Assembly (NCBI GenBank): GCA_035541455.1
Contig: DATKNH010000160.1
Location: forward strand, 1-64,000
From: Syntrophorhabdales bacterium
Lineage (GTDB): Bacteria > Desulfobacterota > Syntrophorhabdia > Syntrophorhabdales > WCHB1-27
DNA: 64,000 bases
Direction of reading: 5' to 3'
Shown here: positions 1 through 64,000 of the stretch, piece by piece
Position numbering within the stretch: position 1 is the first letter of the stretch
Layout: each line of letters opens with the position of its first letter
Made by a program: the position numbers and the translations under genes
The notes under the pieces: generated by a model
Databases searched by the model: none
Told to the model about the DNA's origin: nothing
The model's input: the letters and a program-made list of their open reading frames with translations, nothing else

Positions 1-1
1 C

Positions 2-142
2 AAACACCAGGCAGAAATCGTGCTGCAGTTCAAGAAGGCAGATCAACCCGCCCGGCTAAAGATGCTCAAGGAGCAGAATCTTTGGAAAGTAGGCCTTATC
101 GAGACCTTCGGTACCGAGAGGCGCGACAAGCCAAGATGGTAA
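2..142 (+). CDS. 3' end of an unidentified gene (partial)
   Basis: An open frame enters from the left edge and ends at TAA 140-142, giving a 46-residue C-terminus that finishes GTERRDKPRW. It is rich in Lys, Gln and Arg and shows no motif I recognise. The next gene begins 8 bases after its stop in the same direction, so the two are probably cotranscribed. Only the tail is visible, so I cannot assign a function; it could also be a chance open frame. Confidence 0.5.
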   Translation, partial: KHQAEIVLQFKKADQPARLKMLKEQNLWKVGLIETFGTERRDKPRW

Positions 143-149
143 CGCAGTC

Positions 150-779
150 ATGAAAAAGGTGATCTCTTTCGACCTTGACGGGACGCTCGTTCAGGGGAAA
201 TTCGGCGATATGGTATGGCACCGCGGCATCCCGGGCAAATACGCCGAAAAATATGGCGTGCAATTCGAGGAAGCACAGAGAATCATCCTCAGGGAGTATG
301 AAGAGATTGGTGACTCGAACCTGCTCTGGTATGACGTGGATTACTGGCTCGCCAAATTCGGTTTGCAGGTATCAGCACATGACTTACTGGACGCGTACGC
401 TGCGCACATAGAGGTGGTGCCCCATGCCCTTGAGGTGATCCGCAGGCTTAGAGAGCGCTACAGGCTCGTGATAGCTTCAAATGCTGCCCGCATATTTGTG
501 GACAAGGAGCTCGCCCAGGCAGGCATTGCAGATCATTTCGAGTATGTGGTATCAGCGACCTCAGACCTCGGCATGGTAAAGAAAGAAAAGAGATTTTATC
601 ACAGGCTTGCAGCCACTCTCGGTATTACACCAGAGGATCTTGTGCACGTGGGTGACCATGAGATTTTCGACTATCAGGTGCCGGGTTCCCTTGGGATTGA
701 ATGCTACCATTACAACCCCTCCGGCGAGAGCAATGGAAACGTCATTACTGACCTGAGGGAACTCCTGAGAAGACTGTGA
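150..779 (+). CDS. HAD-superfamily hydrolase
   Basis: This is a 209-residue haloacid-dehalogenase-fold hydrolase, most likely a cytosolic phosphatase. Motif I is SFDLDGTL near residues 6-13, with the nucleophile Asp8 and acid/base Asp10. Motif II is the Ser in IASNAAR (about residue 110). Motif III/IV is supplied by the Lys-rich stretch GMVKKEKRFY and by VHVGDHEIFDYQVP. An alpha-helical cap lies between motifs I and II. Length and motif order fit the phosphoglycolate-phosphatase-like group. The start ATG lies 8 bases after the preceding stop with only a weak ribosome binding site, so translation may be coupled. The substrate cannot be told from sequence. Confidence 0.85.
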   Translation: MKKVISFDLDGTLVQGKFGDMVWHRGIPGKYAEKYGVQFEEAQRIILREYEEIGDSNLLWYDVDYWLAKFGLQVSAHDLLDAYAAHIEVVPHALEVIRRLRERYRLVIASNAARIFVDKELAQAGIADHFEYVVSATSDLGMVKKEKRFYHRLAATLGITPEDLVHVGDHEIFDYQVPGSLGIECYHYNPSGESNGNVITDLRELLRRL

Positions 780-783
780 CAGC

Positions 784-851
784 TTACGTTACGGGTTACG
801 AGTTACGTGTTGCGAGTTACGGGTTACAGACTAACTGGTGACGGAGGAAGC
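784..851. repeat. GTTACGGGTTACGAGTTACG-type word repeat
   Basis: The spacer between the HAD gene and the zinc-ribbon gene is made of near-identical 10-base words of the form GTTACGNGTT, repeated about five times (784-831), before the ribosome binding site GGAGGA. The reverse-complement version, built of GTAACTCGTAACCCGCAACT-type words, occurs at about 63207-63240, and a degenerate one at about 61210-61250. This suggests a dispersed, low-complexity intergenic element rather than local slippage. Confidence 0.6.
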
Positions 852-1163
852 ATGAAGAGGTGCTACAAGTGCGGCACTACGATTGAGATAGAGAAAGTCT
901 CGCGACGTGATGAGTGTCCGAACTGCGGCTCCGATGTTCGAGTCTGTCTGAACTGCGCTTTTTTCTCCGAATCAAAAGCCAATTCGTGCGAAGAGTCCCA
1001 GGCTGAACCGGTCAAAGAAAAGGATAGAGCTACCTATTGCGATTTCTTCCGTTTCAGCGAGAAAGCCGGGCGATACGCGGTCAATGGCATAAAACCGGCG
1101 CAGAAGAACTCGGCCAAAGCGGAGGCCGAAAAGCTCTGGAATGAGCTTTTCAAAAAACCTTAG
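852..1163 (+). CDS. small zinc-ribbon protein
   Basis: This is a 103-residue protein with an N-terminal zinc ribbon: CYKCG near residues 4-8 pairs with CPNCG near residues 22-26. A second Cys group (CLNCAFF, then NSCEE and YCDFF) follows. The C-terminal third is Lys/Ala/Glu-rich and helical. The start at ATG 852 is preceded by GGAGG with good spacing; an earlier in-frame GTG/ATG at 807 would put the repeat DNA inside the protein and is unlikely. It resembles small zinc-ribbon proteins common in Desulfobacterota and Nitrospirota, for which no function is established. Its stop overlaps by 4 bases with the convergent gene that follows. Confidence 0.75.
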   Translation: MKRCYKCGTTIEIEKVSRRDECPNCGSDVRVCLNCAFFSESKANSCEESQAEPVKEKDRATYCDFFRFSEKAGRYAVNGIKPAQKNSAKAEAEKLWNELFKKP

Positions 1164-1411
1164 CCGACTGCGTCCCGCTCAGCCCTGGTATAGATGATCC
1201 TGTAGCGATCCCTGTCAACGTCAAAACACGCGGTGCAGCCGCTCTCCTCGCAATCCCCAACCTTCAGCTCTTCTTGGGCCGGCATCGGTTCAAGAAGCAC
1301 CTCAAAGCCTATCTCCCGGTAAAGATCGACTGCCTCCTGGAGTCTCGGCCCGGCCGCAACAAACCTTCGCTCCCATCCTTCCCGAGCTAATTTTTCTTCT
1401 CTCTCCGTCAT
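1160..1411 (-). CDS. conserved small protein (unknown function)
   Basis: This is an 83-residue soluble protein that starts with a charged helix (TEREEKLAREGWE). It contains a probable GFEVLLEP strand and a Cys pair in CEESGCTACFD (about residues 54-62), then an RYRIIYTR strand. The pattern resembles small proteins annotated only as hypothetical in anaerobic Deltaproteobacteria. The gene is convergent with the zinc-ribbon gene and overlaps it by 4 bases. A good -10 box (TATAAT) sits only 8 bases before the start codon, so the mRNA may be leaderless. I do not recognise a function. Confidence 0.65.
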   Translation of the reverse strand: MTEREEKLAREGWERRFVAAGPRLQEAVDLYREIGFEVLLEPMPAQEELKVGDCEESGCTACFDVDRDRYRIIYTRAERDAVG

Positions 1412-1419
1412 AGCCCCAG

Positions 1420-1448
1420 ATTATACACAATCGGCTATATCTTTAGAA
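1420..1448 (-). promoter_or_regulatory. sigma70-type promoter, probably leaderless transcript
   Basis: On the minus strand TATAAT (1425-1420) is preceded by a 17-base spacer and a weak -35 TTCTAA (1448-1443). The start codon of the 83-residue protein lies at 1411, 8 bases after the -10 box, so transcription would begin at or next to the ATG. No Shine-Dalgarno sequence is present. Confidence 0.45.
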
Positions 1449-1658
1449 GAGCGCGCAGCAGCTCTCCTCCCTACTGCACACCTATCCCTATTCAGTACTG
1501 AGTACCTCTAAAGTTTCCGGCGAATTTCTCCGAAAACTAACAGAGCCCTAAAGCAAAGCTTCGTAGCAAGTATGGATACGATTCATCTAGATCCTTTTAT
1601 AGTGGAGATGCAGACCCCGGGCCGCTGATCTCGCGTCCGACAAAAAGGGAGAGCCACT

Positions 1659-1868
1659 GTGGCAACCGATGACTGCGCGTATTCGAATAATAATAGCGGC
1701 ATGATGGTCAATCTGCCCGGAGGTGCACCTCGCGTGAAAAGCTCCGGGAAAACATCTTCTCAGGGCGGAAGCGCCGACCTTTCGTTGATGGGAATGCTGG
1801 CCAAGATGGGTCTTCTCTCGCCTCTCGCGTTTCGCCTCTGGTGCTACGTGCGTCCATTCATTGCCTGA
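1659..1868 (+). CDS. candidate 69-residue peptide upstream of S26 peptidase
   Basis: A GTG start at 1659 is preceded by AAGGGAGAG. The reading frame ends in TGA that overlaps the ATG of the downstream S26 peptidase (TGATG at 1866-1870), a typical coupled arrangement. The predicted peptide is Ser/Gly/Asn-rich in the middle (LPGGAP, SSQGGSADLS) with a hydrophobic tail (LLSPLAFRLWCYVRPFIA). Two Cys are present. It resembles no family I know. In a locus full of radical SAM maturases and an exporter it is a possible precursor or leader peptide, but it may only be a coupled leader ORF or a longer N-terminus lost by frameshift. Confidence 0.35.
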   Translation: MATDDCAYSNNNSGMMVNLPGGAPRVKSSGKTSSQGGSADLSLMGMLAKMGLLSPLAFRLWCYVRPFIA

Positions 1869-2284
1869 TGGCTGCATCCTCTCACACCTACGTCGCCTAC
1901 AAAGGCTCGAGCATGGAGCCTCTCTTTAACCCCGGGGATATCCTTCAGGTTATCCCATATGCCGGCAATAAGATCAGATGCGGTGACGTGATTTTCTACT
2001 CATGTCTTTCGCAGAATTGCAGCGTCGTGCACCGCGTGAAAGCCTGCGAAGCACGCGGCATCAGAACAAAGGGGGATAACAATAGACGGGCTGATCCGCG
2101 GATTGTGCAGCCACACCAGGTCGTGGGTTATGTCGCGTACGCGTTGAGCGGACAGCGTTGGCGGCGCATCCGGGGAGGCTATATCGGTTCATATGCGGTA
2201 AAAGGAGCGCGAGCCCTTGAGCGTATCAGCGCGTGGGCCCGTCTCACTCGTTCCGCCCTTCACGCACGAAGCGCCGTCTCCTGA
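1868..2284 (+). CDS. S24/S26-type signal-peptidase-like protein
   Basis: This is a 138-residue protein with the S26 core: the nucleophile motif GSSMEPLFNPGDIL (Ser near residue 18) and the general-base region TKGDNNRRADP typical of SipW/archaeal-type peptidases. HRV sits between them. It is very short and lacks clear membrane anchors, although the C-terminus (GGYIGSYAVKGARALERI) is amphipathic. The start ATG 1868 overlaps the stop of the preceding 69-residue ORF; a GTG at 1841 is an alternative. Such small S26 proteins accompany radical SAM peptide-modification loci and may cut or otherwise handle a precursor. Its 3' end overlaps convergently with the radical SAM gene at 2260. A second S26 gene lies at 9189-9776. 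Confidence 0.75.
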   Translation: MAASSHTYVAYKGSSMEPLFNPGDILQVIPYAGNKIRCGDVIFYSCLSQNCSVVHRVKACEARGIRTKGDNNRRADPRIVQPHQVVGYVAYALSGQRWRRIRGGYIGSYAVKGARALERISAWARLTRSALHARSAVS

Positions 2285-3489
2285 AAACCTTGCGGTGGAG
2301 GGCAGATACCGTTGCCTGAATCCCGGTCGGCGAGGACTGCGCGGCTTCGCGGGAAAAGCCCTCTTTTCTGTGCCTCTTCACAATACCAGAAAGCTGCCCA
2401 TAAATTCTTGCTCCGATAGTAGTTTTGGGCAACACAGCTCCCGAGACACATACTCTTCATCAAACAGTCTTTGCAGATGCCCTCGAACTCGTGGGGCAAG
2501 CCGTCGCGCAGTTCATTGAGCACGGAGGAGTCGCGCCAGACATCTTCCAGCCTGTCGGTAGAAGCGTGACCAAAGACAAGCTCAGGGACGGTCTCGCCGA
2601 TACCGCAAAGCGCATACGAACCATTAGCAAGTACACCGAGGATTCCCAGGATTCCGCAGACGCCGCAGCCCTGTTGATCACCAAACATCTTGCTCATCGG
2701 CTTGAAAGCAGCCGGATGGCTGTAAAACAGACGGAGGCCGGTTGAGAAAGAAAGCTTCTTTTCGGTCCACGCGCCCAGCTCTACAAGTTCGTCAATTGTC
2801 AGTGCCTCTCCCTGTTCATGCATCTTCTCACCCCTAGCAGTCGGCTGCACAAGGTTGAATTTGACAGAGCCCGCACCCAGTGACTCGGCAAGCCTCACCA
2901 CTGCGTCCATCTGGTCTTTGTTTCGGCGCACAATACTCATGATCACCTGTGGCCTGAAACCCACGGAGACAAGGTTGCGGATGCCCGAGAGCGCCGCTTC
3001 AAACGAACCGTTAACGCCGCGCATCCACTCATGGGTCTCGGCATCGGCTCCGTCAAGACTGACCGATACAAACGTGTTCTTGCACGATTTGAGCTCCTGA
3101 GCCAGTTCGGGGGTACACAGAACACCGTTCGTTTCGACCGTCAGACCCAGATCCTCCCTGCGCACGATCCCGAGCAGTTCCATGATCTGCGGGTGCATAA
3201 GCGGCTCACCACCCGTTAATTTCACGCTGGTCAGGCCGAGAGGTTTTGCCTGCTGAAGTATCGATTCAAAAAGTTCCACAGGGAGTGCCGGATAGCTTTT
3301 CCCTCCACCCTGGAACTTGGGAGCAATCCAGCAGTGACGGCAGGCGAGGTTACAACCCTCGGTGAGGTAGAAGTAGATGCAGTTGAGACCATAACGCGGC
3401 TGACAACTGCAGGACGGGGAGGGGTTTGTCTGTTCTACCTTTTCTGGTTCCCGTTCTGGAATCGGCGTGATCGATTTTATTAGCTCCAT
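2260..3489 (-). CDS. radical SAM/SPASM maturase, ScmF-like
   Basis: This is a 409-residue radical SAM enzyme with a C-terminal SPASM domain. The SAM-binding cluster motif is CNLACRHC (Cys46, 50, 53), followed by the TGGEPL glycine motif. The SPASM part has GCGVCG, then CGIGE, and finally CKDCLMKSMCLGSC, ligands for auxiliary Fe-S clusters. The motif neighbourhood LTEGCNLACRHCWIAP matches my memory of the ScmF protein of the 'SynChlorMet' cassette, a putative peptide-modification system. The start is supported by GGGGGA five bases upstream. It lies 71 bases downstream of the ScmE-like gene on the same strand. Role by family: radical modification of a peptide side chain; the substrate here is unknown. 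Confidence 0.85.
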   Translation of the reverse strand: MELIKSITPIPEREPEKVEQTNPSPSCSCQPRYGLNCIYFYLTEGCNLACRHCWIAPKFQGGGKSYPALPVELFESILQQAKPLGLTSVKLTGGEPLMHPQIMELLGIVRREDLGLTVETNGVLCTPELAQELKSCKNTFVSVSLDGADAETHEWMRGVNGSFEAALSGIRNLVSVGFRPQVIMSIVRRNKDQMDAVVRLAESLGAGSVKFNLVQPTARGEKMHEQGEALTIDELVELGAWTEKKLSFSTGLRLFYSHPAAFKPMSKMFGDQQGCGVCGILGILGVLANGSYALCGIGETVPELVFGHASTDRLEDVWRDSSVLNELRDGLPHEFEGICKDCLMKSMCLGSCVAQNYYRSKNLWAAFWYCEEAQKRGLFPRSRAVLADRDSGNGICPPPQGFQETALRA

Positions 3490-3560
3490 GAAGTCCCCCG
3501 TAATTTTTCTTCTGCCTGTACCATACTACACGGGACGGCAGAACGATGTGTTCACATTCT

Positions 3561-4676
3561 TTAAGCGCAGCACGCACAGCCTGCGTCTTCAGGCAGGCGT
3601 CCACCTTCTTCCAGGAATTTCCTGAGGCAGGCGTCCGGTGCAGGATGGTAAGCGCTGCCCGTCATCGTGTAGGCCAGAGCGGGGCAGCTCCCCGTACAGT
3701 AGCTCATGTACTCGCAGCCCCGGCAAAATTCAAAGCTCGAGAGCGCGATGGATCGTCGCTCTCTCAGCCGCTTCAGTTCTGGATGGTGTTGCCATATCTC
3801 CCGAAGATCGTCATGGTTTATGCGGCCCAGCACCAGATGAGGCATCTGTGCACAGGGTGTAATAGCTCCATCGGCTCGCACTGCTATCTGGTTCATCGGT
3901 CCTCCGCAGCCGGTGAGGAAGCCTCGGCCGGGCATCTCTCTCCCTTGCTTGCGGGCCTGCTCCATTTCCAGCCAACCCCTCCCCTCCGCGAGCGGGCCGG
4001 CAGCAGCACTGATACGACCGTTATACTTCGCGTTCAGCCTCAGCAGCGTTTCCATGGCAAGGCAACGCTCCTCGGCTGTGAGCTGAACAATCCCGGCGTT
4101 CTTCCGGCACAGGCCGAGGTGAGAAGCAGAGTTGGTAGAAAACCCCGAAAGACCTACCTCTTCCAGCAGGAGTCGCGCAACATTTTCAAGGTCCCGCACG
4201 TTCCTGCGATGGATCGTCACCCGCACTGTGACGGGCAGATTATGACGCTGAAGATGTTTTATTCCGTTCATTGCTTTCCGGAAACTTCCCCTGCCCCGGC
4301 AGGCATCATGCGTGATCGGTACTGAACCGTCGATGGAAACTTGCACGCTGTCGCAGCGCCTCGTTGAGGCGATAAAGGCAGCCATCTCGTCGGTGATCAA
4401 TGTGCCGTTGCTCAGAATCTTGAAACGCATTCGGTTGCGGACAATGCCCTGGATAAGCTCTCTCAGGTCTTCTCTGATGAAAGGCTCACCGCCGCAGAGC
4501 GTCACATCCATGACAGCGCACCGGCCCAACTCCTCAAAGAACGAGAGCCACTCTTCTGTGGGGATGTCCCTGCCCACATCCCCGGCGCTCGAGAAATGGC
4601 TGCAGTATTTGCAGCGAAGGTTGCACCGGTCCGTTATGTCAATGTCCATCGATTTCGGCGTTCGCATGACATTCAT
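3561..4676 (-). CDS. radical SAM/SPASM maturase, ScmE-like
   Basis: This is a 371-residue radical SAM protein with CNLRCKYC (Cys18, 22, 25), the CGGEPF glycine motif, and a SPASM C-terminus (TGCGGPMNQ, then TPCAQMPH, then CRGCEYMSYCTGSCPA). The N-terminus (MRTPKSMDIDITDRC) and the phrase SHFSSAGDV are those I associate with ScmE of the 'SynChlorMet' cassette. GGAGG six bases before ATG 4676 fixes the start. It is the promoter-proximal gene of a two-gene minus-strand unit with the ScmF-like gene. The very C-terminus ends in a Cys cluster (DAGCACCA), which is unusual for SPASM enzymes. The peptide substrate is not identified; a Cys-rich 42-codon frame lies upstream. Confidence 0.85.
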   Translation of the reverse strand: MNVMRTPKSMDIDITDRCNLRCKYCSHFSSAGDVGRDIPTEEWLSFFEELGRCAVMDVTLCGGEPFIREDLRELIQGIVRNRMRFKILSNGTLITDEMAAFIASTRRCDSVQVSIDGSVPITHDACRGRGSFRKAMNGIKHLQRHNLPVTVRVTIHRRNVRDLENVARLLLEEVGLSGFSTNSASHLGLCRKNAGIVQLTAEERCLAMETLLRLNAKYNGRISAAAGPLAEGRGWLEMEQARKQGREMPGRGFLTGCGGPMNQIAVRADGAITPCAQMPHLVLGRINHDDLREIWQHHPELKRLRERRSIALSSFEFCRGCEYMSYCTGSCPALAYTMTGSAYHPAPDACLRKFLEEGGRLPEDAGCACCA

Positions 4677-4790
4677 AGGTTACCTCCGGAGTGCGACTGT
4701 TCTCCCTCATCAAGGCACCACCCTGTTTCGAACGTGTGCCCCGCTTTCGAACGGTATGCTGCAATCTATGTACCAGGAACCGGAAGCACC

Positions 4791-4919
4791 TCAGACGTGG
4801 CACGCCATGTGCAGGACCTGTGACGGACATTTGCCGGCCGGAATACCATTGCAAGCGATGGGCCCGTCCATGTCGCACGATACACATCCTCTTTGAGAGA
4901 TAGGGACACATGAAGACAT
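4791..4919 (-). CDS. candidate Cys-rich 42-residue peptide (possible RiPP precursor)
   Basis: On the minus strand, directly upstream of the ScmE-like maturase, an ATG at 4919 opens a 42-codon frame ending in TGA 4793-4791. The peptide has six Cys at residues 4, 12, 15, 23, 31 and 40, spaced mostly by seven residues, with Gly/Pro between (for example CNGIPAGKC). Position, size and Cys content suit a radical-SAM-modified precursor. Against it: there is no good Shine-Dalgarno sequence (only GAGAG very close to the start), and its 5' end overlaps the start of the divergent ABC transporter gene. The other frames across this spacer are also open and Cys-containing, so chance is plausible. Confidence 0.25.
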   Translation of the reverse strand: MSSCVPISQRGCVSCDMDGPIACNGIPAGKCPSQVLHMACHV

Positions 4920-6763
4920 GGCTCTCGTACGTTAAACAGGGATTCTCAAGGAAGATACCTGTTGACCAGATATCCGCCCAAGGGGAACTACCTACCGACC
5001 TCCGGAAGAATCTCAAGCACATCTATCCTTTTGTCCTTCAACACTGGCGCAAAGGCATCATCGGTGCGGCGCTGATCCTTATCGGTACGCTCCTGAGCTT
5101 CCCGCAGCCTCTCATCTCACGATACTTCGTGGATACTGTCCTGACGGGGCGGCAACTGAAGCTCCTGCCCGGCGTAATTCTGCTGATGATTACGATTTCC
5201 GGATGCTCAAAACTCTGCGGTCTGTTGCAGCAATTCTACGTTGCTCGTTTCGAGCAGAGCGTGACCATGGACATTCAGGAGAGCTTACTCGGTCACGTGT
5301 TGCGTCTCCCGAAAGCGTTCTTCGATACCAAAGAAACGGGGTATCTCATGTCCAGGTTGTCGTCTGACGTGGGAGGCCTGCAGTGGTTCTTCTCGAGCAC
5401 CATTGTCTACATCATCACAAATATTCTGAGATTTATCGGCGGTCTCTGCTTCCTCGTCTGGCTTGAATGGAGGCTCGCCCTCGCAGCCATACTCGTCCTT
5501 CCGGGTCTCGTTCTCATGATCCGTTATTTCTCGGGCAGACTGCGGGTCATGAGCCATTGGATGATGGAACAGCAGGCCAATGTGTACAGCCGGTTTCAGG
5601 AGTGCCTGTCGTCGGCGTCGCTCATCAAGGCTTTCTCGACAGAGGAGCGGGCAGTTTCGACGGTGATTTCAGGCGTGCGCAGGATCTTCAACCTTTCGCT
5701 CGAACAGTCTACGGTGAACTCGATCGGCGGGCTTGCTATAGGTTCCATGCCGAGTGTAGTGAACCTCTCGGTGCTCGCGATCGGAGCTTATTGGGTCATA
5801 ACGGGCCACTGGACGCTCGGTTCCCTCTTCGCCTTTCAAAGCTATCTCGGATACGTGTTTGGACCGGCGCAGTTCCTGGCGTCAGCCAACATGGGGCTCC
5901 AGGGCGCCAGAGCCTCTCTGGAACGTGTCTCCGCGCTCTTTGAGCTGGTCCCGGAGGAGAACGCCGGCACGGGTCGATACATAGATCAGCTGCAAGGCAA
6001 TGTCGAATTCAGAGATGTCTCCTTCTCGTACGATGAGCAGAATCCCGTTCTTCAAAACATCTCGTTTAGCGTCGCACCAGGGGAACGCATCGCCGTTGTT
6101 GGTCCCAGCGGTGTAGGCAAGACAACGCTTATCAGCCTGCTTCTCCGCTTTTACCGTCCGACCTCAGGAGAAGTCTATTTTGATGGGATTCCCGCAGATA
6201 ATATTGAAGTTAGTGCGCTGCGTCGCCGTATTGGCTACGTTTCACAGAGCACGCTGCTTCTGACGGGAACTGTCATTGATAACCTGAAGTACGGTAATCC
6301 TGAAGCGAAGGACGAGGAAGTATTCCAGGCTGCCGAAGCCGCCAACATTCACGAGTTCATCCTTGGTCTCTCCTCCGGTTACGAGACGGAGATCGGTCAG
6401 AACGGCGTCAGCCTTTCAGAAGGGCAGCGCCAGCGACTCTCCATCGCGAGAGCGCTAGTCAAGCGTCCGGACTTGCTGGTTCTCGATGAGCCCAGTTCCG
6501 CGCTCGACAATCTCACGGAGAAATCGATATTCCACTCGCTCCCTTTGCTCGTGCGCAACAAGACGCTCTTCGTTGTGGCACACCGGCTCTCCACCATCCA
6601 GGACTCAGACCGGATTCTTCTCTTGAACGGATGCCGTTTAGCAGCCGTAGGTACTCATCAGGAGCTGTTCCAGAACAACGAGTATTATCGTTCTCTGGTC
6701 GCATGCCAGCAGGTCGTTGCCGACGATAAAGCATCGGCACTGAGGATATTCCAGGTAAAGTAA
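4910..6763 (+). CDS. ABC exporter, fused membrane and ATPase domains
   Basis: This is a 617-residue type I ABC exporter half-transporter. About 60 N-terminal cytosolic residues precede six membrane segments (starting GIIGAALILIGTLLSF). The nucleotide-binding domain has Walker A GPSGVGKTT (about residues 398-406), Q-loop GYVSQ, signature LSEGQRQR (about 502-509), Walker B LLVLDEP (about 522-528) and H-loop VAHRLS. No C39 peptidase domain is present, so any leader removal would need another protease, for example the S26 proteins nearby. It diverges from the ScmE-like gene. Likely role: export of the modified peptide, or self-protection. It ends just before a palindromic terminator-like element. 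Confidence 0.88.
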   Translation: MKTWLSYVKQGFSRKIPVDQISAQGELPTDLRKNLKHIYPFVLQHWRKGIIGAALILIGTLLSFPQPLISRYFVDTVLTGRQLKLLPGVILLMITISGCSKLCGLLQQFYVARFEQSVTMDIQESLLGHVLRLPKAFFDTKETGYLMSRLSSDVGGLQWFFSSTIVYIITNILRFIGGLCFLVWLEWRLALAAILVLPGLVLMIRYFSGRLRVMSHWMMEQQANVYSRFQECLSSASLIKAFSTEERAVSTVISGVRRIFNLSLEQSTVNSIGGLAIGSMPSVVNLSVLAIGAYWVITGHWTLGSLFAFQSYLGYVFGPAQFLASANMGLQGARASLERVSALFELVPEENAGTGRYIDQLQGNVEFRDVSFSYDEQNPVLQNISFSVAPGERIAVVGPSGVGKTTLISLLLRFYRPTSGEVYFDGIPADNIEVSALRRRIGYVSQSTLLLTGTVIDNLKYGNPEAKDEEVFQAAEAANIHEFILGLSSGYETEIGQNGVSLSEGQRQRLSIARALVKRPDLLVLDEPSSALDNLTEKSIFHSLPLLVRNKTLFVVAHRLSTIQDSDRILLLNGCRLAAVGTHQELFQNNEYYRSLVACQQVVADDKASALRIFQVK

Positions 6764-6797
6764 ACAAGCAGGAGACGATGGGCAGGTTGCGGTAATG

Positions 6798-6835
6798 GCA
6801 GGACGGATGCCGGCACACGCGGGCATCCGTCCTGC
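6798..6835. terminator. 14-bp perfect palindrome between convergent genes
   Basis: GCAGGACGGATGCC (6798-6811) and its exact complement GGCATCCGTCCTGC (6822-6835) form a 14-bp stem around a 10-base loop. It sits between the ABC exporter (+) and the convergent radical SAM gene (-), so it could act as a bidirectional terminator. No long T run follows on either strand. The GGATGCC..CGCGGGCATCC core looks like the dispersed palindromes common in proteobacteria, so it may also be a REP-type mobile repeat. Confidence 0.6.
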
Positions 6836-6854
6836 TGAATTTATTCTATTACCG

Positions 6855-8108
6855 TCAATGACGGCAGCTTTGTGGGTTGCACTCCAGGTCTTCCATCACA
6901 TCCTGAATCTGATCTTGTATCTCAGCGGCAAGTTGCGCAACACAGGCTTTCTTGGACTTCAGGCGTTTGCTGACACGGTCGTAGGCATTGTCAAGCTTGT
7001 TACAGGCCTTTTTGATCTTCCCCTTCTCTACCGCATGAGCTGCCATGGTGAGCAGCTGTTCCAGCCCTTTCATGTGAACCTTGCCGCAGTCTCCTCCCGC
7101 GAGAGCTTCATCGATGGTGTCGATGATGCCATCGATCTTGTCTTCAGGAGAGGCAGACATGGGAGGTGGAGGCGGAGTGGCGATAAAGCCTTTCATTATT
7201 GCAAAAAAGCCAATCTCCAACATGTTGTACTTGGGATCGTGTATATCCAGACAGAGCCTAATGTCTCCGTAGGGGCCGATCACTGCCTCTGTTCTGCCTG
7301 CGCCGCAGCGAAACAATCGATGGTGCGGTATCTGATAGACTCTTTGTATTGCTGTTCCCGATTTTCGGTTTTTCTTCTTTGAGTCATCCGATGTCTCGAC
7401 CTGCCGCTCCGTATCTTCTTGCGTAGCCTCAATTGTATGGCGAATCTCTTCGGGAGTGAGGGCAAATTCTAGAGCGTCTTTTCGGCCATCCCAGTCAGGG
7501 CTTACTTCATAACCCAGGCGGAAATGCGCTCCGAATTTCTCTACCGCGAAGTGCCTCATCTTTACCAGCTCGCTCTTGTTTATGGTCATTGCGGTGGTTT
7601 TCAAATATACGTCAATCCCTCTTCCCCGCAGAAGCTCTATGGCATTCATAACCTTCTTGTATGTCCCCGCTTTTTGAGTAAACCAATCGAACGTATCTCG
7701 ATTCACCGTATGAAAGGAGATGTCTATTTTATTTAGGCCGAGTCTTTCCAGCCTATCGGCTTTGTCAGGCGTTATCAACGTCCCGTTGGTGAGAATTACA
7801 ATGTTCAACCCCTTCTTCTTTGCGTGTGCCAATATTTCAAAAATGTCCTCACGCAAGAACGGCTCGCCCCCTGTGAAACCCATGTTCAAGCATCCCGCTT
7901 GCGTCAACTGGTCCAGGATATTGAAGACCTGCCCGGTATCCAGTTCTTTGCGTCCCCTGTAACAGGTCTGGGGCGCCACATAGCAGTGGCGGCACTTGAG
8001 ATTGCACCTATACGTAAGCTCAACCATCGCCTTGATCGGGAAGAACTTCCGCCCCGCTTTTTTAAATAACCGCGATTGCAGATTATGATAGTCGAGCGTT
8101 TGAATCAT
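6855..8108 (-). CDS. radical SAM protein with truncated SPASM and fused helical C-terminal domain
   Basis: This is a 417-residue protein. The N-terminal 310 residues are a radical SAM barrel: CNLKCRHC (Cys35, 39, 42), TGGEPF and the ECS-type strand order. A SPASM domain begins (RCGAGR, then RLCLDIHD) but stops before its final Cys cluster. It is replaced by a Pro/Met linker (TPPPPPMS) and about 90 residues of alternating helices (EALAGGDCGK, HAVEKGKIKKACNKLDNAYDRV) that resemble the FIMAH-type helical module, ending NPQSCRH. This fusion is unusual. It overlaps the upstream radical SAM gene by 26 bases and so is translationally coupled. The role of the extra domain is unknown; it could bind peptide or partner protein. 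Confidence 0.8.
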   Translation of the reverse strand: MIQTLDYHNLQSRLFKKAGRKFFPIKAMVELTYRCNLKCRHCYVAPQTCYRGRKELDTGQVFNILDQLTQAGCLNMGFTGGEPFLREDIFEILAHAKKKGLNIVILTNGTLITPDKADRLERLGLNKIDISFHTVNRDTFDWFTQKAGTYKKVMNAIELLRGRGIDVYLKTTAMTINKSELVKMRHFAVEKFGAHFRLGYEVSPDWDGRKDALEFALTPEEIRHTIEATQEDTERQVETSDDSKKKNRKSGTAIQRVYQIPHHRLFRCGAGRTEAVIGPYGDIRLCLDIHDPKYNMLEIGFFAIMKGFIATPPPPPMSASPEDKIDGIIDTIDEALAGGDCGKVHMKGLEQLLTMAAHAVEKGKIKKACNKLDNAYDRVSKRLKSKKACVAQLAAEIQDQIQDVMEDLECNPQSCRH

Positions 8109-9186
8109 GCGAGCTAAAGAGTTCTCCTTTAGTTTCTTCCTGCCGATGTGCTAATTCGCAGAAGAATTCTATCGGCTGTTCCATATCGCCGTTTTCGGCG
8201 AGTGCCCTTCCGGGACATTGCCGGCAGAGGTACTGGATATCACAGTGCCGGCACCTGGTAGCAGCCTTTGTCGTCAGGCCCAGAAAATAGCCCTGGAGCC
8301 GTGCGAAGCTTTGCAGAAAATCATCGCTTTCCACATCAGCACATGGCTCCTTCACAAAGAGACACAGGCGCATCTTCCCATAAGGATCAACGTGAAAAGA
8401 GGAAAGGCCGCACGGAAAGAGATAGCCTTCTCTTAAGGGTGCATCGACATTATGGCGTGAAAACTGCTCGCGGCAGCAAGCAAGCATATCCTCATCGGAA
8501 TTCTGGATATACACTATCTCATCGGGAGTAAGCCTTTGTTTGCAGGGCTCTTTGGATCCGTCAATACCTGCGCAGAGCGCCAGATCGCAGCGGAAGCGCT
8601 TCTTCCCCAGCACCCTCTCGGCAAATTGCTTTATCATCACTATCTCATGGCCATTGCTCTTCATGCCGTTAGCTTTGAGTGTTAGAGGTATGTTTCTCTC
8701 CGCGAGCAACTTTATTGCTTTCATCACCTTCGCAAAGCTTCCTTCTACCTGCGTCACGTCCTCATAGACTCTTTCTGTGATCCCGTTGAGTGTGATGTCA
8801 ATGCAGTGAGGCGGAAGATTCGCAAGATACTCGGCTATTTTTTCGTTGATCAGCGTGCCGTTCGTCAGAATCGTAATCAGGAAGCCTTTCTTGCGGGCAT
8901 AGGTGTAGATATCCAGGGAATCTTCCCTCAGGAACACTTCGCCTCCGCTTAAAGAAAGCCAGAGACAACCTGCTTTGTGGATCTTGTTTATAATGGAGAT
9001 TACATCGTCGAAGGTTAGCTCCTCTTTATCTCTTTCTTTCGGGATGAAGCAGTGCACGCACCTGAGGTTGCAGCGATAGGTCAGGTCTATCTGTCCGCTG
9101 ACAGGCCGTCGTTCAAGAAGCATCTTTCGCTGCAGCCGGTCCGCGTAAGCATCTCTTTTCTGTATGTTCATCAAAGAGACGTGCAA
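8083..9186 (-). CDS. radical SAM/SPASM protein
   Basis: This is a 367-residue radical SAM enzyme with CNLRCVHC (Cys39, 43, 46), SGGEVF as the glycine motif, and a complete SPASM C-terminus (FPCGLSS, then RLCLFVKEPC, then CRHCDIQYLCRQCPG). I place the start at TTG 9186: it comes directly after the TAG of the S26 gene and has GGGAGGG seven bases upstream. ATG 9171 is an alternative; a longer frame reaching 9345 would overlap the S26 gene by 157 bases. It is the middle gene of a minus-strand operon S26-radical SAM-radical SAM. Family role: peptide or protein maturation; the substrate is unknown. Confidence 0.82.
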   Translation of the reverse strand: MHVSLMNIQKRDAYADRLQRKMLLERRPVSGQIDLTYRCNLRCVHCFIPKERDKEELTFDDVISIINKIHKAGCLWLSLSGGEVFLREDSLDIYTYARKKGFLITILTNGTLINEKIAEYLANLPPHCIDITLNGITERVYEDVTQVEGSFAKVMKAIKLLAERNIPLTLKANGMKSNGHEIVMIKQFAERVLGKKRFRCDLALCAGIDGSKEPCKQRLTPDEIVYIQNSDEDMLACCREQFSRHNVDAPLREGYLFPCGLSSFHVDPYGKMRLCLFVKEPCADVESDDFLQSFARLQGYFLGLTTKAATRCRHCDIQYLCRQCPGRALAENGDMEQPIEFFCELAHRQEETKGELFSSHDSNARLS

Positions 9187-9188
9187 CC

Positions 9189-9776
9189 CTATTCCCTCCC
9201 TGTACCACGTGGACATCGTTTGTTGAGAGTCGCTCTTTTTTGATGCGCCACCGGCGCCACACTGCGCACTACGTGAAGGATCCGAGATGCAACATGAACT
9301 GCAGGGGTTAACAGCGCCCTTCGAGAACACCAGGCAATAAGCCACTTCTCCGTACCTATGCCACCACGAATTTTCTTACCGTCTCGTCGCACTTTTGAGA
9401 CAATGCCTAGGATGTCGGCTGCTGTCACCGGGTTATCCCCGCCGCCTATTGTGCCGTCTCCCTTCATGCCGTAAGAATCTCCATCGATGTGTATGATCCT
9501 GTGTACCAGCAATCTTTCCGATCCCTTTCCAATAAACGCCACTACATCACCAACGCCCGGCAAACCATTTCTTACTGGAGAGACTGTGATCTCATCCCCG
9601 TCCTTAATGAAAGGGTGCATGCTGGAACCTCTGGCCCGGAACTGAAATGGTATCCCTTCGGCCAGCGTTATCCGCATAAGTTGAATGAATGCCGGGACTG
9701 CAAGGCACGGTTCACCTCCTGCGGCCCGACAGACGCTGCGAGATGCCGCAGATTCAATGATCAGTCTGGAAAACAT
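9189..9776 (-). CDS. S24/S26-type signal-peptidase-like protein (second copy)
   Basis: The S26 core is clear: GSSMHPFIKDGDEITV holds the nucleophile Ser, VHRI follows, and MKGDGTIGGGDNP takes the place of the Lys/base region. Glycine-rich and hydrophobic segments follow. The first 33 residues (from ATG 9776) do not look conserved and there is no ribosome binding site there; ATG 9677, where similarity to S26 proteins begins, is an equally likely start. The gene heads a minus-strand operon with two radical SAM genes. A sigma54-type promoter lies directly upstream, which would place transcription start at about 9778. It probably handles the peptide modified by the downstream enzymes. Confidence 0.7.
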   Translation of the reverse strand: MFSRLIIESAASRSVCRAAGGEPCLAVPAFIQLMRITLAEGIPFQFRARGSSMHPFIKDGDEITVSPVRNGLPGVGDVVAFIGKGSERLLVHRIIHIDGDSYGMKGDGTIGGGDNPVTAADILGIVSKVRRDGKKIRGGIGTEKWLIAWCSRRALLTPAVHVASRILHVVRSVAPVAHQKRATLNKRCPRGTGRE

Positions 9777-9788
9777 TGAACAAATCAG

Positions 9789-9805
9789 TGCAATATGCGT
9801 ACCAG
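9789..9805 (-). promoter_or_regulatory. sigma54-type (-24/-12) promoter
   Basis: The minus strand reads CTGGTACGCATATTGCA, which fits the consensus YTGGCACG-N4-TTGCW at all but one fixed position, with the invariant GG and GC ten bases apart. Transcription would start about 12 bases beyond the GC, at about 9778, and run into the S26-radical SAM-radical SAM operon. No sigma54 activator gene is present in the island. Confidence 0.5.
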
Positions 9806-9966
9806 TTTCAATTCAATTGAAAGGCGTAGGAACAAAACGGCCGGGGCTGAATTTTTTCACCACTTTCAAAAGACCCATTGGTAAAATTAACTAGTGTTAT
9901 CAATTACTTATACATATAGCGATCGGCATTCTTCTTGCTCAACCGTATGGTGCGGCCTTCGGACAT

Positions 9967-11184
9967 ATGCCCCATTCACTCGATGAGGGGCAAGAAGTGG
10001 CCGCCGTTGGAATGTCAGAACACGTCTTTTCGGTTGGGAGGCGCATGGTATTATTCTTCGGATTTCCTCTGGTGATCACGCTTTTGATGATGCCTTCAAT
10101 TATACGGCTTGCGGGAAAATATGGTTGTATCGATCACCCGGGCGAGAGGAGAGTACATACCAACCCGACGCCTCGATGGGGCGGTCTGGCATTTTTCATC
10201 GGCATACTTCCCATCTTCTTTTTCATGAACCTTGATAATCGCCTGATCTCGTATCTGGCGGCCTCCTCCCTGCTTGTACTGGTCGGCGCGATTGACGACT
10301 GGAAGCAGCTTGGTTACGCTGCAAAGCTGTTTGCGACCCTTGCAGCCACGTCGGTCGTTGTTTTTGGCGGCGATGTTGTTTTGCGGAGCATCGGCACTTA
10401 CGGCTCTTTCGGCCAGATCAGTCTCGGCCCCGCCGCCATTCCTTTCACGTATCTTTGCATCGTGGGCGTCACCAACGCAATGAACCTTATAGACGGCCTG
10501 AATGGACTTGCCGGGGGCATTTCCTTCATCGCCTCTCTTTTCATTGCCATCGTCGCTTACGTATCAGGCAATCAGGTACTGGCGGGGCTCTGCGTCGCCT
10601 TTGCCGGAGCAATAGGCGCCTTTCTGCGTTACAACATGCTTGCCAAGGCCCATGTGTTCATGGGCGACTCGGGTAGTCTCTTTCTCGGTTTCTCCCTCGC
10701 TTTTTTCTCGGTGACGCTTACACAGGATGCGCGCTGTCGCGTTGAACCAATGTTACCCGTGCTCCTTCTCCTTGTGCCAATCTTCGACACGCTAAGGGTC
10801 ATGGCGCTACGGCTCTTTACGGGAAAAAATCCTTTCAAGGCTGATACCAACCACCTTCATCACCTTCTCCTCAAGGCCGGGTGCTCTCACAGGAAAAGTG
10901 TGCTGCTGCTCTGGTCGATCACCGCACTCTTCGGACTCGCTGCAATGCTGATCCATTCCAGGGGAACGTCGACCCCCTATCTGATCGCCGTGCTCACCGG
11001 CTCAATCTTTCTGAGCATCTTTGCGGACGCGCTTGGAAGAAGAACGCATGAAACCGCGTCAAGAACTCAGCCACAAATACAGGTACGGGACCACGAGGCA
11101 GTAAGAACAGGAGCCACAATAAGCGGGGAGATGGAGCCCCCAACAGAGGAGTGCGGCCCGAAGGCCGCTTTAGGAACACGCTGA
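9967..11184 (+). CDS. MraY/WecA-family undecaprenyl-phosphate sugar-1-phosphate transferase
   Basis: This is a polytopic membrane protein of up to 405 residues. It has the family signatures: GAIDDWK (Asp pair), NAMNLIDGLNGLAGG (catalytic Asp region), FMGDSGSLFLGF, and the C-terminal NHLHHLLL histidine motif that marks the WecA/TagO branch rather than MraY. About ten membrane helices are visible. It transfers a sugar-1-phosphate (often GlcNAc) to undecaprenyl phosphate at the inner membrane to begin surface-glycan synthesis. ATG 10045, with GGGAGG close upstream, gives the more usual family N-terminus (MVLFFGFPLV); 9967 is the longest option. The last 60 residues are hydrophilic. It lies next to UDP-xylose-forming genes on the opposite strand. 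Confidence 0.88.
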   Translation: MPHSLDEGQEVAAVGMSEHVFSVGRRMVLFFGFPLVITLLMMPSIIRLAGKYGCIDHPGERRVHTNPTPRWGGLAFFIGILPIFFFMNLDNRLISYLAASSLLVLVGAIDDWKQLGYAAKLFATLAATSVVVFGGDVVLRSIGTYGSFGQISLGPAAIPFTYLCIVGVTNAMNLIDGLNGLAGGISFIASLFIAIVAYVSGNQVLAGLCVAFAGAIGAFLRYNMLAKAHVFMGDSGSLFLGFSLAFFSVTLTQDARCRVEPMLPVLLLLVPIFDTLRVMALRLFTGKNPFKADTNHLHHLLLKAGCSHRKSVLLLWSITALFGLAAMLIHSRGTSTPYLIAVLTGSIFLSIFADALGRRTHETASRTQPQIQVRDHEAVRTGATISGEMEPPTEECGPKAALGTR

Positions 11185-11224
11185 TCATCCGGCAACAAAA
11201 AAGCGGAGTGGCGGCACCGGGAAT

Positions 11225-12232
11225 CTACTTACCGGCTGATATGAAATAATCTATCGTCTTCCGCAATCCCTCTTCCAGAGGAACTTTGGGCTGCCAGTCG
11301 AGGTGCTGACGGGCTTTTGAAATGTCAGGGCACCTTCTCCTGGGATCATCTTCGGGGAGTTGCTCGAAAACGACCCTGGAGCCTGAGCCGACCATGTCGA
11401 CGATGCGCTCGGCTAATTCGACCACCTGCACTTCGTGAGGATTACCAAGGTTGACGGGGCCGGGGAAACCGGAGAGATAAGGCCTGGTATAATCTCTTTC
11501 CCTTTCGTGCTCGCCCGTTTCGTAATCCATCATGCGGATCATGCCTTCGATAAGGTCATCTATGTAACAGAAGGACCTGGTCTGTGACCCCTGACCATAG
11601 ACGGTGATGTCTTTGCCTCGCAAAGCCTGCATGATGAAATTACTCACCACCCGGCCGTCATCGGGTCTCATTCTTGGTCCGTAGGTATTAAAGATACGAA
11701 TGACCTTGATATCCACCTTGTTCTGGCGCAGGTAATCAAAGAAGAGCGTCTCAGCCAGCCGTTTTCCCTCATCGTAGCAACTTCGTTTACCAATGGGGTT
11801 CACGTTCCCCCAGTACTCCTCCTGCTGAGGGTGCACATCGGGATCGCCATACACCTCGCTCGTGGATGCCTGCAGTACTCGTGCCCTGACTCTCTTTGCA
11901 AGGCCAAGCACGTGGAGAGCCCCTAGTACGTTCACTTTCGTCGTTTTAACGGGGTTGTACTGGTAGTGGATAGGGCTTGCCGGACATGCCAGGTTGAATA
12001 TCCAGTCGACCTCAAGCATGACAGGCTCGGTGATGTCATGGGTCATCAGTTCAAAGTTGGGGCGATTGAAAAGATGAGCGATATTCTTTTTGGTGCCGGT
12101 AAAAAAATTGTCCAGGCAGACTACATCATGCCCGTCGCTAACAAGCCTCTCGCAGAGATGAGAACCGATAAAACCCGCCCCTCCGGTTACGAGAATCCTT
12201 TTAGAATCTTTGTAGGGACCGTACTTATACAT
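11225..12232 (-). CDS. UDP-glucuronate decarboxylase (UDP-xylose synthase)
   Basis: This is a 335-residue short-chain dehydrogenase-fold enzyme of the UXS family. The NAD site is [15 protein letters not shown] (about residues 16-30). Catalytic residues are the Ser/Thr of [11 protein letters not shown] and the YxxxK of [18 protein letters not shown] and [10 protein letters not shown] are strongly UXS-like. It converts UDP-glucuronate to UDP-xylose with NAD as a bound cofactor, acting in the cytosol. Its start overlaps the end of the UDP-glucose dehydrogenase gene by 8 bases, so the two enzymes form a two-step UDP-glucose to UDP-xylose unit. Confidence 0.92.
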
Positions 12233-13553
12233 TGGGTCGCCCTATGCAAAGGTAGCTAAAGCCGCGCTCGGCGACCAGTTTGGGATTGTACTGGTTCCGT
12301 CCGTCGAAGATGACATGCCTTTTCATGAGATTCTTCATTCGGTCAAAATCGGGCTCCCTGAAGGAGAGCCACTCGGTCAGCAGAATCAAACCTTCCGCGC
12401 CTTCAAGCACCTCATACTGATTCCTACCAAAGACCACTGATGTGTCACCGTCAAAAATCTTAGCCGCATTTTCTGAAGCCTTCGGATCGTACACATGACA
12501 CGCGGCCCCACCGCTCGTGAGCCCTTTTATCACATCTATGGCCGGCGCTTCTCGCATATCATCCGTGTTAGGTTTAAAAGCAAGGCCCCAAACCGCCAGT
12601 TTCTTTCCGGCGACGTTTTCATTGTAGAAGGCGCGGATCCTTTTTAAGAAGTTGAATCGCTGCGCGTTATTCGCCTCCATGACCTCTGAAAGGATTGAAA
12701 AATGAAAACCGGCATCTTCGGATGTCTTGATCAACGCCCGTACGTCTTTCGGAAAACAGGAGCCGCCGAAGCCTACGCCCGGAAAGAGGAACTTCGGTCC
12801 TATTCTTGAATCCGAGCCCATACCTCGCATTATTTTCATGACATCCGCACCGACCCTCTCACAGACACTCGCCATCTGATTCATGAAGGAGATGCGAGTT
12901 GCAAGCATTGCATTCGCCGCGTACTTCGTCATCTCGCTTGACCTGAGATCCATGACAAGAAAAGGTGCGCCTGTTCTTACAAACGGCGCGTACAGCTCGC
13001 TCAGAATTTCTTCGACTCTGCTGTTTTCAACACCGACGATTACCCTTTCTGGCTTCATGCAGTCATCCACGGCAACGCCTTCTTTCAAGAACTCGGGATT
13101 TGAAGCGATATCGAAGGGAACTTCCGTGCCCCTCTTTTCCAGTTCGTGCCGGATTGTGTCTCTCACCTTTTCGCACGTACCAACAGGCACAGTCGACTTC
13201 ACAATTATAATGCGATACTTCTCAAGAGACTGCCCTATACCGGAAGCAACCTTCAACACGTATTGCAGATCGGCTGACCCGTCATGATCCTGAGGGGTAT
13301 TAACACAGACAAAGATGATGAGCCCGTGCTGCACGGCTTCCTCAATGCTGTCCGTAAACTCAAGGCGCCCCTCCCTGATGTTATTCTTGACCAATTCCTC
13401 AAGATGGGGTTCATAGATAGGTATCTCACCGCGCTTGAGGCGCTCTATTTTCTCCCGATCCACGTCCATGCAAAGGACATTATTTCCGACCTCTGCGAAG
13501 CAGACACCCGATACGAGCCCAACGTAACCAACACCAATAACAGAAATACGCAT
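12225..13553 (-). CDS. ugd: UDP-glucose 6-dehydrogenase
   Basis: This is a 442-residue UDP-glucose/GDP-mannose dehydrogenase. The N-terminal NAD domain begins [18 protein letters not shown]. The catalytic Cys is in [14 protein letters not shown], and the C-terminal substrate-binding domain contains [14 protein letters not shown] and DGRNQYNP. It oxidises UDP-glucose to UDP-glucuronate with two NAD+, feeding the overlapping decarboxylase gene downstream. GGGAGG precedes ATG 13553. Length and motifs are normal. Confidence 0.94.
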
Positions 13554-13790
13554 ACACCCTCCCTGGCGTTTCCTTATTTCTTATTTACCGTCTGCCGCTT
13601 GCAAAGTCAATACCACGCCATGAAAAACCCGGGTCCTGGAGACCAGTTAACGGGATCCGATACTGGCCAGTGAAAGCCCCGGCTTCTACGCGAGGAAACA
13701 CCTCCTCTGGTGGTTGTCGTTTCTTTTCTCCTCTACAGGGCCTCTGGACCCTGGACCTAGGTTCTGGACGATATTTAAGCTGAAAAATTG
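13554..13790. other. gene-free spacer between ugd and the rimP promoter
   Basis: No plausible coding frame or RNA gene was found here. The segment includes the ugd 5' region (GGGAGG before its start) and a CTCTGGACCCTGGACCTAGGTTCTGGACG stretch of repeated CTGGACC words at about 13741-13770, similar in style to the other word repeats in this window. The two transcription units diverge from this spacer. Confidence 0.5.
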
Positions 13791-13819
13791 TTGAAATACA
13801 TCAGATTATATGCTATAGT
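13791..13819 (+). promoter_or_regulatory. sigma70-type promoter of the rimP-nusA-infB operon
   Basis: TTGAAA (13791-13796) and TATAGT (13814-13819) are separated by exactly 17 bases in an AT-rich context. Transcription should start at about 13826, just ahead of the hairpin at 13833-13847, leaving a leader of about 230-250 bases before rimP. Confidence 0.7.
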
Positions 13820-13832
13820 AACAGCACTGGAA

Positions 13833-13854
13833 GTGGGCTCGACCCGCTTTTTTT
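13833..13854 (+). terminator. attenuator-like hairpin with T tract ahead of rimP
   Basis: GTGGG-CTCGA-CCCGC forms a 5-bp stem with one G-T pair, followed directly by seven T. It lies within about 10 bases of the predicted transcription start, so it would stop most transcripts unless antiterminated. Premature terminators before rimP are known from other proteobacteria (the 'rimP leader'); this one fits that position. Because the operon encodes NusA, autoregulation is a natural idea but is inferred. Confidence 0.6.
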
Positions 13855-13867
13855 AGTTTTAGGGCAG

Positions 13868-14064
13868 TAGATTTCCATGAGAAATCTATTTAGCGAGCGA
13901 GAGCTCGCGAGAAGGGGAGGCTCCAGCAGTTCTGCGGGCTGGGTGCCCACGAAGTGGGTGGCGGTGACGTGAGCCCCGTTATAGATTTCGGTAAGAAATC
14001 TATTTAGCGAGCGAGAAGGGGAGGCTCCAGCAGCTCTGCTGATGGAGAGGGCGACGTGAGCCCC
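13868..14064 (+). repeat. tandem duplication in the rimP leader
   Basis: Two related copies, 13868-13977 and 13982-14064, share an 8-bp stem-loop (TAGATTTC-N5-GAAATCTA), then TTTAGCGAGCGAG, AAGGGGAGGCTCCAGCAG and a terminal GACGTGAGCCCC. Copy 1 carries extra inserts (AGCTCGCG; GGGCTGGGTGCCCACGAAGTGGG). In copy 2 the terminal GTG is a usable rimP start with GGAGAGG upstream; in copy 1 the equivalent GTG would open a 12-codon leader peptide ending at TAG. Confidence 0.7.
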
Positions 14065-14562
14065 TATAGCGGTATGGCTGAGATTCAGCAGATAATCGAG
14101 ACTGTCACGCACCTTGTGGAACCTATAGTGCGGGACGAACTTCTGGAACTCGTGGAAGTTGAGTTTCATCCGGCGGGCGGCCGATGGTTGCTTCGCGTTT
14201 ATATAGACAAAGAAGGCGGGGTCACAATAGGCGATTGCGAGCGGGTGAGCAGGGAGCTGGAGCGAATTCTTGATGTGGATGATATTATCGATCATCCCTA
14301 CACGCTTGAAGTATCGTCGCCCGGGCTTACTCGTACCCTGAAGAATAAAGGTGATTTTGAACGCTACAAGGGCAAACGCTGCAAAATAGTCACCTCGTCA
14401 CTCATTGATTCGAGAAGCGAGTTTGAGGGAGAGATACGCGAGGTGAGTGAAGAAAGTGTGAAGATTATGACTGCGAGCCGGGCAAAAAACGAAACAAGAG
14501 CGGATATCTATGATATTCCTTTCTGTGCTATAAAGAAGGCACATTTAGAATTCGAGCTGTGA
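14056..14562 (+). CDS. rimP: ribosome maturation factor RimP
   Basis: This is a RimP-family protein of up to 168 residues, needed for maturation of the 30S ribosomal subunit. The N-terminal domain includes ELLELVEVEF and LRVYIDKEGGVTIGDCERVSREL, followed by the YTLEVSSPGLTRTLKN motif typical of RimP; the C-terminal SH3-like domain follows. Two starts compete. GTG 14056 has a strong GGAGAGG upstream; ATG 14074 gives the more usual family N-terminus but lacks a ribosome binding site. It is the first gene of the rimP-nusA-infB operon and lies behind the leader duplication. Confidence 0.93.
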   Translation: MSPYSGMAEIQQIIETVTHLVEPIVRDELLELVEVEFHPAGGRWLLRVYIDKEGGVTIGDCERVSRELERILDVDDIIDHPYTLEVSSPGLTRTLKNKGDFERYKGKRCKIVTSSLIDSRSEFEGEIREVSEESVKIMTASRAKNETRADIYDIPFCAIKKAHLEFEL

Positions 14563-14575
14563 GAGGTACAAAAGT

Positions 14576-15973
14576 ATGTATTTCGACCTAAATTACGTGA
14601 TCGAACAGGTGGGCAAAGAGAAGGGCATCCCCAAGGAGATTATCGTAGAAACGCTGGAAGAGGCAGTGCTTTCAGCCTCCAAGAAAAAATTCGGCAATCA
14701 TCTTGAGCTTGAAGCGCGCTATAACGAAGAAATGGGCGAGATAGAGATTTTCCGATTCAAGACTGTTGCCGAGAAGGTGGAAGATCCGGATTTGGAGATT
14801 CTCCTGGAAGATGCAAAGCAGGTCGATCCCGAATGCATGATAGGCGATTCAATAGGCATCAAGATGGACACCTCACAGCTCGGCCGAATAGCCGCGCAGA
14901 CCGCGAAGCAAGTCATCATGCAGAAAGTGAGAAACGCGGAAAGCGACGTCATCTATAATGAGTATAAGGATCGCAAAGGCACGATCGTGACAGGCATGAT
15001 ACAACGAGTGGAGAAAAACCACTACGTCGTTAACCTCGGCAAGACTGAAGCAGTCTTGCCCTTCAAGGAAACAATACCCAATGAGAATTTTAAACGGCGG
15101 GACAGGGTCAAGGCGTACGTGCTTGAGGTGGAAAAAGACCAGAAGGGTTGCACCATCCTCCTGTCGAGGACGCATCCTAATTTCCTGATACGACTCTTCG
15201 AGGTCGAGGTCCCCGAAATCCAGGAAGGTATCATCAAGGTGATAGGCGCTGCAAGAGAACCGGGCGAGAGAGCCAAGATATCCGTGAACAGCGGAGATGC
15301 CAGCATCGATCCGATCGGAGCCTGCGTCGGCGTAAAGGGATCTCGCGTGCAGGCAGTAGTTCAGGAATTGCGAGGGGAGAAGATAGACATCATACCGTGG
15401 AGCAAAGACGCCGCCAAGTTCGCCTGCAACGCACTTGCACCGGCCCGTGTCTCTAAAGTTTACATCAACGAAGAAGATACCTCGATGGAGATTGTGGTCA
15501 ACGATGACCAGCTATCACTCGCCATCGGAAAGAAGGGGCAGAACGTCAGACTGGCTTCACGTTTGACAGGTTGGAAGATAGACATAAAGAGCGAGTCGGA
15601 GGTGGAGAAAACCTCTCGCAAGGTTATAGACGATCTGATGGAGAACCTGAAAATCAATGAGATACTGGCGCGGGTGCTCTTCGACGAATACCTGAGAGAT
15701 GGCCGAGACATAGCCCGTCTTGCACCGGAAGAGCTCACAAAAGTTACCAGCATATCGGTCGAAGACTGCAGAGCAATAATAGATAACGCTAAAGTGTGGG
15801 CGGAAGTATCGGAAAAAGAGGCGGCAGAGCAGGCAGCGCTGGAAGCTCAGCCTCAAGAGGCCGCAGAAGCAGAGCAGGCTGATGGGCAGGCTGCAGAGCA
15901 TGCCGAAGGCCATGCGGAGGGCCACGTAAAAGGAACTGCCGATACAGTCGCGCAGACGCCGACAGAGGGTTAG
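14576..15973 (+). CDS. nusA: transcription termination/antitermination factor NusA
   Basis: This is a 465-residue NusA. In order it has an N-terminal RNA-polymerase-binding domain, an S1 domain (GTIVTGMIQRVEKNHYVVNLG), two KH domains (GACVGVKGSRVQAV and LAIGKKGQNVRLASRLTGW) and a short C-terminal helical region. An Ala/Glu/His-rich tail (AEGHAEGHVKG) replaces the acidic repeats of enterobacterial NusA. It modulates pausing, termination and antitermination, and may act on the attenuator ahead of this operon. It lies 13 bases after rimP with GAGAGG upstream. Confidence 0.96.
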   Translation: MYFDLNYVIEQVGKEKGIPKEIIVETLEEAVLSASKKKFGNHLELEARYNEEMGEIEIFRFKTVAEKVEDPDLEILLEDAKQVDPECMIGDSIGIKMDTSQLGRIAAQTAKQVIMQKVRNAESDVIYNEYKDRKGTIVTGMIQRVEKNHYVVNLGKTEAVLPFKETIPNENFKRRDRVKAYVLEVEKDQKGCTILLSRTHPNFLIRLFEVEVPEIQEGIIKVIGAAREPGERAKISVNSGDASIDPIGACVGVKGSRVQAVVQELRGEKIDIIPWSKDAAKFACNALAPARVSKVYINEEDTSMEIVVNDDQLSLAIGKKGQNVRLASRLTGWKIDIKSESEVEKTSRKVIDDLMENLKINEILARVLFDEYLRDGRDIARLAPEELTKVTSISVEDCRAIIDNAKVWAEVSEKEAAEQAALEAQPQEAAEAEQADGQAAEHAEGHAEGHVKGTADTVAQTPTEG

Positions 15974-16000
15974 CAAGGGAGTACAGGGAGGTCTAGCAGC

Positions 16001-18619
16001 ATGCCAAGGATAAGAATTACTACCCTCACCGATAAGATGAAAGACGAGCAGGTCTTATCGAAGCTCAAGAATATCGGCGCCAAGGGCAAGGAGAAAGAAA
16101 AAGCCGGTACGGCAGAGATCCACGAGGACACAAAGGAAAAGGTAAGCGCAAGCGGCGAGAAGATCATAGAAAAGCGGGTGGCATCGACCGTCATCAGAAG
16201 ACGTGTCCAGACCCCGCCTCCAGAAGCTGCTGTAGAAACAGCAGAAGAAACAAAGGCTCCGCTGGAAGAAGCCGCAGCCACGAGGCCTCTACCAAAGAGA
16301 AGGGTCGCTATCAGGAAGGAAGCAGCGGAAGCACGCACGGCTGAGCCGTCAAATGTCGAAGTAGAGACAGCGCCTCCCCCTGCAACTGCGGCGCAGGCTC
16401 CCGCCGCTCAAGAAGTGCAGGCGCAAGCCGCCCAGGCTGAAGCCCAAGTCGAGGAGCCCGTAAGGCTTGCAGGAGAGGCCGCCAAGGAAGAACCGGCCAA
16501 GCCAGAGATCGAAACCATCGGCGAGGAAAAAAAGCAGGAGATTACCAGGGCACTGGAAGAGGTATACAAACAGGATCTGGAAAAAGAATTCAAGCTGGTT
16601 GAGGAAGAACCGGAAGAAGAGAAGAAGCGCAAGAAAGCTGAACGGCTCCTCAAGAAAATCGAAGAAGAGGAACTGGAATCTACCACGACTAAGAAGAAAG
16701 GGCTTCTCAAGCGCAAAGTAGTAATACGCGAAGAGGACCTGTATGCCTTCAGGCGCCGCGGTGGCAAGGCGCTCCCCTTCAGAAAGGACAGGCGGGGAAG
16801 AGCGGAGGCGAGGGCTGAAGAAGAGGCGAGACCCGAGCTGAGAATTGTTAAAAAGGCAGTGCGGATTGCTGACCAGATCCAGGTTGGAGAACTGGCAAAA
16901 CGGTTGAGCGTCAAGGCCCAGGACGTCATGAGCAAACTGTTTTCTCTCGGCGTGATGTCCAGCATCAACCAATCGATCGATCATGAAACTGCATCTCTTG
17001 TAGCGACAGAACTCGGTTTTGAGGTAGAACGCGTGCTCTCGATGGAGGAGGAATTCCAGGCGAGAGAAACAGAGGCCAGGGAATCTGAGGAGAAGGAGAA
17101 CCTCAAGGCGCGCTCTCCGGTTGTTACCATCATGGGTCACGTCGACCATGGAAAAACACTTCTCCTGGATACCATCAGGAATACCAATGTTGCAGAACGG
17201 GAAGCAGGGGGCATAACGCAGCATATAGGCGCCTACCTCGCGCAGGTCAATGGTAAGCAGATCGCTTTCCTCGACACTCCAGGTCATGAAGCGTTCACTG
17301 CAATGCGGGCACGCGGCGCACAGGTAACTGACATAGTGGTCCTGGTGGTGGCGGCGGATGACGGGGTGATGCCCCAGACTGTGGAAGCCATCAACCATGC
17401 GAAAGCCGCCAACGTTCCCATTATCGTGGCGATAAACAAGATCGACAAACCGAATGCAAACCCGGAGAGGGTTATAAAAGAACTTGCCGAACATGGTCTG
17501 GTTCCGGAAGAATGGGGCGGGACCACCCTTATGGCAAAAATCTCTGCGAAGAAAAAGACAGGAATCAACGAGCTTCTGGAACTGATCCTGCTTCAGGCCG
17601 AGATGCTCGAGCTCAAGGCAAATCCTGATAAGCTTGCCAAAGGCATTATTATTGAGTCGGGTCTCGATAAGGGACACGGGCCCATCGGTACCGTCATAGT
17701 CAGGGAAGGCACGCTCAGCGTCCACGATCCATTTGTGGCAGGGACTATCTTCGGTCGCGTGCGCGCCCTGATCGACGATAAGGGAAAGAGGATACAGAAA
17801 GCGCCTCCGGCCACCCCGGTGCTGGTCGTTGGTTTCTCGGACGTGCCCCAAGCAGGTGATTCCTTTGTGGCAACGACGGAAGAGAGCTACGCACGGGAAC
17901 TCTCCAGATTCAGACAGGAGAAGGCGCGAGAGAAAGAGGCCATGGCGGGCCCCAGGGTTACCCTTGAAGACCTGTATGCCAAGATGGAAGAGATAGAGAG
18001 ACTGACGTTGAATGTGGTGTTGAAGGGTGATGCGAGGGGTACACTCGATGCCATCCAGGACGCACTGACGAGACTCTCCACGCAGAACATTCAGATTCAG
18101 ATCATCCACAGCGGCGTCGGCGCCATTACTGAAACCGACGTTAACCTTGCAATGGCATCCGGTGCCATCATCATCGGCTTTAACGTCAAACCGATACCAA
18201 AAACGCAAGCTCTCGCAGACCAGGAGCACGTGCAGATCCGCACCTATTCGATCATTTACGAGATGATCGACGAAGTGCGAAAAGCTATGGAAGGCATGCT
18301 TGCGCCGAAGATCGTGGAAGTGAGTATCGGGAAGGCAGAAGTCAGAAAGATATTCACGGTCTCCAAGCTGGGTAGCATTGCTGGATCATACGTCACAGAG
18401 GGCAAAGTGACGAGGAGCGCCCTGGCTAAAGTGAGACGGAATGGAACGGAACTCTATGCAGGCAAGCTTGCCTCTTTGAAGCGCTTCAAAGATGATGTCA
18501 AGGAGGTTCAGGCCGGATATGAGTGCGGCCTTGCCTTGGAGGGATTTAACGATATACGTGAAGGGGATGTCATCGAATTCTTTGTTGAAGAACAAGAAAA
18601 ACAGACTCTCGATGGCTAA
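16001..18619 (+). CDS. infB: translation initiation factor IF-2
   Basis: This is an 872-residue IF-2. About 370 N-terminal residues are low-complexity (Ala/Glu/Lys/Pro-rich) with an IF2-N module ([23 protein letters not shown]). The GTPase domain shows G1 GHVDHGKT, the G2-region GGITQHIG, G3 DTPGHEAF and G4 NKIDK. Domains II-IV follow, including [11 protein letters not shown] and the terminal [11 protein letters not shown] motif. It places fMet-tRNA on the 30S subunit. GGGAGG upstream supports the start. Length and motifs are normal. Confidence 0.97.
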
Positions 18620-18628
18620 TTTGTTTCC

Positions 18629-18928
18629 ATGGTCGTCGGCATTTCTCGCGTCGAAATCTTCTTACCTGACAACCATTCTCTGAAAGAAAAGAGACAGGCC
18701 ACAAAACGGATAGTGGAAAGAACAAGGCAGAAGTTTAATGTGTCAGTCATGGAGGTCGATCGTACAAACCTTTGGCAGCGTGTAACCGTAGGCTTCTCTG
18801 TGGTGGGTAATGGAAGGGATGTGGTGGAGCGCATGGTCGAAAACATTCACCTTTTCATCGAAGAGCTATACATAGGCAAAGTGATTGACACCAGAACTGA
18901 AATAATGATGGTCGGCGATGAAATATAG
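18629..18928 (+). CDS. DUF503 family protein
   Basis: This is a 99-residue protein of the DUF503 family (YlxP-like): VVGISRVEIFLPDNHSLKEKR at the N-terminus and the FNVSVMEVDRTNLWQR segment are family signatures. It has a ferredoxin-like alpha/beta fold and is commonly found between infB and rbfA, as here, which suggests a ribosome-related role that has not been defined biochemically. It overlaps rbfA by 11 bases. Confidence 0.88.
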   Translation: MVVGISRVEIFLPDNHSLKEKRQATKRIVERTRQKFNVSVMEVDRTNLWQRVTVGFSVVGNGRDVVERMVENIHLFIEELYIGKVIDTRTEIMMVGDEI

Positions 18929-19268
18929 AAAAGAGCGCATGCAGGACTTCGTCCGGGAAGAAATATCGATGATCCTGCAGCAGGAAATAAAGGATCCCGG
19001 TCTCGGTTTCATTACAATCATCGACGTAAGGATGAGCGATGATTTAAAGTATGCCAAGGTCTACTACTCGGTGTACGGATCGGATGAGGAAAAGGAGCAT
19101 ACTGCCGAGGCGCTCAAACGTGCAACCAATTACATCAAGCACCTTCTGGGCGGCAAGGTGCGAATGAAATACATGCCGGAGATTACCTTCGTGTACGACA
19201 CAGACCAGGAAAGGGCTGCCAGAATTGACGCCATCCTGAAAAAGGTGAGTAATGTTTCAGAGGATTAA
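18918..19268 (+). CDS. rbfA: ribosome-binding factor A
   Basis: This is a 116-residue RbfA, a late 30S-assembly and cold-adaptation factor. Hallmarks are RKERMQDFVREEISMILQ at the N-terminus, KDPGLGFITIIDVRMSDDLKYAKVYYSV in the KH-like core, and MPEITFVYDTDQERAARIDAIL at the end. It starts inside the DUF503 gene and its end overlaps the DHH gene by 17 bases, so translation is coupled throughout this part of the operon. Confidence 0.95.
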   Translation: MKYRKERMQDFVREEISMILQQEIKDPGLGFITIIDVRMSDDLKYAKVYYSVYGSDEEKEHTAEALKRATNYIKHLLGGKVRMKYMPEITFVYDTDQERAARIDAILKKVSNVSED

Positions 19269-20196
19269 GGAGATACTGGCAAACGGGAAAGAGTTTGTGG
19301 TCACCTCTCACATAGATCCCGATGGCGATGCTTTAGGCTCGGCCTTTGCCCTTGCTTTTGCTCTTGGAAAGCTGGGGAAAGAGGCGGTGGTCTACCTGAA
19401 AGACAAGGTGCCCTACAAGTACGAGTTTCTCCCTCAGCCGCCAAATTTTGTGCGCGCGATCTCGGCAAACAAGTTCGACGCTGTTTTTGTAGTGGACTGC
19501 GGCGATTTTTTCCGTGTGGGGAATGACCACGAAAAACTGAAAGAACAAGGCCCGATAATCAATATCGACCATCACGACACCAACGAGGCATTCGGCTACC
19601 TGAACATCATCGACGAACGGGCTTCCTCCACCGCGGAAATCATCTACGCGATCATCAAGGCGCTGGATGTCAAGATAGATCACGATATAGCGATGAATAT
19701 TTACACTGCCATACTTACCGACACAGGCTCGTTCCGGTACAACAGCACGAACTCGAAGGCATTCCTCATCTGCGAAGAGATGACCCATCTCGGGGTACTC
19801 CCTTCCTACGTTGCCGAGAAGGTATATGAGAGCCATCCCAAGGAACGGTTCCTGCTTCTCTGCGCAGCGCTCACAACCCTTGAGACGTACCGCGATAACA
19901 GGATCGCGTTTGTGCAAATCACAGACGATATGTTCCGTAAAACGGGTGGTTCAAGAGAACATACCGAAGGCTTTGTGGAGTTTCTTAAAGAAATGAGGGG
20001 TGTAGAGGTGGCACTGGTCGCACGACAGATCGGTACTGACCGCTACAAGATATCAATGAGATCCAAAGGGAAGATAGATGTGGCGTCGGCTGCAAGACAT
20101 TTTGGCGGCGGGGGCCACAAGAATGCCGCAGGGTGCGTCCTTGAGGGTAGCATCGACCAGGTAAAAAAACTTCTTGTCGAGGCTTTCCGGCTATGA
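19252..20196 (+). CDS. DHH/DHHA1 phosphoesterase (NrnA-like)
   Basis: This is a 314-residue bifunctional oligoribonuclease / pAp phosphatase-like protein. Motifs: DPDGDALGS (I), VVDCGD (II), NIDHHDTN (III, the DHH motif), a second-domain Asp in TDTGSFRY, and the DHHA1 glycine-rich GGGGHKNAAGC. It degrades short RNA oligonucleotides and may dephosphorylate pAp in the cytosol. It is embedded between rbfA and truB with overlaps on both sides, an order widely conserved in Gram-positives and Desulfobacterota. Confidence 0.92.
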   Translation: MFQRIKEILANGKEFVVTSHIDPDGDALGSAFALAFALGKLGKEAVVYLKDKVPYKYEFLPQPPNFVRAISANKFDAVFVVDCGDFFRVGNDHEKLKEQGPIINIDHHDTNEAFGYLNIIDERASSTAEIIYAIIKALDVKIDHDIAMNIYTAILTDTGSFRYNSTNSKAFLICEEMTHLGVLPSYVAEKVYESHPKERFLLLCAALTTLETYRDNRIAFVQITDDMFRKTGGSREHTEGFVEFLKEMRGVEVALVARQIGTDRYKISMRSKGKIDVASAARHFGGGGHKNAAGCVLEGSIDQVKKLLVEAFRL

Positions 20197-21080
20197 TGGA
20201 CGGCTTTCTTGTTATCAATAAGAATGCGGGAATAACCTCCTACCATGTCATAAAAAGGCTTAAAGCCATCTGTCCCTTCAGGAAGATTGGCTACATAGGC
20301 ACTCTTGACCGTAACGCTACCGGAATTTTACCCGTGGCCCTCAATGAGGGAGTCAAGCTCATCCCCTTCCTCGAAAACGGAGAAAAGACCTATATAGCTC
20401 GTTTTGTGCTGGGAGTTACCACAGACACGTTCGATCTTGAGGGTACGCGCATCACCGAGGTTAATCCACCCGAGTATGACCTCAAGACCATAGAGGAGAC
20501 CCTGCTTGCGTTCAAGGGGAAGATACATCAGAAGGTGCCAGTGTACTCATCCAAGAAGATAGACGGTAAGCCTCTCTACAAATGGGTGAGGAAAGGCGTC
20601 GTGATGGAGACGCCCTACAAGGACGTCGAAGTGCATGACATTACATTCCTTGCGTATGCTCATCCATACGTGGACGCTGAAGTAAGGTGCAGTAAAGGGA
20701 CCTACATTCGTGTGATTGCGCACGATTTTGGGGCGGTCCTGGGTTGCGGCGCTTCGCTCCACTCGTTGAAGCGGTCGCGTCACGGTGAATTCACCCTGGA
20801 TATGAGCACCCCTCTTGAGGCTTTAAAAACGGAGCAGGATATAGTAAAATACACCCTATCCTTGCGAGATGTTTTGAAAAATCTGCGCGAGGTGACGGTT
20901 GATTCCAACCTGGAAAGATTCTTGCGGAACGGCATGCCCGTGCCCTTGTTGGAAGGCTCCAGGGATTTAAAAAATGGTGAATTTGCTAAGCTGATGTCCG
21001 GAACCGGAAGCGTAATCGGCATAGGAAAAATCGATGGGCCGACGAGAACGATCCGGATAAAGAGGCTAATTAACAGCTAA
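20193..21080 (+). CDS. truB: tRNA pseudouridine(55) synthase
   Basis: This is a 295-residue TruB. The catalytic Asp is in [16 protein letters not shown] (Asp33 region), followed by [10 protein letters not shown], the [19 protein letters not shown] motif and a PUA-like C-terminus. It isomerises U55 of the tRNA T-loop. Its ATG overlaps the stop of the DHH gene by 4 bases. The sequence DRNATG differs slightly from the more common DPxATG, but the catalytic Asp is intact. Confidence 0.94.
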
Positions 21081-21093
21081 GGAGGCGATGAGC

Positions 21094-21363
21094 ATGTCAC
21101 TGGACCCAGGTCAGAAGAAAACAATAATAGAAGGCTACAAACTGCATGAGAAGGACACCGGCTCGCCGGAAGTGCAGATTGCCCTGCTTACCGAGAGGAT
21201 TAAGCTCCTCACCGAGCATTTCAAGAAATTTGATAAGGACCATAACTCCAGGCGCGGTTTGCTCATGCTGGTGGGCGCCAGAAGAAGACTCCTCACCTAT
21301 CTGAAAGAAAAAAATGCAGACAGGTACCGCAAGCTTATCGAAAGACTCGGTCTGAGAAAATAA
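21094..21363 (+). CDS. rpsO: 30S ribosomal protein S15
   Basis: This is an 89-residue S15, the usual length. Motifs [45 protein letters not shown] and [13 protein letters not shown] are standard. I choose ATG 21094 over ATG 21088 because AAGGAGG is eight bases from the former and only two from the latter. S15 binds 16S rRNA early in 30S assembly. Gene order truB-rpsO-pnp is conserved. Confidence 0.96.
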
Positions 21364-21389
21364 AATAAAAGGTTACAGGAAGGATTACT

Positions 21390-23483
21390 ATGGAAGAATC
21401 ACTCACAATTGAATATGCCGGCAGACCGCTGACGATCTCGACTGGCCTCGTCGCCAAGCAGGCAGACGGGAGCGTTCTCGTGACGTACGGCGACACAGTA
21501 GTGCTTGTCACTGCGGTAGGAGACAGGAGACAGACGGAAAAGGACTTTCTGCCGCTGACAGTGAACTACCAGGAAATGACGTACGCTGCGGGAAAGTTTC
21601 CCGGCGGATTCTTTAAGAGAGAAGCAAGACCGTCCGATAAGGAGACACTGACGTCCCGTCTAATAGACAGGCCGCTGCGGCCGCTTTTTCCGAAAGGCTG
21701 GAGAAATGAGACGCAGGTCATAGCAACAGTGCTTTCGGTGGACCAGGAGAATGATCCGGCGTTGCTCGGCATGATCGGCGCTTCGGCTGCCATGGTCATT
21801 TCCCCCATCCCCTTTTCCGGACCTATGGCAGGAGTCAAGATCGGAAGAATTGACGGAAAGTTCGTTATCAATCCAACGGCCCAGCAGATGAACGAAAGCG
21901 ACGTCGACATTATACTCGCAGGTACGAGGGAAGCAATCCTCATGGTAGAAGGCGAGGCAGGATTCATTAAAGGTGAAGAGTTAATCGATGCGATCGACCT
22001 GGCCCATCAAAGTCTTCTTCCGCTGATAGAGATGCAGGAACAGCTACAGGCAAAAGCGGGCAAAGAAAAATGGCCGGTGAAACCCGCCGGTGCCCCTCCG
22101 GAGTTGAAGACAGAGATACGGAGTGCTGTGGAGAAGGATCTCACTCTCGCATTTGCAATACCGGATAAACGACAACGGGGAGACAGGATCCAGGCGATCC
22201 AGGACGAAGTAAGCACCAAGTATGCAGACGCGGAACCACTTGCAGCCCTGAAATCCTTTGAAGAGATAAAGAAAGAGATGATGCGCGAATCACTCTTTAC
22301 AACGGGTAAAAGGATTGACGGCAGAGGCGCTGATGATATCAGGAATATCAATTGCCGGGTAGGCATTCTTCCGAGAACCCATGGATCAAGCCTTTTTACA
22401 CGAGGAGAGACGCAGGCCCTGGCCGTGACCACCTTCGGGACCGCAGAGGATGAGCAGAAGGTAGAATCATTGCTCGAGGGAGTAAGTTATAAGTCTTTTA
22501 TGCTCCATTATAATTTTCCGCCATTTAGTGTAGGAGAGGTAAGTTTCCTGAGGGCGAAATCGCGAAGAGAAATAGGCCACGGCAACCTCGCCGAGCGCGC
22601 CCTGGCCCCGATTCTTCCCTCCAAAGAGGAGTTCCCCTACACGATACGTATAGTCTCGGAGATCCTCGAATCGAATGGTTCCTCATCGATGGCGTCGGTC
22701 TGCAGCGGCTGTCTCTCTCTTATGGACGCGGGAGTGCCGATAAAGGAACCCGTTGCGGGTATTGCCATGGGTCTTCTGATCCAGGACGGAAAAGACGTCG
22801 TGCTTACGGACATTCTCGGAGACGAGGATGCCATGGGTGATATGGATTTCAAAATAGCAGGCACGCGGGAAGGCGTGACAGCCGTGCAGATGGATATCAA
22901 GACGAAGGGCATCACGAAGGAGATTATGCGCAAGGCCGTTCACCAGGCTCAAACAGGTATCGGCAGAATCCTTGACATCATGGCTCAGGCTCTCCCCGGT
23001 CCGCGGGACGTGCTTTCGCCCTACGCACCACGCATATACACCATAACGATCAAACCGGAAAAGATACGTGAAGTCATCGGCCCGGGCGGAAAGATCATAA
23101 AGGGTATTGTAGAACAAACCGGTGTGAAGATAGACATTGAAGATTCGGGTCTCGTAAGGATTGTCTCTCAAGACGCCCAGGCAGCCAACGATGCGATCGA
23201 GATGGTCAAGAAGATCACCAAAGAAGTAGAGATAGGGACCCTTTACATGGGCAAGGTCAAGAAAGTTGTCGACTTTGGTGCGATAGTTGAGATTCTTCCC
23301 GGAGTCGATGGCCTTGTACACGTAAGCCAGCTTTCCGACACGTACATAAAGAAGGTCAGCGACGTCGTCAAGGAAGGAGATGATATCCTTGTTAAAGTGC
23401 TCGACGTCGAACCGAACGGGCGGATAAGGCTCTCGAGAAAGGCAGCTGTCAAGGAAACCAAGGGAAAAGAAGAGGATGTATAG
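21390..23483 (+). CDS. pnp: polyribonucleotide nucleotidyltransferase (PNPase)
   Basis: This is a 697-residue PNPase: two RNase PH domains around an all-helical middle, then KH (IKPEKIREVIGPGGKIIKGI) and S1 (GTLYMGKVKKVVDFGAIVEILPGVDGLVHVSQL) domains. Motifs FFKREARPSDKE, TSRLIDRPLRPLFP and LGDEDAMGDMDFKIAGT are typical, and the last carries catalytic Asp residues. It degrades RNA 3' to 5' with phosphate and forms part of RNA decay complexes. It overlaps the M16 peptidase gene by 8 bases. Confidence 0.97.
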   Translation: MEESLTIEYAGRPLTISTGLVAKQADGSVLVTYGDTVVLVTAVGDRRQTEKDFLPLTVNYQEMTYAAGKFPGGFFKREARPSDKETLTSRLIDRPLRPLFPKGWRNETQVIATVLSVDQENDPALLGMIGASAAMVISPIPFSGPMAGVKIGRIDGKFVINPTAQQMNESDVDIILAGTREAILMVEGEAGFIKGEELIDAIDLAHQSLLPLIEMQEQLQAKAGKEKWPVKPAGAPPELKTEIRSAVEKDLTLAFAIPDKRQRGDRIQAIQDEVSTKYADAEPLAALKSFEEIKKEMMRESLFTTGKRIDGRGADDIRNINCRVGILPRTHGSSLFTRGETQALAVTTFGTAEDEQKVESLLEGVSYKSFMLHYNFPPFSVGEVSFLRAKSRREIGHGNLAERALAPILPSKEEFPYTIRIVSEILESNGSSSMASVCSGCLSLMDAGVPIKEPVAGIAMGLLIQDGKDVVLTDILGDEDAMGDMDFKIAGTREGVTAVQMDIKTKGITKEIMRKAVHQAQTGIGRILDIMAQALPGPRDVLSPYAPRIYTITIKPEKIREVIGPGGKIIKGIVEQTGVKIDIEDSGLVRIVSQDAQAANDAIEMVKKITKEVEIGTLYMGKVKKVVDFGAIVEILPGVDGLVHVSQLSDTYIKKVSDVVKEGDDILVKVLDVEPNGRIRLSRKAAVKETKGKEEDV

Positions 23484-24735
23484 GAAAACCGTCCTCGACA
23501 ACGGTATTCGCATCGCGACCGAGACCCTTCCCTACTTCCCTACGATCTCGATAGGCATCTGGTGGAAGACGGGAAGCCGGTACGAAAATCCCGGCAACAA
23601 CGGCATTTCCCACTTTATCGAGCACATGCTCTTCAAGGGAACTGCCAACCGAACCGCCTACGATATAGCCAGGGAGATCGATGCGGTGGGCGGTACTCTG
23701 AATGCTTTCACCGGCAAAGAGTATACGTGCATCTACGCGAGGGTTCTCAAGCGCGACATGGATATAGCCCTCGACATCCTCGCTGACATGTACAAGACCT
23801 CCCTCTTCAACGGGGAGGACATTGAGAAGGAGAAGCAGGTCATCATTCAGGAGATAAAGATGATTGATGACAACCCGGAAGAGTATCTCTTCGACATGTT
23901 CAGCTCTGCTTACTACAAGGGGCACCCTCTCGGCATGTCGATCCTGGGCAAGGAAGAGAACATACAGGGGATGTCACGAGAGAAACTTCTTTCCCACTTC
24001 GCCAGGTACCATGCGCCTTCCAACATGATCATCACCGCATCAGGTCGCCTGGATCACGACGCATTCGTAAAAAAGGTGGAGAATCTCTTCGCAGAGTGCG
24101 TGAACAAAGGAGAAACTCCGACGTCAGTCGAAAAGCCGTCGTCCTGCACAGGGATCGATGTGTACGAAAAAGATCTCGAACACATCTATCTCTGTATCGG
24201 GACGGACGGCGTGGGTCAAACAGACGAAAGGCGTTATCCCCTCTACGCTCTTAATGCTGTGGTGGGCGGGAGCATGAGCTCGCATCTCTTTCAGGAAATC
24301 AGAGAAAAGAGGGGTCTCGTCTACAATATATTTTCCTACGTCAACTGCTTTCATGATGCCGGCACCTTTGGCATAACCACATCTACCTCACTCGAATACC
24401 TGGAAGAAGTCATCGGCCTCATCAAGAAAGAGATGGCCCAGTTGCGCGACCAGGGAGTCGCTGCGGGCGAGATCCGCTTCTCCAAGGAGCACATTAAGGG
24501 GAACTTCTTCATTTCTCTGGAAAGCTCCGAGGCACGCATGGGGAGACTGGCAAAAAATGAGATCTATTTTGACGGGTATGTCCCCCTCAGGGAGACATTG
24601 AAATCGATAGACGGCATTCAGAAATCTCACCTGGATGAAATGAGCCAGTCTGTGTTCGGGGATCCGTCACGGATTTCCCTCGCGATTCTTGGTCGCGTTG
24701 AGAAGGATGTCGTCGAGAGGCTATGGAAGAACTAG
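23476..24735 (+). CDS. M16-family zinc peptidase (PqqL/YmxG type)
   Basis: This is a 419-residue insulinase-fold protein. The inverted zinc motif is HFIEHM in GISHFIEHMLFKGT (about residues 46-58), with the downstream Glu in EIDAVGGTLNAFTGKEYTC. The C-terminal half carries the RGLVYNIFSYVNCFHDAGTF region, the R/Y motif typical of M16B subunits. Such peptidases follow pnp in many genomes and are presumed to degrade peptides. It overlaps dut by 13 bases. Confidence 0.92.
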   Translation: MYRKTVLDNGIRIATETLPYFPTISIGIWWKTGSRYENPGNNGISHFIEHMLFKGTANRTAYDIAREIDAVGGTLNAFTGKEYTCIYARVLKRDMDIALDILADMYKTSLFNGEDIEKEKQVIIQEIKMIDDNPEEYLFDMFSSAYYKGHPLGMSILGKEENIQGMSREKLLSHFARYHAPSNMIITASGRLDHDAFVKKVENLFAECVNKGETPTSVEKPSSCTGIDVYEKDLEHIYLCIGTDGVGQTDERRYPLYALNAVVGGSMSSHLFQEIREKRGLVYNIFSYVNCFHDAGTFGITTSTSLEYLEEVIGLIKKEMAQLRDQGVAAGEIRFSKEHIKGNFFISLESSEARMGRLAKNEIYFDGYVPLRETLKSIDGIQKSHLDEMSQSVFGDPSRISLAILGRVEKDVVERLWKN

Positions 24736-25163
24736 AGGTGCTCATCGTAAGGGATGAAGGCGCATCCCTGCCCTCTTACGAAACCACCTTCTCCTCAGGA
24801 ATGGATCTTCGCGCCTGTCTTGCCGAACCAGTCACCTTACATCCATTCGAACGGGCCCTTATCTCAACCGGCATCCGTATCTGTATACCAAAAGGCTTTG
24901 AGGCTGAGGTAAGACCAAGGAGCGGCCTGGCAATTAATGCGGGCGTGACGGTCCTCAACACCCCGGGCACGATCGATGCCGACTACAGGGGAGAGGTAAA
25001 AGTAATCCTCATCAACCTCGGATCCGAGCCTTTTACTGTTAGCTCGGGTGACAGAATTGCCCAGATGGTTTTTCACAAGACAGCCCACATCTCGTGGCGC
25101 GAGGTTAAAGAACTGCCGCAGACCGACCGCGGCAGCGGAGGATTCGGATCGACAGGAATATGA
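24723..25163 (+). CDS. dut: dUTP diphosphatase
   Basis: This is a 146-residue trimeric-type dUTPase with all five motifs: SGMDLRA, PRSGLAIN, GVTVLNTPGTIDADYRGEV, GDRIAQMV and the Gly-rich C-terminal arm DRGSGGFGSTG. It hydrolyses dUTP to dUMP and keeps uracil out of DNA, complementing the uracil-DNA glycosylase encoded at 62.5 kb. It is the last gene of the overlapping run that began at rimP. Confidence 0.95.
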   Translation: MEELEVLIVRDEGASLPSYETTFSSGMDLRACLAEPVTLHPFERALISTGIRICIPKGFEAEVRPRSGLAINAGVTVLNTPGTIDADYRGEVKVILINLGSEPFTVSSGDRIAQMVFHKTAHISWREVKELPQTDRGSGGFGSTGI

Positions 25164-25269
25164 CAGTTGGCAGTTGACGTTTGGCAGCTTCCAGTTTATC
25201 GTTTTTTGTTACGTGTTGTACCGGTAACCGTAAACTGTCCACTGTAAACATTTTGCCGTAGGCAAAAGC
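25164..25269. repeat. CAGTTGGCAGTT-type word repeat plus hairpin at the xerC/D start
   Basis: The spacer consists of short near-repeats (CAGTTGGCAGTTGACG, GTAACCGTAAACTGTCCACTGTAAAC) like other low-complexity intergenic elements in this window. It ends in a perfect hairpin TTTTGCC-GTA-GGCAAAA (25251-25267) whose last base is two nucleotides from the recombinase start codon. No Shine-Dalgarno sequence is present. Confidence 0.55.
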
Positions 25270-26133
25270 ATGGACCCCTACGCTGACCTTGATGCTTTCA
25301 CCACCCACCTCACCACCGAGCGGGGAGCATCTCCCCATACAGTCGAAGCCTACACTAGAGACATCATCGATTTCATCACGTTCATGGAAGGCAGATCGGA
25401 CGCCTCTCCGGAGCCAAGAGATTTTGAAGAGTACGTGGGCTTTTTACGGCGCCAGGGAAAAAAGACGAGAAGCATCGTCCGGGCGCTGTCCGCGCTAAGG
25501 AGTTTCTATAAATTCCTCCTGCTCGACGGCAAAATAGCGGTGAACCCAGTGGCCGAAGTGGAGATGCCCAAATTCAAAGCTCCTATACCGAGCGTCCTGA
25601 GCCAGGACGAAATGGCTGCTCTGCTCACGCCTGATGCCGCCCAGCACATGACGCTGCGCGACAGGACAATCCTCGAACTTCTGTATGCAACAGGTCTTCG
25701 TGTTTCGGAATTGATCGGGCTTAAGAAACGGGATATCAATCTGGAAGCGGGCTTTGTTGTCGCCTCGGGGAAACGGTCCAAGGAACGCATGGTGCCGCTC
25801 GGCACGTATGCCCGGGATATTGTAAAGCTCTATCTTCAGGAAGCGAAGCGGGGAGGTATCTATTTCTTTTCAAACAGGAACGGCTCTCCCTTAAGCAGGC
25901 AGGCCATCTGGAAAATCGTACGAAAGTATGGACTGCGGCTTGAGCACGGTACACATATCTCTCCTCATACATTGAGACACACCTTTGCGACGCACCTGCT
26001 CGAGGGCGGAGCAGACCTGCGATCTGTCCAGATCTTGCTCGGTCATGAAGATATTTCGACAACCCAGATCTATACGCATGTAGACCGGAAAAGGTTGAAA
26101 GAGATTCACAAAAAATATCATCCGAGAGGATGA
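25270..26133 (+). CDS. XerC/XerD-type tyrosine recombinase
   Basis: This is a 287-residue tyrosine recombinase with an N-terminal SAM-like DNA-binding domain (TTERGASPHTVEAYTRDI) and the full catalytic set: Arg in GLRVSEL, Lys in SGKRSKERMVPL, HTLRHTFATHLLEGG (HxxR), His in LGHEDISTTQ, and the nucleophile Tyr in IYTHV. Length and motifs fit a chromosomal dimer-resolving Xer recombinase rather than an integrase. The start codon follows a hairpin and lacks a ribosome binding site. Confidence 0.93.
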   Translation: MDPYADLDAFTTHLTTERGASPHTVEAYTRDIIDFITFMEGRSDASPEPRDFEEYVGFLRRQGKKTRSIVRALSALRSFYKFLLLDGKIAVNPVAEVEMPKFKAPIPSVLSQDEMAALLTPDAAQHMTLRDRTILELLYATGLRVSELIGLKKRDINLEAGFVVASGKRSKERMVPLGTYARDIVKLYLQEAKRGGIYFFSNRNGSPLSRQAIWKIVRKYGLRLEHGTHISPHTLRHTFATHLLEGGADLRSVQILLGHEDISTTQIYTHVDRKRLKEIHKKYHPRG

Positions 26134-26286
26134 ATGAACTACAAATCAGAAATCCGAATATCTAAATTCGAAACAATGTCAAATGTGCAAATGTCCCAAA
26201 TTCAATTTTTCGGGGTCTTCCTTTCGAGCATTCGGAATTTGGATTTGTTTAGAGATTAGGAATTAGAATTTCTAATTTGGTGTAAG
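26134..26286. repeat. AT-rich intergenic repeat of AATCCGAAT/ATTCGGAATT words
   Basis: This 153-base spacer is strikingly AT-rich compared with its neighbours and made of partial inverted words: AAATCCGAATATCTAAATTCGAAACAA on the left and ATTCGGAATTTGGATTTGTTTAGAGATTAGGAATTAGAATTTC on the right. It has no coding capacity. It resembles the dispersed 'AATTCGAAATCCGAAA' type repeats seen between genes of many anaerobes. Confidence 0.6.
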
Positions 26287-29061
26287 ATGAAGATCATCAC
26301 CACCCACTACAATGCTGATTTTGACGCTCTTTCCTCGATGATCGCTGCAAAAAAACTTTACCCGGATGCGACTCTCGTTTTTCCAGGTTCCCAGGAGAAG
26401 AGCGTGCGTGATTTTCTCGTGCATTCCACCGCCTATTTCCTGGACATTCTGAAACAAAAAGACCTGGACTACAATGCGGTTGATACGCTGATTCTTGTGG
26501 ACACAAAACAACGCAAGAGGATCGGAGAACTTGCAAGGCTTCTCGACAACAAGAATCTAACGATTCACGTGTACGACCACCATCCCCCTACCGACGACGA
26601 CATCAAAGGAGAGGTGTACATGACCGGCTCGACCGGGGCCTGTGTGAGCATGTTGATCGGTCTGCTCAAAGAGCGCGATATAGACCTTTTGCCTGAGGAA
26701 GCGACGATCATGATGCTCGGCATCTACGAGGAAACGGGCAGCTTCCAGTATCCTTCAACCACCAAGGAGGATTTCGACGCCGCTTCATTCCTACTCTCGA
26801 AGGGCGCTAACGTGAATGTTGTCTCCGAGATACTCGTAAAGGAGCTTTCCCCCGAGCAAGTCCATCTGCTGCATGACCTCATTGAAGCAGCCCAGGTCTA
26901 CAATGTGAACGGGATTGATGTGGTCATAACAGAGAGTTCCAGCGAAGAGTACGTTGGAGATCTCGCCGTGCTCGTCCAGAAATTCAGAGACATGGAAAAT
27001 GTCAATGCGGTTATCGGGCTGTTTCGCATGGATGACAGGATCTACGTAATCGGCAGAAGTCGCATCCCTGAGGTCGATGTCGGTCACATCCTGACACTGC
27101 TGGGCGGAGGAGGTCACAAAGAGGCGGCTTCTGCTACGGTAAGAGAAGCCACCATGGAGGAGACGAAGACCAGGGTGCTCCGGTATCTCAACCAGTATGT
27201 GAAGCCGTTATGGGAGGCACGCGACATCATGTTCTTCCCGGTTAAGACGGTCGATCAGGATGCACCCATCAGCGAGGCAAAAAACATCCTGACGAAATAC
27301 AACATCAACGCAATGCCGGTCACGTCGGATAACACGATTGTTGGCATTATCTCGCGCCAGATAGCTGAGAAAGCAGCGTTTCACAAGCTTGAGCACCTGC
27401 CGGTAAAGGAATATATGGTCACGGAATTTTCTGTTGTGGCTCCCGAAGATTCCATCGAGCGGGTAAAGGAGATCATCATAGGCGGTAACCAGAGGTTTGT
27501 CCCGGTGATAAAGGAAGAGAGATTGGAAGGGGCCATCACAAGAACAGACCTCCTCAGAATACTCGAAGACGAGATCAGAAAAACGATTCTCGGCAAGATG
27601 GATTACCACGACACCTACGAGAAAAGAAGGAACGTAAAGAAATTGATGGAAGAGCGACTTTCCCGGCAGATGCTCGACAAGCTCGCGGTCATCGGCAGCC
27701 TGGCAGACGAGATGGGCTATCACGCCTATCTTGTCGGAGGCTTTGTAAGAGATCTTCTGTTAAGGACCGCTTATCCTGGGCGCCTCAGGGTCCCGGCCGG
27801 GCAGGACGAGAAGCTTACGCGGGCCAGGCCGGATGCCAGTACGTTGCAGGATGGAGCGCCCGGACAGGGATCTGCTTCGAAACGGGTCATAGCAAGTCCT
27901 GGATCAGTGACCTACGACATCGACATTGTGGTGGAAGGCGACGGTATCAGGTTTGCCGACGCACTCGCCAAACAGGTTCAGGCCAAGATCCGCACGCATA
28001 GGGAGTTTGGCACTGCGAAGGTGATGTACGCTGGTGGTTTCAGCGTCGACATAGCCACAGCACGCCTGGAATACTACAAGGCACCAGCCGCGCTTCCCAT
28101 CGTGGAGCACAGCTCTCTAAAGCTTGACCTGTACAGGCGGGACTTCACCATCAACACGCTCGCCATATCCCTGAACAAGAATACCAAAGGCGAATTAATC
28201 GACTTCTTCGGTGCCCAGAGGGATATCAAAGAAAAGACGATCAGAGTTCTTCACAGCCTCAGCTTCGTAGAAGATCCCACCAGGGTATTCAGGGCCGTGC
28301 GCTTCGAGCGACGCTTCGGTTTTCAGATCGGCAAGTTCACCATGAACCTGATCAAGAATACTATCAAGATGGGGTTTCTCTCGAGGATAAGGGGATCAAG
28401 GATGTGGAGAGAGCTTTCTCTCGTTTTGAATGAAGAAAATCCTGGCGCCATCCTCAAGCGGCTGCAGGAACTGGATCTCCTGAAGTTTATCCATCCCCGC
28501 ATTCTGTTCGACCGGGAGAGGGAAAAGCTCTTTCAGGAGATGGACACCGTGCTGAAGTGGTACCGGCTGCTCTACAAGGGAAAGCTGAACCAGACATTCT
28601 ATTATCTGCTCGGCGCCCTGGACCATATGAGCACGGAGGACGTAACAGGTTTCGCGGCTAAACTGGAGCTTTCCGGAACGATGAGAAAAAAGCTGAGCAA
28701 CGATATGGACAAAACAGTGAAAATAATGGCAAAATTTGAAGGTTCTATCCGGACAATGCGAAAAAGCGAGATATACCGGGAACTGGAGATCTTGAGCCTC
28801 GAGGCACGTCTCTTCACCATGGCGAAGGCCCAATCGGACGACATAAAAAGAACGATCTCCAATTATATTACGTACGCGGATTCACTTAAACCTCTTCTGA
28901 CGGGGAAGACTCTCAAGCAGCTGGGCATCAAGGAAGGACCGGCATTCGGCGATATACTGGATGCGCTTAGAGACGCAAAGATCGATCTGGGTCTGACCAC
29001 CAAGGAGCAGGAAATAGCATTTGTTAATAATTACATTAAAGAAAGAGGAGTTCGTCTGTGA
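26287..29061 (+). CDS. DHH-CBS-poly(A)/CCA nucleotidyltransferase fusion
   Basis: This is a 924-residue, three-part protein. Residues 1-310 form a DHH/DHHA1 phosphoesterase (HYNADFDALSS, VYDHHPP, GGGGHKEAA). Residues 315-440 hold two CBS domains (SEAKNILTKYNINAMPVT). Residues 470-924 are a class II tRNA nucleotidyltransferase/poly(A) polymerase (LVGGFVRDLLL, DIDIVVEGDG, RRDFTINTLA). This fusion is known in Deltaproteobacteria and related groups as a CCA- or A-adding enzyme. Unusual here is an about 48-residue Gly/Pro/Ala-rich insert (about residues 494-541) between the GGxVRD and DID catalytic motifs. It overlaps scpA by 4 bases. Confidence 0.92.
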   Translation: MKIITTHYNADFDALSSMIAAKKLYPDATLVFPGSQEKSVRDFLVHSTAYFLDILKQKDLDYNAVDTLILVDTKQRKRIGELARLLDNKNLTIHVYDHHPPTDDDIKGEVYMTGSTGACVSMLIGLLKERDIDLLPEEATIMMLGIYEETGSFQYPSTTKEDFDAASFLLSKGANVNVVSEILVKELSPEQVHLLHDLIEAAQVYNVNGIDVVITESSSEEYVGDLAVLVQKFRDMENVNAVIGLFRMDDRIYVIGRSRIPEVDVGHILTLLGGGGHKEAASATVREATMEETKTRVLRYLNQYVKPLWEARDIMFFPVKTVDQDAPISEAKNILTKYNINAMPVTSDNTIVGIISRQIAEKAAFHKLEHLPVKEYMVTEFSVVAPEDSIERVKEIIIGGNQRFVPVIKEERLEGAITRTDLLRILEDEIRKTILGKMDYHDTYEKRRNVKKLMEERLSRQMLDKLAVIGSLADEMGYHAYLVGGFVRDLLLRTAYPGRLRVPAGQDEKLTRARPDASTLQDGAPGQGSASKRVIASPGSVTYDIDIVVEGDGIRFADALAKQVQAKIRTHREFGTAKVMYAGGFSVDIATARLEYYKAPAALPIVEHSSLKLDLYRRDFTINTLAISLNKNTKGELIDFFGAQRDIKEKTIRVLHSLSFVEDPTRVFRAVRFERRFGFQIGKFTMNLIKNTIKMGFLSRIRGSRMWRELSLVLNEENPGAILKRLQELDLLKFIHPRILFDREREKLFQEMDTVLKWYRLLYKGKLNQTFYYLLGALDHMSTEDVTGFAAKLELSGTMRKKLSNDMDKTVKIMAKFEGSIRTMRKSEIYRELEILSLEARLFTMAKAQSDDIKRTISNYITYADSLKPLLTGKTLKQLGIKEGPAFGDILDALRDAKIDLGLTTKEQEIAFVNNYIKERGVRL

Positions 29062-29732
29062 ACCTGAATGCGTCTACCCTGGAAGTACAAATGGAGTGTT
29101 TTGAAGGGCCGCTTTCCGTGCTCATCAACCTCATCAAGAAAAACAAAGTAGATATTTTCGACATTCCCATAGGCATGATTACGGAGCGCTTTTTGGAATA
29201 CGTCGAGCTTGTAAAACAGATGAACCTCAGGATCGCGGAAGATTTTATCGAGATGGCCTCGCTTCTTCTCTGCATCAAGTCCCGTATGTTGCTCCCCAGA
29301 GAGGAGGAAGATCCGCGCACGGAATTGGTGGAAAAAATTCTTGAATATGAGAAGATTAAAGGCATGGTGAATATGTTCCAGGAATTGCCTGTGCTGGGCG
29401 AGGATACTTTTTCCCGCGGCAGGACGGGTCTTCAAGTTGAGGAAGAAGATCAGGACCTCACGGCGCTCTGCATGCTCTTTTTTGAATTGATGAAGAATAG
29501 GCGGGAACGGTTCCTGGTAATACGGGAAATCAGACCTACGCTCGAGGAAAAGCTGGAGATTCTGCGTCTTGCCCTTTTCGAGAAGGGACACTTCGCCTGG
29601 AACCCCAAGGCTGATCTCGACCTGTCCGAAAAGGTAGCCACGGTCCTCGCAATGCTGGAGATCGTCAAGCTGAAAATGGCAAACCTGGCACAAAAAAGGC
29701 CTTTCGGGACAGTGCTCCTCACGAGAAGGTGA
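29058..29732 (+). CDS. scpA: segregation and condensation protein A
   Basis: This is a 224-residue kleisin ScpA: MECFEGPLSVLINLIKKNKVDIFDIPI at the N-terminus, and the AEDFIEMASLLLCIKSRMLLPRE motif that wraps the SMC neck. The C-terminal winged helix is recognisable but short. It starts at GTG 29058 with GAGGAG eight bases upstream, overlapping the preceding gene. It works with SMC in chromosome compaction; the partner scpB is not in this window. Confidence 0.9.
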   Translation: MNLNASTLEVQMECFEGPLSVLINLIKKNKVDIFDIPIGMITERFLEYVELVKQMNLRIAEDFIEMASLLLCIKSRMLLPREEEDPRTELVEKILEYEKIKGMVNMFQELPVLGEDTFSRGRTGLQVEEEDQDLTALCMLFFELMKNRRERFLVIREIRPTLEEKLEILRLALFEKGHFAWNPKADLDLSEKVATVLAMLEIVKLKMANLAQKRPFGTVLLTRR

Positions 29733-29736
29733 GAAC

Positions 29737-30600
29737 GTGGCAACATCAAGATTGAAGAAGACACTTATAGTAATCGCCGTGATTATACTGCTGGTATTCC
29801 TTCTCTCTATTGTGAGAGCCTGCCTTAGCAAGGGAGGAGAGAGGATAGCAGTCGTTGAGATCGAGGGCATCATCTCCGATTCGCGGCAGGCCATGGAAGA
29901 TGTTATACGTTTCAAAGAAGACCCGAGCATAAAAGGTGTGATCCTGCGAATCAATTCTCCGGGCGGCTCGGTCGGACCCACGCAGGAGATCTACCGTGAA
30001 ATAATCAAACTCAAGAATGACAAGAAGGTGTTCGTTTCCATGGGCTCTGTCTGCGCTTCGGGAGGTTACTATATCGCTGCGGCAGGAGATAAGGTCTACG
30101 CGAACCCGTCGACGATCACGGGCAGCATAGGTGTGATCATGCAGTCTGTGATCTTAGAGGAACTGCTCAAAAAGATCGGAGTGAAGAGCAATACGATTAA
30201 AGCAGGCGAGCTGAAAGATGCGGGCACACCCTTCAGGGATATGACTCCGGAAGAAAGAGCCTACCTGGACGGCATCGTGAAGAATATTCATGAGCAGTTT
30301 ATAAAGGATGTTGCGGCGGGCAGAAAAATGGAATTCGAAAAAGTGAAGAGTATGGCTGACGGACGGATTTATACCGGTCTCCAGGCCAAGGAGCTGGGGC
30401 TGGTGGACAACATCGGCAATTTTTATGATACTGTGGATGATATCAAAAAGGTCCTCAAGATCAAGGGCAAGCCTGAACTGGTCTACACAGAAAAACCATT
30501 TTCTTTTTCAAAATGGCTCTTTTCCTCGATGTCGGATATGTCGAAGGAATCGCTGGAAAGTTTCTTCTCCTCTCCATTTAAATTCCTGTACCGGCCCTAG
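29737..30600 (+). CDS. sppA: signal peptide peptidase SppA (short, 36K type)
   Basis: This is a 287-residue inner-membrane serine protease. One N-terminal membrane segment (IVIAVIILLVFLLSIV) is followed by the protease fold: NSPGGSVG, the nucleophile Ser108 in VCASGGYY, GSIGVIMQ, and a Lys near residue 160 (AGELKDAG) as general base. It degrades signal peptides left after secretion. The start is GTG 29737 with GAAGGTGAG upstream, 4 bases after scpA. A 138-base spacer separates it from the electron-transfer locus. Confidence 0.93.
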   Translation: MATSRLKKTLIVIAVIILLVFLLSIVRACLSKGGERIAVVEIEGIISDSRQAMEDVIRFKEDPSIKGVILRINSPGGSVGPTQEIYREIIKLKNDKKVFVSMGSVCASGGYYIAAAGDKVYANPSTITGSIGVIMQSVILEELLKKIGVKSNTIKAGELKDAGTPFRDMTPEERAYLDGIVKNIHEQFIKDVAAGRKMEFEKVKSMADGRIYTGLQAKELGLVDNIGNFYDTVDDIKKVLKIKGKPELVYTEKPFSFSKWLFSSMSDMSKESLESFFSSPFKFLYRP

Positions 30601-30738
30601 GCTTCACTCTCTCTTCAGCTATTTCTTCGCGCGTATAAAATTATCTAATGACGGAATAAAATATTTTGCGTTGCTTTTAAGTCGACCACTCTATATACCC
30701 TAGGATAAAAGGAGAAGTAGGGACAGGTACTCCTTCTC

Positions 30739-31890
30739 ATGAAAGCGACTATAGCGCCTTTCAAAGAAGCGATTGAGATGATAAAAGAGGCCGGAGGAGA
30801 GGCCTTTCGAAAATGTTTCCAATGTGGTCTGTGTACGGCCAGCTGTCCTTGGAATCAGGTGCGAACGTTCCTTCCTCACAGGCTGATTACCGAATCGAAG
30901 TTCGGCCTTGTCGAACTTGGCGAAGAGTGCTGGTGGCTTTGTTCGACGTGCAACATGTGCGTCAGCCGCTGCCCAAGGGGAGTTTCCATCACCGACGTGA
31001 TCCGTGCGGTCCGGAATATCACGACGGATAGTCTGCCTCGCGCGGTACCCGAAAGCCTGAGGAGCGCTGTAGCGAGTCTCAAAAGCGCAGGCAACCCGTG
31101 GGGCGGATTGCGGGATGAGAGAACTAACTGGTCCCGTGATCTCGCCATCCCGGCAATGAGCAAGGAAAAAGAAATGCTCTATTTCTCCTGCTGTGTTCCT
31201 GCATTCGATCCAAAGATGGGAAGTGTAGCGCGGGCTGCGGCAAGATTATTAAAGCTTACCGGAGCGGATTTCGGGATCATCGGCACGAATGAGAGCTGCT
31301 GCGCTGAAAGCGTGCGTAAGGCAGGTAACTACGAACTTTTCGATAAGCTCGCGCGCAGTAATATCAAAGCTTTTAAAGAATCGGGAGTGAAGCAGATCGT
31401 CACAAGTTCGCCCCATTGCTACGCAACGTTCAAGAATGAGTACCCCGCTCTGGACGGAAATTTCGAAACCATCCATTTTACACAATATCTGGCAGCCGCG
31501 CTGAACGATGGAAGGCTCACACCCAACAAACCCTTTCCCAGAAAAGTGGTCTATCACGATCCCTGCTACCTTGGGCGCCACTCGAGCATCTACGATGAGC
31601 CCCGACAGATCTTGCGGAGCATTCCCGGCTTGACGCTCCTGGATGAGATGAACAGCCGCGAGCGCAGCCTCTGTTGCGGTGGAGGCGGGGCAAGGATCTG
31701 GATGGAGACCAAGAAAGGGCAGCGTTTCTCCGATATACTCGTGGAACAGGCGGTTGAACTGGGCGCCGAAGTCCTCGCCACGGCGTGCCCCTATTGTATC
31801 CTCAACTTCAAGGACAGCGTACTCACGATGGGCAAAGAAAATGTACTCGAGGTTCGCGATGTTTGCGAAATCATCAATGAGGTAATTTGA
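30739..31890 (+). CDS. HdrD-like (HdrBC-fused) iron-sulfur subunit
   Basis: This 383-residue protein combines an HdrC-like part with two [4Fe-4S] motifs (Cys26, 29, 32, 36 and Cys68, 71, 74, 78) and an HdrB-like part with two CCG domains (SCCVPAFD, then ESCCAES, then SPHCYA; and DPCYLGRH, then LCCGGGG, then CPYC). In heterodisulfide reductases such CCG domains bind the noncubane [4Fe-4S] clusters that take electrons from HdrA. BamD of class II benzoyl-CoA reductase has the same plan. First gene of the locus; the next gene starts at its stop codon. Here it probably passes low-potential electrons between the double HdrA and a partner such as the AOR. Confidence 0.85.
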   Translation: MKATIAPFKEAIEMIKEAGGEAFRKCFQCGLCTASCPWNQVRTFLPHRLITESKFGLVELGEECWWLCSTCNMCVSRCPRGVSITDVIRAVRNITTDSLPRAVPESLRSAVASLKSAGNPWGGLRDERTNWSRDLAIPAMSKEKEMLYFSCCVPAFDPKMGSVARAAARLLKLTGADFGIIGTNESCCAESVRKAGNYELFDKLARSNIKAFKESGVKQIVTSSPHCYATFKNEYPALDGNFETIHFTQYLAAALNDGRLTPNKPFPRKVVYHDPCYLGRHSSIYDEPRQILRSIPGLTLLDEMNSRERSLCCGGGGARIWMETKKGQRFSDILVEQAVELGAEVLATACPYCILNFKDSVLTMGKENVLEVRDVCEIINEVI

Positions 31891-31907
31891 GGCAAGGAGG
31901 AACAAGC

Positions 31908-34900
31908 ATTTCCACTGACGCCAGACTGATTCAGTTACCCGCCCGCAAGAGTATCGGGGCGGTCATGGTAGTGGGAGCAGGTGTGGCCGGTATACAGGCA
32001 GCGCTTGATGCCGCCGCATCAGGTTTCAAAGTCTACCTCGTCGACAAAGGCCCCGCCATCGGCGGCAAGATGTCACAACTGGACAAGACATTTCCCACCA
32101 ATGATTGTTCCATGTGCATTCTCTCTCCAAAATTCATCGAATGCGCCACGAATCCAAACATCACCATGCTCATGAACACAAGGATCGAGGCTGTTGAGGG
32201 CGTGGCGGGCGATTTCGACGTCCACCTTCTCCAAGAGCCCCGCTATGTCATCGAGGAAAAATGCACGGGATGCGGTACGTGCTCCGAATACTGCCCCATA
32301 TTCGTGCCCGACATATATAACGAGGAACTCTCAACAACGAAGTGCATTCATGTTCATTTTCCGCAGGCAGTGCCGGCGAAATCAATTGTTGATGCCACCC
32401 GATGCCTTTTTCTGACCAGGAAGGAGTGTCAGATCTGCGTACCAACGTGCAAGAACAAGGCAATCGATTTTCACCAGCAGGCGGCTAAGACGACACTGAA
32501 AGCCGGGAGTCTCATCCTCGCCCCCGGATATGAGCCTTTCGATCCGCTCATGCAAAGCCAGTATGCTTACGACAGATTTACCAATGTGGTCACCAGCCTT
32601 GAATTCGAACGATTGCTGAGCGCGTCGGGGCCAAACAACGGTGAACTTCTCCGTCCGTCCAACGGGAAGACACCCCACAAGATAGCATGGGTCCAGTGCG
32701 TAGGGTCACGGGACGAGTCGTCAGGATGTACCTATTGCTCTGCGGTGTGCTGCATGTACGCTACCAAGCAGGTAATCCTTTCAAAAGAGCATCATCCGGA
32801 AATAGAAGCGGTCGTCCTGCACAACGATATTCGCGCCTATGGTAAGGGATTCGAGCGGTTCTACGAACGGGCGAAGAGTATGTCGGGCGTTCGCTACGTT
32901 TGGGCCAAGCCCGCGGTAGTCGGTGAATGCGCCGAGACGAAGAACGTTATCCTCAGATACCGCACGAACAGCGGCGAGGTGAAGGACGAAGAGTTTGATC
33001 TTGTGGTACTTTCAGTCGGGCTTCACGCGCCGATGGGCAACCGGGAATTGGCCGGAAAGCTTGGTATCGAAGTCAACCAACATGGCTTCTGCGAAAGCCC
33101 CTCCTTTGCACCCATGGAGACATCCCGGCCGGGGGTCTTCAACTGTGGTGTCTTTCATGCCCCTATGGATATTCCCGACGCGGTGACACAGGCATCGGGT
33201 GCCGCATCCCTCGCCTCACAGCTTCTGACGAAGGCGCGTGGGACCATGGTAGAAAGAAAGATCTTTCCCGAGGAGCGCGATGTCACAGGTGAGCCGCCCC
33301 GCGTCGGTATCTTTGTGTGCGATTGCGGCACCAACATCGCAAGAGTCGTCGACGTGCCGCAAACTGTCGAATATGCAAAAGAGCTTCCCTGCGTGGCTCA
33401 TGCGGTCGAAGAAACCTTCGCCTGCTCCGTTGATTCAGTGAATCACATCATAGAGACAATCAAGAGAGAAAGCCTCAATCGTGTGGTAGTGGCTGCCTGC
33501 ACCCCGAGAACCCACGAGCCCGTATTCCAGAACGCGCTGCGCGAAGCGGGTCTCAATCCTTATCTCTTCGAGTTCGCGAATATCCGCGAGCACTGTTCGC
33601 TCGTCCACATGGCGGACAAAGAACGAGCAACGGACAAGGCAAAAGACCTTCTCCGGATGGCAGCCACGCGCGCGACGCTTTTGGAGCCGCTCTACCGGGT
33701 CTCTTACGGGGTCACCCGTTCCGCACTCGTCATTGGAGGAGGTGTCGCCGGTATGAAAGCAGCCCTCGGGCTGGCGGAACAGGGTATCAACGTGTATCTC
33801 ATTGAGAAAAGCAACAGCCTGGGAGGGCTCGCCGCCAGAATCCCTGAGACGCTTGAAGGGGCAGATGTGAAAAGCTTCGTAGACGGCCTCATCACCGAAG
33901 TGAACAACAATGAATTCATCGAGGTACTGACCAACGCTGAACTTGTAGAATTTTCCGGCTACGTGGGTAATTTCACTTCATTGGTCAGAGTGGCGACAGC
34001 AGCAAGCTTGAATGCGATCAGCCACGGTGTGACCATAGTGGCAACCGGTGCGGAGGAACTGAAGCCGCACGAGTCATACCTCTACGGCGTTGATGACAGA
34101 GTGGTGACCCTGCTGGAACTTGATGAAGCAATGGAGAAGGACAGCCAACGATGTAAGAGCTGTACCAGTGTGGTCTTCATCCAGTGCGTCGGATCGAGAG
34201 ACGAACAGCGACCCTATTGCAGCCGTGTATGCTGCTCTCACTCGGTGAAAAGTGCGCTGAAATTGAAAGAGATGAACCCGCACATGGACGTCTATATTAT
34301 CTACCGGGACATGAGAACGTACGGGTTGAAGGAGGACTACTACAAGAAGGCGTCCGACCAGGGAGTCATCTTCATCCGGTATGAGACGGATGACAGACCG
34401 GAAATAGAGCCTGTGCACGAAGACGGAAGGGATTTCCTGAGGCTTGTGGTGACAGAGCCTGTTCTCGGTCAACGGCTCGAGATAGATGCTGATATGGTCT
34501 GCGTAGCCAGCGCGTCGATCCCGCCCGAAGGCAATCGACTGCTGTCGCAGCTTCTCAAGGTGCCTCTCAATGAAGACGGTTTCTTCATGGAAGCCCATAT
34601 GAAGCTTCGCCCCGTCGACTTCGCTACGGACGGCATATTCATGTGCGGCACAGCACACAGCCCCAAGTCTATCGAGGAGAGCATTGCCCAGGCACAGGCA
34701 GCAGCCGCTCGTGCAATGACCGTGCTAGCCAAAGAAGAGCTTGAAGCAGGAGGAGCAGTCAGCCGAGTGACCCGCGCAAGGTGCAGCGGGTGTGGTCTCT
34801 GTCGTAGTGTCTGCCCCTACCAGGCCATTGCCGCCGGCGAGGATGGCGTCGCAGTCGTGAACGAGGCTATCTGCAAGGGCTGTGGTGTTTGCGTCTCCTC

Positions 34901-34973
34901 CTGCAGAAGCGGCGCTCTCGATCTGGGCGGCGTAACTAACAGGCAGACGTGGTCTGTGATTCAGGCCTTGTAG
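31908..34973 (+). CDS. double HdrA-type flavin/iron-sulfur protein (BamE-like)
   Basis: This is a protein of about 1021 residues made of two HdrA units in tandem. The first 465 residues have an FAD site (GAGVAG, about residue 23), a [4Fe-4S] motif CTGCGTCSEYCP and the HdrA Cys region DCSMCILSP. The second half is a complete canonical HdrA: FVCDCGTNIA, CTPRTHEPVF, NIREHCSLVH, FAD site GGGVAGMKAA (about 609) and two C-terminal clusters (CSGCGLCRSVCP and CKGCGVCVSSC). HdrA flavin is the bifurcation site in the Hdr family. The only good ribosome binding site (AAGGAGG) is 7 bases before an in-frame ATT at 31908; TTG 31887 and ATG 31965 are alternatives. BamE of benzoyl-CoA reductase is also HdrA-like. 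Confidence 0.88.
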   Translation: MSTDARLIQLPARKSIGAVMVVGAGVAGIQAALDAAASGFKVYLVDKGPAIGGKMSQLDKTFPTNDCSMCILSPKFIECATNPNITMLMNTRIEAVEGVAGDFDVHLLQEPRYVIEEKCTGCGTCSEYCPIFVPDIYNEELSTTKCIHVHFPQAVPAKSIVDATRCLFLTRKECQICVPTCKNKAIDFHQQAAKTTLKAGSLILAPGYEPFDPLMQSQYAYDRFTNVVTSLEFERLLSASGPNNGELLRPSNGKTPHKIAWVQCVGSRDESSGCTYCSAVCCMYATKQVILSKEHHPEIEAVVLHNDIRAYGKGFERFYERAKSMSGVRYVWAKPAVVGECAETKNVILRYRTNSGEVKDEEFDLVVLSVGLHAPMGNRELAGKLGIEVNQHGFCESPSFAPMETSRPGVFNCGVFHAPMDIPDAVTQASGAASLASQLLTKARGTMVERKIFPEERDVTGEPPRVGIFVCDCGTNIARVVDVPQTVEYAKELPCVAHAVEETFACSVDSVNHIIETIKRESLNRVVVAACTPRTHEPVFQNALREAGLNPYLFEFANIREHCSLVHMADKERATDKAKDLLRMAATRATLLEPLYRVSYGVTRSALVIGGGVAGMKAALGLAEQGINVYLIEKSNSLGGLAARIPETLEGADVKSFVDGLITEVNNNEFIEVLTNAELVEFSGYVGNFTSLVRVATAASLNAISHGVTIVATGAEELKPHESYLYGVDDRVVTLLELDEAMEKDSQRCKSCTSVVFIQCVGSRDEQRPYCSRVCCSHSVKSALKLKEMNPHMDVYIIYRDMRTYGLKEDYYKKASDQGVIFIRYETDDRPEIEPVHEDGRDFLRLVVTEPVLGQRLEIDADMVCVASASIPPEGNRLLSQLLKVPLNEDGFFMEAHMKLRPVDFATDGIFMCGTAHSPKSIEESIAQAQAAAARAMTVLAKEELEAGGAVSRVTRARCSGCGLCRSVCPYQAIAAGEDGVAVVNEAICKGCGVCVSSCRSGALDLGGVTNRQTWSVIQAL

Positions 34974-34993
34974 GGATGCACGTCGAGGTGTGA

Positions 34994-35458
34994 ATGAAGA
35001 TAGAAACGGATACCTGGGAACCAAAGATCGTCGCATTCCTGTGTAACTGGTGCAGCTACGCAGGGGCAGACCTGGCAGGCACGAGCCGCATCCAGTATCC
35101 CTCCAACATACGGGTGGTGCGGGTGCCCTGCTCCGGGAGGATCGATCCGCTTTTTATCCTCGCCAGTCTCCAAAAAGGCGCCGATGGCGTGCTGGTGAGC
35201 GGGTGCCATCCGGGAGATTGCCATTACCTGACGGGCAACTACAGCGCGAGAAGAAAATTTGCACTCCTCAAAAGCTTCCTTGCCTACATTGGCCTTGAAG
35301 AAGAACGCGTACAATTCAGCTGGGTCTCCGCATCGGAAGGGATCCGTTTTGCAAAAGTAGTGGAACAGGTGACAGCCCGCATAAAAGCATTGGGCAAGTC
35401 AACACGCCTCGTGAAAGAAGTACCCGGAGGTCCGCTCAATGTCGCAGCTCACCAGTGA
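34994..35458 (+). CDS. MvhD/FlxD-like [2Fe-2S] protein
   Basis: This 154-residue protein belongs to the MvhD family: FLCNWCSYAGADLAGTSR near the N-terminus, RVPCSGR in the middle, and SGCHPGDCHY. These Cys ligate a [2Fe-2S] cluster that connects HdrA to an electron-donating module. It begins 20 bases after the HdrA gene and overlaps the next gene by 20 bases. In Desulfovibrio FlxD plays this role in the FlxABCD-HdrABC complex; BamF is its counterpart in benzoyl-CoA reductase. No in-frame UGA is seen, so this copy uses Cys. Confidence 0.9.
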   Translation: MKIETDTWEPKIVAFLCNWCSYAGADLAGTSRIQYPSNIRVVRVPCSGRIDPLFILASLQKGADGVLVSGCHPGDCHYLTGNYSARRKFALLKSFLAYIGLEEERVQFSWVSASEGIRFAKVVEQVTARIKALGKSTRLVKEVPGGPLNVAAHQ

Positions 35459-36392
35459 GATCAGGGAAGCTGCCCGCAGACTCCTTAAGGACGGCCAGGT
35501 CCAGGTCGTCATAGGATTTGAGCGGGGAAGCCTGCCGCTGCGGAGCCGCCCCTGCTTCGTCAGAAGAGCGGAAGATACAGACAGGCTCGTATGGAACGGA
35601 TTCTGCGAGGCAAGCCTTGCACGCTATCTGCCCAAGCGGAAAGAGAAAGCGGCTGTTGTGGCAAAGGGGTGTGACAGCCGCGCCATTGTCGAGCTGATCA
35701 AGGAGAACCAGGTCGCGAGGGATCGGCTGGTCATCATCGGCGTACCGTGTAATAGGATGATCAACGGGTCTCTCATCAAGACAGCTATGGGTTCCGTCAA
35801 CGCTGTTGATGATCATCAGGACGGGGAACACCTGATTGTGAGAGGAGCCGTGACAGAGGTAATCCTCAGCCGCAGTGAGTTCTTCCTCGAGCATTGCAAA
35901 GAGTGCACCCATCCTGATCCTGTCCTCTACGATCTTCTTGTTGGGCATGCCAGTCCGGAGGAGCCGAAGGGTACGTTTTCCGATGTGGAGGCATTTGGTT
36001 CGCTCAATGAAGAATCACGGTGGGCCTACTATTCTGAAGAAATGCGCAAGTGCATCCGGTGCTACGCATGCCGCAACGCCTGTTCTTTGTGCTACTGCCC
36101 CGAGTGCTTCGTGGATACATCGCAGCCCCGGTGGCTCGGTAAATCCAACGACCTGTCAGACACCATGATCTTTCACCTGATCCGCGCCTTCCACCTGGCG
36201 GGACGCTGCGTAGCCTGCGGCGCCTGCGAGCGCGCTTGTCCAATGGGGGTGGATCTCCGGAAACTGAATAGAAAGTTGCAGAAGGATGTGAAGGACCTCT
36301 TCAAGTTCGAAGCGGGCCTGAGCCTCGACGAAGTCTCACCTCTGGCAAGTTTCCGTATTGACGACCCTGAACCACCCATGGTGGATCCATGA
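35439..36392 (+). CDS. FlxC-like iron-sulfur subunit
   Basis: This is a 317-residue protein with an N-terminal FrhB-like region (VVAKGCDSRAIVELIKENQV, EHCKECTHP). Two [4Fe-4S] motifs lie in the C-terminal half: CIRCYACRNACSLCYCPEC and CVACGACERACPMGVDLR. It looks like the FlxC/4Fe-4S dicluster proteins beside HdrA in sulfate reducers and syntrophs. It overlaps the MvhD-like gene before it and, by 4 bases, the gene after it. Proposed role: electron relay between the NAD(P)H-oxidising subunit and the MvhD-like protein. Confidence 0.8.
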   Translation: MSQLTSEIREAARRLLKDGQVQVVIGFERGSLPLRSRPCFVRRAEDTDRLVWNGFCEASLARYLPKRKEKAAVVAKGCDSRAIVELIKENQVARDRLVIIGVPCNRMINGSLIKTAMGSVNAVDDHQDGEHLIVRGAVTEVILSRSEFFLEHCKECTHPDPVLYDLLVGHASPEEPKGTFSDVEAFGSLNEESRWAYYSEEMRKCIRCYACRNACSLCYCPECFVDTSQPRWLGKSNDLSDTMIFHLIRAFHLAGRCVACGACERACPMGVDLRKLNRKLQKDVKDLFKFEAGLSLDEVSPLASFRIDDPEPPMVDP

Positions 36393-37438
36393 TGCCTGAG
36401 AACATGCGGCTCTTGAGAAAGGAGCGGCTGGAGTTGTTTCTCCAAACCCTTCTCGACAATCGCATTGTCTTCGCGCCCGTGAAGAAAGGAGACATGCTTC
36501 TCTTTGAAGAAATCGAGTCTGCCCGGGATGCGGCGCTGGGTGAAGGCACTACGAAGAACTCCCCAAAGGGTGCCCTGTTCCCTCAGACGGAACGACTCTT
36601 TGCGTACCGACGTACAAAGGAAGGCATTGACATAGAAGCAGCCGCCACATCGGATAAAGAACGAGTCCTCTTTGGTATCCACCCCTGTGACGCGAGGGCG
36701 ATGCTTCTCCTTGAGCGGGTCTTCGGAGGCCGCATCGAAGATCCATACTACGCGGAAAAACGACGCAGGACCATCGTGGTCAGCATGGCGTGCACGCATC
36801 CCGATGCCGCCTGTTTCTGCCTTGCGCTCGGCGGAGGCCCCTGCTCTCAAGAGGGATCCGATCTCCTTCTCTTTGACATCGGGGATCGCTATCTTGTCAG
36901 AGCATCAGGCGAGAAAGGGAAGCTCCTCCTCACATACACGATCTTCGAAGATGCTGACGAGGAATCTCTCGATACAGCGAAGAAAATAGAACAATCGGCT
37001 GAGTCGTCGATGCAGCCCGTGGGCTCACTGCAGCGTACTGCGGATGAAGACCTGGGGAAGCGCCTGGACGCATTCTTTGATGATCCCCTGTGGAATGAAC
37101 TCACTGAGTCGTGCCTGAGCTGCGGGATCTGTACGTACCTTTGCCCCACGTGCCATTGCTTCGACATTTCAGATGAAGCCGGGTCCGTGACGGGGGAGAG
37201 GATCAGGACATGGGACTCCTGTCAGTTCGCATTGTTCACACGCCAGGCATCCGGTTTCAATCCACGGCCATCCGCGAGAGAACGATTCAGGCAACGAATG
37301 ATGCACAAGTTCAGTCATCTCCCAAAGAACGTTGGCATGGCGGGATGTGTCGGCTGCGGCCGGTGTGTGACCCAATGTCCGGTCAACCTGGATTTTAGAG
37401 AAGTCTTGCTCACCTTGTCCAGGAAAGAGGCAACATAA
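36389..37438 (+). CDS. FlxB/AsrA-like 4Fe-4S dicluster protein
   Basis: This is a 349-residue protein resembling the beta subunit of sulfhydrogenase (HydB) and AsrA: FGIHPCDARAMLLLERVF and the CFCLALGGGPC motif, then two [4Fe-4S] sites, CLSCGICTYLCPTCHCFDI and CVGCGRCVTQCPVNLDFRE. It pairs with the following FAD/NAD-binding reductase, as AsrA with AsrB or HydB with HydG. Its stop overlaps the next start by one base (TAATG). It probably carries electrons from the flavoprotein to the Fe-S chain. Confidence 0.85.
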   Translation: MMPENMRLLRKERLELFLQTLLDNRIVFAPVKKGDMLLFEEIESARDAALGEGTTKNSPKGALFPQTERLFAYRRTKEGIDIEAAATSDKERVLFGIHPCDARAMLLLERVFGGRIEDPYYAEKRRRTIVVSMACTHPDAACFCLALGGGPCSQEGSDLLLFDIGDRYLVRASGEKGKLLLTYTIFEDADEESLDTAKKIEQSAESSMQPVGSLQRTADEDLGKRLDAFFDDPLWNELTESCLSCGICTYLCPTCHCFDISDEAGSVTGERIRTWDSCQFALFTRQASGFNPRPSARERFRQRMMHKFSHLPKNVGMAGCVGCGRCVTQCPVNLDFREVLLTLSRKEAT

Positions 37439-38283
37439 TGCAAAATCCCTATGTGCCATTTCCGATGAAAATCGATGATATCATCCTCGAGACAGAAGAT
37501 CGCAAAATAAAGACGTTCGTTCTCTCATTCATGCGGGAAGAAGATAGAAAGCAGTTTGCTTACGTACCAGGCCAGTTCGCAGAGCTTTCTGTATTCGGCA
37601 CGGGAGAGGCGCCCTTTGGCATGGCTTCCACACCGACACAGCCGAAGCACCTTGAATTTAGCGTAAGTGCGATTGGCGCAGTGACAGGGGCCCTCCACAG
37701 CATGCACAAGGGAGAGATAGTTGGCGTGCGCGGGCCGCTGGGCAACGGGTACCCTCTTGAGAGCCTCAAAGGGAAAAACCTCCTCCTCATCGGCGGCGGT
37801 TTCGGTTTTTCGACACTCCGTTCCCTGACGAACTACATTCTTGACGAAAGAAACAGGCAAGAGTATGGAACTCTGACGGTGGTGTACGGTGCGAGAAAAC
37901 CTGGTCTTCTTCTCTACAAGGAGGACCTGGAACTCTGGAAGAAGAGAACCGATCTGAAGGTGCATCTCACAGTGGATGTGGAGGCTGACGGCTGGCAGGG
38001 TCATGTCGGCCTGGTACCTGACGTAGTGCGTTCAACGGCGCCGAGCGCCAATGACACAGTCGCCATCGTCTGCGGACCCCCGATCATGATGAAGTTCACC
38101 TTGCCGGTGGTGAAGGACCTGAACTTCAGGGATGAGAATATTCTTTTTTCCCTGGAGATGCAGATGAAGTGCGGCATAGGAAAGTGTGGCCGCTGTAATG
38201 TGGGCAGCAAGTACGTCTGCGGCGATGGACCGGTTTTTTCCCAGTTGCAGCTTGCCGGTTTGACAGGAGAGGCCCATTTTTAG
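37438..38283 (+). CDS. FlxA/AsrB-like FAD- and NAD(P)-binding reductase
   Basis: This is a 281-residue ferredoxin-NAD(P)+-reductase-fold protein of the HydG/AsrB/PyrK type. The FAD part has APFGMASTP, and the nucleotide part has IGGGFGFSTLRSL and VCGPPIMMKF. A C-terminal [2Fe-2S] site has MKCGIGKCGRCNVGSKYVC. It would exchange electrons with NADH or NADPH, making it the pyridine-nucleotide entry or exit point of this complex. It lies 13 bases before the AOR gene. Confidence 0.88.
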   Translation: MQNPYVPFPMKIDDIILETEDRKIKTFVLSFMREEDRKQFAYVPGQFAELSVFGTGEAPFGMASTPTQPKHLEFSVSAIGAVTGALHSMHKGEIVGVRGPLGNGYPLESLKGKNLLLIGGGFGFSTLRSLTNYILDERNRQEYGTLTVVYGARKPGLLLYKEDLELWKKRTDLKVHLTVDVEADGWQGHVGLVPDVVRSTAPSANDTVAIVCGPPIMMKFTLPVVKDLNFRDENILFSLEMQMKCGIGKCGRCNVGSKYVCGDGPVFSQLQLAGLTGEAHF

Positions 38284-38296
38284 ATAAGGAGCGCGC

Positions 38297-40114
38297 ATGT
38301 TTGGCTGGAAAGGAAAACTCCTGAGAATCGATCTTTCCACACACCTGATCAGGACAGAGGCGCTGCCGCCTCGCTTGATGAAGGAGTACATCGGTGGCCG
38401 CGGCATGTGCGCGCGGATCCTGTTTGATGAAATAGATCCCCGCATTGACGCTCTCAGCCCCGACAACAAACTCATCTTCGCGCCTGGCCCTTTAACCGGC
38501 ACCGGTGCCCCTGCTGCGAGCCGCTATATCGTCTCGGCTAAATCACCCCTGAGCAACTGCGTGTCCAGTCCGTGTTGCGGAGGCTACCTGGCTGCGAACC
38601 TGAAATACTCCGGGTATGACCTCGTTATCTTCGAAGGCAGATCGCCGGAACCTGTCTACGCAAGTATCTGTGACGATCGTGTTGAGTTGAGGCCTGCACG
38701 CCACCTCTGGGGAAAGACAAGCCACGATACCGAAGAGGCGATTCGCGCTGAAATGAAGTCCGGCGACGGCCTGGACAACTGGGCCCTCAATGCTATGGGC
38801 ATTGCCAATATCGGCCCTGCCGGAGAAAACCTGGTTCGGTTCGCGAGCATCATGGCTGACGGCGGACGCGCTGCAGGGAGATCGGGCCTTGGTGCTGTCA
38901 TGGGCTCAAAGAATCTCAAAGCTATTGTTTCGCTGGGCAAGGGTCACGTTAATATAGCAGACGTAGAGGGTTTCCGAAAAGCAGTGATGGCTTTTTACCA
39001 GGAGGGGCGCGATAACGGAGAATTGCGGAAACGGAGAAGGTACGGCACGTGGTCGCTGCCCGGCCGTGCCAACGCCAGCAAGAGCCAGGCAACCTACAAT
39101 TTCAAGGAAGGATACTCTGAAGCGTTTGCAAAATATGAAGATCCGGAAGTTATCCGCGACCTCATTCGCGTGCGGGATGAGGCTTGCTTTGCCTGCCCCT
39201 TCTCCTGCGGCAAGCGAAGCCGCATCAAGGATACAGACTACCCTCTGACCGCTAAAGGTCCCGAACACGAAACCATGGCTCTTCTGGGATCAAATTGCGG
39301 CCTTGAGTACATGGAGGACATCTGCAGGGCCAATTATATCTGCAACGAACTGGGCATGGATACGATCACCGCAGGCGCCATGATCTCCCTCGCAATGGAA
39401 CTCTTTGAAGAGGGACATCTTCCGGAGAGAGAGATCGGCTACCCGCTTCCCTTCGGGAGCACAAATATGCTCCGCCTGCTGAACGAGATCGCTCTGCGGC
39501 AGGGAATCGGTGACCTTATGGCTGAAGGTGGTGTGGCGTTTGCGTCGCGGTATGGACATCCTGAGCTCTTCATGGGCGTCAAGGGCATGGGAATCCCTGC
39601 CTGGCATCCTCAGGCCTTCGATGCGCTCGGGCTTCAGTATGCCACCAGCAACACCGGCGGGAGCCACACAAAATCGACCATGCCATTTTATGAAGGTCGT
39701 AAGGATCCGGCGCGTTTTGTGGAGTTCACAAAAAAAGACCAGGATTACATTTCCGCTGCTGATTCAGGAGTCCTGTGCTGGATCATCTACCACGGACCGT
39801 TGTGGGGAGAAAAACTCGCGGAGTGGTTGACGTACGTGACAGGCGTGGAGCATACGGTGCAGGGAATGGATATCGTGGGGGAAAGAATCTGGAATCTCGA
39901 ACGGTTATTCAACCTCAGGGCAGGCTTGACAGGTAAGGACGACTGTCTGCCGCCAAGGATAACGAGAGAACCCCGCGTTAAGAATCGTGTGGTTCAACTG
40001 GACAGGTTATTGGACGAGTACTACGCATCAAGGGGCTGGGACTCATCAGGTGTGCCTACCAGAGAAAAATTGCAGGAGCTGGGGCTGGAAGAGGAAGGGG
40101 CTTACGTGCTATGA
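38297..40114 (+). CDS. tungsten-containing aldehyde:ferredoxin oxidoreductase family protein
   Basis: This is a 605-residue AOR-family protein with the tungstopterin fold: IGGRGMCARILFDE and APGPLTGTGAPAASRY at the N-terminus, and SPCCGGYLAANLKYSGYD. The [4Fe-4S] ligands are in CFACPFSCGKRSR, with a late Cys in TGKDDCLPPR. DALGLQYATSNTGGSHTKS supplies the bis-pterin contact region. The family oxidises aldehydes to acids with ferredoxin or reduces acids in reverse; BamB, the benzoyl-CoA-reducing subunit, is a relative. Length suits AOR more than BamB (about 650). Being in one operon with Hdr/Flx-like subunits suggests a large complex. It overlaps the next ferredoxin gene by 4 bases. Confidence 0.88.
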   Translation: MFGWKGKLLRIDLSTHLIRTEALPPRLMKEYIGGRGMCARILFDEIDPRIDALSPDNKLIFAPGPLTGTGAPAASRYIVSAKSPLSNCVSSPCCGGYLAANLKYSGYDLVIFEGRSPEPVYASICDDRVELRPARHLWGKTSHDTEEAIRAEMKSGDGLDNWALNAMGIANIGPAGENLVRFASIMADGGRAAGRSGLGAVMGSKNLKAIVSLGKGHVNIADVEGFRKAVMAFYQEGRDNGELRKRRRYGTWSLPGRANASKSQATYNFKEGYSEAFAKYEDPEVIRDLIRVRDEACFACPFSCGKRSRIKDTDYPLTAKGPEHETMALLGSNCGLEYMEDICRANYICNELGMDTITAGAMISLAMELFEEGHLPEREIGYPLPFGSTNMLRLLNEIALRQGIGDLMAEGGVAFASRYGHPELFMGVKGMGIPAWHPQAFDALGLQYATSNTGGSHTKSTMPFYEGRKDPARFVEFTKKDQDYISAADSGVLCWIIYHGPLWGEKLAEWLTYVTGVEHTVQGMDIVGERIWNLERLFNLRAGLTGKDDCLPPRITREPRVKNRVVQLDRLLDEYYASRGWDSSGVPTREKLQELGLEEEGAYVL

Positions 40115-40482
40115 GGATAAAGATAGATTACAAAGCATGTACCGGCTGTAAGCAGTGCGAGATAATCTGCTCCCTGGCACACACGAATACGATCAACCCT
40201 TGGCGCTCCAGGATACGCGTGTACGTCGGAGAAGAATTCTGTCTGCCGGTCATTGCTGGTCCCTACACCGAGGCTGCCTGCAACTCGAAAGGCATCACTA
40301 TGGTGGATGGCGTGGAGGTAGACGCGTGTGTCGTCTGCAGGGCATCATGCCCAGTGAAATCGGTCTACAAGGAGCCTGATACCGGCATTCCCCTGAAGTG
40401 CGATTTTTGTGGCGAACCTCCGAACCCCCAATGCGTTCAGTGGTGCGCCCCGAATGCCTTGACACTCGTCGAAGATACGTAG
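40111..40482 (+). CDS. AOR-associated ferredoxin-like small subunit
   Basis: This 123-residue protein has multiple [4Fe-4S] ligand groups: CTGCKQCEIICS, CVVCRASCP, and CDFCGEPPNPQCVQWC. It is the typical small electron-transfer subunit encoded beside three-subunit AORs (AorA type) and beside BamB (BamC). It starts 4 bases inside the AOR gene. It likely wires the tungsten subunit to the Hdr-type proteins. Confidence 0.88.
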   Translation: MRIKIDYKACTGCKQCEIICSLAHTNTINPWRSRIRVYVGEEFCLPVIAGPYTEAACNSKGITMVDGVEVDACVVCRASCPVKSVYKEPDTGIPLKCDFCGEPPNPQCVQWCAPNALTLVEDT

Positions 40483-40486
40483 AAAA

Positions 40487-41092
40487 ATGCAACAGTATTT
40501 GAAGCCGACCTTCTTCATCGACTGCGATGCACCAAATGTCGCGAAGAAATCTATGGAACTCACTGCGGACACAGTTGATGAGCACGATAAAGCAATTCAT
40601 CTCTTCATGTTCGTGCGGGATCAGATCAGGTATAACGTCTACACACCACGGCCTGAGGCTGAAGATTTCAAGGCAAGCCATGTCCTCGCACGAGGAGAGG
40701 GCTACTGCGTCCAGAAGGCAGTGCTGCTTGTTGCTCTCGCGCGTGCATCGCGTATTCCTGCCCGCCTCAGGTTTGCAGAAATTCGCCAACACCTTATTTC
40801 TCCATCGCTGCTTGAAAAGAGAGGAAGCAATATCTTCCCCTACCATGGGCTCGCCGATCTCAATATTCATGGACGCTGGATAAAGGCAACGCCCACCTAT
40901 GACAGCCAGTACTGCAAGAAAGCGGGCGTCGAGCCTATTGAGTTCGATGGAACAAACGACGCGCTGCTTCCGCTTCGTGCTGTCGACGGAAGGCTGAATG
41001 TCGACTATATCAAAGACCGGGGGTTTTTCGAAGACCTCCCTCTGGACGAAATACGAAAGCACTCTGTCTCGTGGAAATACATAAAAACCTAG
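40487..41092 (+). CDS. transglutaminase-like (papain-fold) protein
   Basis: This is a 201-residue cytosolic protein with a transglutaminase-like core: the Cys in RGEGYCVQKAVLLVALAR (Cys74), His in FPYHGLADLNIHG (about residue 120), and Asp in KATPTYDS (about 139). N- and C-terminal extensions are short. It follows the AOR ferredoxin gene by 4 bases, so it is part of the same transcription unit, but no established role links this fold to AOR complexes. It may be a protease, an amide-transferase or a cofactor/assembly factor. Confidence 0.8.
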   Translation: MQQYLKPTFFIDCDAPNVAKKSMELTADTVDEHDKAIHLFMFVRDQIRYNVYTPRPEAEDFKASHVLARGEGYCVQKAVLLVALARASRIPARLRFAEIRQHLISPSLLEKRGSNIFPYHGLADLNIHGRWIKATPTYDSQYCKKAGVEPIEFDGTNDALLPLRAVDGRLNVDYIKDRGFFEDLPLDEIRKHSVSWKYIKT

Positions 41093-41169
41093 GGGTTGCT
41101 TTGAACTTTCGGCCGTTTTTTGCAGATAGCCTGAGACCCGCATTTCAATCTTCCTGAGGAAACTGCATC

Positions 41170-42408
41170 TTGTCTGACAAGAATGTGATTTTGATCCTTG
41201 CCACACTTAATACGAAAGGCGCTGAGGCCCTTTACCTGTGCGAGATGTTGAGAGGCCTCGGTGTAGAGCCTTTTCTTATGGATCTTTCAATGAAGCACGG
41301 GGACCAACTCGGAGCAACCGTTTCAGCTGATCAAGTCGCCCTGGCTGGCGGAAGCAGCCTGGAATTCGTGAGCGCGTCAAGGGATATGAGCAACAGTATG
41401 GACGTTATGACCAGCGGGGCTACCAACCTGGCGCGCACGCTCGTACAGAATGGCAAAATCGGTGGTGTTATAGGCATAGGGGGCTACACCGGGACGTTTA
41501 TGATCACTGCGGTGATGCAGACCCTCCCCTTCGGATTGCCTAAGATCATGGTTTCGTCCGCGGCCGCGCTGCCCGGCCTCTCCAACCAGTTCCTTAAAAC
41601 GAGTGACATCATGCTGTTTCACTCTGTGATTGAAATCTCAGGTCTCACAAATCCGGTACGGAATATTCTTGAGAGGGCTGTCCATGCAATGCGAGGCATG
41701 CTGGGCGGCCACATCGGCGCTCCGCTTTTCGACAAGAATAAAGCAATCGCCATGACCATGCTCAACATATGCGAGAACTGCGCCAGGTCAGTCCGGCTTG
41801 CAATGGAGAAAGAAGGCTACCAGGTCATCGGGTTCCACGCTGCGGGGATCAGCGACAGGGCCATGGAGGAGATGATTTTAGAAGGGCTGTTTCGAATGGT
41901 CATTGATCTTGCACCGGGTGGCGTGGGCGAACATCTGTACGGCTTCATGCGCGACGCCGGACCCCATCGATTGGAAGCCGCGGGAAAGGCCGGCATCCCG
42001 CAGATTGTATCCACGTGTGGCATCAACCATATCACACCATCAAGATCGATGACGGGGCCAAAATACAGCGAGCGCCGAACATACCAGCTTGACAGGTTCC
42101 GGACGTGGTTTCGAATGACGCCAGGGGAGTTGCAGGAAGTGTCCCACGTGTTTGCCGATAAGCTGAATCGTTCGTCGGCACCAGTGAGGTTCCTCATTCC
42201 CCTGCGCGGATGGTCCTCGATTGAATCACCGGGCAGCCCGACCTACGATCCTGAAGAGGATGCGCTCTTTACTCAAGGTCTGAAAAAGATGCTGAACAAA
42301 GAAATCAAAGTGATCGAGGTCGATGCCAACATGGAAGATCCTGCATTCTCAGCCGCGGTCATAAACGCTGCATTTGACCTGCTCAGGAACAGCCCGGCCA
42401 AGGGCTAA
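41170..42408 (+). CDS. UPF0261 (Tm-1-like ATP-binding) protein, copy 1
   Basis: This 412-residue protein resembles UPF0261: LILATLNTKGAEALYLCEML at the N-terminus, VIGIGGYTGTFMITAVMQTLPFGLPKIMVSS in the nucleotide-binding domain, and the C-terminal domain with RFLIPLRGWSSIESPGSPTYDPEEDA. It starts at TTG 41170. Tm-1 of plants binds ATP in its N-terminal domain; the bacterial enzymes are not characterised. Copies 2 and 3 lie at 57.3 and 59.4 kb near the PEP-synthase-like genes. Its closeness to the AOR locus hints at a metabolic role, perhaps in aromatic or acyl metabolism. Confidence 0.85.
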   Translation: MSDKNVILILATLNTKGAEALYLCEMLRGLGVEPFLMDLSMKHGDQLGATVSADQVALAGGSSLEFVSASRDMSNSMDVMTSGATNLARTLVQNGKIGGVIGIGGYTGTFMITAVMQTLPFGLPKIMVSSAAALPGLSNQFLKTSDIMLFHSVIEISGLTNPVRNILERAVHAMRGMLGGHIGAPLFDKNKAIAMTMLNICENCARSVRLAMEKEGYQVIGFHAAGISDRAMEEMILEGLFRMVIDLAPGGVGEHLYGFMRDAGPHRLEAAGKAGIPQIVSTCGINHITPSRSMTGPKYSERRTYQLDRFRTWFRMTPGELQEVSHVFADKLNRSSAPVRFLIPLRGWSSIESPGSPTYDPEEDALFTQGLKKMLNKEIKVIEVDANMEDPAFSAAVINAAFDLLRNSPAKG

Positions 42409-42433
42409 AGGAAAAGGGAGCAGGGATAAGGTT

Positions 42434-42480
42434 GCCTTTAGCCTTGTGCCTTTAGCCTTGTGCCTTTAGCCTTGTGCCTT
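42434..42480. repeat. three-copy 14-base tandem repeat
   Basis: GCCTTTAGCCTTGT is repeated three times head to tail (42434-42447, 42448-42461, 42462-42475) with a partial fourth. The unit lies between convergent genes and could form a hairpin with the preceding AAAGGAAAAGGG words. No coding use is apparent. Confidence 0.7.
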
Positions 42481-42497
42481 GATCCTTTAGCCTGCAT

Positions 42498-43394
42498 TTA
42501 TAACAGAGCGTCGTCCTGCCAGCCCAGTTTCACCAATTCAATACGTGACAGATCACTCACGCCCAGGTGATACTTTGTGTCTGCAATGGTAATATGAATG
42601 GGCGGCACGTCGAGAGCTTTATCCTCGCCAAAAAACGCAATGCGCTTCCTCTTGAGCAGTTCTGCGCCGAGCGCATCCACAGCCACGGGATCGGTACCAA
42701 CAAGCAGCCCCTTGTAGGGCCAGACATATCTCCTGTCGAAGAAGCTTGCACCTCTCCCGTAGAATTGAGGAGTCAACGCACAAAGCACATTCAAACGGGT
42801 CTTGCCTTTTACTATCGGCAATGTCCAGATCCTGCCCAGGTCTGAGCAAGCTTCGGGATGATATGCCGAGGGTTCCGGAACGAACTGGATGTAGTTCTTG
42901 AGGCAGGTCCCGACACCAGACCAGTGGTGCGTCCTCACGGGCCTGGCGTTCACCAGCGCTGTCGCGTTCTGGAATATCGGGTTGTTGAGGACACCTCGAT
43001 CATCGATGGCGATTTTCTCCTGGGGTATGCCGATACTCACGAGACTTCTATGAATGGCCTTCTCAAGTTCTTTCGGCGTAGGCAGTCTGTTCCACGAGTT
43101 ACTCTTGATACCCACTACATCTGATTTTTTGAAGAGCTTCTGCCAGGCTTGCGTCGGCTCGCTTTCCCCGAGCAGCGCCTTCACTGCCTGGTCAAGCATT
43201 GACTGCACAACCTCGCCATTAAAAGAACTGTCTGACGCTACCGCGTCGGCGTGGCGGATGAGAACCACTTTAGGGCGCTGTTGCTGTTGTGCGCTTGCCT
43301 CCCTGAGACTTCCCGCGCCAAGGGCGACGCCGGCAATAATCCCTGCCGTTCCTCTTAGAAAATCCCTTCGGGTAATCACTCTTTTTTCCTTCAT
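42498..43394 (-). CDS. Tat-exported DUF362 protein
   Basis: This 298-residue protein begins with a twin-arginine signal (ITRRDFLRGTAGIIAGVALGAGS), so it is exported folded. The rest resembles the DUF362 family (VVGIKSNSWNRLPTPKELEKAIH, NYIQFVPEPSAYHP, GLLVGTDPVAVDALGAELL), of unknown reaction. ATG 43394 is preferred because it overlaps the stop of the upstream gene (ATGA) and opens the signal peptide. It forms a coupled pair with the DUF6599-like gene. No Fe-S motif is present, although many DUF362 proteins carry one. Confidence 0.82.
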   Translation of the reverse strand: MKEKRVITRRDFLRGTAGIIAGVALGAGSLREASAQQQQRPKVVLIRHADAVASDSSFNGEVVQSMLDQAVKALLGESEPTQAWQKLFKKSDVVGIKSNSWNRLPTPKELEKAIHRSLVSIGIPQEKIAIDDRGVLNNPIFQNATALVNARPVRTHHWSGVGTCLKNYIQFVPEPSAYHPEACSDLGRIWTLPIVKGKTRLNVLCALTPQFYGRGASFFDRRYVWPYKGLLVGTDPVAVDALGAELLKRKRIAFFGEDKALDVPPIHITIADTKYHLGVSDLSRIELVKLGWQDDALL

Positions 43395-44347
43395 TGGGCT
43401 TTTCCTCTCCCTTCTATGCTTATAGCCTTCAGCAAGCGGCCTGCCTCTGCCTCGGAAACCGCGCCAAACACGATTGCGACAAACATCTTGTCCTGCACGG
43501 CACCTGTCCATTTTCCATCTTCAGTCCTGACTATGCTCTTGTCATGCGCCTCGGGGAGATACGCTTTCTTAAAACTTGAAAGGCCATCAGCCGCGTTCTT
43601 CTCCGACGGATAACGGATAAGCAGCAGATGCATAAGGCCCTTACCCTTCCGGTACTCAGCAAGGGCTGCCTCAACATCCGGGCTCAACTGAAGAATATTC
43701 TGATGCGCTATGAAGTAGCGCTGATTGAGAAGCACATGGCTTCGAAAGAAATAGACGTTGTTCTTACTTAACCCGAAATCCTTATCGGGCAGGTAGCTGA
43801 TGAGCAGCGGTTTTGCGCCCTCTCTTGAGATTGATTGAGCGATAGCCCGGCCGAGGCCCAGGATCGCTTTATCAACATTCTCGCCCTCCCCTTCTGCATT
43901 TACACTCACAAAGAAATTGCCTTTCCAGAACCTGAGCAGTCCGCCCCCGAATTCCGACCCCTGGCCTATGCCAACCTCTTCGTCCTGCCGCTCGAATGCG
44001 AATACGCCGTAAGCGTCTGCGGAAGAACCCATCTCGTACACGTCTGCGGTGAGAAGGGGCATACCTGCTTTCTCATATCGTCGTGTCAGCAGTCCGCGAA
44101 AGCCGTACGCCAGATAAAGTTCACCGGCACCGTCGATATACTTGTAGATTGTCTTGTTATCGTATCGCTCCTCTTTCCCATCCCATTTCCAGCCCTGAAT
44201 TTCAATTGGGAGAACAAGTTCTGCGCCCATTGCCTCTTTCTCCGCAGCATACGTAGGATTTAAAAAGAAAAAGAATGCCAGCAAGCAAAAGACAACCAAC
44301 GTGTAGACAACTCTGACAATTGCGTTGTGCTGCATGGCTCCTCTCAC
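43391..44347 (-). CDS. exported DUF6599-like protein
   Basis: This is a 318-residue protein with an N-terminal signal/anchor (VVYTLVVFCLLAFFFFLNPTYA). It has repeated features of DUF6599 (GWKWDGKEERYDNKTIYKYIDGAGELYLAYGFRGL, VDVYEMGSSADAYGVF-like phrase, FFRSHVLLNQRYFIAHQNI). It is probably periplasmic or lipid-free surface-exposed. It overlaps the DUF362 gene by 4 bases and precedes it in the operon. The pair recurs in anaerobes; the function is not known. Confidence 0.7.
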   Translation of the reverse strand: MRGAMQHNAIVRVVYTLVVFCLLAFFFFLNPTYAAEKEAMGAELVLPIEIQGWKWDGKEERYDNKTIYKYIDGAGELYLAYGFRGLLTRRYEKAGMPLLTADVYEMGSSADAYGVFAFERQDEEVGIGQGSEFGGGLLRFWKGNFFVSVNAEGEGENVDKAILGLGRAIAQSISREGAKPLLISYLPDKDFGLSKNNVYFFRSHVLLNQRYFIAHQNILQLSPDVEAALAEYRKGKGLMHLLLIRYPSEKNAADGLSSFKKAYLPEAHDKSIVRTEDGKWTGAVQDKMFVAIVFGAVSEAEAGRLLKAISIEGRGKAQ

Positions 44348-44556
44348 AAATCACTATACGCAGGCCAAAAGACTACTACAAAGGCAAATAGAAGGGCAAG
44401 CAAGCAGGGCAGCATTGTGATTGTTTACAAAGAAGACATTCTCGTGTAAATCTACTGAATGATTTTCTTGCAACTGGTACCGTTATGCGTGAAGGAGATT
44501 GAGGTTTTGCCGAGCTTCAATTCCGATGAATGGTTTATATGATAAAGGAGGAATCC

Positions 44557-44943
44557 ATGGCCATACGTGTGGTGAGGTTGGGGAGTGAGAGAAGCGAAAA
44601 TGAAGGCATCCGTATCGGGACCGTACGCCGTCCGCCGCGGGGTGTGCCTAAGGAAAAATTTGCTTCACTAAATTGGTACGATGTCTGGTTCCCTAACCTG
44701 GCGCCAAGCGTTGAGACAATGAAGCTGGGGCAAGCGGCGACAACTCCGGGTCTCTGGGCTGTCTTCACCAGGAAATACCGCGCTGAGATGGCAACGCCGG
44801 AGAGCACTCACGCGCTCGAGTTGCTTGCCGCGCTCTCTCACCAAACAGACTTCTCGGTTGGCTGCTACTGCGCAGATGAGTCGCACTGCCATCGGTCAAT
44901 ATTAAAGGCTCTGCTCATCGAAAAAGGCGCCAGTGTGAGGTAG
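44557..44943 (+). CDS. DUF488 domain protein
   Basis: This is a 128-residue DUF488 family protein: RVVRLGSERSENEGIRIGTVRRPPRGVPKE and the C-terminal SVGCYCADESHCHRSILKALL, whose Cys/His pattern is typical of the family. It is cytosolic and the reaction is not known. The start is ATG 44557, preceded by AAAGGAGG; an earlier ATG at 44530 lacks a ribosome binding site. Confidence 0.85.
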   Translation: MAIRVVRLGSERSENEGIRIGTVRRPPRGVPKEKFASLNWYDVWFPNLAPSVETMKLGQAATTPGLWAVFTRKYRAEMATPESTHALELLAALSHQTDFSVGCYCADESHCHRSILKALLIEKGASVR

Positions 44944-45092
44944 CACGTCGACTTTTGAACACTCGCCCTATTCGTTTGGCGAAGAACTGCTCAGACAAAC
45001 GATCCCGGAACTGCAGCGCGCTCACGAAAATGTCTCTGCACAGTGCGGACGTGAAATGAATGCGTGACCCGTGCATGTGTGGGTCGATAAAA

Positions 45093-45122
45093 CCCCTCCC
45101 CCGGTCTCGCGCGGGGGAGGGG
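45093..45122. terminator. bidirectional terminator-like palindrome
   Basis: CCCCTCCCCCG (45093-45103) and CGGGGGAGGGG (45112-45122) form an 11-bp G/C stem with an 8-base loop. It lies between convergent genes: DUF488 ends at 44943 and the outer-membrane protein gene ends at 45138. An AAAA run precedes it, serving as a T tract for minus-strand transcripts. Confidence 0.65.
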
Positions 45123-45137
45123 AACAGCGCCAAGATG

Positions 45138-46094
45138 CTACCACGAAATAGGATAGATGAACCTGAGCCAGATGGAATTTGTCATGGGTTGGTTCTTCGC
45201 CTCGACTCCAAACTGAGCCTTAAAGGTAAGACAACCTTTCGGCAGGTCGTAGGTGACTGCAGGCCCGGTTGAGAGGTAGTAGGCCTTATTGCCAGTCTCA
45301 GCGCCGGTGAACGGGTCTCGGGCAGTATGACCGTGTGAGTAGTCGTCCGTCGTCTGAACGCGGTAGTAACCGTTCGCGCCAAACCCCCAATTCTTGTAAT
45401 GCCACCCTATCAGGTAATCCATGGAGAATTGCTGGCCCGACACATACGACGTCTCGGAATTCACGGTATTGATCCAGTACATCAGTTTGGCAGAGGCCTC
45501 GAAACCGTTGTCGGCCCTGTAGGTGAATCCCCAGATCGGATTGATGCTCCAGAAGTTGAGCCCGATATTCAGAACGTCGTTTCTGTTGTACTGGCCCGTG
45601 GGTGCAACAACGTCAAGCGCAACAAAGTGGTGAAAATTCTTGCTCGGATGCCATGCAATGCCCAACCCGGCCTCGATGTCGCCCAGTCCGTTCTTCGTCT
45701 GGCTCTGGCCAGCGAGACTCGCGTGGGCGTTGGCGAACGGGATGATCACATGGCCGATGAGGTTGCCGCCGAGCAGTGTGATGTTTGACACGTGCACAAA
45801 CCGGGGTACCTCAGCGATAATCGCCAGGTCGAACCCGACTCGGGGACCACCTGGAAACAAGAGCCTCTGGCTATCGCCGTGGTTGTTCCTGAGCGAGCTG
45901 GAGTTGACAAAATCCATATAATTGAGTAAGTAGGTGCCGGGTGGAGGCAACGCTCCTGCCATGAAATCCTCGTTGCCGCCGGGATAGTGGTCCAATCCCT
46001 TTTCAAAAGCGCAAACCTGAGAGGCTGTAAAACCGATTAAGCCAAGGCAAGAGCATAAAACCACTGCAGCGATCGAAATGAATCTGTTTTTCAT
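45138..46094 (-). CDS. outer-membrane protein, Phenol_MetA_deg-like
   Basis: This is a 318-residue protein with a Sec signal (ISIAAVVLCSCLGLIGFTASQVCA) followed by amphipathic beta strands, ending in an aromatic residue (FIYPISW), as for outer-membrane barrels. It resembles the 'MetA-pathway of phenol degradation' / SphA family (YNRNDVLNIGLNFWSINPIWGFTYR; LGIAWHPSKNFHHFVALDVVAPTG). ATG 46094 is preferred because GGGGGG is upstream. Probable role: uptake of hydrophobic or aromatic substrates; this is inferred from the family. Confidence 0.75.
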   Translation of the reverse strand: MKNRFISIAAVVLCSCLGLIGFTASQVCAFEKGLDHYPGGNEDFMAGALPPPGTYLLNYMDFVNSSSLRNNHGDSQRLLFPGGPRVGFDLAIIAEVPRFVHVSNITLLGGNLIGHVIIPFANAHASLAGQSQTKNGLGDIEAGLGIAWHPSKNFHHFVALDVVAPTGQYNRNDVLNIGLNFWSINPIWGFTYRADNGFEASAKLMYWINTVNSETSYVSGQQFSMDYLIGWHYKNWGFGANGYYRVQTTDDYSHGHTARDPFTGAETGNKAYYLSTGPAVTYDLPKGCLTFKAQFGVEAKNQPMTNSIWLRFIYPISW

Positions 46095-46404
46095 GTTCGT
46101 TCCCCCCTTTAAGCTGCATCCAATGGATTTCAATGCTGTTGTTTCCTTGACACAATTTCCTGCTCACCTCCTCTCTTCACCGACTCGGGAGCCGTAGGAT
46201 CATTTCCCTCGGACCCCCGGATTCTTTTCTCCGCACCTGAAAGCCTTTCTGAATCGCTTTGATTCTACTTCAGCGCACTTGCCTGCGCATGTCAAGCTTT
46301 TTTTTGTTTTGCTTTTCCAAACGGAGCTTTTTTGATCTCGATTTGTACGTTCGATTGACAAGACGCACATAAGAGGGATACCCTAGGAGAAGAAGAGGAA
46401 GCCT
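46095..46404. other. divergent spacer between outer-membrane protein and GNAT genes
   Basis: This 310-base region holds no plausible gene. It contains the ribosome binding site of the outer-membrane protein gene, a T-rich run (46308-46317 area) and, at its right end, the GNAT promoter. A TTGACA (minus strand, 46295-46290) is present but the -10 spacing is not convincing. Confidence 0.5.
46355..46384 (+). promoter_or_regulatory. sigma70-type promoter of the GNAT gene
   Basis: A perfect TTGACA (46355-46360) is followed after 18 bases by TACCCT (46379-46384), a weak -10. Transcription would begin near 46391, about 14 bases ahead of the GTG start of the GNAT gene. Confidence 0.5.
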
Positions 46405-47169
46405 GTGCATATCGGGGATAAAGAGCACATCGTTTCATTTCTCAAAAAAGACATCCTCAAGAACATGAATATGGTCTACTTCATGGAGGGGTATCCTATT
46501 TGCACTCTTCAGCAAATCAACAGCCACGTTCTCTTGAGGGGAGAAAGCGATCGCAACTGGGTCTATATAAGCGGCTCGCAAGACAGCGGTCTTGCCCGTG
46601 TCATTGACGCGCTCTCCGAAGAAGACAGATGTTTTGCCGCTATAGAGGACTGGATGTTTTCAGCAATCGTTCGCGGCAGGGAGCTTGCCTGGCGATTATC
46701 AGCCGTCAAATTAATTCTACCGGAAGAGACAACTTTTTCATCAGCGCCTCTTACCTGGATCACCCCCCTGTCACTCAAAGATGTCCCGCATATTTATGCG
46801 AGCTCTTTTTACAAGGCGCTCACTTCGCCCGAATATATCAGGGAACGCATTACTAGGGGTCCCAGCGCGGGCGTTTACGAATCGGGAGAATTGGTGGCAT
46901 GGGCAATGACCCATGACGACTTATCCATCGGCGTCATGAATGTGCTTGAGCCGTACAGGAGAAAAAGGTACGCCTTCGACCTGACTGTCTATCTCATTGA
47001 GCAGGTACGCGCACTCGGGAAGATTCCTTATGTGCATGTAGAAGAAACAAACCTGACATCACTCGAGTTGGCACATAAGGTAGGTTTCAGGAAGGACCGA
47101 AGGCTCCACTGGTTTGAAATCAAGGGCGAGCAAAACAACACACCTTTGGGTCAGCGCATCCGCCGTTAA
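46405..47169 (+). CDS. GNAT-family acetyltransferase
   Basis: This 254-residue protein has an N-terminal domain of about 110 residues and a C-terminal GNAT domain: GELVAWAMTHDD, VLEPYRRKRYAFDLTVYLIEQVRALGKIPYVHVEETNLTSLELAHKVGFRKDRRLHWFEI. The acetyl-CoA loop is represented by PYRRKRYA. It starts at GTG 46405. The substrate is not evident; the closest looking families are FR47-like acetyltransferases. Confidence 0.8.
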   Translation: MHIGDKEHIVSFLKKDILKNMNMVYFMEGYPICTLQQINSHVLLRGESDRNWVYISGSQDSGLARVIDALSEEDRCFAAIEDWMFSAIVRGRELAWRLSAVKLILPEETTFSSAPLTWITPLSLKDVPHIYASSFYKALTSPEYIRERITRGPSAGVYESGELVAWAMTHDDLSIGVMNVLEPYRRKRYAFDLTVYLIEQVRALGKIPYVHVEETNLTSLELAHKVGFRKDRRLHWFEIKGEQNNTPLGQRIRR

Positions 47170-47210
47170 TCCCGAATACCGCTTCGGCTGATGACGTGGA
47201 TGCAGCGGGT

Positions 47211-47684
47211 TTACTGCATTTTATCGAACCAACCGCGTCGGTGTGTACCCTCTTCCGCAGATTCAACCATCGCTGTTTTTCCGTCGCGTGAACTGAGGTA
47301 GACCGTCGCATCATGGGGCGGCATCCCTATCTTGATGACAATCCTGTCTTTCTCAATCACGCCGGTGACTCTCTGCCAGCCGGGTTCGGCGCGCATGTAT
47401 TTGCCCCAGGAATATATCGCAGTGACGCCTTCGGCAGTCAGCTTCTCAACTACGACCGTAGTTGTCTGCCCCGCCCCTCAGCATGCGAGCGCGCCTTGCC
47501 ATGCACCCGACAATTTGGCTACTGCTGGGGAGATACCCGGTCCAGGCGGTTCGATCTTTATTTCATCGGGTAAAGGCGTAACAGTGCGCCAATCGGCCGC
47601 ATAGACCGTCCCCGATAATCCTGCAAGACAGATGAAGAACGCGTAGACAAATACCGCAAGATCAAAATACGCTTCTCTTTTCAC
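47211..47684 (-). CDS. exported small protein with an in-frame UGA (selenoprotein or nonsense allele)
   Basis: GTG 47684 (with GAGGA upstream) opens a frame with a signal peptide (LAVFVYAFFICLAGLSGTVYA) and mature start ADWRTVTP. It meets TGA at 47480-47478 (codon 69) and then continues in the same frame for 88 codons to a TAA at 47211. The sequence around it is ALAC-[UGA]-GAGQTTTVVVE, and the C-terminal half (AIYSWGKY, GWQRVTGVIEKDRIVIK) reads as a single domain. A hairpin with loop GGUC lies 13 bases after the UGA, the position of a bacterial SECIS. Alternatively the UGA replaced a Trp codon and the gene is dead. Confidence 0.55.
47447..47464 (-). promoter_or_regulatory. SECIS-like hairpin after in-frame UGA
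   Basis: On the minus strand CAACTAC-GGTC-GTAGTTG forms a 7-bp stem with the tetraloop GGUC. It begins 13 bases after the in-frame UGA; the loop begins 20 bases after it. E. coli fdhF has the same GGUC apical loop with 18 bases before it. The stem is partly a consequence of the codons for TTTVVV, which are complementary, so chance cannot be excluded. Confidence 0.4.
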
Positions 47685-47902
47685 TTTGTTGTCCTCGTGT
47701 GCAAGTGTTTGACGAATTGTCCTCCTTTAGCCTCTATTTAACAGCATCGATAGCGATTGTCAAACAGGAATGAGCACGACTTAACCTGTACCCCTTCCGG
47801 GCTTATTACTTTTTTTTATGCGGCCATAAATTAATTTGCCTTGCTCGTAAAAAAGAACATGCTACAAGATAGATGAAGGGAAAGTCTTTTAAAGGAGGGA
47901 AC

Positions 47903-49537
47903 ATGCTTGAATTCGATGGAATCATCATCGGCGGTGGCCCCAATGGGCTGACGACTGCGTGTTACCTGGCGAAAGCCGGTCTGAAAGTAGCCGTTTTGGA
48001 GAGACGCTATGAAATCGGCGGCGGTCTGGCCACAGAGAATCTCCTGCTTCCGGGCATGCTCGTCGACAGTCATGCCATTTACCACATGATGGTCGATTAT
48101 GCTCCGCCCATGCGAGACCTGGAACTCGAGACACGCTATGATCTCGGCTGGATTTATCCCGATGTCCAGGTCGTAATGCCTTTTCAAGACGGCTCGTATC
48201 TTGCCCTTTACAAAGATACGGAAAAGTCTGCCCGGTCCATAGCCAAATTTTCGGAAAAGGACGCTGAATCTTTCCGGAACTTCGTTGGATGGTCGGAAGA
48301 GGCAATGGATATCTTTCTCGCGCCAGCAAGCTACGTAAATCCGCTACCTAGTCTCGAGCAGGCTGCGAAGCTGGACTTGCATCCTGCAACCAAGTGGGAC
48401 GACGAACTCACAGGATACACGCCCCGGCAAATTGTGGACTCATGGTTTGAAAACGACAAAGTCCGGGCGCTCTTCCTCTACCTTGCCACCATGTGGGGGA
48501 TGGACTACGACCTCGAGGGTCTGGGCTACCTCGTACCGCTTATGATCAACAGAGGATGGCATTTCCGCCTCTCCCGCGGAGGATCCCACCACGTTGCCCA
48601 CCTGATGGGAAAGTACATTTCAGAGCACGGCAGCAGGGTAATCAGCGGCTGCATGATCAAGCGCATAGTAATTGAAAAGGGCGAAGCAAAGGGTGTGGAG
48701 CTCGAGGATGGCACCATCATCAAGGCAAACAGGTTTGTGTGCAGTACCATCAATCCTCACCAGACCTTCTACGATTACGTAGGAAAAGAACACCTGGAAT
48801 CTGAGCTGGTCACACGCCTCGATCAATGGCATTACTCAGATATGAGCTTCTTCACCGTGCACCTGGCTCTCACTGAACTTCCCCAATTCACAGCTCTCAA
48901 AGGTGACCCGGAACTCTCCAAATCGCTCATCTATGTCGTCGGGTATGAGAGTGAAGAAGATCTCGTCACCCACTTCGAACATTCAAAAAGGGGGGAGCTG
49001 AATGGCGGCGGTTTCAACTGCTGCTTCCCCTCGGTTCACGATCCCATCAGGGTCCATCGCCGCCCCGACAGTGCCGTGAAGCACATCGGTCTCATCTCGA
49101 TGGAATGTGCTCCGTACAACCTGAAGAATGGCGGTCCGCAAGGCTGGATGCGTGTAAGAAGGCAGTATGCTGAGCAATGCAAGGCTACGTTGGGCAAATA
49201 CGCTCCAAACATGAATGCGGATACTATAGCGTGGGACTACATCGGTACTCCTCTCGACACAGAAAACAAATTCCCTGATATGAAGCAGGGCTGCTTTAAA
49301 CAGGGGGCGTACCTTCCTTTGCAGATGGGCTATTTCAGGCCGAATGAATATTGCAGTCAGCACGACGCACCCATCAAGAAGCTGTACCTCGCCGGGGCCT
49401 GCACGCATTCCGGCGGGATGATCACGTACGGTCCCGGCTTCTGCGCGGCGGAAAAGATAGTGGAGGATCTAGGGATCAAGAAGTGGTGGCCTGAACCCAG
49501 GGGCGTCAAAGAAGCCAGAGAAATAGGATTGTTCTAA
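47903..49537 (+). CDS. phytoene-dehydrogenase-like FAD oxidoreductase, copy 1
   Basis: This is a 544-residue flavoprotein of the phytoene desaturase/NAD(P)-FAD amine-oxidase-like family. The dinucleotide site is GGGPNGLTTACYLAKAGLKVAVLE followed by the GGG motif, and the C-terminal FAD contact is GACTHSGGMITYGPGFCAAEKI. The middle (AKLDLHPATKW) is a substrate domain. I place the start at ATG 47903 because AAAGGAGGG lies six bases upstream. A second homologue is encoded at 50.0 kb. The substrate is not known; carotenoid chemistry is unlikely in this context. Confidence 0.85.
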   Translation: MLEFDGIIIGGGPNGLTTACYLAKAGLKVAVLERRYEIGGGLATENLLLPGMLVDSHAIYHMMVDYAPPMRDLELETRYDLGWIYPDVQVVMPFQDGSYLALYKDTEKSARSIAKFSEKDAESFRNFVGWSEEAMDIFLAPASYVNPLPSLEQAAKLDLHPATKWDDELTGYTPRQIVDSWFENDKVRALFLYLATMWGMDYDLEGLGYLVPLMINRGWHFRLSRGGSHHVAHLMGKYISEHGSRVISGCMIKRIVIEKGEAKGVELEDGTIIKANRFVCSTINPHQTFYDYVGKEHLESELVTRLDQWHYSDMSFFTVHLALTELPQFTALKGDPELSKSLIYVVGYESEEDLVTHFEHSKRGELNGGGFNCCFPSVHDPIRVHRRPDSAVKHIGLISMECAPYNLKNGGPQGWMRVRRQYAEQCKATLGKYAPNMNADTIAWDYIGTPLDTENKFPDMKQGCFKQGAYLPLQMGYFRPNEYCSQHDAPIKKLYLAGACTHSGGMITYGPGFCAAEKIVEDLGIKKWWPEPRGVKEAREIGLF

Positions 49538-49550
49538 AGAGGAGGAACCG

Positions 49551-50021
49551 ATGTTTATACGATCAACAGGCCTTGGCAGAACGTTGCTCACAGCACGGGT
49601 AGCCAACATTCAGACGACTGATATGGTTCCTGCGACACTGGAACCATCGAAGACGGGGGCCACAGAACCCATGCGCATGCTCATGGTCATGGAAGTGGTT
49701 CACCCTGTACACTGGACAGTCCGCGCGTTCGTCGATCCCGCAGATTTGCGCAGGATGGCTAAGCTGGTGCTGACAAATCCGGCGCTGATCCTGCGGGGAA
49801 TAAAATTTTTCTTCTCCAAGAGTCCGGTGTACGAAGAACCTGGAAAAGCAGAGATACCAATAGGAGCACCCGCCATGGCCCAGGCCGGATCAACACCCGC
49901 ACAGGCATCGTTGGCCGGACCTGGTCCAGTGCCTCAGGCATCACCGCCCAAAGCCGGCCCGGGACCAATTCCACCAGCCCCTCCCAGGCATGGGCCGGGA
50001 CCCATTCCACCGCGGCGATGA
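49551..50021 (+). CDS. small protein with Pro/Gly-rich repeat tail
   Basis: This is a 156-residue protein. The first 100 residues have a mixed alpha/beta pattern (RTLLTARVANIQTTDMVPATLEPS, HWTVRAFVDPADLRRMAKLVLTNPALILRGIKFFF). The rest is low complexity, with three copies of a 12-13-residue unit built around GPGP[IV]P. It lies 14 bases after one flavoprotein gene and 24 bases before the next, with AGGAGG upstream of its start, so it is cotranscribed with them. I do not recognise a family. The repeats may form an extended linker or a partner-binding arm. Confidence 0.75.
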   Translation: MFIRSTGLGRTLLTARVANIQTTDMVPATLEPSKTGATEPMRMLMVMEVVHPVHWTVRAFVDPADLRRMAKLVLTNPALILRGIKFFFSKSPVYEEPGKAEIPIGAPAMAQAGSTPAQASLAGPGPVPQASPPKAGPGPIPPAPPRHGPGPIPPRR

Positions 50022-50045
50022 AGCACAAATATCAAGGAGGTCAGC

Positions 50046-51725
50046 ATGCCGGACAAGAAATATGACGCGGTAATAGTTGGAGGCGGTCATCACGCCACAA
50101 TCATAGCCTGTTATTTGGCGAAGGCTGGTCTCAAAACTGCCATGTTCGAGAGATGGCACGAAATGGGGGGCGGCGCCTGTGGCGAAGAATTACCGCTTCC
50201 AGGCTTTATCCAGAATCCGTGTGCGCATTTCACGCGCTTCTATGCGCATCCCGCCTATGCAGATTTCGACCTCAGAGAATATGGTCTTGTCTACACTTTT
50301 CCGGAGTACAACGAAGCATGGATCTATCCCAACGGGAAGTACATCCTGGGCAAAACCATCTTTCACGTGGTGGACCCGATGACCGGAAGGGCCGAATTTT
50401 CTGATGCCAACGCCCAATTCATGGTGGACGAGGTTGGAAAATTCAGCAAGCACGATGCGGGTGTCGTTGAAGATCTTATTTACAAGTACAAGAACAGGTG
50501 GAGAGCAGCATTCGGCGAGTATCGCTACACAGCGCCTGGCCAATGGGGCGAGAAAGACCCGCTGGAGCAGCTCTTCGACGACCCGAAGAACGGCATCGAT
50601 CCGAAGTATGCAACCATGACAGTAGGAGAGATCGCCACAGACCTTTTCGAGAGTCCCGAGGTTCAGACGTTCTACATGAGAGCAATGCAAACATCAAACG
50701 GGCTCATGCCATGCGATCAGCCGGGTCTCTACTATCACATTCACGCCCTGGGCCTGGTCTTCTCGATGGATGCGGCTGCAATCGTTATAGGCGGAACCCA
50801 CTCCATAACGCACGCCCTGCTTCGCGCGTTTGAAGCGCATGGTGGCGAGTTTTATGTGCTGAGTGAAGTCGAGAAAGTGCTGGTCGAGAACGGCGCTGCC
50901 AAAGGCATACGACTCAAGAATGGAACTGAGATCGCTGCCGATCTCGTGATCAGCGACCTCAGCGTTGAATTGACATTGGAGGCTTTGGGCAGAGAGTTTG
51001 TGCCTCCGGAAGTCTGGGCAAAAGCCCAGAAGCTCAAAGAGAAGCCGCCAAGAATGGAAGATACGGGATATGAGCGCACGCAGCTCTTCTGGGGCAACAT
51101 CGCTCTCATGGAAGCGCCCAAGTACCCTATGAATAACGAACTTGGTATGGTACCGCGATTGTATTTTGGCGAGGCCGATCCTGACTACCTCTTGAGCGGC
51201 AAGTACCAGGAGGAGCGCTGGCAACTGGGCATAGCCAACAAGCTTTATCTTCTCGTTGCACCCGATTCGCAGTGGGACAGGACACGCGCTCCTGCCGGGA
51301 GATTCACTGCGCTTCTGGAGGAGTTCACCTGCCCGTGGCGAAATTTCTCAGAAAGAGAGTGGCTGAGGATGAAGCGGGAAATAGTCAAAAGAATGCTGAA
51401 GGAATGGCAAAAGTACGCACCCAACGTCACCGAGGAAAACTTTATTGAGGCCTTTATTACGACACCCGATGACGTGGTCAACCGAAACCCCTGCATGCCA
51501 CAAGGTGGTTGGGGAGGACTCGACTCTGACCTGAGCCACCTCGGCAGGATGCGCCCTTTTGCTGAAATCTCCAATTATCGCATGCCGGTCAAAAATTATT
51601 ACCTGTGTTCATCCGCAGCCCACTCTGCGCACGGCATCGGGCGTGGCAGCGGCTATAACTGCTACAAAGTGATAGCTGAGGATCACAGGTTAACTTACAA
51701 ACCCTGGGAGGGAAGAGCGTTCTGA
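50046..51725 (+). CDS. phytoene-dehydrogenase-like FAD oxidoreductase, copy 2
   Basis: This is a 559-residue homologue of the flavoprotein at 47.9 kb. It has GGGHHATIIACYLAKAGLKTAMFER, then the GGGACGEE motif, and the C-terminal FAD motif SSAAHSAHGIGRGSGYNCYKV. The central part is diverged. AAGGAGG precedes ATG 50046. The pair of homologous flavoproteins around a Pro-rich protein suggests a heteromeric enzyme. The substrate is not known. Confidence 0.85.
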   Translation: MPDKKYDAVIVGGGHHATIIACYLAKAGLKTAMFERWHEMGGGACGEELPLPGFIQNPCAHFTRFYAHPAYADFDLREYGLVYTFPEYNEAWIYPNGKYILGKTIFHVVDPMTGRAEFSDANAQFMVDEVGKFSKHDAGVVEDLIYKYKNRWRAAFGEYRYTAPGQWGEKDPLEQLFDDPKNGIDPKYATMTVGEIATDLFESPEVQTFYMRAMQTSNGLMPCDQPGLYYHIHALGLVFSMDAAAIVIGGTHSITHALLRAFEAHGGEFYVLSEVEKVLVENGAAKGIRLKNGTEIAADLVISDLSVELTLEALGREFVPPEVWAKAQKLKEKPPRMEDTGYERTQLFWGNIALMEAPKYPMNNELGMVPRLYFGEADPDYLLSGKYQEERWQLGIANKLYLLVAPDSQWDRTRAPAGRFTALLEEFTCPWRNFSEREWLRMKREIVKRMLKEWQKYAPNVTEENFIEAFITTPDDVVNRNPCMPQGGWGGLDSDLSHLGRMRPFAEISNYRMPVKNYYLCSSAAHSAHGIGRGSGYNCYKVIAEDHRLTYKPWEGRAF

Positions 51726-51852
51726 CGTAAATACAGCGAGGAAGCGATCACGCGAATAAGTCTGAAGCGGCTATAACATCTTTTTTCTCGTTCCGTCATG
51801 CATGTTCGCGTCCTCGGTTCCTGGCTTGAACCCTTTATATAAAGGGGGAGTT

Positions 51853-52722
51853 GTGAAGCCTCATCCGGAATGTGGTGCCTGTCTGGTCCACTGGGTGTAC
51901 GAGCGAGCCGCAGCCCATACACCTTCTGAGGACACCTCAGCGCTGATCAGACGGATCGTGGGAATACTCCTCGAAGAAACCTCGCCTACGGTCAACTTAG
52001 GGTCTCTCTGTAACAGCACGGTACATGGAGCTCTCGAGATGACACCTGCACTGGCTAAGCATTACGAACATCTGAAAGCCACGTCGAACAGGAACGCAGA
52101 ACAGGTCCTCGGGAAGGCAGCAACCTACATACTGAACGCAGACACCGCGCGCTCGAGTCTTGAGCGGGCCTGTTTCCTTGCGGCAGCCGCAAACGTTTCG
52201 CCTCTCAGCGCACCTTCAGGCGCCTACACGTTTTCGGAAATGCGACCCTTCATGACTGAAGAAGGGACTCCGGTCATCGTGGGCCACGTGTACGAGGCGG
52301 TTAGGTCCTGCCGCCGCGTGCTTTACGTAACAGACAACGCCGGCGAAATTGGCTTTGATGCACTCGTCATCACGCAGCTCAAATCAATGGGTAAACATGT
52401 CACTCTCGTAGTCAAGGAAAAGACCTTTTTCGAGGATGCCACAACAAGCGACGCCCGTTTTTTTGCGCTCCAGGATCTGACCGATGAGATAGTCACCACG
52501 CCGGGCTTTTTGGTGCCCGGAGTTTTGGAACCCGCGGCAAAAGAGGCCTTTAGCAAGAGCGACCTCGTGATGGCTAAGGGGACAGGAAGCTACGAGGCCA
52601 TGAAAGATGAGCTCGGACATACGTCTGCAGTATTCATGCTGAAAGTAAAGTGTCCGGCCATTGCCCGCGAGACAGGACTGGAAGTGGGAACAACCGTCGT
52701 GAAGCTCGAAGACGGCGGGTGA
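51853..52722 (+). CDS. DUF89/ARMT1-like damage-control phosphatase family protein
   Basis: This is a 289-residue protein of the DUF89 family: HPECGACLVHWVYERAA at the N-terminus, LYVTDNAGEIGFDALVI (Asp-Asn metal site), VVKEKTFFEDATTSDA, and SDLVMAKGTGSYEAMKDEL. Family members are metal-dependent phosphatases thought to clear damaged metabolites. I prefer GTG 51853, with AAAGGGGGA just upstream, over ATG 51802. It lies between the flavoprotein and SDR genes. Confidence 0.82.
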   Translation: MKPHPECGACLVHWVYERAAAHTPSEDTSALIRRIVGILLEETSPTVNLGSLCNSTVHGALEMTPALAKHYEHLKATSNRNAEQVLGKAATYILNADTARSSLERACFLAAAANVSPLSAPSGAYTFSEMRPFMTEEGTPVIVGHVYEAVRSCRRVLYVTDNAGEIGFDALVITQLKSMGKHVTLVVKEKTFFEDATTSDARFFALQDLTDEIVTTPGFLVPGVLEPAAKEAFSKSDLVMAKGTGSYEAMKDELGHTSAVFMLKVKCPAIARETGLEVGTTVVKLEDGG

Positions 52723-52749
52723 AGGAACCATGCGAAAGGGGATGATTGA

Positions 52750-53499
52750 ATGAGATTAGAAGGGAAAGTCGCCATCGTGACTGGTGCTGCGAGGGGTCTC
52801 GGCAGAATCTTTTCCGTAGGGCTCGCCCGGGAGGGCGCCAGGGTTCTCGCAGCAGACAAGGACATGGAGGGGCTCGGGGAGACAGTCCTCAAGATCAGGG
52901 AAGCCGGGTCGGACGGCGATCTCCTTCAGATGGACGTCACCTCACGGGAACAGTCAGACAGAATGGCAAAGTTCGCGAAGGAGAGATTCGGCAGGATAGA
53001 TATTCTGATCAACAATGCTGCGCTCTATGGCGGGCTCAAGAGAATGAATTTTTACGAGATTGACGAGAAGGAGTGGGACACCCTGATGGCCGTGAATGTC
53101 AAGGGTACGTGGTTGTCTGTCAGAGCTGTCTTTCCTTATATGAAAGAACAGGGCAAAGGAAAGATCGTGAACGTCGCGTCAGAGGTCTTCTTCACCGGAT
53201 CTCACGGATTTGCCCACTATGTTGCCAGCAAGGGGGCCATTGTCGGTCTCACTCGCGCACTCGCTGTAGAACTCGGGCCTCACAACATATGCATCAATGC
53301 CATTGCACCGGGCTTCACCGATACGGAGGGGAGCAGGACTATCGCCGATGTGACTAAATACGACACCTCAAAAACCCCTCTGAGAAGGCTCGGCATGGCT
53401 GAAGATATCCTGGGTGCCGCATTGCTCTTCGCATCAGACGAGGCGGACTTCATCACCGGCCAGACGGTACTCGTTGATGGCGGAAGGGTCATGCACTAG
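52750..53499 (+). CDS. short-chain dehydrogenase/reductase
   Basis: This is a 249-residue classical SDR. The NAD(P) site is VTGAARGLGRIFS, NNAA follows at about residue 88, and the catalytic YxxxK is YVASKGA with Ser in NVASEV. IAPGFTDTEG and the terminal FITGQTVLVDGGRVMH are typical. It has an Asp after strand 2 (LAADKD), which favours NAD(H) over NADP(H). It probably oxidises an alcohol or reduces a keto group of the pathway substrate. Confidence 0.9.
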   Translation: MRLEGKVAIVTGAARGLGRIFSVGLAREGARVLAADKDMEGLGETVLKIREAGSDGDLLQMDVTSREQSDRMAKFAKERFGRIDILINNAALYGGLKRMNFYEIDEKEWDTLMAVNVKGTWLSVRAVFPYMKEQGKGKIVNVASEVFFTGSHGFAHYVASKGAIVGLTRALAVELGPHNICINAIAPGFTDTEGSRTIADVTKYDTSKTPLRRLGMAEDILGAALLFASDEADFITGQTVLVDGGRVMH

Positions 53500-53603
53500 T
53501 CCCAACGTGAAAGCGATGAAGCGAAGAAACCATGAAGGAGGGGGAATAAAAAGTTTCAGATTTCCGCGACCAGGCACTGCCAAACAAAAAAGGGGGAGTA
53601 ATT

Positions 53604-55289
53604 ATGAAAATGTACGATTGTGTACCGGGTCTGGAGTTCGATGAGAAAACAGATTTTGCAATATCTCCGTGCTGGTTCCAGGACGCAACACACTCAGTGC
53701 CGCCCTGGACGCCGATGTTCGGCTGGTTCTGGATCAACTTCTGCCGTCACGGTATGCAGTATGGAGCAGAGTCTCTGTCCCTGCCCACAGTAAAGGGATG
53801 GGACTGGAGGTTCAAGGACGGAGCGGGATATCTGGCGCTTCTTCTCGTCACTGACCCCAATGAAAGAAAAGCACGCGAAGAGCGCTTCAGGACGGCCATA
53901 CGGCCGCTAATTGAAAATTTCGATGGCATCTGGCAGGGCTTTGTGGACGAGATCGTGGGTCGTTACGACAAACTGAAATCACTCAATCTCGACACCGCAT
54001 CAAACATACAGCTCCTTGCCAACTTTGAGGAGACAATCGACACCTGCCGCCGCATGTGGGAAATACACATGTACATGATGTACGGCGTCTACACGGCATT
54101 TGTGCTGTTCGAGCAGTTGACCAAGCAACTCCTCAATATTGATGATACCAGCCCTGAATTCCACAGACTGACGAGCGGTTTCGATAACAAGAGTTTCCAG
54201 GTTGATAAAGGGCTCTTCGAGCTGGCGAGAATGGCGCAGGACATGGGGCTCAAGGAGACCTTTCTCTCAACACCGGGTGAAAAGCTGAAAAGTGTTCTCA
54301 GCTCTGCGCCCAAGGGGCAGGAGTTCGTGAAGAAGTTTGATGACTTTATGGAAAAGGAAGCGGGTTGGAGAATGGAACGCATGGCAGAGATCAATGTCCC
54401 AACCTGGCTTGAAGATCCAACTCCTGCTTTCAATGTCATCAAGATGAGCCTGGAACGAGGTGTGAGCTACAGCCTCGATGATGAGCGCAAGAAACGCGAG
54501 GCAGAGCGCATTGCAACAGAGAAGGAAGTGCTGGCAAAGATTGCGCCCGAACAAAGGAGCTGGTTCCAGATGATCTTGAAACTTGCTCAGAGCAGTTCAC
54601 GGTTCAGTGAAGAGCACAATCATTACCTTGATCTCTACACCCACGCAATGATCAGAAGAAGCGCACTCGGGCTGGGAAGACGCTGGGCGCAGGCAGGTAC
54701 GATAGATAAGGCCGAAGACATATTCTTCCTTATTCCGGATGAAGTCAGGAGAGCCGGTATCAATCCCGGCATGTTCGATATGAGGCCTATCGTCGAACGG
54801 AGAAAGGCTGACTGGAAGAGCTGGAACGAAAAAGGCAATCCCCCCATGATCATGAAGGAGGGCTTCGCCATTGAAGAAGCAATGAAAGCGCTGGTTGAGT
54901 CTCTCGATCCGATCGCGCTTAAGGTGGTCGTGGGTACTATGCCTGTCGCAAAACCGGAGTTGAAGGCAGACCTGTACGGGGTCTGCGGTTCACCCGGCGT
55001 TATCGAGGGTAAAGTCAAGGTGGTTTGGACGGAAAACGAGTTATCCAAGATTGAAAAGGGAGATATCCTCGTAGCGCCCACCACGTCGCCGAGCTGGACA
55101 CCTGTCTTCTCACTTCTTGGAGGGGTGATTGTGGATAGAGGTGCGAGTTTGTCACACGCTGCCATCGTGGGCAGAGAGTTTGGCATCCCGGTCGTGATGA
55201 ACGTGTTCGAAGGAACGAAAGTGCTGAAAGACGGCATGAACGTCAGGCTTGATGCGAACATGGGCACGGTCTTCATACTCAACAAATAG
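53604..55289 (+). CDS. PEP-utiliser (mobile His domain) protein, phenylphosphate-synthase alpha-like
   Basis: This is a 561-residue protein. The first 450 residues are helical and rich in Trp and Phe with no motif I know. The last 110 residues form the phosphohistidine 'mobile' domain of PEP synthases: GSPGVIEGKVKVV, GDILVAPTTSPSWTPVF, then the His nucleophile in SLSHAAIVGREFGIP (His518). The domain accepts a phosphoryl group from an ATP-grasp partner, encoded 106 bases downstream. Phenylphosphate synthase has the same two-part split (70 and 40 kDa). The third, CBS-domain subunit of that enzyme is not seen here. Other phosphorylated alcohols or phenols are possible products. Confidence 0.75.
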   Translation: MKMYDCVPGLEFDEKTDFAISPCWFQDATHSVPPWTPMFGWFWINFCRHGMQYGAESLSLPTVKGWDWRFKDGAGYLALLLVTDPNERKAREERFRTAIRPLIENFDGIWQGFVDEIVGRYDKLKSLNLDTASNIQLLANFEETIDTCRRMWEIHMYMMYGVYTAFVLFEQLTKQLLNIDDTSPEFHRLTSGFDNKSFQVDKGLFELARMAQDMGLKETFLSTPGEKLKSVLSSAPKGQEFVKKFDDFMEKEAGWRMERMAEINVPTWLEDPTPAFNVIKMSLERGVSYSLDDERKKREAERIATEKEVLAKIAPEQRSWFQMILKLAQSSSRFSEEHNHYLDLYTHAMIRRSALGLGRRWAQAGTIDKAEDIFFLIPDEVRRAGINPGMFDMRPIVERRKADWKSWNEKGNPPMIMKEGFAIEEAMKALVESLDPIALKVVVGTMPVAKPELKADLYGVCGSPGVIEGKVKVVWTENELSKIEKGDILVAPTTSPSWTPVFSLLGGVIVDRGASLSHAAIVGREFGIPVVMNVFEGTKVLKDGMNVRLDANMGTVFILNK

Positions 55290-55394
55290 AGGGCTGAAAG
55301 GCCTCACACCGGTCAGCATAGGGCGTGGAGGGAAAAGGGGAGCAGAGTGGCGCAACGACAAAATGCCGGCTGGTGTGAGGCTCGGGGGAGTGCG

Positions 55395-56438
55395 ATGGAA
55401 CATAAGGAAATCTACTGGCTCGATGAGCTGTCAAAGGAATACAACGATGTCGTTGGAAAGAAGTGCGCCAATCTCGGAGAACTCATAAGCCTGGGGCTGC
55501 GCGTGCCTTATGGCTTCGCTCTCTCCGTTAAGGCTTACGAGCACTTCATGGAAAGCACCGGGCTCAAAGATACGGTGCGCAGGATTGTTGAAGAGGCAAT
55601 GGTTTCTGGTCTCGATGTTGAACAAGATGTCGGGAAAATGATGGAGACGAGCGCCCGCATAAGAGAGGCAATTGAGGCAAGCCCGATGCCTTTGGATCTT
55701 GCTGGGGAGATAAAGCGTTACTATTCCGGGCTCCAGAAGAAGGTGGGGATCGACAATGTTGCTTGCGCGGTGCGCTCCAGCGGGGCTGTCAGTATGCCCG
55801 GCCAGATGGAGACATATCTGAATATTGCAGGAGAAGAAGCCATCATTGAGCACATCAAGAAAGTATGGGGCAGCGCCTTTACCACCAGGGCCATTGCTTT
55901 TCGGATACAGCAGAATATGCCCGTTTCGTGGGCGCCTATCGGGGTGGCTGTCATCATGATGATCGAGGCGAAGTCGGCGGGCGTTATCCTGACGGTTCTC
56001 CCGAATATCGGCGACACGGAACGTGCAATTGTCGAGGGCAACTTCGGCCTTGGAGAGAGTGTCGTCAGCGGCGAGATCACACCCGATAGCTTCGTGGTTC
56101 ATAAGCGGGAAATGAACATTGAATCCAAAACAATTTCGGAAAAGACAAAGATGGTCGTCTATGGCGAGTGCGGTACGCGTCTTTGCGATATCTCCGACGA
56201 TCTCAAGAATGAGCCCTGTCTCGAGGTATGTGAAATCCTCGAAATTGTGAAAATCGCCAAGGACGTGGAAGATCACTTCGGCGCTCCGCAAGATATGGAG
56301 TGGGTGGTCGACAAGCGATTTTCCTTCCCGGAAAGTATCTTCTGGGTTCAGGCAAGAGGTGCAAAATACACCAAGAAAGAGGTGCATAAAGACGAGGAGT
56401 ACGTCATCGATCTTATGCTGCAATTGTTCAGGAAATAA
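55395..56438 (+). CDS. PEP/pyruvate-binding (ATP-grasp) protein, phenylphosphate-synthase beta-like
   Basis: This is a 347-residue protein equal to the N-terminal ATP-binding part of PEP synthase: KKCANLGELISLGLRVP, AVRSSGAVSMPGQMETYLNI, GNFGLGESVVSGEITPDS, and QDMEWVVDKR with a closing WVQARG. It has no His domain, so it must phosphorylate the His of the preceding gene product. GGGGGAG six bases before ATG 55395 supports this start; a GTG at 55347 is weaker. Size and partner match PpsB of Thauera phenylphosphate synthase. Confidence 0.8.
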   Translation: MEHKEIYWLDELSKEYNDVVGKKCANLGELISLGLRVPYGFALSVKAYEHFMESTGLKDTVRRIVEEAMVSGLDVEQDVGKMMETSARIREAIEASPMPLDLAGEIKRYYSGLQKKVGIDNVACAVRSSGAVSMPGQMETYLNIAGEEAIIEHIKKVWGSAFTTRAIAFRIQQNMPVSWAPIGVAVIMMIEAKSAGVILTVLPNIGDTERAIVEGNFGLGESVVSGEITPDSFVVHKREMNIESKTISEKTKMVVYGECGTRLCDISDDLKNEPCLEVCEILEIVKIAKDVEDHFGAPQDMEWVVDKRFSFPESIFWVQARGAKYTKKEVHKDEEYVIDLMLQLFRK

Positions 56439-56470
56439 GAGTCGATTCTGCCGACACTTCAGGAGGGGCT

Positions 56471-57130
56471 ATGGCTATACTGTTTGCGCAATACTGGGAT
56501 GTGGTTGAGAATAAGGAAGCAGAGTACCAGGAATTCATACTGAGCAAGTATATTCCTACCTACGAGAAGACAGGCTTGCGTCTCGCCGGAGCGTACTATG
56601 TGGTGGTCGGCGCAGGCCCGCGTATCGTGGGTGTGTCTACGACAGACGACCTCCTCGCCTTTCAGCAGGCCCTCGGGTCTGACGAATACGCGCAACTTCT
56701 CGAGGAATTGTTCCCTCTTATCAGAAATTATTCGAGCAAGCTCTATGTATCCTACGGTCCGATAAAAGTTGAACGCTACGATATTCAGGTAGGCGTGTGG
56801 AAACTTAACCAATATTTCAACATTCTTCCCGGCATGGAAAAGGCTTACAGGCAATTCCTGGAGACGGAATTCATCAGCGGCATGGAAGAGCTTGGTGTGA
56901 GAATTACGAACATATGGAAAGCGGTCATAGGGTCCGGACCATTCATTCTCGTGGAAGGTACAAGCGGCAAACTGGAGGAGATTGCGAAAGCGATCGACTC
57001 GGATGAGTACCGCATGCTCACGAGGACTCTCAAGTCAAGATACGTAATGGATTACCAGAGCAGGATCCTTGCGCCGACCAGAAGAGTGGAACTCCCGTAC
57101 TTCATTAGAGGGCTCACAGCAGGACTGTAA
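56471..57130 (+). CDS. duplicated alpha/beta-barrel-type protein
   Basis: This 219-residue protein consists of two similar halves (about residues 3-105 and 109-205). Both contain a W-D-V/L start strand, a helix with EF[IL], a G[AS]GP-type turn (VGAGPRIVG, IGSGPFILVEG), a DEY segment, and a basic end. The pattern suggests a dimeric alpha/beta-barrel (ferredoxin-like) fold of the NIPSNAP/EthD/antibiotic-monooxygenase kind, with the dimer fused in one chain. Its role is unknown. It follows the PEP-synthase-like pair by 32 bases and so belongs to the same cluster. Confidence 0.65.
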   Translation: MAILFAQYWDVVENKEAEYQEFILSKYIPTYEKTGLRLAGAYYVVVGAGPRIVGVSTTDDLLAFQQALGSDEYAQLLEELFPLIRNYSSKLYVSYGPIKVERYDIQVGVWKLNQYFNILPGMEKAYRQFLETEFISGMEELGVRITNIWKAVIGSGPFILVEGTSGKLEEIAKAIDSDEYRMLTRTLKSRYVMDYQSRILAPTRRVELPYFIRGLTAGL

Positions 57131-57144
57131 GAACAGGAAAAAGA

Positions 57145-57235
57145 TGAAGAAGGTAGAGGTAAAGACTAAAGCAAAGGTTAAGAGAAACGCCGCATGCGCA
57201 GACTCTGTCTCTATCTGCCTTTCGCTCTTCTTACC
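57145..57235. repeat. inverted-word repeat between duplicated-barrel and UPF0261 genes
   Basis: AGGTAGAGGTAA near 57151-57162 is matched by its complement TTACCTCTACCT near 57231-57242, with low-complexity AAAGCAAAGGTTAAG-type words between. The segment could fold into a long hairpin. It has no coding capacity and looks like the other word repeats in this window. Confidence 0.45.
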
Positions 57236-57279
57236 TCTACCTGCTATTCGTTCTTACCGGCAGTCTCTCTGGAGGTCAC

Positions 57280-58524
57280 ATGTCAACTGTATTGCTCCTC
57301 AGCAGCCTTGACACAAGATATGACGAAACATTGTACGCAAAAAGCCTCATCGAAGAGCACGGCTGTGTTGTGATCCTGATGGACGTATCCATGGGTACAC
57401 ATCGAGAAGGAGAGGCCGATTACAGTTGCGTGGACGTGGCTAAGGAAGCCGGAATCGACTTTGATGTGATTCAAGCGAGCAAGGGTACGTCAGAGCCGAT
57501 GGATCATATGGTCCGGGGCGCAACGAGCATTGCTCAGAGGCTCCGCAAAGAAGGCTCTATCGACTGCATTGCGGGCCTTGGGGGCGCCAGCAACACAACG
57601 TTCTTCTCCCGCGTGATGAGACAGCTCCCCTTCGGTTTTCCCAAGATCATAGCTTCCAGTTCAGCCGCTATGCCGATGTACGCCGGGCGATATTACGGGT
57701 ACAAGGACATCACTATTTTTCACTCCTGTGTCGATATAAACGGAATGAACCATTTCGTGAAGGACGTTATTCAGCGCTTCGCCGCCATGGTAGCCGGCGT
57801 CAACAAACGCGGCAGCACTGAGCAATTGTGGGGTCGGAACCAGATAGCCATGGCAGAGTTTCAGTTTTGCGAAGTTTGCGCAAGGCGGGCAGCGGCGATA
57901 CTGGAGAGAGAAGGCCTCGAGGTGATACCCTTCCACGCCAATGGCGTTGGAGAACGTGTCATGGAGGAGATGGTTGTAGATGGTCTTTTCCAGGGGCTGG
58001 TGGACCTTTCTCCTGCGGGCCTGTCAGAGGCAATTCTCGGAGGCAACCGGAGTGCCGGGATGGAAAGGCTTGCAGGAGAGCTTTCAGCACCGATCCCTAT
58101 CGTCATGACCCTATGCGGCTTAGACATGTTCAGCTGCGGACCGTACGAGCGAAGGCTCACGGACCCCCTCTGGAAAGAGCGTGGTATAGAAAAAAGAAAA
58201 CTCTATATACAGGATGAGATGCGAGTCCAGGCCCGCACATCAAAAGATGAACTGATGATAACAATAAAAGCCTTGGCCGAAAGATTGAATGCGGCAAAGG
58301 CGAGAGTATCTCTTCACATCCCCCTGCGCGGCTTCTCATCCCTCAGTGTTGAGGGGATGCCCCTGTATGACCCGGAACTGGATGCATTCCTTATCCGCAC
58401 GTTGAAGAACTCATTGCAGAATGACAACGTCGAATTTGTAGAACTCAATTGCTCCATCATGGACGAGGCTTTTGCGCAGGCTGTGGCACAACGCTTCTTA
58501 GTGATGCTGCGAAGCAAAGGTTGA
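57280..58524 (+). CDS. UPF0261 (Tm-1-like ATP-binding) protein, copy 2
   Basis: This 414-residue protein resembles copy 1 throughout: LLSSLDTRYDETLYAKSLIEE, IAGLGGASNTTFFSRVMRQLPFGFPKIIASS, and C-terminal RVSLHIPLRGFSSLSVEGMPLYDPELDA. Its 3' end overlaps the convergent LysR gene by 27 bases. GGAGG lies just upstream of ATG 57280 (CTGGAGGTCACATG). The reaction is not known, but its place beside the PEP-synthase-like pair and the flavoproteins suggests a shared pathway. Confidence 0.85.
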   Translation: MSTVLLLSSLDTRYDETLYAKSLIEEHGCVVILMDVSMGTHREGEADYSCVDVAKEAGIDFDVIQASKGTSEPMDHMVRGATSIAQRLRKEGSIDCIAGLGGASNTTFFSRVMRQLPFGFPKIIASSSAAMPMYAGRYYGYKDITIFHSCVDINGMNHFVKDVIQRFAAMVAGVNKRGSTEQLWGRNQIAMAEFQFCEVCARRAAAILEREGLEVIPFHANGVGERVMEEMVVDGLFQGLVDLSPAGLSEAILGGNRSAGMERLAGELSAPIPIVMTLCGLDMFSCGPYERRLTDPLWKERGIEKRKLYIQDEMRVQARTSKDELMITIKALAERLNAAKARVSLHIPLRGFSSLSVEGMPLYDPELDAFLIRTLKNSLQNDNVEFVELNCSIMDEAFAQAVAQRFLVMLRSKG

Positions 58525-59409
58525 AAGGGTCAGCTCGGTAAAGCCCTTCGCGCTTGGGCTCAGTACCGGCCCGGCCAAAAAGACCAGCTGGACCTCTATG
58601 AAAATCGGGGGGCTCTGGACGTTCAATACCCTGAGCAGCCCTTTTTCCAGTTCGTCCCGCACGACAGCTGGAAAAATCAGCGCAATTCCCTTCCCGGCCA
58701 GGAGAAATTTTTTTATCATCTCGGGGTTTTCCGCTTCGAGAGTGATCGTCGGAGTTATCCCGCTTTTTTCGAATATGTCCAGTACGGCGAGTCGCGTCGC
58801 AGAGCCTTCCCCCTGAACGATGAATGGCTGACGAAGCAGCTCCTGCAGCGGTATGTGATTCCTGTGCGCAAAAGGATGGCCGCTACTTGCGACGAACTCC
58901 ATCTTCTCGCTGGAAATCGTATGTGCCGTGAACTTAGGGCCAAGAGGTACCTTCGGGATGATGGCCAGGTCGTGTTTGAGTTCAGATATCTTCTGAATTA
59001 TCTCATGGGACGGCCCCTCAGTAACGCTGATCTGAATGTTTGGGAAGTGCTCACTGAACATATTAACGAGCGTTGGAAGATAGGTTTGTGCGATCGACCG
59101 CGCTGCGCCCAGCCGAAGTATCCCTTTCCTGCTCTCCTTGAATGAAGCCATCTCGTACTCGATCTCTTTGGATCGCTTGTATATGTCTTCAGCCATGGGC
59201 AGAATCTGCCTGCCCGCTTCCGTAAGTTGCAGGTCCTTGCCGGTGCTCATGAAGAGCTTGACGCCGAACTGTCGCTCAAGGCACTTGATCTTGGTTGTAA
59301 CAGCGGGCTGCGTGAGGAAAAGCTGTGCAGCAGCTCCGCTGAAGCTTTTCGTTTTTGCCACAAAAAGAAATGCAAGAAGATTGTCCAGGTTTACTTTTAC
59401 GTTTTCCAT
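58498..59409 (-). CDS. LysR-family transcriptional regulator
   Basis: This is a 303-residue LysR regulator. The N-terminal winged helix-turn-helix is LLAFLFVAKTKSFSGAAAQLFLTQPAVTTKIKCLERQFGVKLF. The effector-binding domain follows from about residue 90, with the aromatic-poor pocket phrase GILRLGAARSIAQTYLP. It overlaps the upstream UPF0261 gene (copy 3) by 13 bases and convergently the end of copy 2, so it is likely the local regulator of the 48-60 kb cluster. No palindromic T-N11-A site was confirmed. Confidence 0.92.
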   Translation of the reverse strand: MENVKVNLDNLLAFLFVAKTKSFSGAAAQLFLTQPAVTTKIKCLERQFGVKLFMSTGKDLQLTEAGRQILPMAEDIYKRSKEIEYEMASFKESRKGILRLGAARSIAQTYLPTLVNMFSEHFPNIQISVTEGPSHEIIQKISELKHDLAIIPKVPLGPKFTAHTISSEKMEFVASSGHPFAHRNHIPLQELLRQPFIVQGEGSATRLAVLDIFEKSGITPTITLEAENPEMIKKFLLAGKGIALIFPAVVRDELEKGLLRVLNVQSPPIFIEVQLVFLAGPVLSPSAKGFTELTLSTFASQHH

Positions 59410-60536
59410 TTTTTTTGCATCAAGTCAAACAGGTATTCACTCGCCAGCCGGGCAAAGCGCGGATCTTCAAGCGGAAGATCGACCTCGATCACGTGAGCCG
59501 GGTCCCAGTATTTCATTATCTGTTCTCTGAATGCACCTATCAGTTCCTCATCGTAGAACCCGCCCCCTCGAACACCGGGGCCGGACCAGCCGCCAAGCGG
59601 CAGGAGGAGAAGAGCATGCTCAGGGCGGGCCTTCTCCACGATTGGCCCCAGCCATTTCGCGACTTTGATAACTTCCTTCACAGTGGCACTGACTCCCACC
59701 CTGTAATCATGCCTGTATATCTTTCTGTTCGCGAAAGCCCTTGGCAGCCGGCCATCGTCAAGCACGTAGGCGATGAAATCAAGTCCGCCGGGTGCCATTA
59801 CCGCTGGAACGTCTTGAGAGAGATACGACGAGACCCTTCTTTCGTCCAACCTGCCGCAAGACCCACGAGCCACATGGTCGAGAACATCGTGAAGCGTCAG
59901 GTCGAGCATTCCACTGAAAAAGCCCTTCTCCGCCAGCTCTCCCATGGCCATGGTGCTTTCACCGATTGCATGGAACGGCACCAGATGGCATTCGTTTTGG
60001 TCCCAGAAGGCCTTTGCACCCGGGAGGAATCCGGATGTGATGCCGAAGTTTGTTATGGCGATGGCTGGTTTATCGAGATGCGGGACGCCTTCCTCCATGG
60101 AAGTCAGCAGCGCGACACAGTTCTTGAGAATCGTCTCGCTGAGCGGATTTCTCCACGCGAAATCACACGGCGCCTGCACATAGACAATGTCTTTGTGTGT
60201 CCTTAGAGCGGTCAGGCTGTTGGCAATCATGGTCGAAACAATCACTTTCGGGACCATCAGCGGAATATCAGCCATGATCTGCCCCGACATCCAGAGATTG
60301 GTCCCGCCGCCGACGGAGAGTACCCCCGATATATGCTCCCTTTTGGCCGTCTGTGCGAGCTTCTTCCTCGCCTCTTCGACGATGCCGGACAAGGCGGTGT
60401 CTCTGTCCTGGGTTGTTTTCGTCGCTGAGAGGTCGAGCTTGATGGGGGTATGGTTTCTCTTTGCCAGTTCCTGGCAGACGAACTCCAGTTCTTCGCCTTT
60501 CGTGTTCCATGTGCCAATCACAACGAAGTTGGCCAT
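59397..60536 (-). CDS. UPF0261 (Tm-1-like) protein, copy 3
   Basis: This is a 379-residue protein with the UPF0261 plan but diverged from copies 1 and 2: VVIGTWNTKGEELEFVCQEL, VLSVGGGTNLWMSGQIMADIPLMVPKVIVST, and ALLLLPLGGWSGPGVRGGGFYDEEL at the C-terminal domain. ATG 60536 gives the family start (MANFVVIGT); ATG 60548 is also in frame. It is the first gene of a two-gene minus-strand unit with the LysR regulator. The function is unknown. Confidence 0.8.
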   Translation of the reverse strand: MANFVVIGTWNTKGEELEFVCQELAKRNHTPIKLDLSATKTTQDRDTALSGIVEEARKKLAQTAKREHISGVLSVGGGTNLWMSGQIMADIPLMVPKVIVSTMIANSLTALRTHKDIVYVQAPCDFAWRNPLSETILKNCVALLTSMEEGVPHLDKPAIAITNFGITSGFLPGAKAFWDQNECHLVPFHAIGESTMAMGELAEKGFFSGMLDLTLHDVLDHVARGSCGRLDERRVSSYLSQDVPAVMAPGGLDFIAYVLDDGRLPRAFANRKIYRHDYRVGVSATVKEVIKVAKWLGPIVEKARPEHALLLLPLGGWSGPGVRGGGFYDEELIGAFREQIMKYWDPAHVIEVDLPLEDPRFARLASEYLFDLMQKKWKT

Positions 60537-60634
60537 TGACCAAAGCATAGCAGATTCTGCAAATAAAGATTACAGATATTTTTTGCAGAGCCCGGTATAA
60601 AAAGATGGCGATAGTGTGGTAATGTGAAGAATCC

Positions 60635-61204
60635 ATGAGCAAGTTTTACCTCGACAAGAGCTATTATGCGGATAGGCCTGCGAAGTGGGTGAGCTTTGAG
60701 ACCACACCAGGACTGGAAGAAACGAAAAGGGACATCTATGGCAAGTGCGTGCCCTGCATAGTCAACCTTTATGAACAGCTACAAGCGCGCAGAACCGAGA
60801 TATATCTGGGACAGGCACACGACTGTTGGAAGGTGGTGGCAGTGCTGGCAAGCGACGAGGAATGCGTTCAGGTGCTCGCAGAGTTTGAAAGAGAATTTCT
60901 GAAGGACCAGAAGATAAAGGGCAGGTTTGGCTCCGGCGACGCAGAAAAACAAACGCGAGTCATTGTTTTTTCGGCGCAGAATGAAAAAGAAAAGAATCTT
61001 CTATTCGAACAAGTGAGCGCCTGCGCCGGGCGGGTCAATCGGGATGCCCGAACATCGTTTCATCGAGGCTGTGCCGAGTTGTATCACGAACTTTTCGGAG
61101 ACTGGAAGGCGTGGCGACAGACTGAGACCCTCAAGAAACCGGAGGCGGTGAAGGAAATCATCGACAGGATACGCAAGATGCTTTTCTGGGAAAAAGGAGA
61201 ATAA
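60635..61204 (+). CDS. conserved protein of unknown function
   Basis: This is a 189-residue soluble protein, apparently one alpha/beta domain: WVSFETTPGLEETKRDIYGKCVPCIVNLYEQL, VVAVLASDEECVQVLAEFEREFL, TRVIVFSAQNEKEKNLLFEQV and a charged helical end (KEIIDRIRKMLFW). Cys occur in KCVPC but without a matching partner motif. It is divergent from the UPF0261 copy 3 gene and precedes a ferredoxin-type gene by 120 bases. I do not recognise a family. Confidence 0.7.
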   Translation: MSKFYLDKSYYADRPAKWVSFETTPGLEETKRDIYGKCVPCIVNLYEQLQARRTEIYLGQAHDCWKVVAVLASDEECVQVLAEFEREFLKDQKIKGRFGSGDAEKQTRVIVFSAQNEKEKNLLFEQVSACAGRVNRDARTSFHRGCAELYHELFGDWKAWRQTETLKKPEAVKEIIDRIRKMLFWEKGE

Positions 61205-61326
61205 TCGTTAAGAGACTTGTTCCGAGTTGCGTGTTCCGCGTGATGAGTTGAATATCAAGGATCGCACCTTCACGAGTTGCTACCCGGCTCCCAGGGAATC
61301 GCTGGCAGATGTCGAAGGGGGAAGAT

Positions 61327-62436
61327 ATGGAACTAGACAAGAACGACGATGACGTGTATCGGAGGCTTGTGAAACACCTTGCCGCATTGGGCATGGGCTA
61401 CCCGGAAAAAGATGAATTGATCGATATATTGAAGGAAAATTTTTCTCCGGAAGAAGCAGAGATCGCCCTGGCAATCCCGAGCAGGGTGATTCCCTTTCAG
61501 CCGGTCTCCGTGTCGGAGATCTCTCGCCACGTCCGCATGGAACCACAAGAGCTGGACCGGAACCTGGCTCTGCTTGCCGATAGGGGTCTTCTTTTTTCAA
61601 AAAGATTGACTGATGGCACCATGGGCTACGCGCTGCAGCAGTTCGGTTACGGATTCCCGCAGACTTTTTTGTGGGCAGGCGCTCATACGCCCTTCTCCCG
61701 GAAAATGGCACAGATGGTCGTCAGGTACTCCAAGAGGGAGGAAATCAGGAAAGCGTACGGTGAAACCCGCACCAAGGCCATGCGCTACGTACCCGCGAGT
61801 ATGAGTATTGATCCCCACTCGCATGCTGTGTTCCCGTTCGAAATGATGGAAGAGCTCATCGACAGGGTACAGGTCATAGCAGTGGCTCATTGCCCGTGCA
61901 GGATGACTGCTGACTTGATCGGTAAAAGAAAGTGCAGCCACGAATTGGAGGTCTGCATCAAGTACGATGACCTTGCCCAGTACCTGATCGACAAAAAAAT
62001 AGGAAGAGAGATTTCACGACAGGAAGCCATCGAGATCACGAGACGCTGCGAGGAAAAAGGGCTTGTGCACCTTGTCGATAATGCCAGGGAAGGCATACGC
62101 CACACGTGCAACTGTTGCGGATGCTGTTGCTGGTCGGTGGGGTCTGTCAAGAGAAGAACCATTCCGCGCGACGTGCTTATGGCCACGTATTTTATCAGGA
62201 AAACCGATCAGGAGAAGTGCACCATGTGCCGTGCGTGCGTCGATATATGCCCGGTCAACGCCATCCGTTTCGAAGAGGACATGTGTGTGGTCGATACCGA
62301 TTGGTGCATAGGGTGCGGCGTCTGCGCCCCAGTCTGCCTCACTGGCGCGGTCAGCCTCGTCCGAAAATCAGATGCCATCCCGCCCAAAGACTTCAACGAA
62401 CTGCACGAGATGATCTTGCGAGAACGTACCCTCTGA
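61327..62436 (+). CDS. winged-helix and 4Fe-4S ferredoxin fusion protein
   Basis: This is a 369-residue protein. Residues 1-110 contain a helical, winged-helix-like region (PVSVSEISRHVRMEPQELDRNLALLADRGLLFSKR). A middle region has CPCRMTADLIGKRKCSHELEVC and CNCCGCCCW, Cys groups of the kind found in 4Fe-4S and CxxC proteins. The C-terminus carries two [4Fe-4S] motifs (CTMCRACVDICPVNAIRF and CIGCGVCAPVCLTGAVSL). ATG 61327, with AAGGGGGA upstream, is the preferred start. The combination is known in anaerobes as a 4Fe-4S-binding protein of unknown role, perhaps a redox-sensing or electron-transfer factor. Confidence 0.82.
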   Translation: MELDKNDDDVYRRLVKHLAALGMGYPEKDELIDILKENFSPEEAEIALAIPSRVIPFQPVSVSEISRHVRMEPQELDRNLALLADRGLLFSKRLTDGTMGYALQQFGYGFPQTFLWAGAHTPFSRKMAQMVVRYSKREEIRKAYGETRTKAMRYVPASMSIDPHSHAVFPFEMMEELIDRVQVIAVAHCPCRMTADLIGKRKCSHELEVCIKYDDLAQYLIDKKIGREISRQEAIEITRRCEEKGLVHLVDNAREGIRHTCNCCGCCCWSVGSVKRRTIPRDVLMATYFIRKTDQEKCTMCRACVDICPVNAIRFEEDMCVVDTDWCIGCGVCAPVCLTGAVSLVRKSDAIPPKDFNELHEMILRERTL

Positions 62437-62451
62437 CAGTCTGCCCAGAGT

Positions 62452-63084
62452 CTACCGGACATCGAGCGCTTCTTTCAGTTTCTCCATATCTTCGAAGGCT
62501 TCCCTGACGCGCTCCTGGTTGCGGAGCAGAAAGGAAGGATGATACGTCGGCAAAAGCCTTATACCATGATAGTCCGCCCATTCGCCGCGCATCTTCGTGA
62601 TACGCGCATCAACGCCCATCAGCGTATTATAGGCGTGCCTCCCAAGAGCGCATATCACGTTCGGACGGATACTCTCGAGCTGCGCAAAAAGGTATCCCTT
62701 GCACATCTCCACTTCAGCCGGGTCAGGGTCCCGATTTTGGGGGGGACGACACTTGAGCACATTACAGATGAACACATCTTTTCTGGAAAGGCCTGCCCGT
62801 TCTATCATCTGGTCTAAGAACTTGCCGGCCCTTCCGACAAACGGCCTTCCCTGTGCGTCCTCTTCTTCGCCGGGAGCCTCTCCCACAAAGACAAGGGCAG
62901 CCCGCTCATTGCCTTCGCCAAAAACGACGCTTCTCCTCGTCCGCGCGAGACCACATCTGGTGCACGCCTTGACTTCCTTCCTCAGGGTTGAAAAACTGAT
63001 CTCACCCTTTCTTTCAAAAAAATAATTCTCTATGCCCATGCCTTTCAGAGCATCTAAAAATCGCTTTGCCTCATTTGCGTCCAT
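62452..63084 (-). CDS. family 4 uracil-DNA glycosylase
   Basis: This is a 210-residue UDG of the Fe-S type. N-terminal Cys (CTRCGLARTRRSVVFGEG) and later Cys (CNVLKCRPPQNRDP) ligate a [4Fe-4S] cluster. The catalytic motif is GEAPGEEEDAQGRPFVGRAG, and the second motif is LPTYHPSFLLR. It removes uracil from DNA. ATG 63084 gives the typical start; an upstream ATG at 63105 is possible. Confidence 0.93.
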   Translation of the reverse strand: MDANEAKRFLDALKGMGIENYFFERKGEISFSTLRKEVKACTRCGLARTRRSVVFGEGNERAALVFVGEAPGEEEDAQGRPFVGRAGKFLDQMIERAGLSRKDVFICNVLKCRPPQNRDPDPAEVEMCKGYLFAQLESIRPNVICALGRHAYNTLMGVDARITKMRGEWADYHGIRLLPTYHPSFLLRNQERVREAFEDMEKLKEALDVR

Positions 63085-63174
63085 ATGACAAAACCTTATG
63101 CGCAATATCGAAATTCTAAACAGATTCTAACCTTCAAAATTCTCAAACGGAGCAGTCTGGCGGTCGACTACGGG

Positions 63175-63247
63175 TCAGCAGCCAGTGGTCACCGGCGTCA
63201 TGGCTCGTAACTCGTAACCCGCAACTCGTAACCTGTTCCTAGCGTGC
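63175..63247. repeat. GTAACTCGTAACCCGCAACT-type word repeat
   Basis: Immediately 3' of gatA, the words CGTAACTCGTAACCCGCAACTCGTAACC repeat a 10-base unit. It is the reverse complement of the repeat at 784-831, at the opposite end of the window. It has no gene. Confidence 0.6.
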
Positions 63248-64000
63248 TTACGCAAACCTCTCCGGCACCTTCGGTAGCTTCATTTCGGTTTCAAATACAT
63301 GCGCAGCCTGCAGCATAAGTGGCTCATCCAGGGGTTTCCCTATGATCTGCAGGCCGATCGGCAACCCCAGACGATCGAATCCACAGGGAACTGACAATCC
63401 GGGCAACCCGGCAAGGTTAACCGGGATGGTGAATATATCCGAAAGGTACATAGTAAGAGGGTCTTCCAGCTTTTCCCCGATACGAAATGCCGTGGTGGGA
63501 GAAACAGGCGTCAGCACAAGATCGCACTGCTCAAAAGCGCTGTCGAAGTCACGCTTGATGAGCGTCCGCACCTGGCCTGCCTTCCTGTAGTAGGCGTCGT
63601 AATACCCGGAAGAAAGCACGTAGGTGCCGAGGATAATCCGCCGTTTGACCTCCTTGCCGAACCCGGCGGAACGGCTTTTCTTGTACATCTCAATGATATC
63701 TTTACCAGGCGCTCTGAATCCGTACTTTACACCATCGTAACGCGCCAGGTTGGACGACGCTTCCGCGGTGCATATGACGTAGTACGTTGCTACCGCGTAC
63801 TCTGTGTGAGGCAATCGTATCGGGATCGCAACAGCTCCGTTTCGCTCGAACAATTTGATCGCGTCCTCCACCGCTAGGCGCACTTCCCGGTCCATGCCTT
63901 CGATGAAGTATTCCTGCGGAATACCGATCCGTACTCCCTTAATGTCACGGCCGATATACGAAAGATAGTCAGGCACCGCTTGAGGGATAGACGTGCTGTC
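63248..64000 (-). CDS. gatA: aspartyl/glutamyl-tRNA amidotransferase subunit A, C-terminal part
   Basis: The frame runs off the right edge and covers about 250 C-terminal residues of GatA. Visible parts are [12 protein letters not shown] at the edge, [16 protein letters not shown], the [19 protein letters not shown] region near the amide substrate, [31 protein letters not shown], and [27 protein letters not shown]. GatA belongs to the amidase-signature family; its Ser-Ser-Lys triad lies upstream, outside the window. It forms GatCAB, which converts Glu-tRNA(Gln) and Asp-tRNA(Asn) to the amides. Confidence 0.94.

Follow-up and report, generated by a model that had tools for sequence, protein, structure and literature searches.

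Results

The 64,000-nucleotide stretch of DNA analyzed here (the window) contains an island, positions 1841 to 9776, in which four radical SAM ORFs are accompanied by two S26-type peptidases and an ABC exporter. All four radical SAM ORFs are intact, lie inside 7.1 kb, and score 82 to 106 bits each against PF04055 (cut-off, 29.5). Since the 3.9-Mb genome to which the window belongs (G000) holds 47 radical SAM matches, the occurrence of four within 7 kb represents a genuine cluster. The gene content of these 8 kb was thereby correctly listed in a sequence-only reading of the DNA, which also proposed two minus-strand operons around a plus-strand exporter. The orientation of the exporter agrees with that proposal, but the left S26 gene lies on the plus strand as well, convergent with its minus-strand neighbor.

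By their profile scores, that neighbor (2260 to 3489, 409 aa) and the next minus-strand ORF (3561 to 4676, 371 aa) are true ScmF and ScmE, respectively, the two radical SAM/SPASM maturases of the SynChlorMet (Scm) cassette, as had been suspected: ScmE reaches 622 bits against TIGR04250 and ScmF 613 bits against TIGR04251, where both cut-offs are 400. The poor Scm profile scores that would have spoken against this identification were thus not observed. The CxxxCxxC motif and seven SPASM cysteines of ScmE are kept in 24 of 24 homologues, and every radical SAM and SPASM cluster cysteine of ScmF is conserved among 24 aligned sequences. We compared both genes with those of a second genome of the genus, through locus L031 of Syntrophobacterales bacterium Chersky.21_67. 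G422 is taken as the source of this locus because ScmD occupies the same four positions in it as in G424, the genome of L031. Both enzymes are under strong purifying selection, with a dN of 0.058 and a dS of 1.52 for ScmE (dN/dS of about 0.04) and a dN of 0.147 and a dS of 1.36 for ScmF (dN/dS of about 0.11). Between scmE and scmF, the congener carries a 129-aa ORF (L031, 2144 to 2533) that resembles four-helix-bundle (23S intervening sequence) proteins.

Upstream of scmE, an intergenic region (4677 to 4909) separates it from the divergent gene for a 617-aa MsbA-like ABC exporter (4910 to 6763, plus strand), an arrangement repeated in L031. The congener exporter gene (L031, 1 to 912) is disrupted by shifts of frame close to the end of its contig, which may reflect an assembly error of the bin. 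The ABC_membrane and ABC_tran domains of the window exporter are both above the Pfam cut-off, and a Pfam search found no peptidase domain in it. It is 52% to 65% identical to the exporters of Scm cassettes in L033, L035, L043, L048, and L052 and 58% identical to an exporter in L148 that adjoins a different type of radical SAM system, described below. The left S26 gene (1841 to 2284, plus strand) encodes a short, 147-aa form of an archaeal-type signal peptidase that scores 62 bits against TIGR02228 (cut-off, 51.85). In an alignment of six S26 proteins, its Ser24 and His64 are invariant and the C-terminal part of the cassette S26 is lacking; because of this shortness, the leader peptidase may instead be a second S26 protein encoded elsewhere in the genome, next to ScmC.

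The cassette to which ScmE and ScmF belong is defined by NCBIfam models TIGR04248 to TIGR04252 and is a predicted system only; we did not find the term SynChlorMet in the literature searched. Among 395 sampled genomes of the phylum, 18 carry ScmE above the cut-off, as do 15 clear named loci, which belong to bacteria and a single archaeon. Typically, a PqqD-like ScmD adjoins ScmE, followed by ScmF, at least one small Cys/Gly-rich ORF, ScmC, and S26; an NTP transferase is sometimes present, and several loci include the exporter. Test proteins from these canonical loci were recovered by the models (ScmD, 124 bits; ScmC, 292 bits; PF14907 also confirmed). These small ORFs belong to a single precursor family (alignment of 22 sequences), with a Y-E-x-P-x-hydrophobic leader, an invariant Gly, and C-x-x-G-x-x-A repeats. 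TIGR04252, the ScmA model, scores clear members of this family at only 15 to 25 bits against a cut-off of 35. Several long CxxG-repeat precursors may lie in one canonical locus, as in L032 (5493 to 9842), L050, L054 (12106 to 12471), and L057 (11158 to 11532); the leaders in L050, L054, and L057 end in A-x-A-like motifs, and TIGR04252 scored the tested precursors of L032 and L050 below the cut-off or not at all. A search for ScmD gave matches in 31 of the 32 further ScmE-bearing genomes, mostly as a single copy and in frames that are nearly all 93 to 149 aa long (one has 186 aa), and we read these matches as separate small proteins.

No ScmD, ScmC, or ScmA was found inside the island, in agreement with the sequence-only reading, which had seen neither PqqD-like and kinase-like members nor an obvious precursor. 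All three members are, however, encoded on other contigs of the genome. ScmC (TIGR04249, 305 bits) occurs once in G000, on contig C78, where it adjoins a full-length S26 of 205 aa, and this pair is intact, adjacent, and syntenic in G000 and G422. ScmD (TIGR04248) is found at six places in G000, two of them partial copies. At the remaining four, on C135, C43, C85, and C42, ScmD lies in open frames of 193 to 295 aa and forms the N-terminal part of ORFs of 175 to 276 aa, the C-terminal part of which is a ScmA-like precursor. The ScmD domains of these fusions score 111.4, 101.5, 101.2, and 94.7 bits (cut-off, 100); scored as whole ORFs, one lies over the cut-off and three just under it. A profile built from the 22 canonical precursors matches the same four ORFs at E values of 1e-9 to 5e-5, with nothing else convincing in G000 and nothing in the window, whereas TIGR04252 did not match the fusions at an E value of 0.1. 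A free-standing ScmA in G000 is represented only by a marginal match with an internal stop on C123.

G422 encodes four more fusions, of which three are clustered on C369 and the fourth lies on C451. Outside the eight fusions, a PF05402 search detected no PqqD domain in G000 or G422, and in a scan over the loci compared, fused ORFs occur only in these two genomes. ScmD and ScmC were both without a match in two further genomes of the family, whose bins are 75% and 84% complete. We did not find the fusion in plasmid records. In a viral collection, there is only a weak match, 43 residues that are 42% identical to the ScmD domain, a RiPP recognition element (RRE) of the PqqD type (L161, 5001 to 5117). 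A ScmD tree had too few columns to demonstrate a single origin of the fusion. G000 and G422 are both metagenome bins, so that contig linkage rests on binning; contamination of the G000 bin is 2.7%, the G422 bin is 79% complete, and the two bins agree.

In a single frame, each fusion comprises a ScmD/RRE domain (about 86 aa, mean identity 60%), a poorly conserved linker of 23 to 37 aa, a YxxP leader of 16 to 18 aa (mean identity 55%, consensus YEPPxLxxLxxxRAxG) that ends in A-x-G or A-G, and a Cys/Gly/Ser-rich core of 25 to 105 aa (mean identity 32%). The cores consist of 14% Cys, 21% Gly, and 13% Ser and contain 4 to 16 cysteines, the C42 core being short, with 25 aa and 4 cysteines. A core that varies behind a conserved RRE and leader is typical of RiPP precursor families. 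The motif YxxPx[LVIAFY] is present in 8 of 8 fusions and 29 of the 31 listed free precursors. A small-x-small motif within the eight residues before the first Cys is found in 34 of 37 precursors, compared with 21.6 ± 2.7 when the segments were shuffled (34 was not reached in any of 2,000 shuffles), and would fit cutting by an S26 peptidase.

Could the fusions be something other than precursors? Secreted or structural Cys-rich proteins, in which the PqqD-like domain has another role, might be suggested by cores that are long and variable for a RiPP. This explanation is nevertheless very improbable, as the fusions match both ScmD and ScmA-like profiles, keep the RRE-binding motif YxxPx[L] along with A-x-G, and were found only in the two genomes that have ScmE/ScmF and ScmC but no separate ScmD. 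Some features might also suggest decay. Besides the short core on C42, the partial ScmD copy on C159 is truncated where the contig stops, and that on C149 (L080, 1288 to 1620) breaks off inside the RRE into sequence whose translation reads as a fragment of an IS110-type transposase. A cassette that is breaking up, in which accidental scmD-scmA joins yield no product, is quite unlikely, however, given eight intact fusions in two species that preserve RRE and leader while the core varies, the selection and complete set of cluster cysteines seen in ScmE and ScmF, and the intact, syntenic ScmC-S26 pair.

The idea that the island has its own unrecognized precursor is extremely improbable. One candidate, a small plus-strand ORF at 1659 to 1868, lies directly upstream of the left S26 gene but also overlaps it, and we rejected this ORF as a precursor because it has no family or ScmA match, no YxxP or CxxG repeats or other ScmA-like feature, and no relative in the compared loci. 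A six-frame search of window positions 1 to 14000 for CxxG-rich or YxxP short ORFs likewise gave nothing convincing, in line with the empty profile search. The conserved short ORFs of ScmE/ScmF loci, the CxxG precursor family of the canonical cassettes, were thus not found in the window.

The second half of the island does not encode Scm proteins. Radical SAM 4 (rSAM4; 8083 to 9345, minus strand; PF04055, 82 bits) is a SPASM enzyme of a second system, and relatives of this enzyme are present in 21 of 395 genomes, G000 included, at an E value of 1e-40. Relatives that are 30% to 45% identical to rSAM4 often adjoin PqqD and S26, and several of the loci also contain small ORFs of an EEAVLxxCK type. 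Radical SAM 3 (rSAM3; 6855 to 8108, minus strand) is a paralogue that is 37% identical to rSAM4 over rSAM4 residues 69 to 338 and has a degenerate SPASM region, in which only two cysteines remain, and a foreign C terminus. The latter (6855 to 7240, minus strand) has a run of prolines and a helical tail with weak likeness to FIMAH (E value, 0.0045) in the position of most of SPASM; the junction looks like a recombination joint. The S26-like peptidase at 9189 to 9776 (S26b, minus strand) keeps the GSSMxP and HR motifs and is matched by S26 proteins that adjoin rSAM4-type enzymes. It is a weak match, with 30 bits against TIGR02228, so that of the two S26 peptidases originally named, the left one scores above the cut-off and the right one below it.

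In several families, the small ORFs adjoining rSAM4-type enzymes and PqqD share the pattern W..P.L.VL...EEAVL..CK...C...C (L141, 6301 to 6483; L142, 5828 to 6013; L144, 14513 to 14719 and 14751 to 14933; L145, 10707 to 10931 and 13396 to 13557; L148, 215 to 409; L149, 6551 to 6718). Three of them were tested and had no NCBIfam match, and they probably represent a precursor family without a model.

It is conceivable that rSAM3, rSAM4, and S26b were recruited to the Scm substrates, in a hybrid pathway in which four radical SAM enzymes act on the fusions and share one exporter. The ScmD fusions contain the only RREs found in the genome, yet rSAM4 relatives often adjoin a PqqD of their own, and none matching the rSAM4 system was detected in G000 with PF05402. 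Moreover, neither the window nor the G000 contigs examined contain a precursor of the EEAVLxxCK type, and elsewhere exporters of this family accompany either type of system. On the other hand, an rSAM4 query found nothing in G422, the congener that keeps ScmE/ScmF and four fusions (a search of a 79% complete bin, run without a positive control), the SPASM region of rSAM3 is broken, and rSAM4-type precursors look different from the fusions, the search of G000 for them covering part of the genome. We regard such a pathway as unlikely and take rSAM3, rSAM4, and S26b as a separate, partly decayed acquisition, which may share the exporter with the Scm system.

The sequence-only reading had left open whether the locus is a variant or a hybrid of two systems. 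As the missing members are present on other contigs, the Scm half is a split-locus variant rather than a cassette that lost its precursor. As rSAM3, rSAM4, and S26b resemble another PqqD/radical SAM/S26 system and rSAM4 was undetected in the congener, the term hybrid holds for gene content only.

Discussion

Our data make it probable that the island supplies the enzymes and the exporter of a split SynChlorMet-type RiPP system, in which the substrates are dispersed, carry their own RRE, and are modified in trans. ScmE, ScmF, the exporter, and one S26 peptidase are encoded in the window, ScmC and the other S26 on C78, and the ScmD-ScmA fusions on C135, C43, C85, and C42. We also favor, with slightly less assurance, a broader reading in which every RRE of the genome is welded to a substrate, resulting in self-presenting, single-use precursors that are free to scatter and multiply while one radical SAM pair serves all of them in trans.

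We propose the following sequence of events. Each RRE most likely binds a leader, either the one in the same chain or that of a sister chain, and would thereby present the core to ScmE and ScmF, which may introduce radical-generated crosslinks at the repeated cysteines. The peptide may also be phosphorylated by ScmC, the HprK-like kinase encoded elsewhere. An archaeal-type S26 peptidase would then cut behind the small-x-small motif, and the ABC exporter would release the core, the RRE being spent together with the leader.

This proposal draws on a study from 2026 on lasso peptides and linear polyphosphorylated peptides (LPP), in which [Y/W]xxP motifs were found to dictate binding to discrete RREs and the LPP leader to be removed by an archaeal-type signal peptidase (SpI) in an RRE-dependent manner (PMC13381572). 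The conserved LPP set of SpI, RRE, HprK-like kinase, NTP transferase, and MsbA-like transporter (PMC13381572) has its likeness in the Scm cassette, including a discrete RRE that is predicted to bind YxxP. In G000, the SpI and kinase traits are present as the TIGR02228 match at 1841 to 2284 and as the ScmC-S26 pair on C78. The Scm cassette thus looks like an LPP chassis to which two radical SAM enzymes have been added, from which we infer, by analogy, that the same leader and peptidase logic applies. The two systems differ in that LPP, from Bacillota, has a separate RRE, a core that is not Cys-rich, and no radical SAM enzymes, a term absent from the LPP paper (PMC13381572), whereas two such maturases are central to Scm. 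In addition, the LPP peptidase LppS cuts an F-E-T site, in place of which the fusions have a putative A-x-G site.

Compared with the canonical SynChlorMet cassette, G000 has all of its parts, namely, ScmE/ScmF orthologues, ScmC, a ScmD-type RRE, a YxxP/CxxG precursor, S26, and an exporter. It differs in that the set is distributed among six or more contigs, ScmD is confined to fusions with a precursor, of which there are four or more copies, and S26 and the exporter are rearranged onto the opposite strand in the island. Many scattered precursor genes served by one promiscuous enzyme are also a feature of the prochlorosins (ProcM/SyncM), but these involve a lanthipeptide enzyme and nif11-type leaders, and no RRE is fused to the precursor (PMC10783134). 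Sactipeptides and ranthipeptides, the thioether RiPPs of radical SAM/SPASM enzymes, resemble the Scm system in having two such enzymes and Cys-rich cores. In borosins, the substrate is fused to its own methyltransferase. There, too, a substrate is covalently joined to part of its maturation machinery, but the fused part is the catalytic enzyme, whereas the Scm fusions contain only the recognition domain.

In the literature examined, an RRE is either a protein of its own or fused to a larger biosynthetic protein, and we found no report of a natural RRE-precursor fusion in the literature searched. If confirmed, the fusions would represent a natural route by which a precursor is freed from its gene cluster and would explain the activity of clusters "without a precursor." Cluster-based RiPP mining would miss such substrates, and the arrangement would be directly usable as a design for RiPP substrates that are tethered and portable. 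To our knowledge, ScmE and ScmF have no characterized substrates. The fusions are candidate substrates for this enzyme pair, and the SynChlorMet system thereby becomes testable.
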